From: Mesorhizobium sp.
Lineage (GTDB): Bacteria > Pseudomonadota > Alphaproteobacteria > Rhizobiales > Rhizobiaceae
Direction: 5' to 3'
DNA length: 64,000 nt
NCBI GenBank assembly: GCA_004020545.1
Contig: SAQE01000003.1
Span: forward strand, 186,001 to 250,000
Shown here piece after piece: positions 1 to 64,000 of this stretch (position 1 is its first letter; each line of letters begins with the position of its first letter). The notes under the pieces were generated by a model. That model saw nothing but the letters and a program-made list of their open reading frames with translations. It made no database searches and was not told the DNA's origin. Made by a program: the position numbers and the translations under genes.

Positions 1-2
1 TC

Positions 3-449
3 TGGATCCACACCGAGACGATCGGCAAGATGTGGGGCTGGTTCGAATTCATCTTCAACACGCCCTCGCATCACCGCGTTCATCATGCCACCAACCCGCG
101 CTATCTCGACGCCAACTATGCCGGCACGCTGATCATCTGGGACCGCATGTTCGGCACGTTCGTCGAGGAGCTGGAGGAAGACCGGCCGCGCTACGGCATC
201 GTCAAGAACATCGGCACCTTCAATCCGCTGAAAGTGGCCTTCCACGAATGGATCGGCATGTTCAAGGATGCTTTTGCGCCGAGGCTGACGCTCAGCCAAC
301 GCCTCGACTATCTCATCCAGCCACCGGGCTGGAGCCATGACGGCTCGCGCGATACGTCGGAGACGCTGAAGGCGGCTTATGTGAGGAGAAATCCGGGTGA
401 GGCGGGGAAGCCTGGGTTGCCGAGTGCAGCAGCCGAGCCGGCGGAGTAG
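3..449 (+). CDS. Sterol desaturase / fatty acid hydroxylase family protein, C-terminal part
   Basis: The reading frame is open from the window edge, so only the last 148 or so codons are present. An HHRVHH cluster near residue 23, followed by NPRYLDANYAG and a WDRMFGTF segment, matches the last histidine box region of the membrane di-iron sterol desaturase/fatty acid hydroxylase superfamily. Family members hydroxylate or desaturate lipid substrates in the inner membrane; the substrate cannot be told here. The tail after about residue 115 is Ala/Pro/Glu-rich and poorly conserved. The TAG stop directly abuts the stop of trmFO on the other strand, with no spacer. The true start lies outside the window. 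Confidence 0.85.
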   Translation, partial: WIHTETIGKMWGWFEFIFNTPSHHRVHHATNPRYLDANYAGTLIIWDRMFGTFVEELEEDRPRYGIVKNIGTFNPLKVAFHEWIGMFKDAFAPRLTLSQRLDYLIQPPGWSHDGSRDTSETLKAAYVRRNPGEAGKPGLPSAAAEPAE

Positions 450-1859
450 CTATTCCGCGGCCTGCGCTTGCGCCGGCAGCCCCAGCCATGCCCTGCAGTC
501 AGCAAGAGCCCGTGTCGTGATGGCGTGGCGTTTGGCGATGGTCTTGTCCTTGCCGCGCAGGCGCTTGCCTTCGGCCTTCGGCGCTTCGACCGGCGGAAAC
601 AGGCCGAAATTGACGTTCATCGGCTGGAAGGAGCGTTTTCCGGGCTCGTCGTCGGAAACGATGTGGCCGCCGGTAATGTGGTTGAGCAGCGCGCCGAAGG
701 CGGTGGTCGGCGGCGGCAGCGACGGCGCCTGGCCGAGCCGTTCGGCGGCGGCGAAGCGGCCGGCGAGCAGGCCGATCGCGGCGCTCTCCACATAGCCCTC
801 GCAACCGGTGATTTGCCCGGCGAAGCGCAGGCCCGGCCGTGATTTGACCTGCAGCGACGGATCGAGCAGCGTCGGCGAATTGATGTAGGTGTTGCGGTGC
901 AAGCCGCCGAGGCGCGCGAACTCGGCGTTCTCCAGCCCCGGAATGGTGCGGAAGATGCTCACCTGCTCGGCATGCTTCAGCTTGGTCTGGAAACCGACCA
1001 TGTTGTAGAGCGTGCCCAGCGCATTGTCCTGGCGAAGCTGCACCACCGCATAGGCCTTGACCGATGGGTTGTGGACGTTGGTCAGGCCCATCGGCTTCAT
1101 CGGCCCGTAGCGCAGCGTCTCGACGCCGCGCTCGGCCATCACCTCGATCGGCAGGCAGCCATCGAAATAGGGCGTGCCTTCCCACTGTTTGAACTCGGTT
1201 TTTTGCCCCTCCAGCAGCGCCGCCACGAAAGCGAGGTATTGCTCCTTGTCCATGGGGCAGTTGATGTAGTCCTTGCCGGTGCCGCCGGGGCCTACCTTGT
1301 CGTAGCGCGACTGGAACCATGAGGTGTTCATGTCGATCGTGTCGAAATGCACGATCGGCGCGATCGCGTCGAAGAAAGCGAGCGCATCGGCTCCTGTCGC
1401 CTCGGCGATCGACTGGGCAAGCGAGGGCGCCGTCAGCGGGCCGGTGGCGACGATCGTCTGGTCCCACTCCGCCGGCGGCAGGCCAGGCACTTCCTCGCGG
1501 ACGATGGTGATCAGCGGATGGGCGTCGATCTTCGCGGTGACCGAATCGGAGAAGGCGTCACGGTCGACGGCGAGCGCGCCGCCAGCCGGCACCTGATGCG
1601 CGTCGCCGGCGCTCATGATCAGCGAGCCGGCAAGCCGCATTTCGGCGTGCAGCAGGCCCACGGCATTGGTCTCGGCGTCGTCCGAGCGAAACGAGTTGGA
1701 GCAGACGAGCTCGGCCAGCCCGTCGGTCTTGTGGGCATCGGTGCCGCGCACAGGGCGCATTTCGTGCAGCACGACTGGAACGCCGGCCTCGGCGATTTGC
1801 CATGCGGCTTCGGAGCCGGCGAGGCCGCCGCCGATGACGTGAACGGGATTTTTGCTCAT
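450..1859 (-). CDS. trmFO: Methylenetetrahydrofolate--tRNA-(uracil-5-)-methyltransferase TrmFO
   Basis: A 469-residue protein that makes m5U54 in the T-loop of tRNA using methylene-THF and FAD; it is the folate-dependent alternative to TrmA. The N-terminal [13 protein letters not shown] stretch (residues 7-19) is the FAD-binding Rossmann loop. Cys53 in ELVCSNSF corresponds to one catalytic Cys of the family, and Cys201 in YINCPMD is a candidate for the second. I chose the ATG at 1859 because the protein then begins [12 protein letters not shown], just ahead of the FAD motif. The frame stays open 56 codons further upstream, but that part runs into the hairpin repeats and is not protein-like. 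The gene converges on the desaturase with no intergenic base. Confidence 0.95.
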
Positions 1860-1929
1860 GGGGGCCGGAATAGTCGCTTGGCGCGGCGAATGCAATTGCC
1901 GGCTTGGGCGGGCTGATGCGGCAAGGCCG

Positions 1930-1975
1930 CTCCAAAAACAACAACACCCGCCGGGGGAGGAGGTCCGGCGGGTGT
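1930..1975 (-). terminator. Rho-independent-type terminator ending the DUF1127/sRNA transcript
   Basis: The perfect 11-bp GC-rich stem 1944-1954/1965-1975 is followed on the minus strand by UGUUGUUUUUGG, giving a U-rich tract. It doubles as the third anti-SD hairpin of unit B. The equivalent hairpin of unit A (2101-2130) is followed by UUGUUCUCC, a weaker tract, so read-through from A into B is plausible. Confidence 0.65.
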
Positions 1976-2060
1976 CGTTTTGGGGGTCGATCCTCGGGAG
2001 GAGGTGAAGATCGACCGTATTCGCCATCGCCGGGGAGGAGGTCGGCTTTGACGAAATTCC
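1935..2060 (-). ncRNA. CcsR/cuckoo-type sRNA unit B: three hairpins with anti-SD loops (distal copy)
   Basis: Three stem-loops have the same 10-nt loop, GGGAGGAGGT on the plus strand and ACCUCCUCCC in the minus-strand RNA. The loops are at 2033-2042, 1996-2005 and 1955-1964. The stem at 1944-1954/1965-1975 is a perfect 11 bp; 1985-1995/2006-2016 has one mismatch; 2021-2032/2043-2054 is imperfect (9 of 12). CCUCCUCCC loops behind DUF1127 genes are the hallmark of Rhodobacter CcsR and the alphaproteobacterial cuckoo RNAs, which are stress-induced and cotranscribed with DUF1127. Here the units follow two DUF1127 genes on the same strand. The last hairpin runs into a U-rich 3' end. Strand is inferred from gene context and from the terminator. 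Confidence 0.75.
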
Positions 2061-2085
2061 TTCCGCCAGTTGAAAAGGGGCGGAA
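2061..2085 (-). other. Linker hairpin between sRNA units A and B
   Basis: A 7-bp perfect stem (TTCCGCC at 2061-2067, GGCGGAA at 2079-2085) sits between the two triple-hairpin units and lacks the shared loop. It may be a processing or spacer structure in a long transcript, or the leader of the second unit. Its role is not known. Confidence 0.4.
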
Positions 2086-2095
2086 CCCTTTGGAG

Positions 2096-2220
2096 AACAA
2101 CGCCCGCCGGGGGAGGAGGTCCGGCGGGCGCCGTTTCGGTGGTCAACCCTCGGGAGGAGGTGAGGGTTGGCCGTATCCGTCAGGGTCGGGGAGGAGGTCG
2201 ACCCTGGCGAAATGCCTTGC
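2096..2220 (-). ncRNA. CcsR/cuckoo-type sRNA unit A: three hairpins with anti-SD loops (gene-proximal copy)
   Basis: This is the first copy, starting right after the second DUF1127 stop codon. Loops of identical sequence lie at 2189-2198, 2152-2161 and 2111-2120. The stems are 2181-2188/2199-2206 (perfect), 2141-2151/2162-2172 (one mismatch) and 2101-2110/2121-2130 (perfect 10 bp). Each loop is exactly 156 nt from its counterpart in unit B, so the two units are a tandem duplication. Stem differences between the copies are mostly compensatory: G-C in the 2101 stem is A-T in the 1944 stem, and the 2145 and 2147 positions change together with their partners. This supports selection for the folded RNA. 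A pyrimidine-rich loop could pair with Shine-Dalgarno or other GGAGG sequences. Confidence 0.75.
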
Positions 2221-2361
2221 TTAGACCGCCTTGCGGGCGATCGTCTTGATCTCGTCGCGAACGATACCGAGATCGTGGAGCTGGCGGTTCGAAAGCCGAC
2301 CCAGCTCGGAAACCGTCTCGCGATAAACGCGCCAGTTACGGTAGCTGCGGATCAGGTTCAT
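2221..2361 (-). CDS. DUF1127 domain protein, 46 aa (second of tandem pair)
   Basis: Reading the minus strand from the ATG at 2361 gives [20 protein letters not shown] and ends in the sequence IARKAV, 46 residues in all. The short Arg-rich helix-turn-helix-like layout (NWR.YRET..EL..LSNR.L.DLGI.R) is DUF1127. In Rhodobacter a DUF1127 protein (CcaF1) acts as an RNA-binding factor that affects maturation of the CcsR RNAs encoded behind it. A GAGAAG Shine-Dalgarno lies about 9 nt ahead of the ATG. The stop codon directly borders sRNA unit A. It differs from its twin mainly in the C-terminal half. Confidence 0.9.
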
Positions 2362-2384
2362 TGTCTTACTCTTCTCAAAACTGG

Positions 2385-2406
2385 TTCGGACCATTCGCGG
2401 TCCGAA
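2385..2406 (-). other. Intercistronic hairpin between the two DUF1127 genes
   Basis: A perfect 8-bp stem (TTCGGACC 2385-2392, GGTCCGAA 2399-2406) with a 6-nt loop lies in the 50-nt gap between the two genes. A related GATCCGAAC stretch occurs in the leader of the first gene, so the leader was probably duplicated together with the gene. It could set processing or relative expression. Confidence 0.5.
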
Positions 2407-2411
2407 GCGGA

Positions 2412-2552
2412 TTAGACCGCCTTGCGGGCGACGTAGTGGATGTCGCTGCGGCTGATGCCGAGGTCGGTCAGTTCACGGTTCGACAGGCGGCTCAGCTCGG
2501 AAACGGTTTCCCGGTAGCGGCGCCAGTTGCGGTAGTTGCGGATCAGGTTCAT
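2412..2552 (-). CDS. DUF1127 domain protein, 46 aa (first of tandem pair)
   Basis: The 46-residue protein starts [20 protein letters not shown] and ends YVARKAV. It shares about the first 20 residues and the last five with the second copy, so the pair is a tandem duplication. I used the ATG at 2552 because homologous starts align. The frame stays open 23 codons upstream, but that extension has no counterpart in the twin. The SD is weak. No clear sigma-70 promoter is visible upstream, only a poor RpoH-like candidate (TTGCAC, 14 nt, CCATGC on the minus strand), so regulation by RpoH is expected from relatives rather than shown. Confidence 0.9.
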   Translation of the reverse strand: MNLIRNYRNWRRYRETVSELSRLSNRELTDLGISRSDIHYVARKAV

Positions 2553-2786
2553 GGTAGTGCTCGTTTCGTCTTTAGTTCGGATCATTCCGTTTGTGTACGA
2601 ACAGAAAATAGGTCGGATCATATCAGTTTAAAAGTGTCATTGGCGCATGGCAGCAATGCAAATTGTGCAATGCAACATTAACGACCCTTCACGCTTGCGA
2701 CGCAAAGAAGACCGAATCGGAAAATGCCGCTGCGTCAACGGTTTGGCCCCTGCGGCTAAAAAAATGACCAAGCTTGGGGGAAACGC

Positions 2787-3900
2787 ATGGCGGGCTATGC
2801 GACACGGGTGAGGGCGGATATTGCCCGCTGGCGGGAGGCCGGCCTGATCGATGCGGCGACGGCCGATGCATTGGCGCGCGACGTGGCCGCCAACGAGCGC
2901 ACCTCGCTGAGCTTCGGCTCGATCCTGGCGATGATGGCCGCACTGCTGTTCGGCGCCGCGATCCTCATCTTCGTCGCCGCCAACTGGGAAGCCATTCCGC
3001 GGCTGGCGCGCGTGGCGGCGCTGTTTGCCGTCATCCTCGGCGGCTATGTCGGCGGTGCGCTGCTGAAGACACGCGACCACGCGGCGATCGGCGAGGCGCT
3101 GTGGATCGTCGCTGCCGCGGCCTTCGGCGGATCGATCGCGCTGATCGGCCAGATGTATCACCTGTCGGGCGACGAGGCCGTTGCTGACCTGGTGCGCCGG
3201 CACCGCGCTGGCGGCGGTCGCATTGCGCTCGAACCCCCTCACCGTGGCTGCAGTCGGCATCGCCGATGCCTGGTTGTTCCTCAAATGGGGCGGATTTTTC
3301 CGCCGGGCCGAGTTTCCCTATCTCTTCGCGGCAATTGCGCTCGTGCTGTTCGTCATTTCATTCTGGACACGCAGCCGGGCGGCGCGACACCTGATCATCC
3401 TGTCGATCCTGTTCTATCTCGTGCTGCTGGCGATAGATCACAACACGCTGCAGGTCGCCATTCCGCTCGTGCTCGCCTCGGCGGCGCTGTTCGCGGCTGC
3501 GATCTTCGCCGCGGAACCCGTCGACAGGATCGTGCAACTCGGCGGCCGGCTGCCCTTGCATGCGCTCATCGGCTTTCTCGCCGGCCTGGCGATGGTCCAG
3601 TTCGAACTGGGCGATGAGGCGAGCTACAACAGCGGCTTTGCCATTGCCTCGGCGACCGCGCTTGCCGGCATCGTCGCGGCGATCATGCTGGGCGGCCGTG
3701 AGAGCAGGGGCTTGCGCTGGGTGGCCTATGCCGGCTTCGCCTTCGAACTCGCCATCATCTATGTGGTGATGCTGCAGTCGATGCTCGACACGGCGGGCTT
3801 CTTCCTGTCCGCGGCCGTGCTGCTGGGGATACTGGCGGTGGTCATCATCCGTGTCGAAAAGCGCATGAAGACGCCTGCCGGGGGAGGAGCAGCGGCATGA
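2787..3900 (+). pseudogene. DUF2157 membrane protein, broken by a +1 frameshift near 3180
   Basis: The N-terminal part reads MAGYATRVRADIARWREAGL, then hydrophobic segments up to QMYHLSGDEA, the typical DUF2157 start. At about 3178-3183 the homologous reading jumps by one base into the frame that continues LTWCAGTALAAVALRSNPL and runs through more membrane segments to 3900. Joined, the two frames give a normal-length protein of about 370 aa with roughly ten membrane helices. No slippery heptamer is visible at the junction, so a real one-base insertion or a sequence error is more likely than programmed frameshifting. Its stop overlaps the next start in ATGA, as expected for an intact operon. 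A GGGGGAA Shine-Dalgarno precedes the ATG. Confidence 0.8.
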
Positions 3901-4478
3901 CCGGGAAAAGACTGATCGTCGCGGCGCTGGTGCTGGCGCTTGTCCAGATCGGCTTCCTTGGCTGGATCATTGCCGGCCGAGCGGCGATCCTGCGCAACGG
4001 CAAGGAAGTGGTTTTGAAGATCGAGCCGGTGGACCCGCGCGATCTTTTGCGCGGGGACTACATCTCGCTTGGCTATGACATATCGCGCATCCCGGTGAAG
4101 CTCATCGCCAACATTGCGGCCGGCAAATTCTCCAGCGACGACACGCCGATCGTTGTGCGGCTGAAGAAGGGCGAGGACGCCTATTGGCAGCCGACGGCGG
4201 CATGGTTCGGTGAGGCGCCGGCACCGGCCGCCGCGGACGAGGCCGACATAAGAGGGCACGTCGCCGAGGGCTGGGACCTGCGCTCGCCCGATATGACGAT
4301 CGCGCCGGAATACGGGATCGAACGGTTCTATCTGCCGGAAGGCCAGGGCATGGCGATCCAGAACGACATGCGCGTGCGGCCGTTCGGCATCAAGCTGGCG
4401 CTATCGGCCAACGGCACGGCGCAGATCAAGGCGCTCATGGACGGCGACAAGACGCTGTTCGAGGAGCCGCTCTATTAG
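3897..4478 (+). CDS. GDYXXLXY domain membrane-anchored protein
   Basis: The 193-residue protein has one N-terminal transmembrane helix (about residues 5-25), then a periplasmic domain with the name-giving motif GDYISLGY at about residues 54-61, preceded by PVDPRDLLR. This family is almost always encoded directly behind a DUF2157 membrane protein, and here the two genes overlap by 4 nt, so they probably work together. Function is unknown. The gene itself is intact even though its partner is frameshifted. Confidence 0.88.
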   Translation: MTGKRLIVAALVLALVQIGFLGWIIAGRAAILRNGKEVVLKIEPVDPRDLLRGDYISLGYDISRIPVKLIANIAAGKFSSDDTPIVVRLKKGEDAYWQPTAAWFGEAPAPAAADEADIRGHVAEGWDLRSPDMTIAPEYGIERFYLPEGQGMAIQNDMRVRPFGIKLALSANGTAQIKALMDGDKTLFEEPLY

Positions 4479-4529
4479 GGTATAGGGCCGTGGCGTCAGC
4501 GCGACTGTCCGCGTTAACGATGGTCCCGG

Positions 4530-5588
4530 TTATCGCTGAACATCGCCTGTCTCGGCGATGATTTTGGGATAGGGCCCGATCGATATCGTATAGCTAAAGT
4601 CCGCTACGCCTTTTTTCTGCTTGTGTTTCGAGGGGCTGCGCACAACCCAGTCATAGACGCCCGAGACAATGCAGCGATCGTTGGCGCAGGTGACCACAAT
4701 GCTGTCATTGCGGATGTTATATCCGCGTTCAGGCCATCGCTGGTAATAGTTCCTCTTGTCCTGAACGATCGAGCTTAGTTTCGTCAACTTGCCATAATAG
4801 TCGACCGTGGGAGCGTAGGACGCCTGAACTTGAGCAAGAGCGAAATCGTCGTTGTCGCCATGATGCTCGATGAGATCCCTGACGAAGGAAACCGCAACGC
4901 TTTCCGGCTGCTGCCTGGCGTCGGGTGCAGGAGCAGACACGGGCGCAGGATTTGGTGTCGTTGACACCTGCAATGCATCTGCTGGCGATTGGTTCGCTGC
5001 GGCATTGGTCACACGCAACTCTGCCATTTCGCTGGCCGATAGGTACCTTATGTCACGCTTGTCATAGCTCGAAGCCAATTCCATCAGCTTGGGATCCACC
5101 CCCATCTCGACGACATAGGATATGATTGCGGCCGTTCCGAACTGGACACGGGCCTTCGCTTCTTCATTGGACATCCCGTCAGCCGGTTTGAGGGACGGCC
5201 GATGAACGCCGATAGAACCTGGTTCGGCAACACGGTGGACGCCACCCAAGAAGGCCAGTGAGCAGGCTGAAGCGCACTGCAATTGGCGAAGCTGAAGCGT
5301 GTCCAACCCTGCCGCGCGGATCATACGCCCTAAGCGAATCGCACTGCCGACGTTGCCGCCGGGGGAGTCGAATACGATCACCCTGGCCCTACTGCTGGCA
5401 ACCGCGTTGCTGAAGGCGTTCAGGGGTTCATTGGCGCCAAATTCACCGGAGACGACAAGCATTGGCTGCCGGCCCGGAGAGGAAGCCGAAGTGTACTCTA
5501 AGGCCTCAACGTGACATGTCGCTGCCGCGACAGCCGACCCAACCCCCAGAACTAGAAAAAGTACGCGCACAACCTGACAGAGCCCCAA
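4530..5588 (-). CDS. Secreted ClpP-like (COG3904-type) protein with C-terminal NTF2-like domain
   Basis: A 352-residue protein with an N-terminal signal peptide (hydrophobic to about residue 21, AAA before TCHVE). Residues 40-190 resemble the ClpP/crotonase fold of COG3904 periplasmic proteins: DSPGGNVGSAIRLG, then QCASACSLAFLGG and, 22 residues after the Ser of CASAC, GVHRP, which could form a Ser-His pair. After a Pro/Ala-rich linker (about 195-225) comes a 120-residue domain (YYGKLTKL, RWPERGY, VYDWVV) that reminds me of NTF2/SnoaL-like domains; this second call is inference. GC is visibly lower than in the flanks, and the gene lies on the 3' side of tRNA-Leu, which fits lateral acquisition. 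It has no operon partner. Confidence 0.65.
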   Translation of the reverse strand: MGLCQVVRVLFLVLGVGSAVAAATCHVEALEYTSASSPGRQPMLVVSGEFGANEPLNAFSNAVASSRARVIVFDSPGGNVGSAIRLGRMIRAAGLDTLQLRQLQCASACSLAFLGGVHRVAEPGSIGVHRPSLKPADGMSNEEAKARVQFGTAAIISYVVEMGVDPKLMELASSYDKRDIRYLSASEMAELRVTNAAANQSPADALQVSTTPNPAPVSAPAPDARQQPESVAVSFVRDLIEHHGDNDDFALAQVQASYAPTVDYYGKLTKLSSIVQDKRNYYQRWPERGYNIRNDSIVVTCANDRCIVSGVYDWVVRSPSKHKQKKGVADFSYTISIGPYPKIIAETGDVQR

Positions 5589-5621
5589 CCTGCCTGTTGC
5601 AAGTAAGAACCTGTTAACGGG

Positions 5622-5771
5622 CTATTTCAAGGGCGTCGGATACGCAAAAGCGGGATTGTCTCCGCGAGCGTAAGTGCCTTGCTTGCGCCGCCAGGCGTTG
5701 ATGGCTCTGGTCCTCTTTAGCCAGGCCTCGGGGAGGACCCTTTGTCCACCGATCTTCAGGTGGCCTGCCAT
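5622..5771 (-). CDS. Possible 49-aa small protein or gene remnant next to tRNA-Leu
   Basis: A minus-strand frame from an ATG at 5771 to a TAG at 5622 reads MAGHLKIGGQRVLPEAWLKR and continues with a basic helix and a C-terminus ending in PTPLK. The composition looks protein-like, but I do not recognise it and no strong SD is present. It could be the C-terminal remnant of a gene lost when something inserted at or left the tRNA-Leu 3' end. Confidence 0.3.
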   Translation of the reverse strand: MAGHLKIGGQRVLPEAWLKRTRAINAWRRKQGTYARGDNPAFAYPTPLK

Positions 5772-5793
5772 CCGCAGTTCGAACAGCGAAGGA

Positions 5794-5878
5794 TGGTGCG
5801 GATGAAGGGACTCGAACCCCCACGCCTTTCGGCACTGGAACCTAAATCCAGGGCGTCTACCAATTCCGCCACATCCGC
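5794..5878 (-). tRNA. tRNA-Leu (UAG anticodon)
   Basis: The minus strand gives a class II tRNA. The acceptor stem is GCGGATG/CATCCGC (5872-5878 with 5798-5804). The anticodon stem CTGGA/TCCAG encloses loop TTTAGGT with anticodon TAG. There is a long variable arm (TGCCGAAAGGCG), a GGTTCGAGTCC T-arm, discriminator A and an encoded CCA at 5794-5796. Its 3' side faces the lower-GC patch at 4.5-5.8 kb. Confidence 0.96.
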
Positions 5879-6238
5879 GTTCCCCGGCAATCCCATGTAG
5901 CCATCATTCTGTCAATGTGAGGGTCCAAATGGGTCGGGGTCCAAATGGCCGTCATTCGCCTAATTGCGAAGATAGTTGAAAATTAGCCTAGCCTGTGACA
6001 AAAGGCGTGTCGAATGTGACGGGACGCGACTATCCGCTTCTGCAGAATGCAAGAAGAAGTAGGAAAAACAAAGACTTCTTCACATTTTTGGAAGCGTAGT
6101 TCAGGAGAGTTTGAGCCGCGACAGCGGTCAGATCACCGGGTTCCGTACCAAAAGCCATTTCCGGCAAGATTATACCGGCAGGCTGTGAACGGCTAGGAAC
6201 CGTTTGGCAGCCTCATTGGTGAAAACAAAGGTTTTAGG
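5879..6238. other. Intergenic region between tRNA-Leu and tig
   Basis: There is no gene in this 360-nt stretch. It is AT-richer than the flanks and holds a 12-bp direct repeat GGGTCCAAATGG at 5921-5932 and 5937-5948 (16-nt period) near the tRNA. The promoter of tig must lie in its right half, but no convincing -35/-10 pair can be picked by eye. Confidence 0.6.
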
Positions 6239-7738
6239 ATGCAGGTCACCGAAACGCTCAACTCCGGTCTCAAGCGCGAGATCAAGATCACCGTGCCGGC
6301 CGGTGACATGGAAGCCAAGCTGATGGCACGGCTCAACGACGCCCGCGACAAGGTGCGGATCAACGGCTTCCGCCCGGGCAAGGTGCCGGTGCAGCATCTG
6401 CGCAAGATGTACGGCAAGTCGTTCATGGCCGAAGTCGTCAACGAAATACTCAACGACTCGACCCGCTCGATCATCTCGGGCCGCGGCGAAAAGGCCGCCA
6501 TGCAGCCCGAAGTGATCATGACCGAGGACGAGAAGGAAGCCGAGAAGATCCTGGCCGGCGGCGCCGACTTCGAGTTCCGTCTCAATTACGAAGTCATTCC
6601 GGCGATCGAGATCAAGGATTTCTCCGACATCAAGGTGACGCGCCAGGTTTACGACGTGCCGGGCTCGGAAGTCGAAGACCAGGTGAAGCGCGTCGCCGAA
6701 TCCGCGCGCAGCTACGAGCCTAAGGATGGCAAGGCCGCCGAAGGCGACCGCGTGACCATCGACTATGTCGGCAAGATCGGCGGCGAGGCCTTTGCCGGCG
6801 GCGCCGGCACGGACCAGCCGCTGGTGCTGGGCTCCAAGGAGTTCATCCCGGGCTTCGAGGATCAACTGATCGGCACCAAGGCCGGTGACGAGAAGTTGGT
6901 CACCGTCACCTTCCCCGAGAACTACCAGGCGGCGCATCTGGCCGGCAAGGAAGCCACCTTCGACGTCACCGTCAAGGAAGTGGCGAAGCCCGGCGAACTC
7001 GAAGTCACTGACGAGACCGCCAAGAACCTTGGCCTGGAATCGCTGGAGCGTCTGCGCGAGATCGTGCGCGGCCAGATCGAGAATCAGTTCGGTTCGATGA
7101 CCCGCCAGAAGGTGAAGCGCCAGCTGCTCGACCAGCTCGACGCCGCCTATTCCTTCGAGGCGCCGTCGAAGCTCGTCGAAGCCGAGTTCAACAACATCTG
7201 GGCGCAGGTCAACCGAGACCTCGAAGCGGCCAGCCGTACCTTCGCCGACGAGGAGACGACGGAAGAAGAGGCGCGCGCCGAATATATGCGTCTTGCCGAA
7301 CGCCGCGTGCGTCTCGGCCTGGTTCTCGCCGAGATCGGCGAGAAGGCCGGCGTCACCGTGTCGGACGAGGAGTTGCAGCGCGGCCTGTTCGAACAGGTTC
7401 GTCGCTTCCCGGCCAACCAGCAGCAGGAAGCCTTCGAGTTCTATCGCAACAACCCGGAGGCGATCAATTCGCTGCGCGCGCCAATGTTCGAGGAAAAGGT
7501 CGTCGACTATCTGCTCGGCCAGATCTCGGTAAACGACGTCAAGGTCAGCAAGGAAGAGCTGATGGCCGACGACGAGGAGGCAGAGACCGCGACCAAGGCG
7601 AAGCCGGCGAAGAAGGCTTCCTCGAAGAAGGCCGAGGCCAAGGCAAGTGAAGCAAAGGCGGGCGAAGCCGCCGGCGAGGCGGAGGAGCCCAAGAAGAAGG
7701 CCGCGCCGAAGAAGAAGGCCGCCAAGGACGCCGAGTAA
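6239..7738 (+). CDS. tig: Trigger factor, ribosome-associated chaperone/prolyl isomerase
   Basis: The 499-residue protein binds at the ribosomal exit tunnel and assists folding of nascent chains. The N-terminal ribosome-binding domain carries the signature GFRPGKVP at residues 43-50. The FKBP-type PPIase domain spans about 150-245 ([25 protein letters not shown]), and the C-terminal chaperone domain runs to about 445. The final 50 residues are a Lys/Ala/Glu-rich tail ([19 protein letters not shown]), usual in rhizobial homologues. An AAAGG element precedes the ATG, and a strong terminator follows at 7762. Monocistronic. Confidence 0.97.
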
Positions 7739-7761
7739 AACGGCTCGACAATCTGATTTCG

Positions 7762-7787
7762 AAAGGCCGCCCAAGGGCGGCCTTTTT
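7762..7787 (+). terminator. Rho-independent terminator of tig
   Basis: AAAGGCCGCC (7762-7771) pairs with GGCGGCCTTT (7776-7785) over a 4-nt loop and is followed by a T-run, 23 nt after the tig stop. Confidence 0.9.
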
Positions 7788-7903
7788 CGTTGTTGCCGCA
7801 CGGCAACACAGCAGACCTCAGATGAAATCCCACTGCTGGCGATACCGAACGTTGATGATTATCTGCGCGGTATCGCATTTCGCAGGGTCGTTTGGAGGTA
7901 CCG

Positions 7904-8431
7904 GTGAGGCAGGCATTCAGGACGAGGGGCGTGGTTGTTGCCGCGGCGCTCCTGCTTGCCGTGGTCATTGACAGTGCTCAGGCCGGTCCGGATCTCGGCA
8001 ACTGGCGTGTCGACGCCGACGGCGACGGCCAGGTAACGGCATCACTTTACGCCACCAACAAGTTGATCACCGGCGGCGGTGCGCTGGGCTACAGCCCGGT
8101 GCTGACGCTGGCCTGCCGGCCCGGCGGCGAACCGCGCTGGAGCGAATGGCTGCAGCTCAACGACGCGGTCTCCGCCAGCCGCAAGATCACCATGTCGGTC
8201 ATGGTCGACGGCGGCAGCAAATTCGATGAGAGCTGGTCTGTCGGCCCGCGCGGCAAATTGCTGGTCAGGGAAGGCGATGACGGCATCAAGCGGCTGGTTT
8301 CGGCGAACCGTCTGTTGCTGTCATGGCGTTTCGGTCTGTTGTCCGGGCGTGGCGAGGCCGATTTCGAGCTCGCCGGGCTCTCCGAGGCGATCGGCCAGAT
8401 CGCGGCAAGCTGCAACACCGATCCGCCGTGA
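7904..8431 (+). CDS. Secreted protein of unknown function, 175 aa
   Basis: I placed the start at the GTG at 7904, which sits 5 nt behind a perfect GGAGG; an in-frame TTG at 7892 overlaps that SD. The protein then begins MRQAFRTRGVVVAAALLLAV, with a signal peptide cut after AQA (about residue 27). The mature part has two Cys (LACRPGG and AASCNTD) that could form a disulfide and looks beta-rich (TMSVMVDGG, LLLSWRFGLL, FELAGLSEAI). The ending loosely recalls VasI/TagN-like and other small periplasmic proteins, but I cannot assign a family. It has its own intergenic region and no operon partner. Confidence 0.75.
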   Translation: MRQAFRTRGVVVAAALLLAVVIDSAQAGPDLGNWRVDADGDGQVTASLYATNKLITGGGALGYSPVLTLACRPGGEPRWSEWLQLNDAVSASRKITMSVMVDGGSKFDESWSVGPRGKLLVREGDDGIKRLVSANRLLLSWRFGLLSGRGEADFELAGLSEAIGQIAASCNTDPP

Positions 8432-8607
8432 GCCGGCTCGGACTATAACCCTTCGCAAATGTTGGCTTTCCTATCCGATGGCCGGATTCTGTGGTATGCA
8501 GGTAACGCAACTCCACTGGGGGGATGCGGATATTCCGATCTGCCATGAAGTGCAGCATGCCGCCGCGACCGGCACGCTGGCGCAATGGCGATCAGGGAGG
8601 AAATGCC

Positions 8608-8988
8608 ATGCGCGCACTCGCGTTCTTAGCCATCATGCCTGCTGTCGCCTTCGCCGTGAACCCGTCACGGGCACAGGATGCCGCTGCAGGCGAGAAGGTC
8701 TTCACCAAATGCAAGGTTTGTCACGTCGCTGACAAGGATCAGAACAAGGTTGGTCCATCGCTGAACGGCGTCATCGGGCGCACGGCGGGCACGCACCCCG
8801 ATTTCACCTATTCCACGGCCATGATCGAAGCCGGAAAATCCGGCGTCAAATGGGACGAGCCCACACTGACAACGTATCTTCACGATCCCAAGGCCATGGT
8901 CAAAGGGACAAAGATGGCGTTTCCCGGCCTCAAGAACGATCAGGACATAGTCAACGTCATCGCTTACCTGAAACAGTTTTCCAAGTAA
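8608..8988 (+). CDS. Soluble class I cytochrome c (c2/c550 type)
   Basis: The 126-residue precursor has a signal peptide ending at about SRAQD (residue 23). The heme-binding motif CKVCH is at residues 35-39, and the axial Met probably lies in GTKMAFPGL near the C-terminus, giving a 100-residue mature c-type cytochrome in the periplasm. Segments GPSLNGVIGRTAGTHPDF and the final IAYLKQFSK are typical of cytochrome c2/c550. The start at 8608 follows AGGGAGG by 7 nt. It may feed the coxMNOP-type oxidase encoded 2 kb downstream; that link is inference. Confidence 0.93.
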   Translation: MRALAFLAIMPAVAFAVNPSRAQDAAAGEKVFTKCKVCHVADKDQNKVGPSLNGVIGRTAGTHPDFTYSTAMIEAGKSGVKWDEPTLTTYLHDPKAMVKGTKMAFPGLKNDQDIVNVIAYLKQFSK

Positions 8989-9066
8989 GCAACCCCACCG
9001 GTGGTGGCCTGCTCATCCCGAAGGAAGATCGTCGGCACTGCTGCCGGAATGCTGCGCCCTGCGCCG

Positions 9067-9147
9067 TCACGAAGGCAGCGCAAAGAATCCCAATGCCAGC
9101 AGGATGATTATGCCAAGGCCGAGTATGAGAAGCGTCCGCGTGTCCAT
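9067..9147 (-). CDS. Very small membrane peptide, 26 aa
   Basis: The minus-strand frame encodes MDTRTLLILGLGIIILLALG followed by FFALPS: a short charged start and a single transmembrane helix. AAGGTGA lies about 5 nt before the ATG. The frame extends upstream without stop, but only this part looks like a protein. It resembles the many one-helix DUF3309-type peptides of rhizobia. Function unknown. Confidence 0.55.
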   Translation of the reverse strand: MDTRTLLILGLGIIILLALGFFALPS

Positions 9148-9231
9148 CACGTTCACCTTCGCAGCCTGAGAATACCGAAAAAGCAGCTCTGGAGCCAGCG
9201 CGCCGCTGCGCTTTAAGTCTTTGTTTTGACG

Positions 9232-9278
9232 CATGTCGTTCGCCCAAAAACCGCCGCGCACTTTTGGGCGACATGCGT
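9232..9278. repeat. Rhizobial REP-like palindrome (copy 1)
   Basis: GCATGTCG-TTCG-CCCAAAA at the left pairs with TTTTGGGCGACATGC at the right, apart from a 4-nt bulge, around the core ACCGCCGCGCAC. The core AAACCG...GCACTTTT recurs in the elements at 33.07 and 41.17 kb, and a more diverged form occurs at 29.6 kb. Confidence 0.7.
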
Positions 9279-9423
9279 TAGCCGGCGCCGACCAGAGGGC
9301 GACAAATCCGGCTCAAGGGAGTATGTTGGCAGCGGGTGCAGGTCGCGGTTTGCGTGGCCAATCACGCAGAGCGGTAGCACCGTGAAATCCGCGACCTTGC
9401 CTGACCCGTCTGGAGGAATGGTC

Positions 9424-10242
9424 ATGGCGAGCTTTCACGTGATTGCAGGCGTTGGTGAAACGCTGGAGCATACCAGAGTGAGAAAGATCGGCGTTGCCGA
9501 TCTTTTCGACGCGCTCAGGCGCGGCGTCGACGATTTCATGGTCAAACCCTCGCACATTGTCTTTCTGTGCATGATCTATCCGCTCGTCGGTGTGGTGCTT
9601 GCCACCTGGACATCGGGAGCAAACGCGCTGCCGTTGCTGTTTCCGATGGTGTCGGGCTTTGCGCTGATCGGCCCGTTCGCGGCGATCGGCCTCTATGAGA
9701 TCAGCCGCAGGCGGGAAGCCGGGCTCGATGCCTCTTGGGGGCACGCGTTCGAGGTTAGAAACTCCCCGGCATTGCCGGCCATCGCGGCAGTCGGGATCAT
9801 GCTGTTTGCGATCTTCATCGCTTGGCTTTTGACCGCCAAGATATTCTACGAGCAGCTGTTCGGCCCCGAGCCGCCGGCGTCGCTGTCCAGCTTCATCGCG
9901 GAGATATTCGCCACCGGGCGCGGCTGGACGCTGATCGTGCTGGGCCACGCCATAGGGTTCGTATTCGCCGTGGTTGTGTTGTGCACCACCGTGGTCGCTT
10001 TCCCGCTGCTGCTCGATCGCGACGTCGGCGCCTACGAAGCCATCCACACCTCGGTGCGCGTGGTCCTGGCCAACCCGATCGTTATGGCAATCTGGGGACT
10101 CATCGTCGCCGTTGGTCTGATCATCGGCTCGCTGCCGGTGTTCGCCGGGCTGGCTATGGTGCTGCCGATCCTCGGTCACGCCACCTGGCATCTCTACCGC
10201 AAGGTTGTAGAGCCGCCGGCTGGCCCCAAACCGGCGAACTGA
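9424..10242 (+). CDS. DUF2189 domain integral membrane protein
   Basis: The 272-residue protein has about six transmembrane helices (IVFLCMIYPLVGVVL, LPLLFPMVSGFALIGP, AAVGIMLFAIFIAWLL, AIGFVFAVVVLCTTVV, PIVMAIWGLIVAVGLI, VFAGLAMVLPILGHATW). The layout, with a short charged N-terminus (IGVADLFDALRRGVDDF) and a GLYEISRRRE loop, fits DUF2189. I chose the second ATG (9424): GGAGG at 9412-9416 is one base from the first ATG (9418) but 7 nt from the second. Function is unknown; relatives are often near cytochrome oxidase genes, as here. Confidence 0.85.
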   Translation: MASFHVIAGVGETLEHTRVRKIGVADLFDALRRGVDDFMVKPSHIVFLCMIYPLVGVVLATWTSGANALPLLFPMVSGFALIGPFAAIGLYEISRRREAGLDASWGHAFEVRNSPALPAIAAVGIMLFAIFIAWLLTAKIFYEQLFGPEPPASLSSFIAEIFATGRGWTLIVLGHAIGFVFAVVVLCTTVVAFPLLLDRDVGAYEAIHTSVRVVLANPIVMAIWGLIVAVGLIIGSLPVFAGLAMVLPILGHATWHLYRKVVEPPAGPKPAN

Positions 10243-10283
10243 GCAGGTCCTGTTGTGACGGACCGGCGAGAGTGCCGGTGCGC

Positions 10284-10757
10284 TCAATAGGCCCGGTGGC
10301 TGAACCGCGCCTGACGCGCGCCCGTGGTCAGGTTGCGGAAATCCTTGCCGCTGACATGCACAAGCGTCTTGTGGTCGCCGCCCTCGAAATAGATGTCGGC
10401 GGCATCGCCAAGGCTTTCATCCAGAATGACCGGCACATCATAGGCAGCGCCGATCGGCGGTATGGCGCCGATGTCGCAATCATCGAAGAGCGATACCACC
10501 TCGTCCTCGGAAGCGAGCCCGAGACGCTTGTCCATCACGTCCTGCAGCTTGCCGAGTTCGATCCTGTGGGTGCTTGGGACCACGGCCAGCGCATAACCGA
10601 GTTCGTGGTGAACGACCACCGACTTCGCCATGATGCTGCCGGGCACATGCGCGGCGATGGCGCTCTGTCTGCTGGTGGCGGTTCGATGATGTGCGACGGT
10701 GTCGTAGAGGATTCCCTTGCTGTCGATAAAGTTCCTCAGTCTGCTTGCTATCGTCAT
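10284..10757 (-). CDS. YbaK/EbsC-family aminoacyl-tRNA deacylase-like protein
   Basis: The 157-residue single-domain protein (MTIASRLRNFIDSKGILYDT) resembles the YbaK/ProX editing domain family, which hydrolyses mischarged tRNA. Supporting features are HHRTATSRQSA near the N-terminus, the central SVVVHHELGYALAVVPS strand, and a glycine-rich IPPIGAAYDVPVILDESL segment. The start at 10757 has AGAGGA upstream; the frame extends 11 codons further. The substrate (Cys-, Ala- or Pro-tRNA) cannot be told. Confidence 0.8.
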   Translation of the reverse strand: MTIASRLRNFIDSKGILYDTVAHHRTATSRQSAIAAHVPGSIMAKSVVVHHELGYALAVVPSTHRIELGKLQDVMDKRLGLASEDEVVSLFDDCDIGAIPPIGAAYDVPVILDESLGDAADIYFEGGDHKTLVHVSGKDFRNLTTGARQARFSHRAY

Positions 10758-10900
10758 TTTCCGCGTCCTCTGCTTGAGTTCACGACGCATGCGTCAAACC
10801 AAAATGGACAGGCGGCCTTATTGTTTCATGGCCAGTTGTTTCATGGCAAAGGCACCCGCCGTTCCCGGCTGGTTGTGTCGCGGCTGGATCGAACCGCGCG

Positions 10901-11305
10901 TCAGGGGCCGGGCCCGAAAAATGCGATACGGGTCAACAGCGTATAGTCGGCTTCGAGGACCATCATCGTCACGAAAACCAGCACCAGTATCGGCGGCAGG
11001 ACGATCGCATACATCATCGCCAGCCGCTCCCAGGCCATATGCATGAAGACGGCGACGATCAGTCCCGCCTTGAGCATCATGAAGATCAGTATCAGCGACC
11101 ATCTGAGATAGCCGTGGATACCGAAATAGTCGACCAGATAGGAGCAGGTGCTGAGGATGAACAGCCACGCCCACACCACCAGGTAGAGCTTGATCGGGTG
11201 CTCCTGATGTACCTCTGCATGAGCGGCTGCCGTCGTGGCCGCATCCTGCGCGTGGGTGCCGTGCAGTGCGTGTTGTCCGAGACCGTTTGCGGTTGCTTCA
11301 GCCAT
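10901..11305 (-). CDS. Cytochrome c oxidase subunit IV family protein
   Basis: The 134-residue protein has a His/Ala-rich N-terminus (to about residue 35) and three transmembrane helices (LYLVVWAWLFILSTCSYLV; LILIFMMLKAGLIVAVFMHM; YAIVLPPILVLVFVTMMVL). The MLKAGLIVAVFMHM segment is characteristic of the prokaryotic subunit IV (CyoD/COX4_pro) family. It is the last gene of the five-gene oxidase operon, 27 nt after coxP. Likely a structural or assembly subunit. Confidence 0.88.
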   Translation of the reverse strand: MAEATANGLGQHALHGTHAQDAATTAAAHAEVHQEHPIKLYLVVWAWLFILSTCSYLVDYFGIHGYLRWSLILIFMMLKAGLIVAVFMHMAWERLAMMYAIVLPPILVLVFVTMMVLEADYTLLTRIAFFGPGP

Positions 11306-11331
11306 ATCTGCCTCTCAACAAAGCCTGCCTC

Positions 11332-12054
11332 TCACCAAAGATAGAAGAAGGCGAAGATGAACACCCAGACCAGGTCGACGAAGTGCCAGTAGAGTCCCAT
11401 GATCTCGACATTCTCGTAGCGACCGCGGCGGCTGGTAAAAAAGCCGGGCCGGCCGACGTCGAAGTCGCCGCGCCAGACCTTTCGCGCCACGATGATCAGG
11501 AAGATCACGCCGATGGTCACATGCGTGCCGTGGAAGCCGGTGATCATGAAGAAGGACGATCCGAACTGCGCGGCGCCCCAGGGATTGCCCCAGGGCCGCA
11601 CCCCCTCGGTGATGAGCTTGGTCCATTCGAAGGCCTGCATGCCGACGAAGGTCGCGCCGAGCGCGGCGGTCAAAAGCATCAGGATCGCGGTTTTGCGGCG
11701 ATCGCGGCGGTAGCCGAAATTGACGGCCATGGCCATGGTTCCGCTGCTCGAGATCAGCACGAAGGTCATGATGGCGATCAGGATGAGCGGGATCTCCGAG
11801 CCGCCGATGCGCAAGGCGAAGACCTCGCTTGGATTCGGCCACGGCACGCGCGTGGAAATCCGCGCCGTCATGTAGGAAAGCAGGAAGCAACCGAAGATGA
11901 AGGTGTCGCTGAGCAGGAAGATCCACATCATGGCCTTGCCCCAGGACACGTTCTTGAACGCGCGCTGATCCGAGGCCCAATCGGCAGCGATCCCGCGCCA
12001 GCCGGCCGGCCGTGCGGCCATCTGGTCGGTATGCATCAGGCTCGTCTCAGCCAT
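11332..12054 (-). CDS. coxP: Cytochrome c oxidase subunit III, second copy (CoxP-like)
   Basis: The 240-residue protein has the heme-copper oxidase subunit III fold. MMWIFLLSDTFIFGCFLLSY is the conserved early helix, followed by WTKLITEG, MITGFHGTHVTIGVIFLI and the final ENVEIMGLYWHFVDLVWVFI. Subunit III stabilises the core complex and helps proton uptake; it carries no metal. It sits 10 nt behind the first subunit III gene, and the order II-I-III-III matches Bradyrhizobium coxMNOP, an alternative aa3-type oxidase. It is more similar to standard CtaE than its neighbour is. Confidence 0.9.
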   Translation of the reverse strand: MAETSLMHTDQMAARPAGWRGIAADWASDQRAFKNVSWGKAMMWIFLLSDTFIFGCFLLSYMTARISTRVPWPNPSEVFALRIGGSEIPLILIAIMTFVLISSSGTMAMAVNFGYRRDRRKTAILMLLTAALGATFVGMQAFEWTKLITEGVRPWGNPWGAAQFGSSFFMITGFHGTHVTIGVIFLIIVARKVWRGDFDVGRPGFFTSRRGRYENVEIMGLYWHFVDLVWVFIFAFFYLW

Positions 12055-12064
12055 CGCCGGTCTC

Positions 12065-12772
12065 CTAGGTCAGCAGCCGTTGGCAAATGTCGATGATTGT
12101 CGCCGCCCAGCCGGCCAGAACGGCGAAGATGCCGAGCCAGACGAAAAGCAGGAAATGCCAATACATGGCGCAGAGTTCGACGCCGAGGCGCAACCGCTCC
12201 GGCCGGCCGCCGTTCCAGGCACTGGCGCTCGTCCTGCCAAGGCCGACCAGCCCGCCCATTATGTGCAGGCCATGCATTGCGGTGATCAGATAGAAGAAGC
12301 TGTTGGCCGGGTTGGAGGCCAGCAGGTAGCCGTCCTCGGTCAGCTGCCGCCAGGCCACCAACTGGCCGACCAGGAAGGCGAGAGCGGTCAGCCCGGCCGT
12401 TGCAAGACCGAGCTTCACCATGTCCAACTGGCCTCTGCGCGCGGCGACCACGGCGCATTGCAGCGCGACGCTGCTCAGCACCAGCACGCCGGTGTTCAGC
12501 CACAGCAGGCGCGGCAGCGGCAGCGGCCGCCAGTCCGATAAGCCCATGCGCATGAAATAGGCGCTGGTGAACAGCGAGAACAGGCAGCCGACGACGGCGA
12601 GGAAGACGCCGAGGCCGATCTTGGCGGTGGGCAGGGGCGACCGGCCGAGGTCGACAAAATCCTCCCCGGCCATGCCTTGCTCGAGCCATGGCTTCGCCAG
12701 CAGCCGCTGGTGCGAAAGCCACCATCCGGCAAAGCCGGCGATGACGAGCAGGAAGACCAGGATGACGCTCAT
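12065..12772 (-). CDS. coxO: Cytochrome c oxidase subunit III-like, first copy (CoxO-like)
   Basis: The 235-residue protein has about seven transmembrane helices. FFYLITAMHGLHIMGGLVGL and the terminal ELCAMYWHFLLFVWLGIF are clear subunit III motifs, while the N-terminal part is diverged compared with coxP. Its ATG overlaps the coxN stop by 4 nt (ATGA), which points to translational coupling. Two unequal subunit III genes in a row are known from coxMNOP. Whether both enter the same complex is not shown. Confidence 0.88.
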   Translation of the reverse strand: MSVILVFLLVIAGFAGWWLSHQRLLAKPWLEQGMAGEDFVDLGRSPLPTAKIGLGVFLAVVGCLFSLFTSAYFMRMGLSDWRPLPLPRLLWLNTGVLVLSSVALQCAVVAARRGQLDMVKLGLATAGLTALAFLVGQLVAWRQLTEDGYLLASNPANSFFYLITAMHGLHIMGGLVGLGRTSASAWNGGRPERLRLGVELCAMYWHFLLFVWLGIFAVLAGWAATIIDICQRLLT

Positions 12773-14538
12773 GTCGGCTCCCTGGAGGGACCGAAGGTGC
12801 CTGGCACGTTCTGCGGGATGAAGTCCTGCTTGGCGCCCGGCACGCTGTAGTCATAGGCCCAGCGATAGACGATCGGCAGCTCCTTGCCGAAATTGCCATG
12901 CGCCGGCGGCGTCTCAGGCGTCTGCCACTCGAGCGTCGTTGCCCGCCAGGGGTTGCCGCCGGCCTCGCGGCCATGGCGGATGCTCCAGATCAGGTTGAAC
13001 AGGAACACCATCTGGGCGAAGCCGACGATGAAGGCCATGATGCTGATGAACGAGTTCAGGTGATGGGCCGACTCCGTCATTATCGTCATGTCGGTCAGTT
13101 CGGCGTAGCGCCGAGGAACGCCCATCAGGCCGAGATAGTGCATGGGGAAGAAGATCAGATAGGCGCCGAGGAAGGTGACCCAGAAATGGAAGCGGCCGAG
13201 CGTCTCGTCGAGCATCCGGCCGCTGACCTTCGGATACCAGTGATAGATCGCGCCGAAGATAACCAGGATCGGCGCGACGCCCATCACCATGTGGAAATGG
13301 GCGACCACGAACATCGTGTCCGACAGCGGCACGTCGACGACGACGTTCCCGAGGAACAGTCCCGTCAGGCCACCGTTGACGAAGGTGACGATGAAGGCGA
13401 GCGCGAACAGCATGGGGATGGTGAGGTGGATGTCGCCGCGCCACAGCGTCAGCACCCAGTTATAGACCTTGATCGCGGTCGGCACGGCAATGATCAACGT
13501 CGTGGTGGCGAAGAAGAAACCGAAATAAGGATTCATGCCGCTGACATACATGTGGTGCGCCCAGACCACGAAGCTCAGCGCGCCGATGGCGATGATGGCC
13601 CAGACCATCATGCGGTAGCCGAAGATATTCTTGCGCGCATGCGTGCTGATCAGGTCGGACACGATGCCGAAGGCCGGCAGGGCCACGATGTAGACTTCCG
13701 GGTGGCCGAAGAACCAGAACAGGTGCTGGAACAGGATCGGGCTGCCGCCATTGTGCTGCAGCTGCTCGCCCATCTCGACGATCGCCGGCATGAAGAAGGA
13801 GGTGCCGAGCAGACGGTCGAGCAGCATCATCACGCAAGCGACGAACAGCGCCGGGAAGGCGAGCAGCGCCATGACGGTGGCGGTGAAGATGCCCCAGACG
13901 GTGAGCGGCAGGCGCATAAGGGTCATGCCGCGCGTACGGCCCTGCAGCACCGTCACCACATAGTTCAGGCCACCCATGGTGAAGCCGATGATGAACAGGA
14001 TGAGCGAAGAGAGCATCAGGATGATGCCCCAATCCTGGCCGCCCGGCGTGCCGGTCATGATGGCCTGCGGCGGGTAGAGCGTCCAGCCTGCGCCCGTCGG
14101 TCCGCCCGGCGCAAAGAAGCTCGACACCAGAACGAGCACGGCGAGCAGATAGACCCAGTAGCTCAGCATGTTGACATAGGGAAAGACCATATCGCGGGCG
14201 CCGACCATCAGCGGGATGAGGTAGTTGCCGAAGCCGCCAAGGAAGAGCGCGGTGAGCAGGTAGATCACCATGATCATGCCGTGCACGGTGATGAACTGGT
14301 AATAGGCTTCCGGGGTGATGAAGTCGAACGTGCCGGGAAAACCAAGCTGCAGGCGCATCAGCCAGGACAGCACCAGCGCCACAAGACCGATGGCCGTTGC
14401 CGTCGCCGAATACTGGACCGCAATGACCTTGGCGTCCTGAGAGAAGACATATTTCGTCCACCAGCTATGCGGATGGTAGAGTTCCACCTCTCCGACTTCG
14501 GCGGGCGGAACGGCATCTGCGGGCGTGACGTCGACCAT
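12769..14538 (-). CDS. coxN: Cytochrome c oxidase subunit I (CoxN, CtaD family)
   Basis: The 589-residue protein has at least 12 transmembrane helices and is the catalytic subunit with low-spin heme and the heme-CuB site. Ligand motifs are all present: FITVHGMIMVIYLL (heme His), FFGHPEVYIVALPAFG (CuB His, with the Glu and Tyr of type A oxidases), VWAHHMYVSGMN (CuB His pair) and VVAHFHMVMGV (heme ligands). The start at 14538 follows GGAGG with about 9 nt spacing. It is 22 nt behind coxM and overlaps coxO by 4 nt. Heme type cannot be read directly. Confidence 0.96.
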   Translation of the reverse strand: MVDVTPADAVPPAEVGEVELYHPHSWWTKYVFSQDAKVIAVQYSATATAIGLVALVLSWLMRLQLGFPGTFDFITPEAYYQFITVHGMIMVIYLLTALFLGGFGNYLIPLMVGARDMVFPYVNMLSYWVYLLAVLVLVSSFFAPGGPTGAGWTLYPPQAIMTGTPGGQDWGIILMLSSLILFIIGFTMGGLNYVVTVLQGRTRGMTLMRLPLTVWGIFTATVMALLAFPALFVACVMMLLDRLLGTSFFMPAIVEMGEQLQHNGGSPILFQHLFWFFGHPEVYIVALPAFGIVSDLISTHARKNIFGYRMMVWAIIAIGALSFVVWAHHMYVSGMNPYFGFFFATTTLIIAVPTAIKVYNWVLTLWRGDIHLTIPMLFALAFIVTFVNGGLTGLFLGNVVVDVPLSDTMFVVAHFHMVMGVAPILVIFGAIYHWYPKVSGRMLDETLGRFHFWVTFLGAYLIFFPMHYLGLMGVPRRYAELTDMTIMTESAHHLNSFISIMAFIVGFAQMVFLFNLIWSIRHGREAGGNPWRATTLEWQTPETPPAHGNFGKELPIVYRWAYDYSVPGAKQDFIPQNVPGTFGPSREPT

Positions 14539-14560
14539 TTGGAGCACCTCCGTGCCCTGT

Positions 14561-15445
14561 TCAGCGGGCCTCGACAGTTTCGAGTTTTGCCGCAATGTCG
14601 GGACCGGACGCCGTCGTCTCTCCTGGCCGGCGGTCCGCGGAGCCCGTCTGCTGGGGTGCCGACAATTGCGCAAAAGTCTGTTGCTGGCCGAGCCAGGCCT
14701 GGTAGTCCTGCTCGGTATCGACCACGACCACGCCATGCATCAGCGGGTGCCCCTGGCCGCATAACTCGGCGCACAAGACCTGGAAGGTTCCGGTTCTGGT
14801 TGGGGTGAACCAGAAATAAGTGACGGATCCGGGGATCATGTCCATCTTGGCGCGAAATTCCGGGATATAGAAATCATGCAGCACATCGATCGAACGCAGC
14901 AGCACCTTGACCGGTTTGCCGACCGGCAGGTGCAGATCGGCGGCCTCGACCAGGACATCGTCCTGGCCGTTCGGATCTTTGGGAGCAACGCCTAACGGAT
15001 TGTCAGAGGTTACGTCGCGGGTATCCGAAGTTCCGAGCTTGCCGTCCTTGCCGGGCAGGCGGAAGCTCCACTGCCATTGCTGACCGACAACCTCGATGTC
15101 GGCCGCCTCGCTTGGAACGTTGACGAAGCGGCTCCAGACGAACAGACCTGGAACCAGAAGGGCCGTGACGCCGACGGCGGTGACGACCGTCAGCCACGAT
15201 TCGAGGCGCCTGTTCTCCGGCTCATAGGCCGCGCGGTTGCCTTCGCGATGGCGGAAGCGGAACACGCAATAGGCCATGAAAAGCACGACGGCGCTGAAGA
15301 CAACGCCGGTGATCCAGAAGGTGATTATGATGGTGTTGTCGATATAGTCCCAATTCGACGCAATCGGCGTCCACCACCATGGGCTCAGGAAGTGGAACAA
15401 CACCGAGCCCACAACGACTAAAACGAGTACAAGCGCAATCGCCAT
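14561..15445 (-). CDS. coxM: Cytochrome c oxidase subunit II (CoxM, CtaC family)
   Basis: The 294-residue protein has two N-terminal membrane helices and a periplasmic cupredoxin domain. The CuA site is complete: HDFYIPEFR (first His) and CAELCGQGHPLMHG (two Cys, His, Met), with the aromatic GQQWQWSF near residue 120. There is no C-terminal cytochrome c domain, so a separate cytochrome c must deliver electrons. The start at 15445 has GGGAGG upstream. First gene of the coxMNOP-like operon; no assembly genes (ctaB, ctaG) are linked. Confidence 0.95.
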   Translation of the reverse strand: MAIALVLVLVVVGSVLFHFLSPWWWTPIASNWDYIDNTIIITFWITGVVFSAVVLFMAYCVFRFRHREGNRAAYEPENRRLESWLTVVTAVGVTALLVPGLFVWSRFVNVPSEAADIEVVGQQWQWSFRLPGKDGKLGTSDTRDVTSDNPLGVAPKDPNGQDDVLVEAADLHLPVGKPVKVLLRSIDVLHDFYIPEFRAKMDMIPGSVTYFWFTPTRTGTFQVLCAELCGQGHPLMHGVVVVDTEQDYQAWLGQQQTFAQLSAPQQTGSADRRPGETTASGPDIAAKLETVEAR

Positions 15446-15777
15446 GTCCCGTTCCTCCCGATACTTCACAGGCGCGTGAGGCAGCCCAGGGAAATACCAG
15501 GGCGCATCATGCTCGATTTCCGGTTGAAATTCCAGAGCCGACTATCTGCTGTGCAAAACGTCACTGCGCGCCCGAACTTACAGGCGGTGGGCTGGGCCTT
15601 GAAGCGCGTCGCGCCAACACGAATTACCCGTCACCGAGGAAGCCCTGAACGATGACCGCCGGCATGAAAGCTACACGCTGGCAGCCGCAGCAGCTGCGCG
15701 CAGTCCGTAGGATGTGACCGACCAAGTGCCGTCAGGCATATGGACCGCTAGCTCGCAGCACCCTTCATCTTGAGTAG
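15446..15777. other. Intergenic region between radC and the oxidase operon
   Basis: These 332 nt hold no recognisable gene. The promoter of the oxidase operon should lie in the left part, but I see no clear -35/-10 box, nor an FNR/FixK-like TTGAT-N4-ATCAA site. Confidence 0.5.
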
Positions 15778-16530
15778 CTAGATCAAAAGCAGGCCCTTCA
15801 TCGAGGCATTGCCCTTGCGGCCGATGATGATGTGGTCGTGCACCGCGATGCCGAGGGGCTTCGCCGTGTCGATGATCTGCTTGGTCATCTCGATGTCGGC
15901 GCGTGACGGTGTCGGATCGCCGGACGGATGGTTGTGGACAAGGATGATGGCGCTGGCGGAAAGTTCAAGCGCGCGCTTGACCACCTCGCGCGGATAAACA
16001 GGCGTGTGGTCGACGGTGCCGGTCTGCTGCACCTCGTCGGCGATCAGCGCGTTTTTCTTGTCGAGGAAGAGGATGCGGAACTGCTCGCGGGTCTCGAACG
16101 CCATGGCGGAGCGGCAATAGTCGAGGAGCTGCGTCCAGTTCGACAGCACCTCGCGGCCCTGCACCTCGCCGCGCGCCATGCGCTGCGCGGTAGCGGCGAT
16201 GACCTTGAGATCCGTCGCCACCGCCGGGCCGATGCCTTTGACTTCCTCGAGCAGCGACGCCGGCGCGCCGAGCACTTCGGCGAGCGAGCCGAAGCGGGCG
16301 ATCAGCGCCTTGGCGATCGGCTTGGTGTCGACGCGCGGGATCAGCCGGAAGAGCAGGAGCTCGAGCAGTTCATAGTCGGGCAGAGCGTCCGCGCCGCCGG
16401 CGACGAAACGTTCGCGCAGACGATCGCGATGGCCGTGGTAATGCGGCTTTTCGGCCGGTTCGGCCTTCGCGGGCCGCCGGATCGGCAGCTCCGCGAAAAA
16501 TCCCCGCTCGTCGTCGCCGGTTTCCCCCAT
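15778..16530 (-). CDS. radC: RadC family JAB/MPN domain protein
   Basis: A 250-residue protein with helix-hairpin-helix residues in the middle ([19 protein letters not shown]) and a C-terminal JAMM metalloprotease-like core, [20 protein letters not shown], containing the HxH and downstream Asp zinc ligands. The N-terminal 25 residues are charged and variable. RadC was named for DNA repair, but that role is disputed and the true function is unknown. Convergent neighbours are absent; it stands alone. Confidence 0.94.
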
Positions 16531-16760
16531 AGGCCGCCCGCTCTTGGCCGGAAAAGCCCCGGCAGGAAGAAACTCTAAGCCGGCAGGCCGGGCCCAGTCG
16601 AGTTTTTTCGGCGCGAGTGCGAAAATCCTGCACCGGCTTCGGTCATGTCGACGGTATGCGCGTGTCGAAGGCGACGAAGGCGCTCACAGCGCGAGGAGGG
16701 CGCGAAAAAGCCCCCCGAACAGCGACTCAAATGCCCCGCAGGCGGCTTCGTTTTGCCTTG

Positions 16761-17453
16761 TCAGAAGCGGTAGGTGACGCCCGTGCCGATCAGCCAGGGA
16801 TTGAGCTTGGCCTTACCCGTAAAGTCCGTGCCGCCGACCGTGACGTCAAATTTCGGCTCCAGGAAGAGCTTCTTGACGTCGAAATTGAAGCCCCAATGCT
16901 GATCCAGCATGTAATCGAAGCCGACCTGCACAGCGCCGCCGAATGTGTCCTTGACATGGAGAGCGTCGGCGCTGCCGGCATCCTGGTTGTAGAAGATCGT
17001 GTAGTTCACGCCAGCACCGACATAGGGCTTGAAGGCGCCGAAATCGGTGAAGTGGTACTGCAGCGTGAGCGTGGGCGGCAGCACCCAGACCTTGCCGATC
17101 TTGCCCAACCCGCTGATCGTTCCCTCGCCGTAGATATTAGCGTAGGTGGTGCCGAGAACGAGTTCAGCGGCGACATTGTCCGTGAAGTAATAGGAGATGT
17201 CCAATTCCGGCGTCACCGTATCCGAATAGGAAAGGTCAGAGCCGGGGATTCCGTTGACGTTGCCCTTGTCGTCCGTGATCACGCCCAGGGCGCGCGCGCG
17301 AATCTGCCAAGGGCTGGATGCTGCTACGGGAGCCTCTGCTTGCGTCACGTCCACGGATTGTATGTCCGCCGCCGCGGCCTGCTGCAGCCCTGCCACGACA
17401 AGGGCGATGGCAACTGTGATCCCCCGCCGCGGCCCCATCCAGTCTCTCACCAT
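16761..17453 (-). CDS. OmpW family outer membrane beta-barrel protein
   Basis: The 230-residue precursor starts MVRDWMGPRRGITVAIALVV, with a signal peptide cut after AAA (about residue 26). The mature part is an eight-stranded OmpW-like barrel: PWQIRARALGVITDD at the start, TPELDISYYFTDNVAAELVLG, PPTLTLQYHFTDFGAFKPYVGAG and a terminal aromatic TGVTYRF. OmpW proteins form small hydrophobic channels in the outer membrane. AGGAGAG lies 6 nt ahead of the ATG, which sets this start; the frame continues 36 codons upstream without signs of coding. Confidence 0.93.
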   Translation of the reverse strand: MVRDWMGPRRGITVAIALVVAGLQQAAAADIQSVDVTQAEAPVAASSPWQIRARALGVITDDKGNVNGIPGSDLSYSDTVTPELDISYYFTDNVAAELVLGTTYANIYGEGTISGLGKIGKVWVLPPTLTLQYHFTDFGAFKPYVGAGVNYTIFYNQDAGSADALHVKDTFGGAVQVGFDYMLDQHWGFNFDVKKLFLEPKFDVTVGGTDFTGKAKLNPWLIGTGVTYRF

Positions 17454-17826
17454 AATATCTCTCCTTGAAATTTCGAATTTGGTGCGCTGCAGCAATGACA
17501 GCCGTGGAGAGATGCTCGGTTGACTCAGATCAATGGTCGGATGAAGTAATTGAAGCGACATTTCTTTCCGATGTCGTGTGTAACAAAAATGCTACATGAC
17601 GATCGCGACAAACGGGCGGAGTAGGCCTGGAAGACCGAATAGCTACAGGGGGCAGAGAGCCGGATGTCGTGCCGGCCTGCGAATGGCAGTGCCCTGCGCT
17701 TCCGGCCTTCGCCGGCCGAAGCACTCATGAGTCACCATGCAGTCAAAGCTACGGCCGGCGTAGGCCGGGGCTCACGTACTGAAAATACGCCCCCTCGGCT
17801 CGGCCTGACCCGAATCTCGATACGCC
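17454..17826. other. Intergenic region upstream of the OmpW gene and downstream of map
   Basis: No gene is seen in these 373 nt. The left half, AT-rich, must hold the OmpW promoter. The right half (about 17690-17800) has imperfect GC-rich palindromes, such as CCGGCCTTCGCCGGCCG at 17702-17718 and GCTACGGCCGGCGTAGGC near 17750, probably intergenic repeat units of the kind common in Mesorhizobium. Confidence 0.5.
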
Positions 17827-18654
17827 TTAGGCTGGCAGACCGGGCCGGTCGAGCTTTTTCGGCGAGAGCGTGAAAATCTCGCAACCGGTATCGGTGACGC
17901 CGATCGTGTGCTCGTATTGCGCCGACAGCGAGCGGTCGCGCGTCACCGCCGTCCAGCCGTCCGACAGCACCTTCACGTGCGGGCGGCCGAGATTGATCAT
18001 CGGCTCGACGGTGAAGATCATACCGGGCCGCATTTCGACGCCTTCGCTGACGGTGCCGTAATGCAGGATGTTCGGCGCGTCGTGGAAAAGCTGGCCGACG
18101 CCGTGGCCGCAGAAGTCGCGCACCACCGAGCAGCGCTCGGCCTCGGCATAGGTCTGGATCGCGGCGCCGATGGCGCCGGTGCGGGCGCCGGGCTTGATGG
18201 CGGCAATGCCGCGCATCAGGCATTCGTAGGTCACCTCGAGAAGGCGCTCGGCGGCGCGCTTGATCGTGCCAACCGGATACATGCGCGAGGAATCGCCATG
18301 CCAGCCGTCAAGGATATAGGTGACATCGATGTTGACGATGTCGCCGTCCTTCAGCGGCTTGTTGTCCGGAATGCCGTGGCAGACGACGTGGTTGATCGAG
18401 GTGCAGGACGATTTTGTGTAGCCGCGATAGTTGAGCGTCGCCGGCAACGCGCCGTGGTCCATGCCGAACTCGAAGACGAAGCGGTCGATGGTCTCGGTCG
18501 TGACGCCGGGCTTCACCATCGGCACAAGTTCGTCGAGGCAGCGCGCGGTGAGGTCGCAAGCCTTGCGCATGCCGGCAAAGCCTTCCTCGCCATAGAGGCG
18601 GATCTGGCCGGTGTTTCTTAAGGGTGCCGTCGCGGCGTCGAGATAAGTGACCAT
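17827..18654 (-). CDS. map: Methionine aminopeptidase type I
   Basis: The 275-residue protein removes the initiator Met from nascent chains. The metal ligands fit the family pattern: Asp in NIDVTYILDGWHGDSSRMY, His in CGHGVGQLFHDAPN, Glu in FTVEPMINLG and a late Glu in YEHTIGVTDTG. The short N-terminus (MVTYLDAATAPLRNTG) is typical of rhizobial type Ia enzymes without an extension. Single gene, divergent from the DUF982 gene. Confidence 0.96.
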   Translation of the reverse strand: MVTYLDAATAPLRNTGQIRLYGEEGFAGMRKACDLTARCLDELVPMVKPGVTTETIDRFVFEFGMDHGALPATLNYRGYTKSSCTSINHVVCHGIPDNKPLKDGDIVNIDVTYILDGWHGDSSRMYPVGTIKRAAERLLEVTYECLMRGIAAIKPGARTGAIGAAIQTYAEAERCSVVRDFCGHGVGQLFHDAPNILHYGTVSEGVEMRPGMIFTVEPMINLGRPHVKVLSDGWTAVTRDRSLSAQYEHTIGVTDTGCEIFTLSPKKLDRPGLPA

Positions 18655-18957
18655 TTTGTCCGTTTGCAGGGTATGGGCCCGCCATGCGAGCCGGTGCGGG
18701 AATTTGCTCCAGATTTGGCACCGGAAGCCGCAAGGTTCAAGGACGAAGTGCCTTCAGCCGGTTGTTGCGGGGAATATTCGCCGGTCCGGGGCAGGCGCCA
18801 GTTATTTCCGCGTAGCATGCGGACGGGGCGCCGATCCGCCGCACCCGGCCTCGATCTGCCGACCGCACTGAGGTCACATTCCTGCGTCAGAAACCGGCCA
18901 AAACAACTTTTCAGAACGGACGGCGTTGCTGCAACCGCGCCGTTCGGGAGACAGGGA
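18655..18957. other. Divergent promoter region map / DUF982
   Basis: These 303 nt lie between two divergent genes and hold no convincing reading frame. A GC-rich inverted repeat (GAACGG and CCGTTC, about 18916-18949) lies just ahead of the DUF982 gene. Promoters for both genes must be here but are not obvious. Confidence 0.4.
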
Positions 18958-19263
18958 ATGGACAGACTGCAATTCGAGGTGCCGGTGCGCATCACGCCCG
19001 CGCCCGGCCTGCCGGTCGAGGAAATCTACAGCGTCGAACAGGCGCTCGACTTCCTGCAGAACTGGCCGAAGCGCCGGCAGGGCAAGGTCTATGATGCCGC
19101 CTTCAACGCCTGCTTCGGCGCGACGGTCGATGTCGCGAGCGCCGAGGAAGCCTGCCGGGCCTTCATGGCCTTCTGCCGCGTCAGCGGTCTTCTTGCGAGG
19201 GATATGATGTTTCCCGGCAAGCGCGGCAATGCTGCAAGGGCATTTCGCGAGGCGAGGGCATAA
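18958..19263 (+). CDS. DUF982 domain protein
   Basis: This 101-residue cytoplasmic protein (VPVRITPAPGLPVEEIYSVE, then ALDFLQNWPKRRQGKVYDAA) has the DUF982 pattern: a short beta start, an FLQNWP.RR motif and a helical C-terminal half. The family is nearly restricted to Rhizobiales and has many paralogues per genome, with unknown function. GGAGACAGGGA ahead of the ATG supports the start. Confidence 0.88.
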   Translation: MDRLQFEVPVRITPAPGLPVEEIYSVEQALDFLQNWPKRRQGKVYDAAFNACFGATVDVASAEEACRAFMAFCRVSGLLARDMMFPGKRGNAARAFREARA

Positions 19264-19279
19264 CCTTCAATCGTCCGGT

Positions 19280-19966
19280 TCAGCCGGCGAAAGACACGCC
19301 TCTGTAGTGCATTCCCACCTGCACGCCGCGAACGATCAGCCTGGACAGGATCTCCATGTCCAGCGGCATCTCCGGGCGCCACACATCGAGCAGCAAGGCA
19401 ATACGCGCCTCATCGGCGTTGTTCATGACTTCGTGCTCGAACGTGTCGTCCCACAGCATGCACTCGCCGTCGGCGATCCGCTTTTCCTCATGGTTGATCA
19501 TCATGACCGTGGCCGGGCGGCCATCCGCCTGCTTCGGGATGACCAGGCCGAGATGAAATCTCATGATGCCGCGAAAGGGCCCGCGATGGGCCGGGATGTG
19601 CTTGCGCGGCGCCAGGAATGAGACGGCCGCCGATTTGACCTCGGGGCATTCGGACAACAGCCGGCTGAGGGTAGGCATCCGCGCCAGGTTTTGCGGGATC
19701 GTCATGTCGTAGGCCTTGAGCACGAACATGCGCCAATCGAGGCCGTCATTGGCCGAGATCTCGGCCTGCTCCGGCATGATGTCGTGGAAACGCGGCACCT
19801 TGTTCAGCTTCACCGCGAGCGCCTCGCCGCGGATCTCCTGCCAGGCTGCGGTGAACTTCGCGGCATTGGGGAAATGCGTGCCGGCGTCAAGAATCGCCGG
19901 TGCATCTATGCGCTTTTCATAGATGCGGCGGACCAGATTGGCTCCAAGATCGTAGGCGCTGGACAT
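19280..19966 (-). CDS. Aspartyl/asparaginyl beta-hydroxylase family (LpxO-like) dioxygenase
   Basis: The 228-residue protein belongs to the Asp_Arg_Hydrox family of Fe(II)/2-oxoglutarate enzymes. The facial triad and 2-OG residues can be seen in IPAHRGPFRGIMRFHLGL and GECMLWDDTFEHEVMN. Bacterial members include LpxO, which hydroxylates lipid A acyl chains at the inner membrane, but this copy lacks an obvious membrane anchor. The start MSSAYDLG at 19966 is set by AGGTAA; the frame opens 19 codons further up. Confidence 0.82.
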   Translation of the reverse strand: MSSAYDLGANLVRRIYEKRIDAPAILDAGTHFPNAAKFTAAWQEIRGEALAVKLNKVPRFHDIMPEQAEISANDGLDWRMFVLKAYDMTIPQNLARMPTLSRLLSECPEVKSAAVSFLAPRKHIPAHRGPFRGIMRFHLGLVIPKQADGRPATVMMINHEEKRIADGECMLWDDTFEHEVMNNADEARIALLLDVWRPEMPLDMEILSRLIVRGVQVGMHYRGVSFAG

Positions 19967-20019
19967 ATCATTACCTCGACGAGTCAATAATATAGTGGCG
20001 AATTGCTTCCGGTCATTGC

Positions 20020-20455
20020 TCACGGAGATTTGTTGAACCGTTGAATGCGGTCGAGGCGGTGGACAGGCTGGTCCGCGACATCGAGGCCGAGATGACGGCG
20101 CTCGGCCACGCGGTGACGATCGACCATCTTGATCATGTCTCGGTCAAGGCCGGCGCGCTCGGCCTGCGCCGCGCGCTGCGCAACTTGATCGTCAACGCCT
20201 CTGCGTCGTCGCGCTCACCGCGCAGGGCGGCCAGGCCATTCTCACCATCGCCGATCGCGACCCCGGCATTCCGCCGGACCTGTTGAACAAGGCATTCGAG
20301 CCGTTCTTCCGCGTCGATCCTGCCCGCACGCAGTTCATTCCGGGGGCGGGACTGGGGCTTGCGATCGCGAAGGAGATCATCGAGCGCTATGGGGGGACGA
20401 GAACCGGCAGGGGGAGGGCTGGTGCAGACGGTGGTGTTTGGGGCTGTTTCTTAAT
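20020..20455 (+). pseudogene. Remnant of a sensor histidine kinase (ATPase domain only)
   Basis: The first frame reads EPLNAVEAVDRLVRDIEAEM and ALRNLIVNAS (the N box), then coding switches frame near 20200 to LTAQGGQAILTIADRDPGIP, LLNKAFEPFFRVD and GAGLGLAIAKEIIERYGG (G1, F and G2 boxes). No sensor, HAMP or H-box region precedes it, and the end runs into unrelated sequence. This is a 5'-truncated, frameshifted relic of an EnvZ-like kinase that cannot be functional. Confidence 0.8.
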
Positions 20456-20501
20456 GGAGCGTCAGCTGACTCGCCTGTTTTCAGATGCCGGCCGGTGCTG
20501 G

Positions 20502-20753
20502 TCACTTGACCTTCTTGATCTCCGGAGCCGGCATCTGGTCAGTTGTTGGAGCCGGCGTGCAATCCTGGCCTTTACAGTCCAGGACTGGGTTTTCGGCTGG
20601 GGGCAGGCAATTCTGCCCCTCGCAATGAACCGGCGGCCGTTCTGGCGCTTTTTCACCGTTCTGCGGAGCAGGCTGATCGTCAGCGCGAACGGGCAACACG
20701 CCTGCTAGGCCGACCATGGCCGTGCACACAAGCGCGATCCGAAGCAATTTCAT
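20502..20753 (-). CDS. Small secreted protein with two CxGQxC motifs
   Basis: The 83-residue precursor starts MKLLRIALVCTAMVGLAGVL, with the signal peptide cut near VRA-DD. The 58-residue mature part is Pro/Glu/Asp-rich and has two spaced motifs, HCEGQNC and DCKGQDC, then a KK-rich end. The motifs could bind metal or form small disulfide loops. The start is fixed by GGAGGAGG just ahead of the ATG. I do not recognise a family. The frame extends far upstream, but only this portion is protein-like. Confidence 0.65.
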   Translation of the reverse strand: MKLLRIALVCTAMVGLAGVLPVRADDQPAPQNGEKAPERPPVHCEGQNCLPPAENPVLDCKGQDCTPAPTTDQMPAPEIKKVK

Positions 20754-20922
20754 TGCCTCCTCCACGGCTGAGGGCGAGCAGTACTTTACACTTTCGAGTT
20801 GAGGCCGACTCCCGTCACCCAAGAACGACGTTAACGGCGCGTTTCCACCCACGCTCGACGCGGATGAGCCCATTGAACGGAAGCGATCTCGTGCGCGCTG
20901 TCCATGGCGTATTCGTGGGAAA

Positions 20923-20944
20923 TGCTGGTACGCCCAAGGGGAAT
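20923..20944. repeat. 22-bp direct repeat of the tRNA-Glu 3' end (possible att site), outer copy
   Basis: The 22 bases at 20923-20944 are identical to 21352-21373, which cover the CCA end, acceptor strand and start of the T-arm of tRNA-Glu. After it the two copies diverge. Tyrosine integrases commonly insert at tRNA 3' ends and duplicate this segment, so this may be the far att site of a deleted element. Confidence 0.6.
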
Positions 20945-20970
20945 GAAACCGAAACCAGATTTCGATTTTG

Positions 20971-20999
20971 GCCCGGCTGCTATGTGGCCGGGCTTTCTT
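20971..20999 (+). terminator. Hairpin terminator 1 in the tRNA-Glu intergenic region
   Basis: GCCCGGC (20971-20977) pairs with GCCGGGC (20987-20993), followed by TTTCTT. No upstream gene on the plus strand is apparent. Confidence 0.6.
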
Positions 21000-21127
21000 G
21001 TCTTGTGGCAGAAAAGTCACGCAGCTTGAATATGCAGAGGCTCAACCAGCGCGAGCTTATTATCCAGCTAAGCGGGGCGTACCGTTTGTCCACGGGCAAT
21101 GGGGATGCCCGACTCCTCCCGAACTAG

Positions 21128-21155
21128 AGCCCGCTGCTTCGGTGGCGGGCTTTTT
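21128..21155 (+). terminator. Hairpin terminator 2 in the tRNA-Glu intergenic region
   Basis: AGCCCGC (21128-21134) pairs with GCGGGCT (21145-21151), followed by TTTT. Classic Rho-independent layout; no cognate gene is recognised. Confidence 0.7.
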
Positions 21156-21354
21156 CATGCTAGCGCCTCTTGGCCTTTTCCACCTGTAGCAGCAGCCATT
21201 GCCAGACCAACCGCACCAACGCTCTGATCAGCCGCACGTTTCCCCGCCCTCCCACGGCTGCCGCTTGGATCTGCCGATAGTCGCAGGAACTCCGGCGGAA
21301 TCAGCGGATATTCGACGTAAAAGGGGAGATGGTAGCTAAGTCCTTGATTTTTGC

Positions 21355-21429
21355 TGGTACGCCCAAGGGGAATCGAACCCCTGTTACCGCCGTGAAAGGG
21401 CGGTGTCCTAACCGCTAGACGATGGGCGC
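21355..21429 (-). tRNA. tRNA-Glu (UUC anticodon)
   Basis: Minus-strand cloverleaf: acceptor GCGCCCA/TGGGCGT with a G-U first pair, D-arm TAGCGGTTAGGA, anticodon stem CCGCC/GGCGG around CTTTCAC (anticodon TTC), T-arm with GGTTCGATTCC, discriminator A and an encoded CCA (21355-21357). Confidence 0.96.
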
Positions 21430-21870
21430 GCTCAGACGAAGCGGCTTATAATTGCGTTGTTCGCAACCGGCAACCCATCCGCAGCCACATGCGACAACTT
21501 TTTTCAAACGTGGCAAAAAGCGCGGTTTTGGCCAGCCATGACACGGTTCGCGGCCTCATTTGGTCGTGCATCCCTGGAGATTGGCTGGAACGCCACTCGA
21601 GGTCGTCATTCTATGGCGGAGCAAGGAGCGTAGCGACGCGGCGCAGACCATAGAATCCATTCCGTTACCTAGAAGCGTTGCAGCGGTGCAGAATTCTGCT
21701 CGGCTGCATTCTTCGGCCAAGGTCACGGAATGGATCCTCCGGTCTTCGCGTCCGCTTCGCTCCCGCTCCGCCCGTGGATGACGAAGTTCGAAGGGGCTTC
21801 GGCTAATCGCCAACGTTTGGCACGGTGAGGTTTTGTCGAAACGGAGGCCGACGACCGCCCTCTACCGAGT
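21430..21870. other. Gene-free stretch between tRNA-Glu and the M15 peptidase gene
   Basis: Its main content is the mosaic palindrome listed at 21604-21783. The remaining parts, 21430-21600 and 21784-21870, hold nothing I recognise. Confidence 0.5.
21604..21783. repeat. Composite intergenic palindromic repeat
   Basis: A nested mosaic: CGTCAT (21604) and ATGACG (21778) mark the ends; ATTCTATGG (21608-21616) pairs with CCATAGAAT (21648-21656); ATCCATTCCGTTACC (from 21655) pairs with GGTCACGGAATGGAT (21721-21735), one mismatch. GC-rich arms with GGAGCAAGGAGCG and CGCTTCGCTCCCGCTCC are also mutually complementary. The design fits BIME-like repeats scattered through Mesorhizobium intergenic DNA; that comparison is from memory. 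Confidence 0.6.
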
Positions 21871-21871
21871 A

Positions 21872-23143
21872 TCAGCCGTCGCCACCGCCGCTGCGGCGGC
21901 GGCAGCGCCAGTTCCAGTCGCGCTCGGGGCCGACGTCAACATGGATCGATTCGGTGTGGCAGTAGGTGCCGACACCGCCGCGGCCGGGCATCGAGCGGAC
22001 ATAACTCGCCAGTTCCCACCTGGAGACGCCGGGCACCTGGATGTCGGCGGCGGCGCAGTACATGTGCAGCGAGTTCTTGGCGCCGTTGGCGCGGCGGTTG
22101 CGGGACGGGTCGCGATAGCCGGAAGTGACGACCATCTTGCGGCCGAAATGGCCCTCGATCGTCTTCAGCACCCGCACCAGCGAGGGCTTGAGGCACGCAA
22201 CGTCGACGCTTTCGTTCTGCTTCAACAGGCCGTTGGGCGCGAGCCTGGCCATGCCGGCGGCGGACGCCACCTGGTAGGAGCCGCCACCTTCGTCCTCGTT
22301 GAGGTCGACGTCGCTCTCGTCGTCGATACCGGATTTGCGTTTGATCTCGAACAGCGCCGTCTGGCGCACGCCGGGCAGGGCGTCGGCGCCGGTGATGTGG
22401 CTGCCGCTGTCGTCGCCGAGGGAGGCGAGCTGCACCGGCTTGTCGCCCGGCGTCGCGGAGGCCAGCGTCACGATCGGCTTTGCCGGCGGCGGCGTGGTCT
22501 TGGCCTGTGCGGCGGGCTGGTCGGCCGAGCGGGTGTTGATCAGCGGCGCGGGGGCGGCAGAGGCCGGCGTGGTGCTGAACAGCGAGGCGAACAGGCCCTT
22601 CTTGGGTGCGGCGATCGGCTGCTGCGGGGGCTCGCCCGCCGTCACGTAGACGCCGCCATCGTTCATGACCGGCGCAGCCTGAGCCTGCGCCTGCGATGCG
22701 GCCGCTGCGGCGTCGCCGGCGGCGACTTTCTCGGCGACAGCCTTGGTCTCATCGGCCGTCTGCGCGGGCTGCACCAGCGGTTGCGGCGTGTTCCCGGCTA
22801 TCGAAGTGGCGCTCGCAGGAACGGCGACGGTGGGGAAGGCGGCGCCGGGGCGGGTCTCCGGCACATAGGCGACCTTTTCCGGCAGGGGCTTGTCATCCCC
22901 GCTCATCACGGTCGATGACGCTTCCGAGGAGGCCGACGTCACCTGCAAGGTCGAATCGGTCGAAGTTGCAGGCTTGGCGCCGGAAGCCGCGCTCATCTCG
23001 GTGGCGGTCGAATTATAGGCGGGCGTGACGACCGACATCGTCGGGTCGCCGGTCGAGGTGCAGGAGGCCAGAAGCACGGAGAAAAGCGCCGCCGCTATGC
23101 TGCGGCTTTCCCTTCGTGCGAGACGCCAACCCTCTGGTTTCAA
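21872..23143 (-). CDS. Lipoprotein with C-terminal M15-type (DUF882/YcbK-like) peptidase domain
   Basis: The 423-residue protein has a lipobox (SVLLASC, Cys28), so it is probably a lipoprotein of the cell envelope. Residues about 40-290 are a low-complexity Ala/Pro/Thr/Ser linker. The C-terminal 120 residues hold TSGYRDPSRNRRANGAKNSL, HMYCAAADIQ and a late ESIHVDVG, matching zinc ligands (SxHxxGxAxD, HxD) of M15 peptidoglycan carboxypeptidases, with Cys in place of the usual Gly after the first His. It begins with a TTG (23143) behind GAGGGGG. The tail RRRSGGG is basic. Confidence 0.85.
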   Translation of the reverse strand: MKPEGWRLARRESRSIAAALFSVLLASCTSTGDPTMSVVTPAYNSTATEMSAASGAKPATSTDSTLQVTSASSEASSTVMSGDDKPLPEKVAYVPETRPGAAFPTVAVPASATSIAGNTPQPLVQPAQTADETKAVAEKVAAGDAAAAASQAQAQAAPVMNDGGVYVTAGEPPQQPIAAPKKGLFASLFSTTPASAAPAPLINTRSADQPAAQAKTTPPPAKPIVTLASATPGDKPVQLASLGDDSGSHITGADALPGVRQTALFEIKRKSGIDDESDVDLNEDEGGGSYQVASAAGMARLAPNGLLKQNESVDVACLKPSLVRVLKTIEGHFGRKMVVTSGYRDPSRNRRANGAKNSLHMYCAAADIQVPGVSRWELASYVRSMPGRGGVGTYCHTESIHVDVGPERDWNWRCRRRSGGGDG

Positions 23144-23365
23144 AACAAAATTCCCCCTCGATATCCGGTCCGTTCATCATCGCCGTGGCGCTCCAGTGCC
23201 CCTGGCGACGACCTCCTGTTCCCGAACCGGAAACGGGATCTGTATCGTATCTGCAAGCCTCGGATTTATTCTGCGTCTGAAGGCGAATTGAGGTTGCGAA
23301 AACGATTAACGCCACCATTTCGGCCTGTTTTGCCAGCCCGTCAACTCACCAGACATTACAGTCCG

Positions 23366-25201
23366 TTACACACGCATCTTGACATAGGTGCCCGGCGCAT
23401 CCCCCAAGGTTTTCATACGCTTGCCGGGTTTGCGGGCGGGCACATGCACATTGTCCTGGCTTTCGATCCAGTGCTGCCAATGCGTCCACCACGATCCTGC
23501 ATGCTCGTGCGCGGTGGCGAACCACTGGCCGAAGTCGCCCGCCGGCCTGCCGCCCGTCCAGAACTGGTATTTGTGCGCCGCGGGCGGATTGACGACGCCG
23601 GCGATGTGGCCCGAGCCCGCCATCACATACTCGACGTCGCCGCCGAAAAACTGCGAACCGAGGAATACCGAGAGCGCCGGCGCGATGTGGTCCTCTTTCG
23701 TGGCCAGGTTGTAGACCGGTATCGTGATGTCGGCCAGCGAGACGGTGCGGCCGGCAAGCTCCATCGTGCCGCGCGACAGATTGTTTTCCAGGTAGCAGTT
23801 GCGCAGGTAGAAGGAATGGTTGGCCGCCGCCATGCGGGTCGAATCGGCATTCCAGTAGAGCAGGTCGAAGGGCAGGGGGTCCTTGCCGCGCATATAGTTG
23901 TTGATGACATAGGGCCAGATCAGGTCGCCCGAGCGCAGCATGTTGAAGGCGGTCGCCATCTTGGTGCCTTCGAGATAGCCTTTCTCGTTCATCGAGCGCT
24001 CGACGGCCGCGACCTGGTCCTCGTCGACGAAAACCTTCAGGTCGCCGGCATGGGTGAAGTCGACCTGGGTGGTGAAGAAGGTCGCCGACTTGATGCGGTG
24101 GTCGCCTTCCTGCGCCAGAAGCGCAAGTGCCGCCGCCAGCAGCGTGCCGCCGACGCAATAACCGATCGAGTTCACCTCCTTCTCGCCGGTTGCCTTCTCG
24201 ACCATGTCGAGGCCGTATTGCAAGCCCTCGCGGATATAGGCCTCCCAGCCCTTGGCGCCGTGGCGCTCATCCGGGTTGATCCAGGAGATGACGAAGACGG
24301 TATGGCCCTGCTCGATCGCCCAGCGGATGAAGGATTTCTGCGGGTTGAGATCGAGGATGTAGTATTTGTTGATCCATGGCGGGCAGACGAGCAGCGGCCG
24401 CTTAAGCACCGTCTCCGTCGTCGGATCGTACTGGATGATCTCGGCGACGTCGCTGCGGCCGATCACCTTGCCGGGGGTCGTGGCGATGTTCTTGCCGATC
24501 TCGAACGGCGCATAGTCCGCCTGGCGGAGCTTCAGGTCGCCCCTGCCTGCGGCGATGTCCTCGGCCAGCATCTTCATGCCGCGCACCAGATTCTCGCCGT
24601 TGGAGGCGACGGTCTCGCGGAACAATTCCGGATTGGTCAGGATGAAGTTCGACGGCGCGATCGCGTTGGAGACCTGCTTGACGTAGAAGCTCGCCTTGTG
24701 GCGGGTGTGCTCGTCCAGGCCCTCGGCATGCTCGACCAGGTCCGCGGCCCAGCGCGAGGTGACAAGATAGGCCTGCTTCAGGAAATCGAAGAAGGCGTTG
24801 CGACCCCATTCCGGATCCTGGAAGCGCTTGTCGCCGCGCTCGGGCTTGACCGCGGCCTCGGGAGCCTCGGCGTTGGGGCTGACCCTCTGGATGGCGTTCG
24901 CCCAGACCGTCATATAGCCGGCGAAAAGCCGCGTCTGCGCTTCCAGCGCGCGCTGCGGGTCGGCCAGCCAGTATTCCGAAAGCTTGGAGAAGGTCTTGAC
25001 CATGTCGACCACGGGCTCGGCGACGTGGTCGCGCACCTCGCCCTTCTCGCGCGGTTCGGCCCAGGCGGAGGCCGCCTTGCCGGCCTGCTCGACCATGCGC
25101 GCCATGTTCAACGCGAACCGTTCGGGATCTTTCACCAGATATTGCTCGACGGTCGAAGGTCCGTCATTTTCCGCTTTGTCCGAATCGGTCGCTTTGGACA
25201 T
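23366..25201 (-). CDS. phaC: Class I poly(3-hydroxyalkanoate) polymerase PhaC
   Basis: The 611-residue enzyme joins 3-hydroxyacyl-CoA units into storage polyester at granule surfaces. The lipase-like box GYCVGG carries the catalytic Cys; the Asp is probably in ATKEDHIAP and the His in GSGHIAGVVNPP. The N-terminal domain (residues 1-220) has ALNMARMVEQAGKAASAW and DRRAW-type LTNPELF segments typical of class I. The ATG at 25201 gives MSKATDSDK; GGGAGG lies 12 nt upstream. The partner genes phaAB and phasins are not in this window. Confidence 0.96.
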   Translation of the reverse strand: MSKATDSDKAENDGPSTVEQYLVKDPERFALNMARMVEQAGKAASAWAEPREKGEVRDHVAEPVVDMVKTFSKLSEYWLADPQRALEAQTRLFAGYMTVWANAIQRVSPNAEAPEAAVKPERGDKRFQDPEWGRNAFFDFLKQAYLVTSRWAADLVEHAEGLDEHTRHKASFYVKQVSNAIAPSNFILTNPELFRETVASNGENLVRGMKMLAEDIAAGRGDLKLRQADYAPFEIGKNIATTPGKVIGRSDVAEIIQYDPTTETVLKRPLLVCPPWINKYYILDLNPQKSFIRWAIEQGHTVFVISWINPDERHGAKGWEAYIREGLQYGLDMVEKATGEKEVNSIGYCVGGTLLAAALALLAQEGDHRIKSATFFTTQVDFTHAGDLKVFVDEDQVAAVERSMNEKGYLEGTKMATAFNMLRSGDLIWPYVINNYMRGKDPLPFDLLYWNADSTRMAAANHSFYLRNCYLENNLSRGTMELAGRTVSLADITIPVYNLATKEDHIAPALSVFLGSQFFGGDVEYVMAGSGHIAGVVNPPAAHKYQFWTGGRPAGDFGQWFATAHEHAGSWWTHWQHWIESQDNVHVPARKPGKRMKTLGDAPGTYVKMRV

Positions 25202-25298
25202 GGTTCGCGGGGTTCCTCCCGGAGCGTTTTCTTGACATATTACCATGGGACATCCGACCGGGTCCAACTCGCTCTAACCCGGCTGCCAGGAAAACAAT

Positions 25299-25706
25299 AT
25301 GACGATTGATGTTGGCGGGACTTATTTTCTCGGCGCCGGTTCGATTTGCCGCATCGCTGCCGCGGCCGCGGTGCTGTGCGCACCGCTGCTGGCCGGCGGC
25401 TGCGCCAGCACCGGCGCGAACAGTTCGGCGCCGACGGCGCTGGCGGAGGGACCGAAGGACACCGGTTCCTATCCGAACCTCAATATTCGTCCCCAGGTCG
25501 CGGCCAAGCAATTGAGCAAGGAGGAGACCGCCGCCAAGCTCGGCGAGCTCAAGGCCGACGAGCAGGCGCAACTCGCCAAGGGCGGCGGCGCGAAACCAGC
25601 CGCCAATACGGCCGCGCTCAACACGCTCGCCAGGACGCATGGCGACGACACGCTGAAGCAGATCGAGGGCAAATGCGATCCGGCCCTCGACCCTAACTGC
25701 AATTAG
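25299..25706 (+). CDS. Small lipoprotein, 135 aa
   Basis: It has a signal peptide with lipobox LAGGC (Cys about residue 35), then a Ser/Ala/Gly-rich stretch and a charged helical region (KQLSKEETAAKLGELKADEQ). The C-terminus has two Cys (GKCDPALDPNCN). AGGAAAA precedes the ATG. It is divergent from phaC and 49 nt before the aminotransferase gene. Family unknown; conserved lipoproteins of this type are frequent in rhizobia. Confidence 0.8.
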   Translation: MTIDVGGTYFLGAGSICRIAAAAAVLCAPLLAGGCASTGANSSAPTALAEGPKDTGSYPNLNIRPQVAAKQLSKEETAAKLGELKADEQAQLAKGGGAKPAANTAALNTLARTHGDDTLKQIEGKCDPALDPNCN

Positions 25707-25755
25707 GTTTATATCGCGCGCCGAAAGCGCCCCCTTTTGATCGTCTGGAACTGAA

Positions 25756-26973
25756 ATGGAAGAGTTTCACAAGGTCCGCCGGCTTCCGCCTTACGTGTTC
25801 GAGCAGGTCAACCGGCTGAAGGCCAGTGCCCGTTCTCGCGGCGCCGACATCATCGACCTTGGCATGGGCAATCCGGACCTGCCGACGCCGAAATCCATCG
25901 TCGACAAATTGTGCGAAGTGGTGCGCGATCCGCGCACGCATCGCTATTCGTCCTCGCGCGGTATTCCGGGCCTGCGCCGCGCCCAGGCCAACTACTATGC
26001 CCGCCGTTTCGGCGTGAAGCTCAATCCCGATACGCAAGTCGTGGCGACGCTCGGCTCGAAGGAAGGCTTCGCCAACATGGCGCAGGCGATCACCGCGCCG
26101 GGGGATGTCATCCTGTGCCCCAATCCGACCTATCCGATCCACGCCTTCGGCTTCATCATGTCGGGCGGCGTCATCCGCTCGCTGCAGGTCGAGCCCGACG
26201 ACGGCTTCATCCCGGCCGTCGAGCGCGGCATCCGCCACTCGATCCCGAAGCCGTTGGCGCTGATCCTCAACTATCCGTCGAACCCGACGGCGCTGGTCGC
26301 CTCGCTCGATTTCTACAAGGACGTGGTCGCCTTCGCGAAGAAGAACGACATCATCATCCTGTCGGACCTTGCCTATTCGGAGATCTATTTCGACGGCAAC
26401 CCGCCGCCCTCGGTGCTGCAGGTCCCGGGCGCGATCGACGTCTGCGTCGAGTTCACCTCGATGTCGAAAACCTTTTCCATGCCTGGCTGGCGCATGGGCT
26501 TCGCGGTCGGCAACGAGCGGCTGATCGCGGCGCTGACCCGGGTCAAATCCTATCTCGACTACGGCGCCTTCACGCCGATCCAGGTGGCGGCGGCGCATGC
26601 GCTGAACGGCGACGGCGCCGACATCGAGGAGGTGCGCGAGGTCTACCACAAACGGCGCGACGTGATGGTCGATTCCTTCGGCCGCGCCGGCTGGACCATT
26701 CCGGCGCCGGCGGCTTCGATGTTCGCCTGGGCGCCGATCCCGGAACAGTTCCGCCAACTCGGTTCGCTCGAGTTCTCCAAGCTGCTCATCGAGCATGCCG
26801 ACGTCGCGGTGGCGCCGGGCATCGGCTTCGGCGAGCACGGCGACGACTTCGTGCGCGTGGCGCTGGTCGAGAACGAGCACCGGATCCGGCAGGCGGCGCG
26901 CAACATCAAGCGCTTCCTGGCCTCGACCGGCAAGCAGCCCAACAATGTCGTGCCGCTCACGGCCCGCCGCTGA
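25756..26973 (+). CDS. Class I/II PLP aminotransferase (AlaA / DapL-like)
   Basis: The 405-residue fold-type I aminotransferase has DLGMGNPDLPTP near the N-terminus, a PNPTYPIHAFG substrate loop, NYPSNPTA, DLAYSEIYFDG and the PLP lysine in TSMSKTFSMPGWRMGFAVGN. This subgroup is usually annotated LL-diaminopimelate aminotransferase or alanine transaminase; in rhizobia it is linked to hom, as here (47 nt before it). The real substrate is uncertain; alanine or another pyruvate-family amino acid is likely. Confidence 0.88.
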   Translation: MEEFHKVRRLPPYVFEQVNRLKASARSRGADIIDLGMGNPDLPTPKSIVDKLCEVVRDPRTHRYSSSRGIPGLRRAQANYYARRFGVKLNPDTQVVATLGSKEGFANMAQAITAPGDVILCPNPTYPIHAFGFIMSGGVIRSLQVEPDDGFIPAVERGIRHSIPKPLALILNYPSNPTALVASLDFYKDVVAFAKKNDIIILSDLAYSEIYFDGNPPPSVLQVPGAIDVCVEFTSMSKTFSMPGWRMGFAVGNERLIAALTRVKSYLDYGAFTPIQVAAAHALNGDGADIEEVREVYHKRRDVMVDSFGRAGWTIPAPAASMFAWAPIPEQFRQLGSLEFSKLLIEHADVAVAPGIGFGEHGDDFVRVALVENEHRIRQAARNIKRFLASTGKQPNNVVPLTARR

Positions 26974-27020
26974 GCTCGCCGCACATCACACCGACCAATC
27001 TTTGAGGGGCGTCGCCGGAC

Positions 27021-28334
27021 ATGGCTGAAGCGTTGCGTGTTGGAATTGCCGGCCTTGGCACGGTGGGCGCCTCGGTGGCGCGCGTGCTCAACGAAAAGGC
27101 GGCCGAGCTCACCCGCCAGTGCGGCCGCGATATCGTCGTAACAGCCGTCTCGGCGCGCGACCCGAAGCGCGACCGTGGCGTCGATCTCTCCACCGCCAAG
27201 TGGTTCGACGATGCGGTGGAGATGGCCGAAAAGGCCGATATCGATGTCTTTGTCGAGCTGATCGGCGGCGACGAAGGGCCTGCGCGGGCCTCGGTCAAGG
27301 CGGCGCTCGAGGCCGGCCGCCATGTCGTCACCGCGAACAAGGCGCTTTTGGCAAAGCACGGCGTGCAGCTCGCCGAGATCGCCGAGAAGAAGGGCGTGCT
27401 GCTCAACTACGAGGCGGCGGTGGCCGGCGGCATCCCGGTCATCAAGACGATGCGCGAGGCGCTGGCCGGCAATCAGGTCACCCGCGTCTTCGGCATCCTC
27501 AACGGCACCTGCAACTACATCCTGACCCGCATGGAGGCCGAATGCATCTCCTTCGACGCCTGCCTAAAGGACGCGCAGCGGCTCGGCTATGCCGAGGCCG
27601 ATCCGACCTTCGACATCGAGGGCCACGACACGGCGCACAAGCTGTCGATCCTGACCAGCCTTGCCTTTGGCACCAGGATCGCCGCCAACGACATCTATAT
27701 GGAAGGCATTTCCAACATCACCCAGGCCGACATCCGCGCGGCGGCGGAACTCGGCTACCGCATCAAGCTGCTCGGCGTCGCGCAGCGAACGGAAAGCGGC
27801 ATCGAGCAGCGCGTGCACCCGACCATGGTGCCGACGGCCTCCGTCATCGCGCAGGTGCACGGCGTCACCAACGCGGTGGCGATCGAGACCGACATTCTGG
27901 GCGAGCTGCTGCTCTCGGGTCCCGGCGCCGGCGGCAACGCGACGGCCTCGGCAGTGGTCGGCGATATCGCCGACATCGCCAAGAGCCGGCCGGGCTTCCA
28001 GCACGCGCCGGTCTTCGGCTGGCCGGCAAGGGAATTGAAGCCTTACAAGAAGGCGCAGATGCGCAGCCACGCCGGCGGCTATTTCATCCGGCTCACCGTG
28101 CATGACCGCATCGGCGTCTTCGCGGCGATCGCCAAGCGCATGGCCGACAACGACATCTCGCTGGAATCGATCGTCCAGCAGGCGGCCGGGCCGGAAACCC
28201 AGGCGCAAAAGACGGTGATCCTCGTCACCCACGAGACGACCGAGGCTGCGGTGCGCAAGGCGGTCGAGGGCGTCACCAAGGACGGCCATCTCACCGACAA
28301 GCCGCAGGTGATCCGCATCGAGCGGGCGGAATAG
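27021..28334 (+). CDS. hom: Homoserine dehydrogenase
   Basis: The 437-residue enzyme reduces aspartate semialdehyde to homoserine on the way to Met and Thr. The N-terminal NAD(P) fold begins with GIAGLGTVGASVARVL (residues 7-22). The catalytic domain contains GGIPVIKTMREALAGN, NGTCNYILTRM and the conserved DPTFDIEGHDTAHKLSIL. The C-terminal ACT domain (about 350-430; YFIRLTVHDRIGVFAAIAKR) probably senses threonine. GAGGGGCG precedes the start. Confidence 0.96.
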   Translation: MAEALRVGIAGLGTVGASVARVLNEKAAELTRQCGRDIVVTAVSARDPKRDRGVDLSTAKWFDDAVEMAEKADIDVFVELIGGDEGPARASVKAALEAGRHVVTANKALLAKHGVQLAEIAEKKGVLLNYEAAVAGGIPVIKTMREALAGNQVTRVFGILNGTCNYILTRMEAECISFDACLKDAQRLGYAEADPTFDIEGHDTAHKLSILTSLAFGTRIAANDIYMEGISNITQADIRAAAELGYRIKLLGVAQRTESGIEQRVHPTMVPTASVIAQVHGVTNAVAIETDILGELLLSGPGAGGNATASAVVGDIADIAKSRPGFQHAPVFGWPARELKPYKKAQMRSHAGGYFIRLTVHDRIGVFAAIAKRMADNDISLESIVQQAAGPETQAQKTVILVTHETTEAAVRKAVEGVTKDGHLTDKPQVIRIERAE

Positions 28335-28602
28335 CCCCAAAGCGCATCGCGATCTCCCCACTTGCGGGAGGTGTGCTTTAAGTCACATTCCGCCTTCAAT
28401 CAATTGATATTGCTGCAATTTCAAAAATTGACATGGCAAGTCTTGCCGTTGTCATGGAGCTTTGCCAGAAGAAGCGCGCCTCTGGCGGGAGGTGGAGCAA
28501 TTCCGGGAAAAGTGCGCAGCGGTTTTGCGTCCGGGATTGCTCGAAGCAGAGAGTAGAGCGGTTCAGAACTGAACCGCGTTCGTCAACGAGGAATGCCCAT
28601 CC

Positions 28603-29586
28603 ATGAACATGGCCCAGAACATCGTCGCCGGCCTCGACCGGATCCTTACCATGGAAGTCGTGCGCGTCACCGAGCGGGCCGCCGTCGCCGCCGCCAGGCT
28701 ACGCGGTCGTGGTGACGAGAAGGCAGCCGACCAGGTCGCCGTCGACGCCATGCGCCAGGAGCTCAACAGGCTCGCCATCAAGGGCACGGTGGTGATCGGC
28801 GAGGGCGAGCGCGACGAGGCGCCGATGCTCTATATCGGCGAGGAGGTCGGCACCGGCAAAGGCCCGGCGGTCGACATTGCGCTCGATCCGCTCGAAGGCA
28901 CGACGATCTGCGCCAAGAACCTGCCCAATGCGCTCGCCGTCATCGCCATCGCGGAAAAGGGCACCCTGCTGTTCGCGCCCGACGTCTACATGGACAAGAT
29001 CGCCATCGGGCCCGGCTATCCGGAAGGTGTCGTCGACATCGACGCCTCGCCGGCCGAAAACCTCGCCAGCCTTGCCAAGGCCAAGGGCGTCGCGGTGACC
29101 GATATCACCGCCTGCATCCTCGACCGGCCGCGCCATGCCAAGCTGATCGACGCCGTGCGCGCCACGGGTGCGGCGATCCGGCTGATCGGCGACGGCGACG
29201 TCGCCGGCGTCATCCACACCACCGACCCGGAAGAGACCGGCATCGACATCTATCTCGGCACAGGCGGCGCGCCGGAGGGGGTGCTGGCCGCGGCGGCGCT
29301 CCGCTGCACCGGCGGACAGATGCAGGGCCGGCTGATCCTCGACACGCCGGAGAAGGCGGCGCGCGCCGAAAAGATGGGCATTTCGGATCCGAAGCGCGTC
29401 TATCGTGCGCAAGACATGGCGCGCGGCGACGTGCTGTTCGCGGCAACCGGCGTCACCGACGGCAACCTGCTCGACGGGGTCAGGTTCGGCCGAACCTTCA
29501 TCACCACCCACACTATCGTGCTGCGCTCATCCTCGCGCACCGTGCGCGAGATCAAGGCGCGTCACCAGGATCTGGAAAAGTTTTGA
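28603..29586 (+). CDS. glpX: Class II fructose-1,6-bisphosphatase GlpX
   Basis: The 327-residue phosphatase works in gluconeogenesis and, in some rhizobia, can also dephosphorylate sedoheptulose-1,7-bisphosphate. Signature motifs: GEGERDEAPML, DIALDPLEGTT (metal-binding lithium-sensitive phosphatase motif), GDGDVAGVI and GTGGAPEGVLAAAALRC. It lies 268 nt after hom and 142 nt before recJ; this hom-glpX-recJ order is common in Rhizobiales. Confidence 0.96.
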   Translation: MNMAQNIVAGLDRILTMEVVRVTERAAVAAARLRGRGDEKAADQVAVDAMRQELNRLAIKGTVVIGEGERDEAPMLYIGEEVGTGKGPAVDIALDPLEGTTICAKNLPNALAVIAIAEKGTLLFAPDVYMDKIAIGPGYPEGVVDIDASPAENLASLAKAKGVAVTDITACILDRPRHAKLIDAVRATGAAIRLIGDGDVAGVIHTTDPEETGIDIYLGTGGAPEGVLAAAALRCTGGQMQGRLILDTPEKAARAEKMGISDPKRVYRAQDMARGDVLFAATGVTDGNLLDGVRFGRTFITTHTIVLRSSSRTVREIKARHQDLEKF

Positions 29587-29605
29587 TTCGGTCCTGTTTG
29601 AAGTC

Positions 29606-29674
29606 TTTTGACGCGATTCCGGACAGAAAACTGTTCCACAGTTTCCTTTAGCCGCTCGCTTCCCTGGAATTGCT
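29606..29674. repeat. Rhizobial REP-like palindrome (copy 2, extended)
   Basis: Begins ACGCGATTCCGGACAGAAAA and ends TCCCTGGAATTGC, so the outer arms ATTCC and GGAAT match those of the element at 41.17 kb. An inner GAAAACTGTTCCACAGTTTCC hairpin and an extra 20 nt or so on the right distinguish it. Confidence 0.6.
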
Positions 29675-29728
29675 ACGGCCGTCGCATATTGATATCTGCG
29701 AACTGATGATATGCACACGGCGCGTCGC

Positions 29729-31513
29729 ATGACGGGCGAAAGACGTTTCTTCCTCGATGTCAGGCAGTCGGCGACCGGTGTCTCCTGGGAGCACCGGCTG
29801 ACCGAGCGGCAGGACATGGCGGCTTTAGCCATCGCGCAAGGGCATGGCGTTCCCGACATCGTCGCCAGGGTACTCGCCGGGCGGGGCGTGACGGCTGAGC
29901 AGACCGAGCGCTTCCTCGATCCGACCATCCGCGAGCTTTTGCCGAACCCGGCCTCGCTGACCGACATGGGGAAGGCGGCGGCGCGGCTGGCGGATGCGAT
30001 CGTGTCCGGCGAGAAGGTGGCGATCTTCGGCGATTACGATGTCGACGGCGCAGCCTCGTCGGCGCTGCTGAAGCGCTTCCTCACGCATTTCTCGGTGCCG
30101 TCCGAAATCTACATTCCCGACCGCATCTTTGAAGGCTATGGCCCCAATCCCGAGGCCATGCGCGAGCTGATCTCGCGCGGCGCGAAGCTGATCGTCACCG
30201 TCGACTGCGGCACCAACAGCGCCGCATCGATCGAGGCGGCAAAGCAAGCCGGCGCCGATGTTGTGGTGCTCGACCACCATCAGGTCGGCGGCGCGCTGCC
30301 GGCAGCCGATGCGGTGGTAAACCCGAATCGGGAGGACGACCTCTCGGGGCAGGGGCATCTCTGCGCGGCCGGTGTGGTCTTCCTATGCCTTGTGCAGACG
30401 GCGAAGGTGCTGCGCGAGAGACTGCCGAACGCCGCCCCTGTCGATCTGCTTTCCCTGTTGGACCTCGTCGCGCTGGCGACGGTCTGCGATGTGGTGCCGC
30501 TAACCGGCGTCAATCGCGCGTTCGTGGTCAAGGGGCTGCAGGTTGCGCGCCAGCAGAAGAATGAGGGATTGGCGGCGCTGGCGCGGGTCTCGCGTATCGG
30601 CGAGCCGATCAACACTTTCCATCTCGCCTATCTGATTGGGCCGCGCATCAATGCCGGCGGGCGCATCGGCGATGCCGCGCTTGGCAGCCGGCTGCTCGCC
30701 ACCGACGATCCGGTGGAAGCCGCGAGCATTGCGGAAACGCTCGACCGCCTCAACCAGGAACGGCAGCAGATGGAGATGGAGATGCTGGCGGAAGCCCGTG
30801 CCGAGGCTGATGCCGAACTCGCCGGCGGCGCCGGCCCGGCCATCGTCGTCACCGCCAGCAACAGCTGGCATCCCGGCATCGTCGGGCTGCTGGCCTCCCG
30901 CCTCAAGGAGCATGCGCGCCGTCCCGCCTTCGCTATTGCCTTCAACGCCAATGGCATCGGCACAGGCTCGGGACGCTCGGTATCCGGTTTCGACCTCGGC
31001 CGGCTGGTGCGCGAGGCGGCGGATGCCGGGCTGATCGTCAAAGGCGGCGGCCACGGCATGGCGGCGGGTATCACCGTCGAGCGGGCGAAGCTCGGCGCGC
31101 TCAGAGCCTTCTTCGAGGAGCGCGCGGCGGCGGACGTGTTCCGGCTGCAGAGCGAGGAAAGCTTGGCGATAGACGGGGCTTTAGCCGCCGAGGGCGCGAC
31201 GCTCGCGCTTCTCGATGCGCTGGAAAAAGCCGGCCCGTTCGGTGCCGGCCACATCGCGCCGGTATTCGTGCTGCCGCGTCACAGGCTTGCCGATGCGCGG
31301 CCGATCGGCACCAATCACATCCGCGCCGACCTGCAGTCGCAAAGCGGCGGCAACATCCAGGCGGTCGCATTCCGCGCCGTCGACACCGCGCTCGGCGAAT
31401 TCCTGTTCAAGAACAGGGGCAAGACCATCCATATCGCCGGTTCGCTCTCGGCGAACCATTGGAACGGCAATCGCACAGTGCAATTCCGCATCACGGATGC
31501 CGCGCTCGCATAA
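29729..31513 (+). CDS. recJ: Single-stranded-DNA-specific exonuclease RecJ
   Basis: About 594 residues; a 5'-3' ssDNA exonuclease of recombination and mismatch repair. The DHH phosphoesterase motifs are all visible: IFGDYDVDGAASSALL, VTVDCGTNS and VLDHHQVGG. DHHA1 follows at about residue 390 (SSNSWHPGIVG-type), then the OB-like C-terminal domain to PFGAGHIAPVFVLP. An alternative ATG 18 nt earlier (29711) is in frame; I prefer 29729 because the protein then begins MTGERRFFLDV, as I remember rhizobial homologues. Neither start has a clear SD. Confidence 0.94.
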   Translation: MTGERRFFLDVRQSATGVSWEHRLTERQDMAALAIAQGHGVPDIVARVLAGRGVTAEQTERFLDPTIRELLPNPASLTDMGKAAARLADAIVSGEKVAIFGDYDVDGAASSALLKRFLTHFSVPSEIYIPDRIFEGYGPNPEAMRELISRGAKLIVTVDCGTNSAASIEAAKQAGADVVVLDHHQVGGALPAADAVVNPNREDDLSGQGHLCAAGVVFLCLVQTAKVLRERLPNAAPVDLLSLLDLVALATVCDVVPLTGVNRAFVVKGLQVARQQKNEGLAALARVSRIGEPINTFHLAYLIGPRINAGGRIGDAALGSRLLATDDPVEAASIAETLDRLNQERQQMEMEMLAEARAEADAELAGGAGPAIVVTASNSWHPGIVGLLASRLKEHARRPAFAIAFNANGIGTGSGRSVSGFDLGRLVREAADAGLIVKGGGHGMAAGITVERAKLGALRAFFEERAAADVFRLQSEESLAIDGALAAEGATLALLDALEKAGPFGAGHIAPVFVLPRHRLADARPIGTNHIRADLQSQSGGNIQAVAFRAVDTALGEFLFKNRGKTIHIAGSLSANHWNGNRTVQFRITDAALA

Positions 31514-31525
31514 GGCGGGGAAAAA

Positions 31526-32497
31526 TCAGGCCAGGACCGTCTGCAGCCGGGTCAATTCGCTGATCTGAGACATCGTCGCCTGATAGCCGAGGCGGATCGC
31601 CTCGTCGGCGCGGTGGAACTCGGTCAGGCCGATATGGCTGAGCTTCGGCTGCAGCGACATGTCAGGCGGATCGCCGGCAAGCCTGGCGCGCGAAATCCGG
31701 TCCTGGATGATGTTGAAGGCCTCGACCATGACGCCGGTGATGCCGAGCCGGGTCTGGTGTGGATGGTGTTGAGGATTGGCCTGGCCGGGGCTCGGCGCGT
31801 CCTTCTCGACGACCAGTTCGCCGGCGCTGTGCTTGATCACCGCGGCGCGGCCGAACAGGTCGTAATGCAGGTTGACGGCGACGACGAGCGGCTGCTCGTA
31901 GGCGCGGCAGACCGAGACCGGCACCGGATTGACCAGGGCGCCGTCGACCAGCACGCGGCCATTGCAGTTTACGGGTTCGAAGACGCCGGGCAGCGCGTAG
32001 GACGCGCGCATGGCGGTGATCAGCGAGCCGTTCGACAGCCAGATCTCATGACCGGTGCGGACTTCCGAGGCGACGGCGACGAACGGCTTCATCAAATCCT
32101 CGAAACGGATACCGTCCACGTGCTCACGCAGACGCGCATCGAGCTTCATGCCGCCGAACAGGCCGCTGCCGCGGAAATTGAGATCGAGAAGCCCGAAGAT
32201 GCGCCGCTTGGTCAGGCTCCTGGCGAACTCCTCCAGCTCGTCCAATTTGCCGGCAAGATAGCAGCCGCCAACGAGCGCGCCGATCGAGGTGCCTGCGATC
32301 ATCGACACTTCGATGCCGGCTTCGTCCAGCGCGCGCAGCACGCCGATATGGGCCCATCCACGGGCGCAGCCGCCGCCGAGCGCCAGCGAGATGCCCATCT
32401 TCTTCGCCGACTTCGGTTCGGGCACGCCGCCGGACGATGCAGGGCCGTTGGCTTCCTGAACGTCAGGTCTGCTGCGCAATGACGCCCATTCGAGCAT
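31526..32497 (-). CDS. Patatin-like phospholipase (RssA-like)
   Basis: The 323-residue hydrolase has the patatin layout: oxyanion loop GGGCARGWAHIGVLRAL at about residue 40, nucleophile elbow GTSIGALVGG (Ser) and the catalytic Asp in VDGALVNPVPV, with DGA instead of DGG. The N-terminal 33 residues are a variable tail. Members release fatty acids from lipids; RssA is of unknown role. GGGGAGATC sits ahead of the ATG at 32497. Downstream of hisI on the same strand, 85 nt apart. Confidence 0.88.
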   Translation of the reverse strand: MLEWASLRSRPDVQEANGPASSGGVPEPKSAKKMGISLALGGGCARGWAHIGVLRALDEAGIEVSMIAGTSIGALVGGCYLAGKLDELEEFARSLTKRRIFGLLDLNFRGSGLFGGMKLDARLREHVDGIRFEDLMKPFVAVASEVRTGHEIWLSNGSLITAMRASYALPGVFEPVNCNGRVLVDGALVNPVPVSVCRAYEQPLVVAVNLHYDLFGRAAVIKHSAGELVVEKDAPSPGQANPQHHPHQTRLGITGVMVEAFNIIQDRISRARLAGDPPDMSLQPKLSHIGLTEFHRADEAIRLGYQATMSQISELTRLQTVLA

Positions 32498-32582
32498 CAC
32501 GATCTCCCCTTGTCCCGTATCCCTTCTACCACAAGGATGTTTGAGAATAGTGAATATAAGTGATTTGTGAATATTGAATGGT

Positions 32583-33041
32583 TCACACCGGCTTCCGATA
32601 CGTCTCTTGCGCATCGAACAGCGGCTTGCTGCCATCGTCGGCAAGCGTCGCCTTGCCGTCGCTGAGCCCCACCGTCCGATAAAAGCAGGAACGTCTGCCG
32701 GTATGACAAGTTGCGTCGTGGCCCAATACTTTAACGCTCAACCATATCGCGTCCTGGTCACAATCCGTGCGCATCTCGACGACGCGCTGGACGTTGCCCG
32801 AGGTCTCGCCCTTCTTCCACAGCGCGTTACGCGAACGCGACCAGTAGTGCGCGATGCCGGTTTCCAGCGTCAGCGTCAGCGCCTCCGCATTCATGTGCGC
32901 GACCATCAAAAGCATGCCGTCGCCGGCGTCGGTGACGACAACGGTCACGAGGCCGGCGGCATCGAAGCGCGGAGAAAGGACGGCGCCTTCCTCCAGCGCC
33001 TTCTTGTCTGCTGGAGCTTTGGGAAATTGCAGTGACGACAT
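32583..33041 (-). CDS. hisI: Phosphoribosyl-AMP cyclohydrolase
   Basis: The 152-residue enzyme carries out the third step of histidine synthesis. The metal and catalytic residues are in TDCDQDAIW (Asp cluster with Cys) and [13 protein letters not shown] (two Cys). No HisE domain is fused. I placed the start at [10 protein letters not shown] (33041). An alternative, 9 codons earlier (MVKQKDEPA), would begin within a repeat element, so I consider it less likely. Neither has a strong SD. It lies between folE and the patatin gene on the same strand. Confidence 0.93.
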
Positions 33042-33064
33042 TGCCGGTTCGTCTTTTTGTTTGA

Positions 33065-33110
33065 CCATGATCTTATCCGAAAACCGGGTCCCACTTTTCG
33101 CTACGCGGAC
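33065..33110. repeat. Rhizobial REP-like palindrome (copy 3, partial)
   Basis: CATGATCTTATCCGAAAACC followed by GGGTCCCACTTTTCG contains the AAAACCG...CACTTTTC core of the other copies, but the right outer arm is missing (CTACGCGGAC instead of an inverted GGATCATG). It sits in the folE-hisI gap. Confidence 0.6.
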
Positions 33111-33148
33111 CTTCGGTTCGGGACCTGACGGCCGGCAACAGCCGGCGA

Positions 33149-33775
33149 TCAGCCACGCACCATGGTGACGAAGCGCACCTGCTCCTCGGGCGTGTCCTTG
33201 AAGACGCCGGTGAAGGTCGAGGTGAGCGTGGTCGAATCCTGCTTGCGGATGCCGCGCATGGCCATGCACATATGCTCGGCCTCGATCATCACGGCCACAC
33301 CGCGCGGGTTGAGCACGTCCTGGATGACGCCGGCGATCTGCGCCGTCATCGCTTCCTGCGTCTGCAGGCGATGGGCGAAGATGTCGACGACGCGCGCGAT
33401 CTTGGACAAGCCGACGACCTTGCCGTCCGGCAGGTAACCGACATGCGCCTTGCCGATGATCGGCACCATGTGGTGCTCGCAATGGGAGTGGAACTTGATG
33501 TCCCTGACGATGACGAGATCATCGTAGCCGGCCACTTCCTCGAAAGTGCGGCCAAGCTCTTCGGCCGGGCACATGTCGTAGCCGTTGAACATTTCGCGGA
33601 AAGCCTTGGTGACGCGCTTCGGCGTGTCGACAAGGCCTTCGCGATCCGGATTGTCGCCGGTCCAGCGCAAGAGCGTGCGCACGGCGGCCTCGACCTCGGC
33701 CTCGCTCGGCCGGTCGGTAACCGGCTTTTCCATATAGGAGGAAGGGGGCATGAGTTTCTTGATGACGGCATCCAT
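33149..33775 (-). CDS. folE: GTP cyclohydrolase I FolE
   Basis: The 208-residue homodecamer-forming enzyme converts GTP to 7,8-dihydroneopterin triphosphate (folate, queuosine-related pathways). Zinc and active-site residues: [19 protein letters not shown] (Cys, His) and the later [16 protein letters not shown] (Cys). The start [11 protein letters not shown] at 33775 has GGGAGACG upstream. Transcribed toward hisI; divergent from the IscU-like gene. Confidence 0.96.
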
Positions 33776-34010
33776 AAAGGCGTCTCCCGTAGTCCCACTC
33801 AAAGGTGGGACGAGTTGAACGGACCACGACCTTCGGGTGAAACTCGCCCGGTTTCCAGCCCGCACGCGGCGTGAACAGATGAGCAATGACAATAGCTTGA
33901 GGTCGCCTTGTCGATGCCCGGCTGCGACCATTATATATGGTCGTGCTGAGCGAAAGGAAGACACAACAGCGGCAAACGCTGTTCGCTCGGCGGCGACGGA
34001 TTGGAAAAAT

Positions 34011-34457
34011 ATGATCGACGACGTCTACAATGCGAAAATTCTGGGCTTCGCCGGAAACATCGCGCGGATCGGCCGGCTCGACCACCCCGATGCGACCGCT
34101 CGGGCGCACTCCAAATTGTGCGGCTCGACCGTCACCGTCGACTTGAAAATGGATGGCGATGTGGTGACCGATTTCGCCCATGACGTGAAGGCCTGCGCGC
34201 TCGGCCAGGCTTCCTCCTCGATCATGGCCCGGCATGTGATCGGTGCGAACGCAGACGAGCTGCGCGCGGTGCGCGAGACCATGCTGAAGATGCTGAAAGA
34301 GAACGGCGCCCCGCCGGAGGGCCGGTTTGCCGACTTGAAATATCTGGAGCCGGTGCGCGACTACAAGGCGCGCCACGCCTCGACCATGCTGACCTTCGAC
34401 GCGGTGGTCGACGCGATCGGCCAGATCGAGAAGAAGCGCGCCGGACAGGCGGCTTGA
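34011..34457 (+). CDS. IscU/NifU-N-like iron-sulfur scaffold family protein with incomplete ligand set
   Basis: The 148-residue protein has the IscU fold: [52 protein letters not shown] and a C-terminal helix. Canonical IscU has three Cys and an Asp. Here Cys are kept in KLCGS and KACALG, but the Asp after CG is Ser, and the third Cys (in HCS) is replaced (RHASTML). So it probably binds a cluster or metal differently, or acts only as a chaperone. The ATG at 34011 follows GGAAAAAT. Divergent from folE. Confidence 0.85.
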
Positions 34458-34467
34458 GGACAGGGTC

Positions 34468-35373
34468 CTAGGCCGCTCGCCTTGTCACGGCGAATTCGCT
34501 TCGTAGCCAGTCGGCGAAAGCCCTGGCCGGCTCGGAAAGATCCCGCAAATTTCTCGCCACCAGCCAGTAGGCACCGGACGCGACGTCGATGTCGAAGGGC
34601 TTGACCAGCGCGCCGGAAGCGAGCTCTTCGCCGATCTGCAAGAGATCGCCCAGTGCCACGCCGTGGCCGAGCAATGCCGCCTGCTTCGAAAGCGAAGCGT
34701 CGGCGAGCATTGGGCCGCGCGCGGGCACGGCATCGGCCGGCACGCCGGCCGCCTCGAACCAGCGCGCCCAGCTCTGGCGGTTTTCCTCGTGCAGCAGCGT
34801 GTAATGACGAAGGTCGATCGGCCTCTCCAGGGGAGGGCCGGCCGCCAGCAGCGCCGGCGACAGGACCGGTGAATCGACGGTCGAGGCCAGACGCTCGGCA
34901 TCGCTGCGCGGCCACGAGGTCGCGCGCTGGCTGAAGCGCAAGGCAAGCTCGGGCTGGTCGCTGCGGAACTCGGTCAGCCTCGGGTCGACGTCCAGGAAAA
35001 CGTCGATATCGGGCCGCAACTGGCGAAAGCGGTTGAGCCGCGGCACCAGCCATACCGCGGCAAGCGAGGGTTCGACGCTGACGCGCACCACCGACTGCGG
35101 CGGCGAGGTTGCCAGTTCCGAAAGCACCCGGTCGATGTCATCGAAGCTCCTGACCAATTGGTCGAGGAGCCGGCGACCGGCATCCGTCAGTTCGACGCGG
35201 CGATGGAGACGGAGAAACAAGGGCTGGTGCAGGAAGGTCTCGAGCTCTCGGATCTGCCGGCTGATCGCGGCCTGCGAAACGTAAAGCTCCTCCGCCGCGC
35301 GGCTGAAGCTCAAGTGCCGGCCGGCCATTTCGAAACTCCTCAGCGCCGTCAGCGGCAACCGGCCCCGCTTCAT
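34468..35373 (-). CDS. LysR family transcriptional regulator (GcvA-like)
   Basis: The 301-residue protein has an N-terminal winged helix-turn-helix (LPLTALRSFEMAGRHLSFSR, AAEELYVSQAAISRQIRELE) and a C-terminal effector domain (SVEPSLAAVWLVPRLNRFRQ onward). LPLTALRSFE is typical of the GcvA group (amino-acid and drug-resistance regulators such as AmpR). I start at MKRGRLPL (35373); an upstream ATG 5 codons earlier also exists. A class D beta-lactamase pseudogene lies 850 bp away, so an AmpR-like link is conceivable but unsupported. Confidence 0.9.
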   Translation of the reverse strand: MKRGRLPLTALRSFEMAGRHLSFSRAAEELYVSQAAISRQIRELETFLHQPLFLRLHRRVELTDAGRRLLDQLVRSFDDIDRVLSELATSPPQSVVRVSVEPSLAAVWLVPRLNRFRQLRPDIDVFLDVDPRLTEFRSDQPELALRFSQRATSWPRSDAERLASTVDSPVLSPALLAAGPPLERPIDLRHYTLLHEENRQSWARWFEAAGVPADAVPARGPMLADASLSKQAALLGHGVALGDLLQIGEELASGALVKPFDIDVASGAYWLVARNLRDLSEPARAFADWLRSEFAVTRRAA

Positions 35374-35388
35374 TTCGCATAACCTCAA

Positions 35389-35703
35389 GTTATTCGAAGC
35401 GGAAATTATACTCGTTTGAGGGCGAAGGCCAGCGGCAGTCTAATCGATGCTCGAAGGAGACCTGCCATGAACCAGTTGCTGGCCATTTTGAGCGACGTCG
35501 TACGGATCGCCACCTTTCAGTGGCGTGGCGAAGCCGCGCGCAGCCGCTGTTGCCATGATCAGCAAGATGCTGCCTTTCACCATGCCCCGTGGACCGACAG
35601 GCATCCCACCCGCCGATCCAGGCCATGAGAGCAAAAGGGCATTGCGTTCCGGGTCTGAAGCCCACATCTATCGCGCAGCGAAACGCGCTGCGGAGCAGAT
35701 TGG
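35389..35703. other. Region between the LysR gene and yidD
   Basis: 315 nt. It contains the short frame 35467-35628 with a good SD, but nothing else I can identify. The LysR promoter and its operator should lie near 35380-35460; an ATAACnnnAAGTTAT-like piece at about 35381-35396 (CATAACCTCAAGTTATTCG) fits a LysR half-palindrome. Confidence 0.4.
35467..35628 (+). CDS. Possible 53-aa peptide divergent from LysR (perhaps truncated gene)
   Basis: An ATG with a strong GAAGGAGACC Shine-Dalgarno opens MNQLLAILSDVVRIATFQWR, but the rest (CCHDQQDAAF and an Arg/Pro-rich end) looks out-of-frame. It may be the start of a small gene disrupted by a frameshift or deletion near 35530. I do not recognise the family. 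Confidence 0.35.
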   Translation: MNQLLAILSDVVRIATFQWRGEAARSRCCHDQQDAAFHHAPWTDRHPTRRSRP

Positions 35704-36078
35704 TTGGCTGACCACCATGGGCATATGCACAGCGTCCGGCCTATCCAGCCCGGGCGCAACTGGCCAGGCCCCTGGCGCAAGACGCCGGGCCGCGTCCTCG
35801 GCACGTCGCTCGTGCGCCTTTACCAACTGACGCTCTCCGGCTTCGTTGGCAACACCTGCCGGCATCTGCCGACCTGTTCCGAATACGCGCATGAGGCGAT
35901 CGCGCGCCACGGCTTGTGGGCTGGCGGCTGGATGGCGCTGTTCCGTGTTTCGCGCTGCGGGCCTTTCGGGACGCATGGCATCGACCGCGTGCCGGAAACG
36001 CTTGCTGAGCGTTATGTCTGGTTCATGCCGTGGCGCTACTGGCAGATCGGCAGGAAACGCGGGCAAGCCGATGGCTGA
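35704..36078 (+). CDS. yidD: Membrane protein insertion efficiency factor YidD
   Basis: The 124-residue protein helps YidC-dependent membrane insertion. The core motif LYQLTLSGFVGNTCRHLPTC followed by SEYAHEAIARHGLWAGGW is diagnostic (conserved Cys pair), and PFGTHGIDRVPE closes the domain. The start is uncertain: a TTG at 35704 has GGAGCAGA ahead of it, and the first ATG in frame is 35725. Confidence 0.92.
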   Translation: MADHHGHMHSVRPIQPGRNWPGPWRKTPGRVLGTSLVRLYQLTLSGFVGNTCRHLPTCSEYAHEAIARHGLWAGGWMALFRVSRCGPFGTHGIDRVPETLAERYVWFMPWRYWQIGRKRGQADG

Positions 36079-36219
36079 TCGCATCGATGTTTCGCAGGCT
36101 GTGTTTACGATCCGGTAGGGTTAACGACAAGCTGCACAAACACTGCGAATTTGAGACAAAATCGAGACAACAGGCCCCGCTAAGCCGCTCTGCGTAATCC
36201 CTTTCAGGAGTGAGCTTCG

Positions 36220-37030
36220 ATGCGCCAGATGGACCGCTATCCGTTCTTTATTGCCGTTATTCTGTTCCTTCTGGCCTGGATGCTCGGCCTGCCGATGCGG
36301 GCGCAATCGGCGCCCCTTGCAGACATCCACTGCACGCTGATCCAGGATTCGGAAAGTGGCGCGACGCTTTATCAGGACGGCGTCTGCGACCAGCGCGTCA
36401 GCCCGGCTTCCACCTTCAAGGTGCCCCTGGCGCTGATCGGCTACGATGCCGGGATACTGAGCGACCAGCGCACGCCGAGCTGGGACTACAAGCCGGAGTT
36501 CAACGCGGTGAAGCGTGACCGCAAGACCGTCGATCCGACGATCTGGGAACGCGATTCCATCATCTGGTACTCGCGCGAGATCACGCGTCGGCTCGGTTCG
36601 AAAAGTTTCGCCGGCTACGTATCGAAATTCGGCTACGGCAATGTGGATGTCTCAGGCCAGCGCCGGCAAGAATGACGGCCTGACCAATTCCTGGGTGGAT
36701 TCCTCGCTCGAAATCTCGCCCGTCGAGCAGACGGCGTTCCTGCGCCGACTGCTGGCCGGCAAAATGCCGGTGTCGGAGAAGGCGCATGAGATGACAAAAG
36801 CGATCATCCCGAGCTTCAAGGCCGGCGACTGGACGGTGCAAGGCAAGACCGGCAGCACAGCGCTCGGTAAGAACAAGCGGTCGCTTGGCTGGTTCGTCGG
36901 CTGGGCCGAGAAGGATGGCCGCCGCATCGTGTTCGCCCGGCTGGTCGTCGACGCCAAGCGCGGCGACATGCCGAAGGGGCCAGCGACGCGGGCGGCTTTC
37001 CTGAAGGATCTGCCGCGGCTGGTGAAGTGA
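36220..37030 (+). pseudogene. Class D (OXA-like) beta-lactamase, +1 frameshift near 36660
   Basis: Frame 1 (36220-36675) starts with a signal peptide (to about SAPLAD), then [16 protein letters not shown] (STFK active-site Ser-Lys), [13 protein letters not shown] and [11 protein letters not shown]. At 36656-36662 the reading shifts by one base; frame 2 goes on [20 protein letters not shown] and WTVQGKTGSTALGKNKRSLG (KTG) to the stop at 37030. All class D motifs (STFK, FGYGN, KTG) survive and the joined length (about 270 aa) is normal. Therefore it is a very recent pseudogene or a sequencing error. Confidence 0.85.
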
Positions 37031-37036
37031 CCGATT

Positions 37037-37873
37037 TCAAACGCTTCGGCGGGCGCGAAGAATGTGCCCGCCGGAATTGCTGCGGCCGGCGTTAGCGGCT
37101 CTGGCAAAACGGGCGGCGATGGCGCCGCTTTCGAGATCTTCGATTTCGTCGAAGCCGAGATCATTGAGGGATTTCGCCAGCGCGCTGGGATCAAAGAAGC
37201 TGATCCAGGGCTCGCCGACCGATGCGACGCGCCCGGCATGGAAGGCAAGTGCAGCCTGTCCGGCCGCATTGCGGTTCTCAGCCGGTTCGCTGTAGTCGAA
37301 CACGACCTCGCAGCCGGGGATGCCGGCGATGTAGGAGAGCGTGCTGAAGATCGCTTCGCGCGTCAGATAAGGCAACACTCCAAGCCACATGAAAAAACCT
37401 GCCTCGGTCGGCTTGAAACCGGCGGACGACAGTTCCTCCGACAGAAGCTGGCGCTCGAAATTCACCGGCACAAATTTGGTGCCCAGCGGCTCTGCGAGGC
37501 CGGCATCGGCGATGAGCCGGCGTTTCCAGGCTTGCGTTGCCGGGTGATCGACCTCGAAGACCGCGAGATCGGGGTGTGGGTTGCGCAGCGAAAATGTGTC
37601 GAGACCGGCGCCGAGCACCACGAGCTGGCGAATACCGCGCCGTACGGACGCCGCCAGCCAATCCTCGGCGAGGCGGGCGCGCGCTGCCACGAACAGGCGC
37701 ATGCGGCGGCTGTGCTCGTCTTCTTGATCGAGCTCCTCTGCCGCCGGGGCGCCGTCACCCAGAATTGTTATGGCGTAGCGGTCGCGAAACAGTCCTGCCT
37801 GCGGTGAAAATTGATGCACTGCCCGCAAGCGCGCGACGCGAAGGGCGGTTTGACTGGGTGTGGCGTCTTCCAT
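37037..37873 (-). CDS. SAM-dependent methyltransferase, leucine carboxyl methyltransferase-like family
   Basis: The 278-residue protein has VVLGAGLDTFSLRNPHPDLA (SAM-binding GxGxD) near residue 90, VFEVDHPATQAWKRRLI and FMWLGVLPYLTREAIFSTLS, the layout of the PPM1/LCMT-like S-adenosyl methyltransferases known from mycobacteria. Substrate unknown. The start could be MEDATPS (37873) or MDDRMED (37885). It ends 6 nt from the beta-lactamase stop, tail to tail. Confidence 0.85.
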   Translation of the reverse strand: MEDATPSQTALRVARLRAVHQFSPQAGLFRDRYAITILGDGAPAAEELDQEDEHSRRMRLFVAARARLAEDWLAASVRRGIRQLVVLGAGLDTFSLRNPHPDLAVFEVDHPATQAWKRRLIADAGLAEPLGTKFVPVNFERQLLSEELSSAGFKPTEAGFFMWLGVLPYLTREAIFSTLSYIAGIPGCEVVFDYSEPAENRNAAGQAALAFHAGRVASVGEPWISFFDPSALAKSLNDLGFDEIEDLESGAIAARFARAANAGRSNSGGHILRARRSV

Positions 37874-38115
37874 CCGGTCATCCAAATCCGTCCCGGGACC
37901 GTTCGCAAGTCTTCGCGACCAAGCTGCGATATCGCTGGTGACATTTCCTGACGGGGCTCTTTACCTGGCGCGACACTGCCTCTAAAACCGCGCCCGCTGG
38001 CTATCGTCCATGTGATTGGCGCCTCCGGCTAAACCCTCTGCATGCTCCAGCGCATTCCTGCGACATGCATTTTCACCACCCGCGCTCGTTTGCGGGACTG
38101 GATAGGAGACCTCTG

Positions 38116-40089
38116 ATGCTGAATCCCGTTTCCCTGACATTTCCCGATGGTTCGGTCCGCGACTACGACGCGGCGATGACCGGCGCGGGTCTTGCCGAAT
38201 CGATCTCGAAGTCGCTGGCCAAGAAGGCCGTAGTTTATGCGATCGACGGCACCGTGCGCGACCTTTCCGACCCGCTCGGCAAGTCCGGCAAGGTCGAGAT
38301 CATCACCCGCGACGACCCGCGCGCGCTGGAGCTCATCCGCCATGACGCTGCACACGTGCTGGCCGAGGCCGTGCAGGAGCTTTGGCCGGGAACGCAGGTG
38401 ACCATCGGGCCGGTGATCGAGAACGGGTTCTATTACGACTTCGCGAGGAACGAGCCGTTCACGCCGGAGGATTTCCCGGTGATCGAAAAGAAGATGCGCG
38501 AGATCATTCAGCGCAACAAGCCGTTCACCAAGGAGGTCTGGTCGCGCGAGAAGGCGAAGAAGGTCTTTGCCGAAAAGGGCGAGCGCTACAAGGTCGAGTT
38601 GGTCAACGCCATTCCCGAAGACCAGGACATCAAGATCTACGCCCAGGGCGACTGGTTCGACCTCTGCCGTGGGCCGCATATGGCTTCGACCGGGCAGGTC
38701 GGCAACGCCTTCAAGCTGATGAAGGTGGCGGGCGCCTATTGGCGCGGCGATAGCAACAACCCGATGCTGACGCGCATCTACGGCACTGCCTTTGCCGACC
38801 AGGCGCAGCTCGAGGCTTACCAGACGCTGCTGGAAGAAGCCGAAAAGCGCGACCACCGCAAGCTCGGCCGCGAGATGGACCTGTTCCATTTCCAGGAGGA
38901 GGGGCCCGGCGTCGTCTTCTGGCACGCCAAGGGCTGGAAGATGTTCCAGAACCTGGTCAACTACATGCGCCGCCGCCTCGACGAGCACGGTTACCAGGAG
39001 GTCAACGCGCCGCAGGTGCTGGACAAGAGCCTTTGGGAAACCTCCGGCCACTGGGGCTGGTATCGCGATGCGATGTTCAAGGTCACGGTCGCCGGCGACG
39101 ATACCGACGACGAACGCGTCTTCGCGCTGAAGCCGATGAACTGTCCCGGCCACGTGCAGATCTTCAAGCATGGGTTGAAGTCTTACCGCGAACTGCCCGT
39201 AAAGCTTGCCGAGTTCGGCAATGTGCACCGCTACGAACCGTCGGGAGCGCTGCACGGGCTGATGCGCGTGCGCGGCTTCACGCAGGACGACGCGCATATC
39301 TTCTGCACCGAGGAGCAGCTGGCCGCGGAATGCCTGCGCATCAACGACCTGATCCTGTCGACCTATGCCGATTTCGGCTTCGACGAGGTCGCTGTGAAGC
39401 TGTCGACGCGGCCGGACAAGCGCGTCGGCACAGACGAAGCCTGGGACCATGCCGAGGCGATCATGAGCAATGTGCTGGAGACGATCCGCATGCGCTCTGG
39501 CAACAGCATCAAGACCTCGATCAATCCGGGCGAGGGCGCCTTCTATGGGCCAAAGTTCGAATATGTGCTGAAGGACGCCATCGGCCGCGAATGGCAGTGC
39601 GGCACCACGCAGGTCGACTTCAACCTGCCGGAGCGTTTCGGCGCCTTCTATATCGGCTCGGATTCGGAGAAGAAGCAGCCGGTCATGGTGCATCGCGCGG
39701 TGTGCGGCTCGATGGAGCGCTTCCTCGGCATCCTGATCGAGAACTATTCCGGCCATTTCCCGCTGTGGTTCGCGCCGCTGCAGGTGGTGGTGGCGACAAT
39801 CACCTCCGATGCCGACGAGTATGCGATGAAGGTTGTCGAGCGGCTGAAGGCAGTGGGCCTGCTGGCAGAAGCCGACCTGCGCAACGAGAAGATCAACTAC
39901 AAGGTGCGCGAGCACAGCCTAGCCAAGGTGCCGGTCATCCTCGTCTGCGGCAAACGTGAGGCGGAGGAGGAAACCGTCAATATCCGGCGGCTCGGCTCCC
40001 GCGACCAGGAATCGCTCAAGCTCGCCGATGCGGTGAAATCGCTCGCCGACGAGGCGGTCTCTCCGGACCGCAAGCGCCGCGCGGCTTGA
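38116..40089 (+). CDS. thrS: Threonine--tRNA ligase
   Basis: The 657-residue enzyme has a TGS domain (residues 1-62; [18 protein letters not shown]), the second editing domain with [12 protein letters not shown] (HxxxH), the class II catalytic core ([13 protein letters not shown] with zinc Cys, [14 protein letters not shown] motif 2, [18 protein letters not shown] motif 3) and a C-terminal anticodon domain. The start at 38116 follows AGGAGAC; the frame reaches 17 codons upstream, but without SD. Followed by a clear terminator. Confidence 0.97.
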
Positions 40090-40115
40090 TTTCCTGAATC
40101 TCCAATCTCTCCTCG

Positions 40116-40145
40116 AATGGCGGTGGCATGGCCCACCGCCATTTT
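40116..40145 (+). terminator. Rho-independent terminator of thrS
   Basis: AATGGCGGTGG (40116-40126) pairs perfectly with CCACCGCCATT (40133-40143), followed by TT. It lies 26 nt behind the thrS stop. Confidence 0.8.
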
Positions 40146-40181
40146 CACATGCCTGTCACGCCAAACCTGTAACGAGCCGCC

Positions 40182-41123
40182 ATGCTCAAGCTGAAACTGC
40201 GGGAAAGACCCTTTCCTGAGCTCTCTTATGCCAACCAGCATCAGCCGGCGCTGACGCGGTGGTTCATCCATTCGGTCGAAGGGCTCTCGGGACGCGACCG
40301 CTTCGCCGTGCTCTATGATTTCTGGCGCCGCCAGGTCGCCCCAACGGGTGAACGTGTGTTCAGCCGCATGCTGGAGCTGATCGATGTCAAGGTACGCAAC
40401 GCCGCCCAGTGGCCGCCGGTGAATTTGCCGGACACGCCGCTGGTCATCGTCGCCAACCACCCGTTCGGTATCGGCGACGGCATTGCCGTCCTGTCGCTCG
40501 TCGAGCAGCTCGGCCGTCCGTTCCGGGTCATGATCCACAAGGATCTGCTGAGGATCCGTGAGATGGAGGCCTATTCGCTACCGATCGATTTTTCCGAGAC
40601 CAAGGAAGCGCTGAAGAACAACATGGCCGTGCGCCATGAGGCGGTGCGGCTGCTGAAGGAAGGCGTCACCATCGTCGTCTTTCCCGCCGGCGGCGTCGCC
40701 ACGGCGCCGAAAGGCTTCGGCCGGGCGATCGACCTGCCGTGGAAGATGTTCCCGGCCAAGCTCATCCAGGAAGCCAAGGCTTCGGTCATCCCGATGCATT
40801 TCTCAGGCCAGAACGGCCGTCTGTTCCACCTCGTCAGCGGGCCGATGAACATGGCCGAGCGCGACAACCGCGTGGCGAAGTTCGTCGGCAAGGCATCGCT
40901 GACGCTGCGGACGTCCTTGCTCATCCGCGAGTTCGCACGGCTGTCCGGCAAGGTGATCGAGGTGCGCGTCGGCGATGTGCTGAAGTGGAACGAACTGGAG
41001 CCGCTGCGCGACCGTAAGGCGCTGCTCGACCGGCTTTATCGCGCCGTTTTCGATCTGGCATCGCCGGCCGCGCCGAGGGGACGCGTACCGTTCCTGCCGA
41101 AGCGGATGCGCAAGGCCGCCTGA
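40182..41123 (+). CDS. PlsC-like acyltransferase (OlsA / lysophospholipid acyltransferase type)
   Basis: The 313-residue protein has the acyltransferase motifs: VIVANHPFGIGDG (NHxxxxD type, with Pro after His), LLRIREMEAYSLPIDFSE and VVFPAGGVATAPKG (the block III E/FPEG equivalent). The membrane anchor is short, with the core peripheral. Members esterify lysophospholipids or lyso-ornithine lipids; the N-terminal LYDFWRRQVAPTGERVFSRM is seen in proteins related to OlsA. Substrate not provable. Confidence 0.82.
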   Translation: MLKLKLRERPFPELSYANQHQPALTRWFIHSVEGLSGRDRFAVLYDFWRRQVAPTGERVFSRMLELIDVKVRNAAQWPPVNLPDTPLVIVANHPFGIGDGIAVLSLVEQLGRPFRVMIHKDLLRIREMEAYSLPIDFSETKEALKNNMAVRHEAVRLLKEGVTIVVFPAGGVATAPKGFGRAIDLPWKMFPAKLIQEAKASVIPMHFSGQNGRLFHLVSGPMNMAERDNRVAKFVGKASLTLRTSLLIREFARLSGKVIEVRVGDVLKWNELEPLRDRKALLDRLYRAVFDLASPAAPRGRVPFLPKRMRKAA

Positions 41124-41169
41124 CGTATCGGCCAGAGCGGGTTCGCCGACCCTCTCCAAGTATTTGTTT

Positions 41170-41218
41170 CTACGCAATTCCGGACGGAAAACCGCTGCCG
41201 CACTTTTCCTGGAATTAA
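41170..41218. repeat. Rhizobial REP-like palindrome (copy 4)
   Basis: CTACGCAATTCCGGACGGAA followed by AACCGCTGCCGCACTTTTCC and GGAATT. The outer arms AATTCC/GGAATT and inner GGAAAA/TTTTCC frame the shared core. It spans the acyltransferase to PEGA-like gene junction; its right end touches the stop of the next gene. Confidence 0.7.
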
Positions 41219-42180
41219 TCCGCGCCTTCCTCCGGATCGATGGCGGATGACTCGTTGGCCACAACCTCGATTTCCTGGTTCTGGCCGGCCACGACGGTGA
41301 AGTCCTTCTGGTAGATGCGGTCGCGGTTCTTGGCGATGATGGTGTATTGGCCTTCGGCCAGCACCATAGAGGCGAAGGCGCCGACGGCTTCCTTGATAGG
41401 ATCGCCGGATTCGTTGAGCAGGGACCAGGAGGTGTCGGCGATGGCTTCACCGCCGGGCTCGCGCACCAGCTTCATCGTCATCTCGGCCGCGCGGTGCTCG
41501 ACGGTCGCCTCCGTCAGCTTGCCGGCCTCGACCCGGATGTCGGAGCGGATCACCGCGTTGACCGCGCCATAGGTCGAGACGACGTGGTAGGTGCCGGCGT
41601 TCAGCCGCACCACCGAGTTCGGCTCGACATCGGGGGCGATCAGCGCGCGGTCGCCATTGGCCTCGGCCTGGCCTTCATAGATCGAAAAGCGGAGTTTCTT
41701 CGGCAGGATATGCGCGCCGCCCGACGTCACGGCGTCAAGTTTCAGGCCGCCGGCGTCGAGGACCAGGCTCTCGCGCTTGGCATCCTTGCCGACGGTGATG
41801 CGTTTGGTCGCTCCGGCTCGCCCATAGGAGGCGTGGACCAGATAGCTGCCCGGGTCGAGCTGGAACACGGCCGTGCCGCCATGCGCGGATGCCACCATCG
41901 GCAGCTTGCCGTCGCTGGCGGGCTCCGGTCTGAACACGCGCCACACGATGCCGCGTGTGATGTCGGCGCCCTTGTCGGTGAGTTGCGCCGAAAGAATGAT
42001 CGCGCCACCATTGCCGAGCGCCAGCGCTCTCTCGCTCTTCGGCGTCGCATAGCTCGAAATGCCCGGCAGCTTGATGTCGCCGACGTCGTTGGCGTTCTGG
42101 GCCAGCGCGAAGGACACCGGCACCGCGAACAGCGCGGCGCATAGTGCGATCACGAAAAGGCGCAGAGTCCCCTCAAACAT
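41215..42180 (-). CDS. Secreted protein with repeated PEGA/beta-sandwich-like domains
   Basis: The 321-residue precursor has a signal peptide (LFVIALCAALFAVPVSFALA). It then repeats a motif of the form G-x-Y-x-V-x-(A/S)-x-Y-G: PGSYLVHASYGRAG, AGTYHVVSTYGAVN and EGQYTIIAKNRDRIYQ, each followed by a VxAG or VGK strand. These are PEGA/carboxypeptidase-regulatory-like beta-sandwiches, about three copies. Likely periplasmic and structural or binding. The start at 42180 follows AAGG; an ATG 12 codons up is also open. Ends acidic (AIDPEEGAD). Confidence 0.78.
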   Translation of the reverse strand: MFEGTLRLFVIALCAALFAVPVSFALAQNANDVGDIKLPGISSYATPKSERALALGNGGAIILSAQLTDKGADITRGIVWRVFRPEPASDGKLPMVASAHGGTAVFQLDPGSYLVHASYGRAGATKRITVGKDAKRESLVLDAGGLKLDAVTSGGAHILPKKLRFSIYEGQAEANGDRALIAPDVEPNSVVRLNAGTYHVVSTYGAVNAVIRSDIRVEAGKLTEATVEHRAAEMTMKLVREPGGEAIADTSWSLLNESGDPIKEAVGAFASMVLAEGQYTIIAKNRDRIYQKDFTVVAGQNQEIEVVANESSAIDPEEGAD

Positions 42181-42342
42181 GCCTTGCGTTGAAGCCCAAG
42201 GCGGTGGCAATTTCAAGGCTTAAGAGCCTGCCGCGTTCCACCAGGGCTCTTTATCCGGCGCAGAATGTGCCATTGCCCGAGCCGCCCGACCTCCCGATGG
42301 CGCGCTTCAGCTCAAAATTGAATGCTTAGGAGACTTGCGCCC

Positions 42343-42927
42343 ATGGCGTCGCCGATCATCGACTTCCTGCTGACCCGCAATTCCGCGCCCATTCCCGATC
42401 TCAAGGAGCCGGCGCCGAGCGATGCGGAGATCGCCACGATGATCGCAGCCGCCTCGCGCGTTCCTGATCATGGCCGGCTCGAGCCCTGGCGGTTCATCCT
42501 CTACCGCGGCGAGGCGCGGATCGAGATCGGCAAGAAGCTCGCGGCCCTTGCCGAGCAGCGCGAGGGGCCGTTGCCGGAAGGGCGGCGCAACCAGGAGCTG
42601 GCGCGCTTCTCGCGCGCGCCGCTGGTGATCGGCGTGGTGTCGGTGCCGAGGGAGAACCCCAAGATCCCGCAATGGGAGATGTTCCTGTCGGGCGGAATGG
42701 CGGCTATGAATCTGATGATCGCGGCCAATGCGCTGGGCTATGGCACCAACATGATCAGCAACTGGTATTCCGACGTCGCAGAGGGCAGGGCGATCCTCGG
42801 GCTGTCGCCGCAGGAGCGCGTCATCGGCTTCGTCCATATCGGCTCATACCAGGGACCTGCGCCGGAGCGGCCGCGGCCCGATCCGGCGAAGCTCTATGCC
42901 GACTACAGAGGGCCCTGGGCCGGATAG
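42343..42927 (+). CDS. Nitroreductase family protein (YdjA-like)
   Basis: The 194-residue flavoprotein begins MASPIIDFLLTRNSAPIPDL. The RNSAP and ASRVPDHGRLEPWRFI segments give the FMN phosphate-binding and active-site parts, and AANALGYGTNMISNWY is the second conserved block. Family members reduce nitro compounds and quinones with NAD(P)H. GGAGACTTG gives the SD for 42343; a start 7 codons upstream overlaps it. Six nt later the flavin reductase gene starts, so they form a flavin pair. Confidence 0.9.
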   Translation: MASPIIDFLLTRNSAPIPDLKEPAPSDAEIATMIAAASRVPDHGRLEPWRFILYRGEARIEIGKKLAALAEQREGPLPEGRRNQELARFSRAPLVIGVVSVPRENPKIPQWEMFLSGGMAAMNLMIAANALGYGTNMISNWYSDVAEGRAILGLSPQERVIGFVHIGSYQGPAPERPRPDPAKLYADYRGPWAG

Positions 42928-42933
42928 GATCAT

Positions 42934-43542
42934 ATGTTCTACGAGCCTTCCAAGGGCCACGGCCTGCCGCACGATCCGTCGAAGGCGATCGTGGCGCCGC
43001 GCCCCATCGGATGGATCTCGACATTGAACAAGGCCGGCGAGATCAACCTCGCGCCCTATTCCTTCTTCAATGCGTTTTCCACGCGCCCCTTCATCGTCTG
43101 GTTCTCGTCCGAAGGCGCGAAGGACAGCGCCACCTTCGCTGAAGAGACAGGCGAATTCGTCGCCAATCTCGTCAGCCGTGAGCTGGCAGAGAAGATGAAC
43201 CGCACGGCTGTCGATGCGCCGCGCGGCGTTAGCGAGTTCGGCTACGCCGGTCTCGCCATGGCGCCGTCGCGCCTCGTCGCGCCGCCGCGTGTGGCGGAAG
43301 CGCCCGCGGCGCTCGAATGCAAGGTGACGGAAATCCTCCGGCCACGGGCGCTGGACGGCACGCAGACCAGCGCCATCGTCGTCGCCGGCGAGGTCGTCGG
43401 CGTCCATATCGACGACGCCTATCTCAGGGACGGCCAGTTCGATATCGTCAAGGCCGGCAATGTCGGCCGGCTCGGCTACATGGACTATGCCAGCGTCAAC
43501 GAGATTTTCTCGATGCGGCGGCCGCGCTGGGGGAAGGATTAG
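42934..43542 (+). CDS. Flavin reductase-like (FMN-binding split barrel) protein
   Basis: The 202-residue protein shows the DIM6/NTAB pattern: AIVAPRPIGWISTLNKAGEI at the start (flavin binding), APYSFFNAFSTRPF, ETGEFVANLVSRELAEKMN. Such proteins supply or use reduced FMN. It follows the nitroreductase by 6 nt. The last 47 bases overlap convergently with the TetR gene, which could make their expression antagonistic. Confidence 0.92.
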   Translation: MFYEPSKGHGLPHDPSKAIVAPRPIGWISTLNKAGEINLAPYSFFNAFSTRPFIVWFSSEGAKDSATFAEETGEFVANLVSRELAEKMNRTAVDAPRGVSEFGYAGLAMAPSRLVAPPRVAEAPAALECKVTEILRPRALDGTQTSAIVVAGEVVGVHIDDAYLRDGQFDIVKAGNVGRLGYMDYASVNEIFSMRRPRWGKD

Positions 43543-44233
43543 CGCGCCTTGCCGCCATCACGGCGCGCACATAGCCCGGCTCGCCGATGCGGATGCTGCC
43601 GTCGGGCAACCCGAGGATGCGGTCGAGCGCGATCTCGTAGAGCCTGACGCGCTTCTCCAGGGCTTCGATCGCTATTTCCAAGTCGGCATCGCTGCCGCTC
43701 GCGAACGCCTTGGCGATGACGTCGTGCGTGGCCATGCCGAACTGCATGACGATGTCGGCGACGCCTTCCGCGTCGAACGTTCGGAACGTGCCGTCCTCGA
43801 CGCCTTGCCGGATAATCTCGACAAGCACGGGCGAGAACGACGCGCTGGCCGCCAGATTGATGCGGTGGAACAGCACCAGGTTTTCAGGCCGGAACAACGT
43901 CTCGAAAAGCGCCCAGGCTTCCGCCGCGGTCTCGATCTTGGCCTGCCGCGACTTTGCGAGCAGGGCATTGAGGCGCCCGAGTGGATCGAGCGCCGGATCG
44001 GCGAGCACGTCCTGGACACCTGCCAGCGCCTGTCTCGCGAAGCGCTCGGCCAGCGCTTCGAGCAGGGCCTCCTTGGACGGGAAATAGTGATAGAAGGCGC
44101 CTTTCGAGATGCCGGCGGCGGCAATCACGTCATTGAGGCTCGCCTTGTCGTAGCCATGTGTGAGGAACAGGGCCTGGGCATGGTTCAGCAGTTCTTCGCG
44201 CCTGAGTTCCGGGTGCTTGACGATACGTGGCAT
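43496..44233 (-). CDS. TetR family transcriptional regulator
   Basis: The 245-residue protein has a clear TetR N-terminus: RREELLNHAQALFLTHGYDK, DVIAAAGISKGAFYHYFPSK (recognition helix) and EALLEALAERF. The ligand domain is helical and ends in an extra 25-residue tail (ARRANPSPSAAAASRKSR). It is divergent from the ICMT-like gene, with two palindromes in between that fit its own operators, so it probably represses that gene and itself. It overlaps the flavin reductase gene by 47 nt. Confidence 0.93.
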   Translation of the reverse strand: MPRIVKHPELRREELLNHAQALFLTHGYDKASLNDVIAAAGISKGAFYHYFPSKEALLEALAERFARQALAGVQDVLADPALDPLGRLNALLAKSRQAKIETAAEAWALFETLFRPENLVLFHRINLAASASFSPVLVEIIRQGVEDGTFRTFDAEGVADIVMQFGMATHDVIAKAFASGSDADLEIAIEALEKRVRLYEIALDRILGLPDGSIRIGEPGYVRAVMAARRANPSPSAAAASRKSR

Positions 44234-44288
44234 GGCGAAACCTTCTGCACGTCGCGACCGTTCCCGTCCAGATGCCGACAGTTGGCGC

Positions 44289-44317
44289 TTGAGGAATAGA
44301 CCATTGGTCGGTATAAT
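44289..44317 (+). promoter_or_regulatory. Sigma-70-like promoter of the ICMT-like gene
   Basis: TTGAGG (44289-44294), a 17-nt spacer and TATAAT (44312-44317). The -10 is a perfect consensus. It is overlapped by the operator palindromes, which implies repression by the divergent TetR protein. Confidence 0.7.
44299..44309. promoter_or_regulatory. Putative TetR operator 1
   Basis: GACCATTGGTC is a perfect 11-bp palindrome located in the spacer between -35 and -10. Confidence 0.65.
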
Positions 44318-44332
44318 AGACCACTAGTCTAT
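44316..44332. promoter_or_regulatory. Putative TetR operator 2
   Basis: ATAGACCACTAGTCTAT is a 17-bp palindrome (6-bp arms, 5-nt centre) that starts at the end of the -10 box. Its centre is 20 bp from that of operator 1, and both share the AGACCA half-site; a further half-site AGACCA follows at 44335. Confidence 0.65.
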
Positions 44333-44373
44333 AAAGACCAATAAGCGGCGGGCATGTCACGGAAAGGTTGACC

Positions 44374-45048
44374 ATGGTTGCGAAATTGGTTGTCCAGACA
44401 TTCGTGTGGTTCGGCTTTATGGGCGCGCTGCTCTTCGTGTCTGCCGGAACGCTGCATTGGTCGGGAGCCTGGGCCTATCTGGCGCTGATGGTGGGGCTCA
44501 GCCTTACCATGGGCGTGGCGCTTGCCCGGCGCGATCCAGGCCTGATGAATGAGCGCCTCCGCCCGCCGATCCAGAAGGCCCAAACCGCGGCCGACAAGAT
44601 TCTGCTGAGCATATTGCTGCTGGGCATCTTCGGTTGGCTGGCGATGATGGGGCTCGACTTCCGTTTTGGCTGGTCGGCGGTTCCTATCTGGGGGGAGGCC
44701 GTCGGGGCGCTGATTCTGCTCATCGGCATCTGGGTCTGCTACCTCACGATGCTGGAAAACAGCTTCGCCGCACCCGTCGTGAAGATCCAGGACGAGCGCG
44801 GGCAACGCGTAATCACCACAGGTCCTTACAGCTATGTCCGACACCCGATGTATGCCGGCGCCATACTCTATTTCGCCGGCACGGCTCTGCTGCTGGGCTC
44901 CCTGTGGGGGCTGGTATCGGTCCTCGCCTTCATCGTGCTTTTAGCCGTACGCACCTTCATCGAGGAAAAGACGCTGCGAACCGGCCTGCAGGGCTATGAC
45001 GACTATGCGGCAAACGTTCGCTACCGGCTGATCCCGATGGTCTGGTAG
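44374..45048 (+). CDS. ICMT/PEMT-type membrane methyltransferase family protein
   Basis: The 224-residue protein has about five transmembrane helices (VVQTFVWFGFMGALLFVSAG; AWAYLALMVGLSLTMGVALA; ILLSILLLGIFGWLAMMGLD and others) and a C-terminal VITTGPYSYVRHPMYAGAIL plus LEEKTLRTGLQGYDDY-like segment (RTFIEEKTLRTGLQ), the diagnostic core of isoprenylcysteine carboxyl methyltransferase-like proteins. Bacterial copies methylate unknown lipids or thiols. I take the ATG at 44374 (AAAGG upstream), under control of the TetR operators. Confidence 0.87.
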   Translation: MVAKLVVQTFVWFGFMGALLFVSAGTLHWSGAWAYLALMVGLSLTMGVALARRDPGLMNERLRPPIQKAQTAADKILLSILLLGIFGWLAMMGLDFRFGWSAVPIWGEAVGALILLIGIWVCYLTMLENSFAAPVVKIQDERGQRVITTGPYSYVRHPMYAGAILYFAGTALLLGSLWGLVSVLAFIVLLAVRTFIEEKTLRTGLQGYDDYAANVRYRLIPMVW

Positions 45049-45060
45049 CGGCGCGCGGGC

Positions 45061-45942
45061 TCAGCCCAAGATTCCCGCCGCCCTGGCGCGGGCCAGCAGC
45101 CGTTCGGCCAGTCTGAGATGCGGCCGGTCGTACATCTTGCCGTCGATGCCGACGACGCCCGGATTTCCCGCCGCTGTGAAGGCGTCGACGATCGCCTGCG
45201 ATCGCTCGACCGCCTCGGCCGACGGCGTGAAGGCGGCGTTGATGACGGGTACCTGCGCCGGATGGATCGCCATCTTGCCGGCAAAACCGTCGCGCTCGGC
45301 CTCGCGGCATTCGGCTTCGAAAGCGGCCATGTCGCGAAAATCCGGAAAGACCGTATCGATCGCCGCGACCTCGGCAGCGCCGGCAGCCAGGATGGTTAGG
45401 GTGCGCGCTAGGCGGAACACATCGGTGTAGCGGCCGCTCTCGTCACGCGCCGTGCGCGCGCCTATGGCAGCCGACAGGTCCTCGGCACCCCAGGTCAGGC
45501 CGGCAAGCCTTGCGCTTGCTCCGGCATAGCTCGCCGCCGCCAGCACGCCGGCCGCCGTTTCGGTGATGATCGGCAGGATTTTTATGCCGCCGTCCGGCAA
45601 CCCGTTTTCGGCTTCGTGCACCCGAAGCTTGGCAGCGAGTTGTTGGACCTCCTGTCCGCTGTTCGACTTCGGCAGCATGATGCCGTCGGGTTTTACGGGA
45701 ACAAGTGCCGCGAGGTCGTCGTCGGTCAGACCGGTCGAGAGGTCGTTGACGCGCACATAGACGGCGGAGTTGATGCGCGGCCGGCGGCTGGCGATGAAGC
45801 GCGCTGCGACCTCACGCGCGGCCGTCTTGTTGGCGGCGGCGACGGAATCCTCGAGATCGACGATGACCACGTCGGCGCCGGCGCCAAGGCCCTTTTCCAG
45901 CTTGCGCTCGGAATCGCCGGGCACGAAGAGCAGCGAGCGCAT
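45061..45942 (-). CDS. HpcH/HpaI-type CoA-ester lyase (CitE-like)
   Basis: The 293-residue protein belongs to the CitE/Mcl group: MRSLLFVPGDSERKLEKGL, VVIVDLEDSVAAANK (metal Asp/Glu), RINSAVYVRVNDLSTGLTDDD and GKMAIHPAQVPVIN. Such enzymes cleave or form citryl-, malyl- or methylmalyl-CoA. Its ATG shares one base with the stop of the MaoC gene (TGATG), so the two are translationally coupled. Substrate unknown; beta-methylmalyl-CoA is possible in this context. Confidence 0.88.
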   Translation of the reverse strand: MRSLLFVPGDSERKLEKGLGAGADVVIVDLEDSVAAANKTAAREVAARFIASRRPRINSAVYVRVNDLSTGLTDDDLAALVPVKPDGIMLPKSNSGQEVQQLAAKLRVHEAENGLPDGGIKILPIITETAAGVLAAASYAGASARLAGLTWGAEDLSAAIGARTARDESGRYTDVFRLARTLTILAAGAAEVAAIDTVFPDFRDMAAFEAECREAERDGFAGKMAIHPAQVPVINAAFTPSAEAVERSQAIVDAFTAAGNPGVVGIDGKMYDRPHLRLAERLLARARAAGILG

Positions 45943-46394
45943 CAGGCCGCCTTCTTCATCATCATCGCCTGCCTCGTGCATTTGGCGACGAGCACGTCGT
46001 TCTGATTGTAGGCGCGATGCTCGAATTCGATGATGCCGCGATCAGGCTTCGATTTCGAGTCGCGCACCGAAACGACCGTGGTCTCGACCCGGATCGTGTC
46101 GCCGTGGAAGACCGGATGCGGAAACACCGTTTCCTTCATGCCGAGATTGGCGACGGTTGTGCCGACGGTGATGTCGTTCACCGAAATGCCGATCATCAGG
46201 CCGAGCGTGAACAGCGAATTGACCAGCGGCTTGCCCCATTCGCTCTTCGCGGCGAAGTCGAAATCGATGTGCAGGGGTTGCGGGTTCAGCGTCATCACCG
46301 AAAACAGCATGTTGTCGCTTTCGGTGACGGTCTTGCGCAGCGTGTGGCGGAAGACATGACCGACGACGAACTCCTCAAGATAAAGCCCGGCCAT
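45942..46394 (-). CDS. MaoC-like hydratase/dehydratase
   Basis: The 150-residue hot-dog-fold protein is a short (R)-specific enoyl-CoA hydratase type: TVTESDNMLFSVMTLNPQPL and HIDFDFAAKSEWGKPLVNSL hold the D-x4-H-like hydratase motif (NPQPLHIDFDFA), followed by TVANLGMKETVFPHPVFHGD. It is too short for a mesaconyl-CoA hydratase (about 340 aa). First gene of a two-gene operon with the CoA-ester lyase; GGAGATC precedes the ATG. Confidence 0.88.
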   Translation of the reverse strand: MAGLYLEEFVVGHVFRHTLRKTVTESDNMLFSVMTLNPQPLHIDFDFAAKSEWGKPLVNSLFTLGLMIGISVNDITVGTTVANLGMKETVFPHPVFHGDTIRVETTVVSVRDSKSKPDRGIIEFEHRAYNQNDVLVAKCTRQAMMMKKAA

Positions 46395-46547
46395 GGTCGA
46401 TCTCCTGCGCTTGTCCTTGCTTGATAGGCGTTGGTTGCGGCTCCATCAAGCCGGTTAAGAAACATGGTGAACCGTTCGTAAACCATTTCCGGCCTACCGT
46501 TCACAACGGGGCCGGGGAACATTCCGGCAAGGGCGTAGCTGGTCGGC

Positions 46548-47669
46548 ATGATTGTTTCGCATTTCCTGAAATGGATTGATACGGCAAGGGTTTCCGAGCG
46601 CGCCGCCGCGGCAAGCGCGCTGGCCCGCGCCTATATAAACTCCGACCTGCCGTTCGAGGATCGCTGCGCCGCCGAGGCAGCGCTCACACTGCTGCTCGAC
46701 GACGTCTCCGCCAAGGTCCGGCAGGCGCTCGCCGAAGCGCTGTCGATGAGCCATCACGCACCGCCGCAGGTGATCGGCGCGCTGGCCTCCGACCAGCCGG
46801 AAGTGGCGGCGCTGGTGCTGGCGCGTTCACCTTTGCTTACCGATGCCGATCTCATCGACCGGGTCGCCTGCGGCCAGAAAGCCACCCAGAAGCTGATAGC
46901 CAACCGTCCGGCCGTCTCGATGTCGCTGGCGGCGGCTATCGCCGAGATCGGCGAGCCGGAAGCCTGCGCCACGCTGATCGCCAACAGCGGCGCCGACATC
47001 GCGTCGCTGAGCTTCCGCCGCATGGCCGAGCGGCACGGTCACCTGCCGCTTGTGCGCGAGGCGCTGATCGCCGACGCGCGTCTTCCCGCCGATTGCCGGC
47101 ACACACTTTTGGTCAAGCTCGGCGAGACGCTCAAGGGGTCGCCGCTGGTGCTGGCATTGATGGGGGCCGCCCGCGCCGATCGGGTGATGCGCGATGCCTG
47201 CGTGAAGGCCTCGGTGACGCTGATCGAGGGTACGCGCGCCGAGGAGCATGCCGCGCTGATCGAGCATCTGAGGCTGCGCGGCGATCTCACCGCAGGCTTC
47301 ATCATCCGCACCATCGCACATGGCAAGGTCGACTTCTTCGGCTCGACGCTGGTGGCGCTTGCCCAGCAATCCGAGCATCGGGTGAGGGCACTTTTGGCCA
47401 GCGGGCATGACGTGGCACTGCAGGCGCTGTTCCGCAGCGCCGGCCTCGCCGCCACCACGCATGGCATCATCCTGCGGGCGCTGAAGGTGTGGCGCGAGGT
47501 AGCCAATGGCAAGCGCATCGCCGGCGTGCAGGAGGTGAGCTGGCTGATGCTGAAGGAGCTCGGCGGGCAATCGGCCGAGGGCGATCTCGCCGGGCTGGTG
47601 AAGTCGATCCACCTCGATGCACTGCGCGAGAACGCGCGCGGACACGCGCTGGCGATTGCGGCAGCCTGA
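46548..47669 (+). CDS. DUF2336 domain protein
   Basis: The 373-residue all-helical protein reads as HEAT-like repeats (SERAAAASALARAYINSDLP, EDRCAAEAALTLLLDDVSAK, VRQALAEALSMSHHAPPQVI). The family is found in alphaproteobacteria, function unknown. It is divergent from the MaoC operon. No Shine-Dalgarno is evident at the ATG, so the start is tentative. Confidence 0.88.
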   Translation: MIVSHFLKWIDTARVSERAAAASALARAYINSDLPFEDRCAAEAALTLLLDDVSAKVRQALAEALSMSHHAPPQVIGALASDQPEVAALVLARSPLLTDADLIDRVACGQKATQKLIANRPAVSMSLAAAIAEIGEPEACATLIANSGADIASLSFRRMAERHGHLPLVREALIADARLPADCRHTLLVKLGETLKGSPLVLALMGAARADRVMRDACVKASVTLIEGTRAEEHAALIEHLRLRGDLTAGFIIRTIAHGKVDFFGSTLVALAQQSEHRVRALLASGHDVALQALFRSAGLAATTHGIILRALKVWREVANGKRIAGVQEVSWLMLKELGGQSAEGDLAGLVKSIHLDALRENARGHALAIAAA

Positions 47670-47679
47670 GGCGTCAGCC

Positions 47680-49746
47680 TCAGCCCCTTGCGAAAAAATC
47701 CGGATAGTCTTCCATCGCCGCGGCAATGATGCGCAGTGAGGCGGCGATCTGCAGCATTTCGGGCCGGTCGCTGCGATCCGCGATGCTGGCCGCATATTGC
47801 CTTGCCACGGCGACGGTCGAGGTCTGCGGCTCGCCATGCCTTCTGAACAGCAGTTCCCGCGCGAGGCCTCGCAGGAAGTTGCCTATCGATTCCAACGTTT
47901 CGCGTGGGACGGCGGAATTCAATTGCGCATGACGCAGCCGCAGCACTTCGAGCCCGACGGTGACGACGGCGATGCTGCCGCCCAGAATGGGATCGCCCTT
48001 CCTGCCTGTCCGTTGCAATTGCGGCATCAACTGGTTGATGCGGTCATAGGCCAGGCTTTCGAAGGCCGAACGCCTTGGGATGCGCTCGTGCAGGCAAAGG
48101 CGCGCCAGGTCCTCGCGCATCGCCTGCGAGATGCGCTCGACGGTGACCCAGGGATTTGCCGGCAGCACGACGATGAAGACGCCGATGGCAATCAGGATAC
48201 CGACCAGGATCGACGCCGATCCGGCGAAAAACGGGCCGGGATCATAGATCATCAGTTGATGCGGGCTGAGGAAAGCGAGGAAGTTGATGGCGAAGGCGGT
48301 GGCGACGCCGACATGGCGCGGATTGGCCATGCCGAGCGCCGCCGGCACCATGATCGGCACGACAAAGAGCGTGAACCAGCCGAAGCCGGGCAGCGCCGGC
48401 AGGGCGATCTGGCCGACAAGGAAGGCGAATGGCAGCGCCAGCAGCGTACCTGTGAAGAAGCCCCAGGCGGACTGGACCGGATCGGGACGTGCTGCGAACA
48501 AGCTAGAGACGACGGCAACGAGGATGACGGTGCCGGCTGCCTCAGACCATTTGGTCGTCAGCCAGAAGGCCGCCACCAGCAGTGTGGCGAGTGCGGCGCG
48601 CACGGCGTTGCGCCAGGCGGCGTGATAATCGCGATGCACGACCAGCGCCGGCTGCCGCCGTTCGTGGGACGGCCTGGAGACCGGCGAGCGAAGCGCGTCC
48701 AAGCCACGCATCACCTGTTTCAGCGCTTCCGCGAAATCGGCGGCGATGGTGAGGCGGGTGATAGTGCCGACCCTGTCTTCGCCGGGTTCGGCGGGCGTGG
48801 CCGGAGCGTCCCGCGCCTTGGCCGCGATCGCGTCGAGCCGGGCAACCCAGGGGCCGGTGTCGTCAAGCGCGCCGGGCGTTTCCGACAGGTCGCCGACGAA
48901 AGCCTGCAAGTCGCTGCGCACGGGGATGAGCGTCGCGTTTTTCGGCGCGGCATGGGTATGCAGCGCACGCGCCGCCGAGAGCGCCCACAGAAGCTGCCCG
49001 ATCGTGCGCCGCACCGGATGGGCGCGCGGGGCGAAGCTCGGCGCCTCCAGCCTCGCATAGGTGCGCATCTCGGCAAGCGTCTGGGCATCGGTGATCAACT
49101 TGCGCTGCAGCGCGGCAAGGCTTGCCGGATCGCCGCCGGAAAAGGCGCCTCCGGCATAGTCCGCGAGATCGAGAATGCTGCGCTTCAATCTCGAGATGAT
49201 GGCGTCCGCCGCCAGCTTCGGCAGGATCAGCCGGCTGGTGACGCCGGCGCAGACGATGCCAAGCACGATTTCGGCACAGCGCGCGATGGCGAGATCGACA
49301 ACGAGATGCGGCTGCCCGAACGCCGGCAGGCTGATGATCATCGCCGTATAGCCGGCAAGGGCCGCACCATAGGCCTCCGGATTGCGCAGCAGCGAGGAGA
49401 CGAGCGTGCAGATGCCGATCCACAGCGCCAGCGCCGTCACCAGCACCCAGGGATTGGTGCCGAACAGCGATGTGATGCCGATTGCGGCCAGGCCGCCGGC
49501 CAGCGTGCCGAGCAGCCGGTAGAAGCCTTTGGCCAGCACCATGCCGGCGACCGGCTGGGCGACGATGAAGACCGTCATCATCGCCCATTGCGGATGATCG
49601 AGGTTGAGGGCGTAGGCGGCAAGCAGCGCGATCAGCCCGGCCGAAACCGTCCGCAGGGCAAAAATCCAGTCCGAGCGCGTCGGCTGGGTCAGGCCATTCA
49701 GCGGTATCTCGACAAGCTCTTTCAGACGCGTCCAGGTCACATACAA
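47680..49746 (-). CDS. FUSC family inner-membrane transporter
   Basis: The 688-residue protein has the duplicated membrane plus cytoplasmic layout of fusaric-acid-resistance/aromatic-acid efflux proteins (YccS, AaeB). Six helices lie in residues 30-180 (DHPQWAMMTVFIVAQPVAGM, conserved), then a cytoplasmic part, and a second set at about 385-530 (AALATLLVAAFWLTTKWSEA, GTVILVAVVSSLFAARPDPV). The substrate is unknown; it may pair with membrane-fusion proteins that are not in this window. Tail to tail with DUF2336, 10 nt apart. Confidence 0.92.
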   Translation of the reverse strand: MYVTWTRLKELVEIPLNGLTQPTRSDWIFALRTVSAGLIALLAAYALNLDHPQWAMMTVFIVAQPVAGMVLAKGFYRLLGTLAGGLAAIGITSLFGTNPWVLVTALALWIGICTLVSSLLRNPEAYGAALAGYTAMIISLPAFGQPHLVVDLAIARCAEIVLGIVCAGVTSRLILPKLAADAIISRLKRSILDLADYAGGAFSGGDPASLAALQRKLITDAQTLAEMRTYARLEAPSFAPRAHPVRRTIGQLLWALSAARALHTHAAPKNATLIPVRSDLQAFVGDLSETPGALDDTGPWVARLDAIAAKARDAPATPAEPGEDRVGTITRLTIAADFAEALKQVMRGLDALRSPVSRPSHERRQPALVVHRDYHAAWRNAVRAALATLLVAAFWLTTKWSEAAGTVILVAVVSSLFAARPDPVQSAWGFFTGTLLALPFAFLVGQIALPALPGFGWFTLFVVPIMVPAALGMANPRHVGVATAFAINFLAFLSPHQLMIYDPGPFFAGSASILVGILIAIGVFIVVLPANPWVTVERISQAMREDLARLCLHERIPRRSAFESLAYDRINQLMPQLQRTGRKGDPILGGSIAVVTVGLEVLRLRHAQLNSAVPRETLESIGNFLRGLARELLFRRHGEPQTSTVAVARQYAASIADRSDRPEMLQIAASLRIIAAAMEDYPDFFARG

Positions 49747-49782
49747 GTCTCCGTACCGGAGCTGTTATGGACCCGTCCGCGT

Positions 49783-51846
<2,064 letters not shown>

Positions 51847-52071
51847 TAAGTCCGGTACTGCGAATCACTCCTCGATACTGCCACGCTTTTGGCGGGCGAA
51901 CGAGTTCCTGTTCCGTTCAGGGATAAAAGTCTCTCTTATTGCAAAACCATTCGATAACCAAGCCGCCGGAAATAGGGCGGCCGCGCCTCCCGGGATTCCT
52001 GATTCTTTAACAATGATGGTTACCGTGGGCGTCAACAAGCAAAAGACCACGGGGCGTCAGGGGTTTTCGTT

Positions 52072-53031
52072 GTGAGGGGCAGGGCCATAACCATGATCGG
52101 CATCGCCGCCGTTTTCGGCGCGGTCTCGATCTTTGCCGCGGACTTCTGGGTCAAAAGCCAGGCGAAAGCCGAGTCCGAGCAGAAGGTGGCATCGGTCGTG
52201 GTGTCGCAAGAGCCCAAGGTCGAGTTCAAGTCCATCGTGGTGGCGAGCGCGCCGCTGCGCTACGGCACGGAACTCGGACGGTCCGCGCTCGCCGAAATTC
52301 CGTGGCCGCAGGATTCGCTGCCGCAAGGCGCCTTCCCGACCATCGACAAGTTGCTTGCCGAAGGCAGCCGGGTCGTGCTGTCGCCGATCGAAGTCAACGA
52401 GCCGGTGCTGCTCACCAAGCTGTCGGGACCGAACGGCCGTGCGACGCTTTCCAACATGCTCTCGCCGGGCATGCGGGCCGTGACCATCCGCACCGACGAG
52501 ATCGCCGGCGTCGGCGGCTTCATCACGCCGGGCGACCGGGTCGACGTCGTGCTGACGCGCGACGCCGGCGAAATCCAGGAAGTGGCCAAGAACGCTCAAG
52601 GGGCGTCCGGCTCGACGGTCACATCCGAAATCGTCGTCTCCGACGCCAAGGTGCTGTCCGTCGGGCAGGGCGCGGACGAGCGCAAGACCGAGCCGCAGGT
52701 CGCCAATTCCGTGACCCTCGAGGTGACGAACGAAGGGGCGCAGAAAGTGGCGCTCGCCCGCACAGTCGGCACCTTGTCGCTGTCTTTGCGGTCCGCCGCC
52801 GACGCCAGCGCCGGCAACAATGGGCTTACCACCATTTCTTCCTTCGGCGGTTCGATTTCAGCGAGCGCAGAGGCAAGCGCCGCCTCGTTGGTCAATGCGG
52901 TGGCGAAGGAGCCAGAGGAACCAAAGTTCAAGACGGTGATCGTGTCGCGCGGCACGCAGGTCGAGGAATACAAGGTTCCTGCCAAGCAAGCCGAGGGAGA
53001 CGTCGTTCCTTCCAAGGAACAAGAACAATAG
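52072..53031 (+). CDS. cpaB: Flp/Tad pilus assembly protein CpaB (RcpC)
   Basis: The 319-residue protein has one N-terminal membrane helix (ITMIGIAAVFGAVSIFAADF) and a SAF-like beta-clip region (VASAPLRYGTELGRSALAEI; MRAVTIRTDEIAGVGGFITP; GDRVDVVLT), a pattern of CpaB, which works with the secretin. It opens with GTG (52072) behind AGGGG. Gene order continues cpaC, a small lipoprotein, cpaE, cpaF, tadB, tadC, tadD, all plus. The pilin and cpaA genes are not seen upstream, where parE is divergent. Confidence 0.92.
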   Translation: MRGRAITMIGIAAVFGAVSIFAADFWVKSQAKAESEQKVASVVVSQEPKVEFKSIVVASAPLRYGTELGRSALAEIPWPQDSLPQGAFPTIDKLLAEGSRVVLSPIEVNEPVLLTKLSGPNGRATLSNMLSPGMRAVTIRTDEIAGVGGFITPGDRVDVVLTRDAGEIQEVAKNAQGASGSTVTSEIVVSDAKVLSVGQGADERKTEPQVANSVTLEVTNEGAQKVALARTVGTLSLSLRSAADASAGNNGLTTISSFGGSISASAEASAASLVNAVAKEPEEPKFKTVIVSRGTQVEEYKVPAKQAEGDVVPSKEQEQ

Positions 53032-53059
53032 CCGGTGGGGACCGGTCGGGGACGGGACA

Positions 53060-54505
53060 ATGCCTGTGTTGAACAAAGAACGGACGACGAGAGGGCTGCG
53101 CCTTCTGCGTGCAATGGCGGCGGGCGCCTCCCTGGCAGCCGCCGGAATGCTTGCCTTCGGGGCGCCGGCCCTGGCAAACAACGACGTCGTTTACGTCTCG
53201 GCGACCAAGAACGCCTCGATCAAAGTCGCCAAGGGCAAGCCGAAGACGATCATGACGAACGCCGCCTTCTACCAGATCGTCATCGGCGATCCGGAGATCG
53301 CCAACGTCAACCCGCTGACCGACAAATCCTTCTATGTGCTGGGCAACAATCTGGGCACCACCGGCATCGCGCTGTTCGATCAGAACAAGCAGCTCGTCGG
53401 CACCATCGATATCGAGGTGACGCTGGATACCGACCAACTCGCGAGCACCATCCGCGCCAGCGTGCCGGATGCCAAGATCAAGGTCGGATCGGCCAATGGC
53501 CGCGTGGTGCTGTCGGGCGAGGCCGACGATGCGGTCGCGGCTGAGAAGGCGAGCAAGATCGCGTCGCGCTTCTCCGGCAACGAGGAAGTGATCAACTCGG
53601 TCAACATCTCCTCCTCGCAGCAGGTTCAGCTCAATGTCCGCTTCGTCGAGATCAACCGCCAGGCGGGACAGGATCTCGGCGCCAAATACGGGGCCAACTT
53701 CGCCGTGGGCATGGGTGGCCGCGACGTCGTCATCGATCCGGGCACCGTGCCGACGGCCGGCACCGGTGAGATCATCGGCCGGCTGCTCTCCAACGGCGTT
53801 TCGATCGACATCGCCATCAAGGCGCTGGAAGAGCGCGGCCTGGCCCGGCGGCTGGCCGAACCGAACCTGATCGCGCGCTCCGGCCAGACGGCGAGCTTCC
53901 TTGCCGGCGGCGAGTTCCCGATCCCGGTTTCCGAGGACAATGGCAAGATCAGCGTCAGCTACAAGAAATACGGCGTCGGCCTGGATTTCACGCCGACCGT
54001 TCTCAAGGACGGGCTGGTCAGCCTCGACATCGCGCCGGAAGTTTCCTCGATCGATGCGTCGGCTTCCTACAATATCGGCGATATCTCGGTGCCGGGCTTC
54101 ATCGTGCGCCGCGCCAGGACATCCGTCGACCTGAAGAACGGCCAGAGTTTCATGATCGCCGGCCTGCTGCAGTCGCAGAACGATATTACGACGTCGCGCC
54201 TGCCGGGGCTCGGCAAGCTGCCGGTGCTCGGTCCGCTATTCTCCTCGAAATCCTATCAGCGGCGCGAGACCGACCTGGTGATCATCGTCACGCCTTACCT
54301 GGTCAAGCCTGTCGACCCGTCGAAGAAGATGGTCGAGCCGACCGACGGAACGCGACCGGCAAGTCCTGCCGACTATTTCCTGAACAACACCGAGGAAGTG
54401 GACGCTTCGGCGCCCAAGCGCCCGCTGGCGCTGGCCGACGGCAGTACGGTGCGCCCCGTGGCCGCCACGACGTCCGGCCACTTCCTCGATCTGCCCAAGG
54501 ACTGA
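53060..54505 (+). CDS. cpaC: Tad pilus outer-membrane secretin CpaC (RcpA)
   Basis: The 481-residue secretin has an N-terminal signal peptide (GASLAAAGMLAFGAPALANN), a pilus/BON-like N-domain (VSATKNASIKVAKGKPKTIM; FYQIVIGDPEIANVNPLTDK), a short linker and the secretin pore domain with NLIARSGQTASFLAGGEFPI, VGLDFTPTVL and the end signature LPGLGKLPVLGPLFSSKSYQ. It forms the outer membrane channel for the Flp pilus. Preceded by GGGGACGGGACA. Confidence 0.95.
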   Translation: MPVLNKERTTRGLRLLRAMAAGASLAAAGMLAFGAPALANNDVVYVSATKNASIKVAKGKPKTIMTNAAFYQIVIGDPEIANVNPLTDKSFYVLGNNLGTTGIALFDQNKQLVGTIDIEVTLDTDQLASTIRASVPDAKIKVGSANGRVVLSGEADDAVAAEKASKIASRFSGNEEVINSVNISSSQQVQLNVRFVEINRQAGQDLGAKYGANFAVGMGGRDVVIDPGTVPTAGTGEIIGRLLSNGVSIDIAIKALEERGLARRLAEPNLIARSGQTASFLAGGEFPIPVSEDNGKISVSYKKYGVGLDFTPTVLKDGLVSLDIAPEVSSIDASASYNIGDISVPGFIVRRARTSVDLKNGQSFMIAGLLQSQNDITTSRLPGLGKLPVLGPLFSSKSYQRRETDLVIIVTPYLVKPVDPSKKMVEPTDGTRPASPADYFLNNTEEVDASAPKRPLALADGSTVRPVAATTSGHFLDLPKD

Positions 54506-54509
54506 AGCC

Positions 54510-54776
54510 ATGCGCCCGGCTCTTTGCATTGCACTCATCTTCGCCGGCCTCGCCGGCGGCTGCACCAGCGACGACTACGTGCGCACCGAAGGCGTGACGC
54601 CGGCGGCCGGCAACGCCCAGGCGTCCAACACGGTCATGCAGATGGTCGATCCCTGGAAGTACGGCGTCCAGAACACCAGGCTTCTGGTGCCGGCTCAACG
54701 CCCGAGTTCCACCGCCGCCGACCCGGCCGCCGGCGCAAAGGGCGGTCAGACGTCGGCGCCGACGGCGGCCGACTGA
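54510..54776 (+). CDS. Short CpaD-like pilus lipoprotein
   Basis: The 88-residue precursor has a lipobox (LAGGCTS, Cys about 18). The mature part contains EGVTPAAGNAQASNTVMQMV followed by DPWKYG, resembling the conserved C-terminal GN..A.N...Q..DP block of CpaD. A full CpaD has about 200-230 residues, so this is a truncated version or a separate small family that took its place. It begins 4 nt behind cpaC and ends 13 nt before cpaE, so it is under operon selection. Confidence 0.75.
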   Translation: MRPALCIALIFAGLAGGCTSDDYVRTEGVTPAAGNAQASNTVMQMVDPWKYGVQNTRLLVPAQRPSSTAADPAAGAKGGQTSAPTAAD

Positions 54777-54789
54777 TGGATTGACGATC

Positions 54790-56004
54790 ATGGCATCCGG
54801 CACCAAGACCAAGAAGATCCTGCTCGTTTCCACCGACAGGACGTTTTCACAGGATACGCGAACGGCTTTCGCGGCTTCCGAGGTCATAGAGCTTTCGACG
54901 GTCGAGAAGAGCGTCAACGAACTCCGCGGCGAGGTTCTGGAAACCGATTTCGGCACAGTCATCGTCGACATGGATGCGGCCAAGCTCGAGGAGATCGAGT
55001 CGCTGCAGCGTATCATGCGCCGGCTCGAAGGCCGCGTTCCGGTGATCGTCGTCACGCAGGAGTTCAATGCCGCGGCGGTGCGCATCCTGGTGCAGCTCAA
55101 GGTCGCCGACTTCCTGGTCAAGCCGATCACCACCGCCGATCTGGTGCGATCCGTCATCCGCGCGTTGCAGGGGCCGGGGCGGGAGGAAAACAGCGAGTCG
55201 CAGATATACACCTTCATGCCGGCCGCCGGCGGCGTCGGCACCACCACGCTTGCGCTCCAGACCGCCTTCCAGCTGCATCATTCGGTGACGCGCGGCGCCT
55301 CGACCTGCGTGGTCGATCTCAATTTCCAGCAGGGCGCCTGCGCCGAATATCTCGACCTCGAGCCGCGTTTCGAAATCACCGAAATCGAGAACCAGCCCGA
55401 GCGCCTCGACCGGCAGTTGCTGGACGTGATGCTCTCCAAGCATGCGAGCGGGCTCTGCGTGCTCGCCGCCCCCACGCGCCCCTCGGACATGCGCTCGTTC
55501 AAGACCGACGTCGTGGTGCGCATGCTCGATCTGGTCTCGGCCTATTTCGACAATGTCGTCATCGACATGCCGCGCACCTGGTTTCCGTGGACCGAGACGG
55601 TGCTGCTCGGCTCCAACAAGCTCTATATCGTGGCCGAGATGACGGTGCCTTGCCTGCGCCACACGCAGCGTCTCATCCAGGCCATCTACGAGACGGCCGG
55701 CAGGGAAGTGAAGCCCAACGTCATCGTCAATCGCTTCGAGCAGAAGATGTTCGACAATGGCATCAAGCAGGCCGACGTCCAGGACATTCTCGGCGAGCAT
55801 TTTGTCGGCGGCATCTCCAACAACTACCGGCTGGTGCGCGAGGCCGTCGACCGCGGCGTGCCACTGCATGACATCGATCCCAACGCCAATGTGGTCAACG
55901 ACCTGAAGAAGATCATCCTGCCGGAAGAAGCGGTCACGACGACGGCCAAATCGAAGTCGCTTTTCGGCTTCGGCAAAGGCTTGCTGAAGAGGAAGGCCGG
56001 ATGA
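54790..56004 (+). CDS. cpaE: Tad pilus localisation ATPase CpaE (TadZ)
   Basis: The 404-residue protein has an N-terminal receiver-like domain (KILLVSTDRTFSQDTRTAFA, VIVVTQEFN, KVADFLVKPITTADLV) without a clear phospho-Asp triad, then a MinD/ParA-type ATPase (FMPAAGGVGTTTLALQTAFQ deviates from the KGG Walker A: it has no leading Lys). It places the pilus at the pole. The start ATG is 54790; a TTG 9 nt earlier is the alternative. It overlaps cpaF by 4 nt. Confidence 0.92.
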   Translation: MASGTKTKKILLVSTDRTFSQDTRTAFAASEVIELSTVEKSVNELRGEVLETDFGTVIVDMDAAKLEEIESLQRIMRRLEGRVPVIVVTQEFNAAAVRILVQLKVADFLVKPITTADLVRSVIRALQGPGREENSESQIYTFMPAAGGVGTTTLALQTAFQLHHSVTRGASTCVVDLNFQQGACAEYLDLEPRFEITEIENQPERLDRQLLDVMLSKHASGLCVLAAPTRPSDMRSFKTDVVVRMLDLVSAYFDNVVIDMPRTWFPWTETVLLGSNKLYIVAEMTVPCLRHTQRLIQAIYETAGREVKPNVIVNRFEQKMFDNGIKQADVQDILGEHFVGGISNNYRLVREAVDRGVPLHDIDPNANVVNDLKKIILPEEAVTTTAKSKSLFGFGKGLLKRKAG

Positions 56005-57422
56005 GCAGCCGCTTCTCCAACCTGCAGAACCGCGACGTCCGTCCGCAGCGGCCGCCAGAACCGGCGCCCGTCGCGCACCATGCCGTGATCATCCCGACGA
56101 CCCGCAAGCCGGCGGCGCCGAAGCCGGACGCCGCGCCGGGAAAGAGCGCCAACAAGGTGCTCGACGCAAGGGTGCGCATCCACCGCATGCTGCTCGAGGA
56201 GATCAACCTCGTCGCGCTGGAGCGTCTGCCGAAGGATGAGATGCGCCGCCAGGTGCATGAATTCGTCTCCGAAAAGACGCGCGAGGAGCGGATGGCGATC
56301 AACACCGCCGAGCTCGGCGCCCTTGTCGACGATATCGTCGACGAGATGGTCGGCCTCGGCCCGTTGGAGCCGCTGCTCAAGGATCCGGAGATCAACGACA
56401 TCCTGATCAATGGCCATCAGAACTGCTTCGTCGAAAAGCGCGGCAAGCTGCAGCAGGTCCACATCCCGTTCAAGGACGAGGCGCATCTGCTTCGGATCAT
56501 TAACAAAATCGTTGCCGCCGTGGGCCGTCGCGTCGATGAATCGCAGCCGATGGTCGACGCCCGCATGCTCGACGGTTCGCGCTTCAACGCCGCCATCCGG
56601 CCGGTCGGCGTCGACGGGCCGCTGGTGTCGATCCGCAAATTCTCCAAGAACAAGCTCGGCCTGCACAAGCTGGTCGAATTCGGCGCCATTACCCAGAACA
56701 TGGCCGAGGTGCTGGCGGCGGCCGTGCATGCCCGCAAGACCACGATCATCTCGGGCGGCACCGGCACCGGCAAGACGACGATGCTCAACGCTCTGTCGGC
56801 CTTCATCCCCGAGGACGAGCGCCTGATCACCATAGAGGACGCCGCCGAGCTGCAATTGCAGCAGCCGCATGTCGCACGCATGGAAACGCGCCCGGCAAAC
56901 ATCGAAGGCCATGGCGAGCTCAAGCAGCGCGACCTGGTCAAGAACGCGCTGCGCATGCGTCCCGACCGCGTCATTCTCGGTGAGTGCCGCGGCGAGGAGG
57001 CTTTCGACATGCTGCAGGCGATGAATACCGGCCATGAAGGCTCGATGGCGACCATCCATGCCAACACGCCGCGCGACGCCATCTCGCGCCTCGAACAGAT
57101 GCTCGGCATGACCGGCATGCCGATGACGGTGCAGTCGATCCGCAGCCAGATCGCCAGCGCGCTCGACATCATCGTGCAGTTGACGCGCCTGTCCGACGGC
57201 AAGCGCAAGGTGACCAGCGTCGCCGAGGTGACGGGCATGGAAGGCGACGTCATCCAGATGCAGGAGATCTTCCGCTTCGTGCGCACCGGCATGGAGGCGG
57301 ACGGCAAGATCGTCGGCCATTTCGAGGCGACGGGCATCCGCCCGCGCTTTCTCGAGGACCTGCGCAACATGGGTATCGAATTTCCGGGCAAATATTTCGA
57401 ACCCGGCCGGCCGCAGGAGTAG
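56001..57422 (+). CDS. cpaF: Tad pilus assembly ATPase CpaF (TadA)
   Basis: The 473-residue secretion ATPase has IISGGTGTGKTTMLNALSAF (Walker A), ITIEDAAELQLQQPHVARME (Asp/Walker B region with His box), ILGECRGEEAFDMLQAMNTG and HEGSMATIHANTPRDAISRL, all standard for PilB/VirB11-like TadA. It powers pilus assembly and probably retraction. ATGA overlap with cpaE. Confidence 0.96.
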   Translation: MSSRFSNLQNRDVRPQRPPEPAPVAHHAVIIPTTRKPAAPKPDAAPGKSANKVLDARVRIHRMLLEEINLVALERLPKDEMRRQVHEFVSEKTREERMAINTAELGALVDDIVDEMVGLGPLEPLLKDPEINDILINGHQNCFVEKRGKLQQVHIPFKDEAHLLRIINKIVAAVGRRVDESQPMVDARMLDGSRFNAAIRPVGVDGPLVSIRKFSKNKLGLHKLVEFGAITQNMAEVLAAAVHARKTTIISGGTGTGKTTMLNALSAFIPEDERLITIEDAAELQLQQPHVARMETRPANIEGHGELKQRDLVKNALRMRPDRVILGECRGEEAFDMLQAMNTGHEGSMATIHANTPRDAISRLEQMLGMTGMPMTVQSIRSQIASALDIIVQLTRLSDGKRKVTSVAEVTGMEGDVIQMQEIFRFVRTGMEADGKIVGHFEATGIRPRFLEDLRNMGIEFPGKYFEPGRPQE

Positions 57423-57425
57423 CCG

Positions 57426-58391
57426 GTGTTCGAAGGGTTCAGCCCGATCTATGCCGTCTACGCCGCGGCGGCGCTCACCGGCATCATGATCGCCGAAGGC
57501 TGCTACCTGCTCTATGCCGGCCGCAGCGACAAGCGCACGGCGATCAACCGCCGCATGAAGCTGGCGGAGAACAAGATCAGCCAGGAGCAGGTGCTGATCC
57601 AGCTGCGCAAGGAGCGCGGCGTCGAAGGCGGCAGGTCCCTGTTTTCGCTCGATCGCTTTCGCGCCTTGCGGACGCAATCCGGCATGATCATGCCGCTGCC
57701 CAAATTCCTCATGATCACGTCGGGAATAGCGTTCGCGCTGGCGCTTGTCGCGGTCTGGTACGGCCTGCCTTTGCTGTTCGGCCTGGGCTTGTTCCTGGTG
57801 CTGTTGCCGCTGCTGCCGGTCATGGCGATGCGTTTTCTGCGCAAGCGCCGGCACAAGCGCTTCGGCCTGCAGTTGCCGGAAGCGCTGGAGCTGATCACGC
57901 GCGGCCTCAAAGCCGGCCACCCGGTGCCGGTGGCGATCGCGATGGTGGCGCGCGAGATGGCGGATCCGATCGGCACCGAGTTCGGCGTCGTGGCCGACGA
58001 GGTGACTTACGGCTCCGATCTGGTTTCGGCGCTCAACAACCTGTTCGACCGGGTCGGCCATGAGGACCTGCCGCTGTTCGTCACCGCCGTGTCGATCCAG
58101 AGCAGCTCCGGCGGCAATCTGCGCGAGATCCTGGACGGGCTGTCGTCGACCATCCGCGAGCGCGGCAAGCTGCGGCGCAAGGTGCGCGCCATTTCGACCG
58201 AAGGCCGCATGTCGGCCTATATCCTCACCGCCGTGCCGGTGCTCTTGTTCACCGCCATCATGGCGCTCATGCCGCAATTCTACCGGGAAGTGTGGGGGAT
58301 ACCGAAAACCTGGTACATGCTTGGCGGCTCCATCATATGGCTGCTGCTCGGCAACGCCATCATGTTCAAGATGTCGAATTTCAGGTTCTGA
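57426..58391 (+). CDS. tadB: Tad pilus inner-membrane platform protein TadB
   Basis: The 321-residue protein has the T2SSF domain (LPEALELITRGLKAGHPVPV, GNLREILDGLSSTIRERGKL) and about four membrane helices. It opens with a GTG (57426) behind GGAG at the end of cpaF, 3 nt after the stop. Confidence 0.94.
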   Translation: MFEGFSPIYAVYAAAALTGIMIAEGCYLLYAGRSDKRTAINRRMKLAENKISQEQVLIQLRKERGVEGGRSLFSLDRFRALRTQSGMIMPLPKFLMITSGIAFALALVAVWYGLPLLFGLGLFLVLLPLLPVMAMRFLRKRRHKRFGLQLPEALELITRGLKAGHPVPVAIAMVAREMADPIGTEFGVVADEVTYGSDLVSALNNLFDRVGHEDLPLFVTAVSIQSSSGGNLREILDGLSSTIRERGKLRRKVRAISTEGRMSAYILTAVPVLLFTAIMALMPQFYREVWGIPKTWYMLGGSIIWLLLGNAIMFKMSNFRF

Positions 58392-58392
58392 G

Positions 58393-59355
58393 ATGGAAGA
58401 CATCATCCGCTTCCTCGCCTCGCTCGCGCCGACCTCGCCACTGCCGGTGGCGGTGCTGCTGCTGGTATTGGGCGGCGGCGCGATGGCCTGGCCGTTGGTC
58501 GTCGCCAAGGGCGATCGCAATGAGGTCAAGCGCCGGCTGAAGGTCGAGGTGGCCGAGCCGGTCGAGCAGGCGGAGCCGGCGCCCAGGAAGAACGCAAACG
58601 CCGTGCGCGAGAAGGCGGTGAGGCGGGCGCAGGAGTTCTACGCCAAGAGCGATCCGGAAAACGTCGCGCGGCTGCGCCTGAAGCTCATCCAGGCCGGTTA
58701 CATGGAACCGCGCGCCGTCGGCATGTTCTTCCTGATCCGTTTTGCCGCTCTGGTTGGCGCGGCATTTGCCGCATTCCTGATCAACCATTGGGCGGCCAGC
58801 GCCGAGTCGACCATGACCAGCCGCTGGACGTTCATCATCCTGTCGGGTGCGGCCGGCTATTTCCTGCCGGGCTTGGTGCTGAGCCAGAAGGTGCGGGAAA
58901 AGATGCGCGAATACCGCAACGGCTTTCCCGACTTCATGGACCTGATGATCGTCTGCTCCGATGCCGGCATGAGCATGGAGGCCGGCATCGAGCGCGTTTC
59001 GAGAGAGCTCGCCAGGACCTATCCGTCGCTCAGCCAGAACCTGCAGCTGGTGTCGCTGGAACTCAGGGCCGGCCGCAGCCTCGACGATGCGCTGAAGGCG
59101 CTCGCCGACCGTCTCAGCCTCGACGAGGTGCGCTCCTTCGCAACACTGTTGCAGCAGTCCAAGGAGCTCGGCACCAGCCTGTCGGGCTCGCTGCGCGTCT
59201 TTTCCGACGAGATGCGCCACAAGCGTATGTCGCTTGCCGAGGAGAAGGCACACGCTTTGCCGGCCAAGATGTCGGTGCCGGTGACGGTCTGCATCCTGCC
59301 GGTGGTGCTGATGGTCGCCATTATCCCGATCGTCGTGAAGCTGACTTCGCACTGA
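58393..59355 (+). CDS. tadC: Tad pilus inner-membrane platform protein TadC
   Basis: The 320-residue protein is the second T2SSF-type platform subunit (FPDFMDLMIVCSDAGMSMEA, QNLQLVSLELRAGRSLDDAL, FATLLQQSKELGTSLSGSLR). The ATG is 1 nt after the tadB stop, with a conserved N-terminal anchor MEDIIRFLASLAPTSPLPVA. The C-terminal helix reads VTVCILPVVLMVAIIPIVVK. Confidence 0.95.
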   Translation: MEDIIRFLASLAPTSPLPVAVLLLVLGGGAMAWPLVVAKGDRNEVKRRLKVEVAEPVEQAEPAPRKNANAVREKAVRRAQEFYAKSDPENVARLRLKLIQAGYMEPRAVGMFFLIRFAALVGAAFAAFLINHWAASAESTMTSRWTFIILSGAAGYFLPGLVLSQKVREKMREYRNGFPDFMDLMIVCSDAGMSMEAGIERVSRELARTYPSLSQNLQLVSLELRAGRSLDDALKALADRLSLDEVRSFATLLQQSKELGTSLSGSLRVFSDEMRHKRMSLAEEKAHALPAKMSVPVTVCILPVVLMVAIIPIVVKLTSH

Positions 59356-59494
59356 GCCCGTCAGCGGCACCCTGGTTAACGCATCCTTTGCTCGCAACCG
59401 AAATTTAGCTGCATTTCGGCACCGAAGCTTAATCGCCGTGCTGTACTGTCCTTGTTGAAGAACGACCCGGCAAATCGGGCGATGGGGCAGGGGC

Positions 59495-59968
59495 ATGCGT
59501 CACGGACTTCCCACGGCAGCGGCGGCGTTGGCGGCCGTCTTGATGATCACCGGTTGCACGACGAACGCAAACGTCGACACGACCAAGACCACCGCGATCC
59601 AGCCGACGGCCAAGGACGTCAGCGCTGCCGACCTGGCGGAGGGCAAGACGCAGTTCCGCGAGGCGAATTTCGGCCTTGCCGAACAGCATTTCCGCAAGGC
59701 GGTCGAGCTCAAGGCCGACAATGCGGAAGCCTGGATGGGGCTTGCCGCCTCCTATGACGAGCTCGGCCGCTTCGACTTCGCCGACCGCGCCTATGCCCAA
59801 TTGCTGAGGGTCGCCGGGCGCAAGCCGCAGATCGTCAACAACATGGGCTATTCGCAGCTCTTGCGCGGCAACAAGAACAAGGCAAGGACCCTGCTGCTCG
59901 AAGCCAAGGCAGGCATGGCCGACCAGACCGTGGTCGACGCCAATCTGGCACTGCTGAACAAAAGCTAG
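59495..59968 (+). CDS. tadD: TadD-like TPR lipoprotein
   Basis: The 157-residue protein has lipobox MITGC (Cys 21) and two or three TPR units (LAEGKTQFREANFGLAEQHF, KADNAEAWMGLAASYDELGR, VNNMGYSQLLRGNKNKARTL). TadD helps secretin assembly at the outer membrane. It follows tadC by 139 nt and may have its own promoter (a TTAACG...TACTGT stretch at 59374-59450 is only a weak candidate). Confidence 0.88.
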   Translation: MRHGLPTAAAALAAVLMITGCTTNANVDTTKTTAIQPTAKDVSAADLAEGKTQFREANFGLAEQHFRKAVELKADNAEAWMGLAASYDELGRFDFADRAYAQLLRVAGRKPQIVNNMGYSQLLRGNKNKARTLLLEAKAGMADQTVVDANLALLNKS

Positions 59969-60336
59969 AGCCTGTCGGGCTTGGATTGAATCGTTGCGCC
60001 GGAATTCACCGGGCAATTTCCTGTCTGTCGATTGGCGAAATCAAAGCGACAGGGCGGGATTTCCAGCTGGCAGATGCCCCGCTTGTCAGCCGGCTCACCA
60101 GGTGCACAACATCGGGCGAATGCCGTTTTCGCACGGATTGCCTCGCGCTCGTGGAAAGAACTGTTTCAATATAAACCAAAATTTCTAGTCCTCGCGTCTG
60201 TCAGGCGAAGTAGTGGATGCTTTGTAAACCTTGTCCGAAGGTTTGGTCGAAGGGTTAGCTAAAAACGGTATCAGCGGGCCGCCGTTAACCTAGAATGCAA
60301 CCTAACTGACGACTCCCAAGAGGCTGCGGCTCAACA
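59969..60336. other. Intergenic region between tadD and the GGDEF gene
   Basis: 368 nt with no gene. The first 100 nt include an inverted pair, CTGTCTGTCG and CGACAG, around 60018-60055. The second half is AT-rich and should carry the promoter of the GGDEF gene. Confidence 0.5.
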
Positions 60337-61509
60337 ATGTTGGATTTCAGTTCGCTCCTGCTCGCGGCGGCGCTGTCGGGCACATGCCTCAGCATCACCA
60401 TGTTTGTGATCTGGTTCACCACGCCGCGGGGGCGCTTCATCCTGACGGTCGCCTGCGGCATGCTCGTGCTCGTTGCCCATGTCGTCCTGTTCTGGCGCTA
60501 TACCAAGGACGCCAGCCCTTGGCTCTGCCAGATCGTGCTTGCGCTGCTGAGCCTCGGGTTTCTGGTCATCTGCCTGTCGGCCATGCAGTATCTCGGCTTC
60601 CACCACTACCGTCGCGCCATCGTGCCGACGCTTGCAGCCATGGCCGCCTGCGCCGCTTTCACCTATCTCGGTTTCGACGGCATCGGCTTCCTCATCACCT
60701 ATTCGGCGGTGACGGCGCTGCTCGCCGCGATCGGAACGATGTTCTGGATGAAGGGGGATCACGACCGCCGGATCCTGCTCGTCGTTTCATTCCTGAGCGG
60801 CGCCTGTGGCGTGTCCTTCGCGCTGTGCGGCCTGGTGCTGCTCGTCCAGGGGCAGTGGGTTCTCGGCGCCGCGCCCGACAACTGGGCGGAGCGGTTGAAC
60901 TCCGTCGTCGCGGTTGCCTGCATGACCGGCCTCGGGGCGCTCACGCTTTCGCTGCACCATCTGCAGGCGCAGATCGAGCTGAAGGCCGAGACGATGACCG
61001 ATCCGCTGACCGGCCTGATGAACCGCAGAGCGCTCAACGAGCTTTACGGCGATCGCAGCTTCGGTCCGTTCATGGCGGTCGCCATGTTCGATCTCGACCA
61101 TTTCAAGACGACCAACGACGTCTTTGGCCATCCTGTCGGCGATCAGGTGCTTTGCCGCTTCGCGGCCGTGGTCAAGAAATACGGCAGGACCGGTGTCGAC
61201 GCCTTCCGGCTGGGCGGCGAGGAATTCGCGCTCGTCATATCGCGCATGACACCGGAAAAGGCGCATGACATGGCAAGCAGGATCGGCGTCGCTTTCGGCA
61301 CCGAGATCGTTCCGACCCATCGCGGCCCGCTGCGCAGCAGCGTCAGCGGCGGCATGGGATTTGGCGGCGCCGACGGCCGGACCTTGGACGAGGTGCTGGC
61401 CGAGGCCGATGCCGCGCTGTACGCCGCCAAGCGCGGCGGCAGGAATCGCGTCGTCGTTCAGGAAAAGACTGGCCAGCCCGATACTGGGCCGGCCTTGCGC
61501 ACTGCCTGA
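60337..61509 (+). CDS. Membrane-bound diguanylate cyclase (GGEEF)
   Basis: The 390-residue protein has about six membrane helices (residues 1-205, such as LSITMFVIWFTTPRGRFILT and ILLVVSFLSGACGVSFALCG) and a C-terminal GGDEF domain. TDPLTGLMNRRALNELYGDR starts it, MFDLDHFKTTNDVFGHPVGD holds the metal Asp, and the active loop is RLGGEEFALVIS. The RxxD inhibitory site is not intact (TGVD at the expected position, five residues before GGEEF). It likely makes c-di-GMP and may set surface or pilus behaviour; being next to tad is suggestive only. Confidence 0.92.
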   Translation: MLDFSSLLLAAALSGTCLSITMFVIWFTTPRGRFILTVACGMLVLVAHVVLFWRYTKDASPWLCQIVLALLSLGFLVICLSAMQYLGFHHYRRAIVPTLAAMAACAAFTYLGFDGIGFLITYSAVTALLAAIGTMFWMKGDHDRRILLVVSFLSGACGVSFALCGLVLLVQGQWVLGAAPDNWAERLNSVVAVACMTGLGALTLSLHHLQAQIELKAETMTDPLTGLMNRRALNELYGDRSFGPFMAVAMFDLDHFKTTNDVFGHPVGDQVLCRFAAVVKKYGRTGVDAFRLGGEEFALVISRMTPEKAHDMASRIGVAFGTEIVPTHRGPLRSSVSGGMGFGGADGRTLDEVLAEADAALYAAKRGGRNRVVVQEKTGQPDTGPALRTA

Positions 61510-61524
61510 ATCCGCTTCGCTCGG

Positions 61525-64000
61525 CTACTCCGCAGCGCCGAGATATTCCGACAGCGGCGGACAGGAGCAGACCAGATTGCGGTCGCCGGCGACATTGTCG
61601 ATGCGCGACACCGGCGGCCAGTACTTCGCCGACAGGTCGGCGTCACCCGCAGGGTAGGCCGCCTCGAGCCGCGAGTAGGGATGCTTCCACTCGCCCGCGA
61701 GCGTCTCGGCGGCGGTGTGCGGGGCATTGACCAGCGGATTGTCGGCCAGCGGCCACTCGCCCTTCGCCACCTTCGCCGCCTCGCCGGCGATCGCAACCAT
61801 CGCCTCGCAAAAGCGGTCGAGCTCGCGCTTGGGCTCGGACTCGGTCGGCTCGACCATCAGCGTGCCGGCAACCGGAAACGACATGGTCGGCGCGTGGAAG
61901 CCGTAGTCGATCAGGCGCTTGGCGATATCGTCGACACTGATGCCGGCGCTCTCCTTGAGCACGCGGGTGTCGAGGATGCATTCATGGGCGATGCGGTCGT
62001 GCCTGCCCTTGTAGAGGAGCGGGACGTGCGGCGCTAGCCGGGTCGCGATGTAGTTGGCGGAGACGATCGCCGTCTCCGTCGCCTGCTTCAGGCCCGAAGC
62101 GCCCATCATGCGGATATACATCCAGGTGATCGGCAGGATCGAGGCGCTGCCGAAGGGCGCCGCCGCCACGGCATGGGTCGTGCCCTCGGTAACGTGGCCC
62201 GGCAGATAAGGCTTCAGATGCGCCTTGACGCCGATCGGACCGACACCGGGTCCGCCGCCGCCATGCGGAATGCAGAAGGTCTTGTGCAGGTTCATGTGGC
62301 AGACGTCGGCGCCGATGTCGCCCGGGCGGGCCAGGCCGACCAGCGCGTTGAGGTTGGCGCCGTCGAAATAGACCTGGCCGCCATGCTCATGGACGATGGC
62401 GCAGAGGTCGCGCGCACCTTCCTCGTAGACGCCGTGCGTCGACGGGTAGGTGAACATCAGCGCCGCGAGGTCCTTGGAATGCTCGGCCGCCTTGGCCTTG
62501 AGGTCCTCGGCGTCGATGTTGCCTTCCTCGGTGCAGCGCACCACGACCACGCTCATGCCTGCCATGGCAGCACTTGCCGGGTTGGTGCCATGCGCTGAGG
62601 ACGGGATCAGGCAGACCGTGCGATGACCCTCGCCGCGCGAACGGTGGTAGCCGCGAATGGCGAGCAGGCCGGCATATTCGCCCTGGCTGCCGGCATTGGG
62701 CTGCAAGGTCACGGCATCGAAGCCGGTGATCTCCGACAGCCAGGCTTCCAGGTCGCCGATCATGGCGCGGTAGCCGGCCGAATGGCCGGCCGGCGCGAAG
62801 GGATGCAGGTTGGCCACGCTCGGCCAGCTCACCGGCATCATTTCGGCGGCGGCGTTGAGCTTCATGGTGCAGGAGCCGAGCGGGATCATGGCGCGATCGA
62901 GCGCAAGGTCCTTGTCGGCCAGCCGGCGCAGGAAGCGCATCATCTCGGTCTCGGAGCGGTTCTCGTGGAAAACCGGCTGCGTGAGGAACTCCTTGCCGCG
63001 CGGCTTGTCCGGCATGGAACCACCTTCCACCGCGCCCGGCTTGGCGCCGAACAGGGCCGCGATCGCCTCCAAATCGGTGTCGGTGGAGGTCTCGTCGAAG
63101 GCGATGCTGATCTTGTCGGCATCGATGACGCGCAACAGCCGGCCGGTCCTCTCGGCGGCGGCGGCGATCGAGCCTGCCTTGCCCTTCACCTCGGCCGTCA
63201 CCGTGTCGAAACGGTGTGTGCCGAGCACCGAAACGCCGGCGGCCTTGAGCCCCGCGGCAAGGCGGTCGGCGAGGGCGTGGACGCGCCCGGCAATCGCCTG
63301 CAGACCGGCGGGACCGTGCCAGATCGCATAGGCCGTCGCCATGTTGGCAAGCAGCGCCTGCGCGGTGCAGATGTTGGAGGTAGCCTTGTCGCGGCGGATG
63401 TGCTGCTCGCGCGTCTGCAGCGCGAGGCGATAGCCCGGGCGACCCTTGGTATCGGTCGACTGACCGACAAGGCGGCCGGGCATCAGACGGGTCAGTTTGT
63501 CGGAGACGGCGCAATAGGCGGCATGCGGGCCGCCAAAGCCCATCGGCACGCCGAAGCGCTGCATCGAACCGACGGCGATGTCGGCGCCGAGCTTCGCCGG
63601 CGCCTCCGTCAGCGTCAACGCAAGCGGGTCGGCGATGAAGACGACCAGCGCGCCGGCGGCGCGGGCCTTCTCGATCGCTGCCTTGTGGTCGCCATAGACG
63701 CCGAACGTGTCCGGCCACGAGACGAGGAGCGCGGCGGTGTTGTCGTCGATCGTCTCGCCGTCGACCTCGGTGCCCAGCGGCTCGGCGCGGGTGCGCACGA
63801 CGTCGAGCGTCTGCGGATGCGGCGTGCCGGCCAGCGCCACCTTGGTGCGTTTGTCGCGGTGATGGCGCAGCGCGATGCCGACGGCTTCGGCGACGGCGGT
63901 CGCCTCATCGAGCAGCGAGGCCGATGCCACCGGCAGGCCGGTCAGCTCGGTGACCAGGGTCTGGAAGTTGAACAGCATCTCCAGCCGGCCCTGGCTGATC
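61525..64000 (-). CDS. gcvP: Glycine dehydrogenase (decarboxylating), P protein, C-terminal part
   Basis: About 824 codons of the single-polypeptide GcvP are here; the frame is open at the right edge ([13 protein letters not shown]), so roughly 110 N-terminal residues are outside. It uses PLP to decarboxylate glycine and load the H protein. The PLP Lys is in [20 protein letters not shown]. The N-terminal half carries [20 protein letters not shown] and the C-terminal half the [20 protein letters not shown] motif. Stop at 61525. gcvT and gcvH, if present, would lie beyond the right edge. Confidence 0.96.

Follow-up and report, generated by a model that had tools for sequence, protein, structure and literature searches.

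What is a row of six identical loops doing behind two small DUF1127 genes, and what would switch it on? We asked this of a minus-strand locus in a 64-kb stretch of Mesorhizobium DNA (64,000 nucleotides, here called the window). A motif count found six copies of the loop ACCUCCUCCC, all exact, in 2216-1934 of the minus strand, with the offset between the two triplets equal to 156 nt for all three pairs of loops. The motif ACCTCCTCCC had six exact matches in the window, all on the minus strand, against 0.07 expected, and six or more copies were found in 0 of 100 shuffles of the window. The initial annotation, which had described six identical loops at fixed offsets, was right on this point. It had also read the region as a structured array of the cuckoo/CcsR type behind DUF1127 genes and had suggested a covariance-model search. 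With the Rfam model, that search returned two full-length ar14 matches (RF02344; 91.0 and 87.9 bits), each covering model positions 1-123 and each above the gathering score of 58.8. The array is two tandem copies of ar14, the NfeR1/cuckoo sRNA family, and two PF06568 genes lie upstream of it (Table 1). The array RNA folded at -141.1 kcal/mol, compared with -99.4 for shuffles (z, -7.98), and all six loops were unpaired in both the minimum free energy and the centroid structures predicted.

Table 1. Features of the array and of the genes and control element before it, in the order of the minus strand
Feature	Position	Strand	Basis
LsrB/VtlR-type LysR box	2647..2669	-	TGCA-N6-GCAT 2669-2656, overlapping GCAT-N3-TG-N3-T 2659-2647
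Putative sigma70 promoter	2606..2634	-	CTTTTAA (2634-2628), 16 nt, CTATTT (2611-2606)
DUF1127 gene 1, 46 aa	2412..2552	-	PF06568, E 3.2e-17
DUF1127 gene 2, 46 aa	2221..2361	-	PF06568, E 5.8e-15
ar14 unit 1, three hairpins, without U-tract behind	2095..2216	-	RF02344, 91.0 bits; tail TTCTCCAAAGGGTT
Loop 1a ACCUCCUCCC	2189..2198	-	exact motif match
Loop 1b ACCUCCUCCC	2152..2161	-	exact motif match
Loop 1c ACCUCCUCCC	2111..2120	-	exact motif match
ar14 unit 2, three hairpins	1939..2059	-	RF02344, 87.9 bits
Loop 2a ACCUCCUCCC	2033..2042	-	exact motif match
Loop 2b ACCUCCUCCC	1996..2005	-	exact motif match
Loop 2c ACCUCCUCCC	1955..1964	-	exact motif match
Hairpin 2c and U-tract, likely operon terminator	1934..1979	-	sequence and predicted fold

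Several known systems come close to the locus. Like NfeR1/Smr14C2 of S. meliloti, the founder of ar14, each unit consists of three hairpins whose stems vary and whose CCUCCUCCC loops are identical, and an LsrB-type box stands equally far from the start site, which is inferred in the window. NfeR1 differs in having its own promoter and in being repressed by NtrC as well (PMC10746234), whereas the window has two units, two DUF1127 genes, and one terminator. CcsR1-4/ccaF1 of R. sphaeroides (cuckoo/CIN1) is described as a DUF1127 gene with a homologous sRNA array and one 3' Rho-independent terminator (PMC10253847), and in the window, too, DUF1127 lies directly upstream on the same strand. The CcsR locus differs in its single 71-aa DUF1127 gene, where the window encodes two 46-aa proteins, and in its reported RpoHI/HII dependence, where the window has an LsrB-type box. 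CcsR units usually have two hairpins each, and those in the window have three. SmelA075 and SmelA099 of S. meliloti have three and four hairpins, respectively, with CCUCCUCCC-type loops, but the account of them describes single sRNAs and not a six-loop tandem in a DUF1127 operon (PMC3927594). AbcR1 and AbcR2 (ar15) are likewise described as LsrB/VtlR-linked sRNAs with anti-Shine-Dalgarno motifs (PMC7143759, PMC7486931) but form a separate family, related to RF00519.

Every one of the 36 same-genus relatives searched had ar14 matches. We took the syntenic region from 35 of them (G024, with one weak match, was left out), which together with the window gave 37 arrays from 36 Mesorhizobium-type genomes, two of the arrays coming from the incomplete assembly G007. 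Hairpin number and loop conservation, both comparisons proposed in the initial annotation, could be followed across this set. There was one three-hairpin unit in 1 array, two in 25, three in 10, and four in 1. The loops were kept in close relatives: CCUCCUCCC was exact in 251 of the 255 loops expected from the 85 syntenic units, a count to be read with the fact that the model finding the units itself expects the motif. The 3+3 layout had been regarded as a specially strengthened device, but it is ordinary because the ar14 model is itself three hairpins and tandem copies are usual in Mesorhizobium. In one four-unit array (L012, from G005), units 2 and 3 were identical over the compared stretch, a sign of an apparently recent duplication. 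The genome under study carries four ar14 RNAs: the array pair and two single copies, one near a LacI-like regulator (by eye) and the other behind a phasin gene.

Of the 37 syntenic arrays, 33 were used to examine stem pairing, together with three single-unit loci; left out were the loci in which the count of exact loops is not a multiple of three (L015, L028, L032, L034) and 16 loops without a preceding A. Standard pairs made up 97.8, 95.2, and 90.4% of the pairs in hairpins 1, 2, and 3, values that 0 of 500 shuffles reached for any hairpin, and fell to 29, 45, and 38%, respectively, when the partner was slid by one base. The stems thus vary yet remain 90 to 98% paired over relatives, as in the ar14 pattern of three hairpins with open loops. 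Pairs changed on both sides numbered 3, 6, and 3, which was reached in 20, 16, and 240 of 500 shuffles. Further pair types exceeded every shuffle in hairpin 1 and showed no excess in hairpins 2 and 3, where the observed value was reached in 436 and 414 of 500 shuffles. Compensatory change, claimed earlier for the stems, is moderately supported in hairpins 1 and 2 and is not supported in hairpin 3.

Named genomes contributed at least 120 further loci, each of which has three exact loops or more by definition, and all counts from them describe a sample in which loop conservation is built in. An array was called DUF1127-linked when a gene scored at least 12 bits against an HMM built from 43 relatives' proteins, a threshold that divergent DUF1127 genes may escape. 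The distance limit was 400 nt for counts of boxes and of PhaR sites and 65 nt for counts of loops and unit edges. The loop and edge counts also exclude arrays with less than 40 nt upstream and seven loci (L054, L099, L134, L158, L162, L163, L166) that are non-alphaproteobacterial or simple repeats, judged by name and spacing. Large arrays appear to go with DUF1127, above all in Rhodobacterales, because among the named loci listed at least five loops were found in 27 of 43 DUF1127-adjacent arrays (range, 2 to 14) versus 7 of 71 others (range, 3 to 7). The largest among those listed, in a Loktanella MAG of the Rhodobacterales (L141), has 14 CCUCCUCCC loops behind one DUF1127 gene.

How the loops would act is suggested by precedent. 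NfeR1 of S. meliloti is reported to pair with translation starts through three redundant CCUCCUCCC motifs, independently of Hfq, and the motif mutant NfeR1abc lost target silencing (PMC10746234). CcsR differs here in its reported interaction with Hfq. By analogy with NfeR1, the six loops of the window would have the same anti-Shine-Dalgarno action. The loop is complementary to a Shine-Dalgarno sequence, and mRNA Shine-Dalgarno sequences, one of the targets named in the initial annotation, are its likely partners on this precedent. Six equivalent CCUCCUCCC loops may pair with the purine-rich Shine-Dalgarno regions of several mRNAs and lower their translation, as described for transporter and metabolic genes in S. 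meliloti, and the copy number of units would set dose rather than specificity.

Candidate targets were scored against the loop. A putative ntrB start (behind a dusB-like gene, with gene and start codon chosen by eye) gave -8.9 kcal/mol, which 33% of random 50-mers equalled, so that this pairing is not special if the chosen start is right. The full 10-nt complement, GGGAGGAGGT-N3-12-ATG, occurred 0 times in the genome, as did its reversed control, and GGAGGAGG-N3-13-ATG occurred at 47 sites, coding ones included, compared with 9 for the reversed control. We looked at 30 of the 47 and picked plausible starts by eye. A Pfam search with the first 60 residues of seven candidates (L172, L176, L181, L184, L193, L196, L198) placed PCMT and DUF2585 over the cut-off; matches to a periplasmic binding protein and to GFO_IDH stayed below it, and three had no match. 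Seven starts (L197 replacing L172) paired with the loop at -17.0 to -19.5 kcal/mol, as at most 1% of random 50-mers did. These pairings are circular because the starts were chosen for their Shine-Dalgarno sequence, and they show only that targets are possible.

Rows of identical loops would also suit titration, in which the loops bind an RNA-binding protein (DUF1127 or another) and mRNA pairing is secondary. The DUF1127 protein CcaF1 of R. sphaeroides is described as binding RNA and acting in CcsR maturation (PMC10253847), and the loop numbers given above reach higher in DUF1127-adjacent arrays than in others. We consider titration unlikely, nonetheless, given the complementarity of the loop to Shine-Dalgarno sequences, the loss of silencing in NfeR1abc, the failure to find CsrA in this genome, and the report that short DUF1127 proteins of Agrobacterium act by protein contacts with PhoR (PMC12501420). 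By analogy, the DUF1127 proteins of the window may either serve RNA maturation, like CcaF1, or make PhoR contacts as in Agrobacterium; pairing of the loops with mRNAs remains the reading that we prefer.

The layout of the locus points to a single transcript. A U-tract, TTGTTGTTTTT, at 1944-1934 stands behind the second unit only, as the initial annotation had held in assigning a private terminator to the last hairpin. The gene downstream of the array belongs to the GidA family (PF01134) and is presumably trmFO. The relatives showed the same trend, with a mean of 6.3 T in the 14-nt tail after 36 last units versus 2.7 after 43 internal units (L015, L028, L032, and L034 again omitted); four of the 36 last units are single-unit loci, and three have just 2 to 4 T in the tail. 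A pattern scan of 1400-3200 listed no terminator with its loop range of 3 to 8 nt (the array loops are 10 nt) and no sigma70-like promoter with its TTGACA/TATAAT consensus. Because the U-tract as a rule follows the last unit only, the two DUF1127 genes most likely share one transcript, with the array as its 3' UTR, which would later be cut into sRNAs. Unit 1 would be read through, and transcription would end only at the U-tract behind unit 2.

Most units are also preceded by a recognizable edge. The AU-rich pattern [AT]TTT[CT]G (AUUUCG-like) precedes 73 of 79 units, compared with 1.6% of background windows. Among the named arrays listed, it was found in 12 of 43 DUF1127-adjacent ones versus 0 of 71 others, the exact pattern being absent in the remaining 31 of 43. 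Maturation of CcsR in R. sphaeroides is reported to involve RNase E and CcaF1 (PMC10253847, PMC8625941). By this analogy the edge is suggestive of an RNase E-type site, and a cut at AUUUCG before each unit would release 120-nt three-hairpin sRNAs. Alternatively, structure may be what conserves AUUUCG, which shares bases with the foot of hairpin 1.

The sequence before DUF1127 gene 1, TGCATTGCACAATTTGCATTGCTGCCATG, carries two overlapping patterns: TGCA-N6-GCAT, required by LsrB at the NfeR1 promoter according to EMSA (PMC10746234), and GCAT-N3-TG-N3-T, described as the VtlR box (PMC7486931). Both patterns occurred in all 37 syntenic arrays. In 36 of the 37 loci, a CTAT or CTTAT element followed at 57 to 58 nt, counted from where the box begins, and the spacer was 15 to 16 in 35 of 37. 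This element places the box centre at about -65 from the inferred start site, near the -66 expected of the regulon; for comparison, the NfeR1 promoter is given as CTTAGAC-N17-CTATAT with the LsrB motif at -72 to -60 (PMC10746234). It is important to note that the bare TGCA-N6-GCAT predicts nothing by itself because there are 296 such sites genome-wide (reversed control, 66); the argument rests on where the box stands and on its conservation. The longer TGCA-N6-GCAT-N-GC-N-GC occurs at 9 genome sites (reversed control, 2), of which 2 precede DUF1127 genes. Another DUF1127 gene of the genome (L200, C112:14674) has a box in front and no CCTCCTCC loops within 3 kb. Two further long-box sites (L207 and L208; C150:14114 and C177:62721) are AT-rich and non-coding by eye.

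The box recurs outside the genus. Among the named arrays listed, with those having less than 500 nt upstream excluded, the 600 nt upstream contained it in 37 of 49 DUF1127-linked arrays (12 were without it) and in 11 of 67 others, a group that still contains the seven loci set aside above; the background is 0.015 per 600 nt. Six of the 49 are Mesorhizobium, at least two of them matching records of the genus set, and without this genus the count was 31 of 43, Rhodobacterales included. Two boxes, always 39 to 40 nt apart, preceded 10 of the 49 listed arrays; eight of these ten are Rhodobacterales (named or placed there), and two are named just Alphaproteobacteria or Pseudomonadota. The 14-loop array of L141 has two boxes, 39 nt apart, upstream. 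The exact box was missing upstream of five single ar14 copies, two in the genome under study (L005, L006) and three in relatives (L014, L021, L046). The latter three have a degenerate element ending in GCAA or GCAATG, 96 nt before loop 1. Five four-loop arrays in Rhizobium-type genomes (L062, L079, L139, L148, L164) have the box 84 to 85 nt before loop 1, about the distance in NfeR1, and in L062 and L164 there is a DUF1127 gene ~200 nt upstream as well. The control site, conserved and shared with a second bacterial order, may be new: in the accessible part of the open-licence literature on LsrB/VtlR with cuckoo or CcsR arrays, we recognised no paper linking the two. Heat induction had been expected from Rhodobacter, but an LsrB/VtlR-type box would fit redox or nitrogen stress better.

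The two units might instead be NfeR1 paralogues with a promoter each, DUF1127 being a mere neighbour. NfeR1 of S. meliloti is described as having its own promoter (PMC10746234), and single-unit ar14 copies exist elsewhere in the genome. This arrangement is quite improbable here: only 4 nt separate the stop of DUF1127 gene 2 from unit 1, internal units have no U-tract, and the conserved box and CTAT element precede DUF1127 gene 1 rather than the sRNA directly; in 36 of 37 arrays, TGCA-N6-GCAT has no second occurrence from -600 to +700 of loop 1. For promoters within the DUF1127 genes, the search was a generic TTGACA/TATAAT scan only.

Nor do we give much credence to PhaR, the PHB-state regulator, as the protein that reads the upstream element, alone or with LsrB, which would tie the array to carbon storage. 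Sequence alone separates LsrB from PhaR poorly because their patterns overlap: the stretch TGCATTGCACAA (2674-2663), which shares positions with the box, is a match to the PhaR consensus of Bradyrhizobium, TGCRNYGCASMA (PMC6201568). Every one of the 37 syntenic arrays matched this consensus, as did the three single ar14 loci from relatives described above, whose LsrB box is inexact, and 11 of 43 listed DUF1127-linked arrays outside Mesorhizobium (~0.03 expected); one ar14 copy lies behind a phasin gene whose promoter also fits it. Against PhaR, the LsrB box is far commoner outside the genus (31 versus 11 of the 43 listed), the promoter geometry matches NfeR1, and VtlR is the described DUF1127 activator in Brucella (PMC12595884). 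The phasin-linked copy (L006, C125:21700-24000; 575-1210) has its first loop 92 nt from the stop of the phasin gene (PF09361), and a gene 76 to 91% identical to this phasin precedes an ar14-type array in eight named loci (L066, L067, L070, L082, L102, L128, L130, L152). A CsrA sponge, floated in the initial annotation, is not supported because no CsrA gene was found in the genome (PF02599, 0 matches; the control matched 3 of 14 genomes), and the loops read ACCUCCUCCC without GGA, the motif that CsrA recognizes in loops.

This genome encodes a candidate regulator: directly behind trxB is an LsrB-type LysR gene, the gene order given for lsrB (PMC11975290). In Brucella, DUF1127 genes are reported to be regulated primarily by VtlR (PMC12595884), which fits LsrB here. 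When 20 other genomes, chosen among array-bearing ones, were searched with the LysR protein, all 20 had exactly one match at an E value of ≤1e-60, a threshold that hides weaker paralogues. In Phyllobacterium, Agrobacterium, Labrenzia, and Devosia, the homologue was 55 to 75% identical and adjoined trxB in 4 of 4. All 16 Rhodobacterales-type genomes (L217-L232; one named just Alphaproteobacteria) had a homologue with 38 to 44% identity, and trxB was found in the ~1.5-kb flanks of 0 of 16. Just behind the LysR gene, TGCA-N6-GCAT was present in 9 of these 16 genomes, in two on the opposite strand only. A SorX- or SorY-like sRNA lay beside the LysR gene in 8 of the 8 loci, out of the 16, given to Rfam; the SorX cut-off was passed in 6 of 8 and the SorY cut-off in 0 of 8. 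The Rhodobacterales homologue is likely orthologous to LsrB. Homologues in 16 of 16 such genomes conflict with a regulator confined to Rhizobiales, LsrB having been called unique to that order (PMC11975290). RF00519 (AbcR-like) had one match over the cut-off in the genome under study (L168) and one below it, and the TGCA-N6-GCAT box was absent from the 3.1 kb around L168.

An LsrB-activated operon that releases NfeR1-like sRNAs is probably the best explanation of the locus. An LsrB/VtlR-type LysR regulator would activate one sigma70 promoter near 2600 on the minus strand, and one transcript would carry the two small DUF1127 proteins and a 3' UTR of two ar14/NfeR1-type units. A broader reading is more tentative, and we hold it to be possible rather than likely: the DUF1127-cuckoo operon may be an ancient target of a single LysR regulator, LsrB/VtlR, in both Rhizobiales and Rhodobacterales. 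In the latter order, the homologue would often read a box pair 39 to 40 nt apart before the operon and a box before SorX/SorY-type sRNAs by its own gene. Under redox or nitrogen stress, loop number (2 to 14) would set a tunable brake on strong-Shine-Dalgarno mRNAs, and the DUF1127 protein would act as a dedicated partner, in maturation or as a chaperone.

By itself the array changes little because both the RNA family and its association with DUF1127 have already been published. The array type is in print (PMC3927594; PMC7143759), and we recognised no report of tandem ar14 in Mesorhizobium in the accessible part of the open-licence literature. What the conserved box adds is a link from DUF1127-cuckoo loci in two orders to a single regulator type; it also makes testable what turns the arrays on and why loop number ranges from 2 to 14. 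Elsewhere in the window, a THF-II riboswitch (RF02977, 62.3 bits) at 33784-33822 on the minus strand, apparently before folE (by eye), is an ordinary one.
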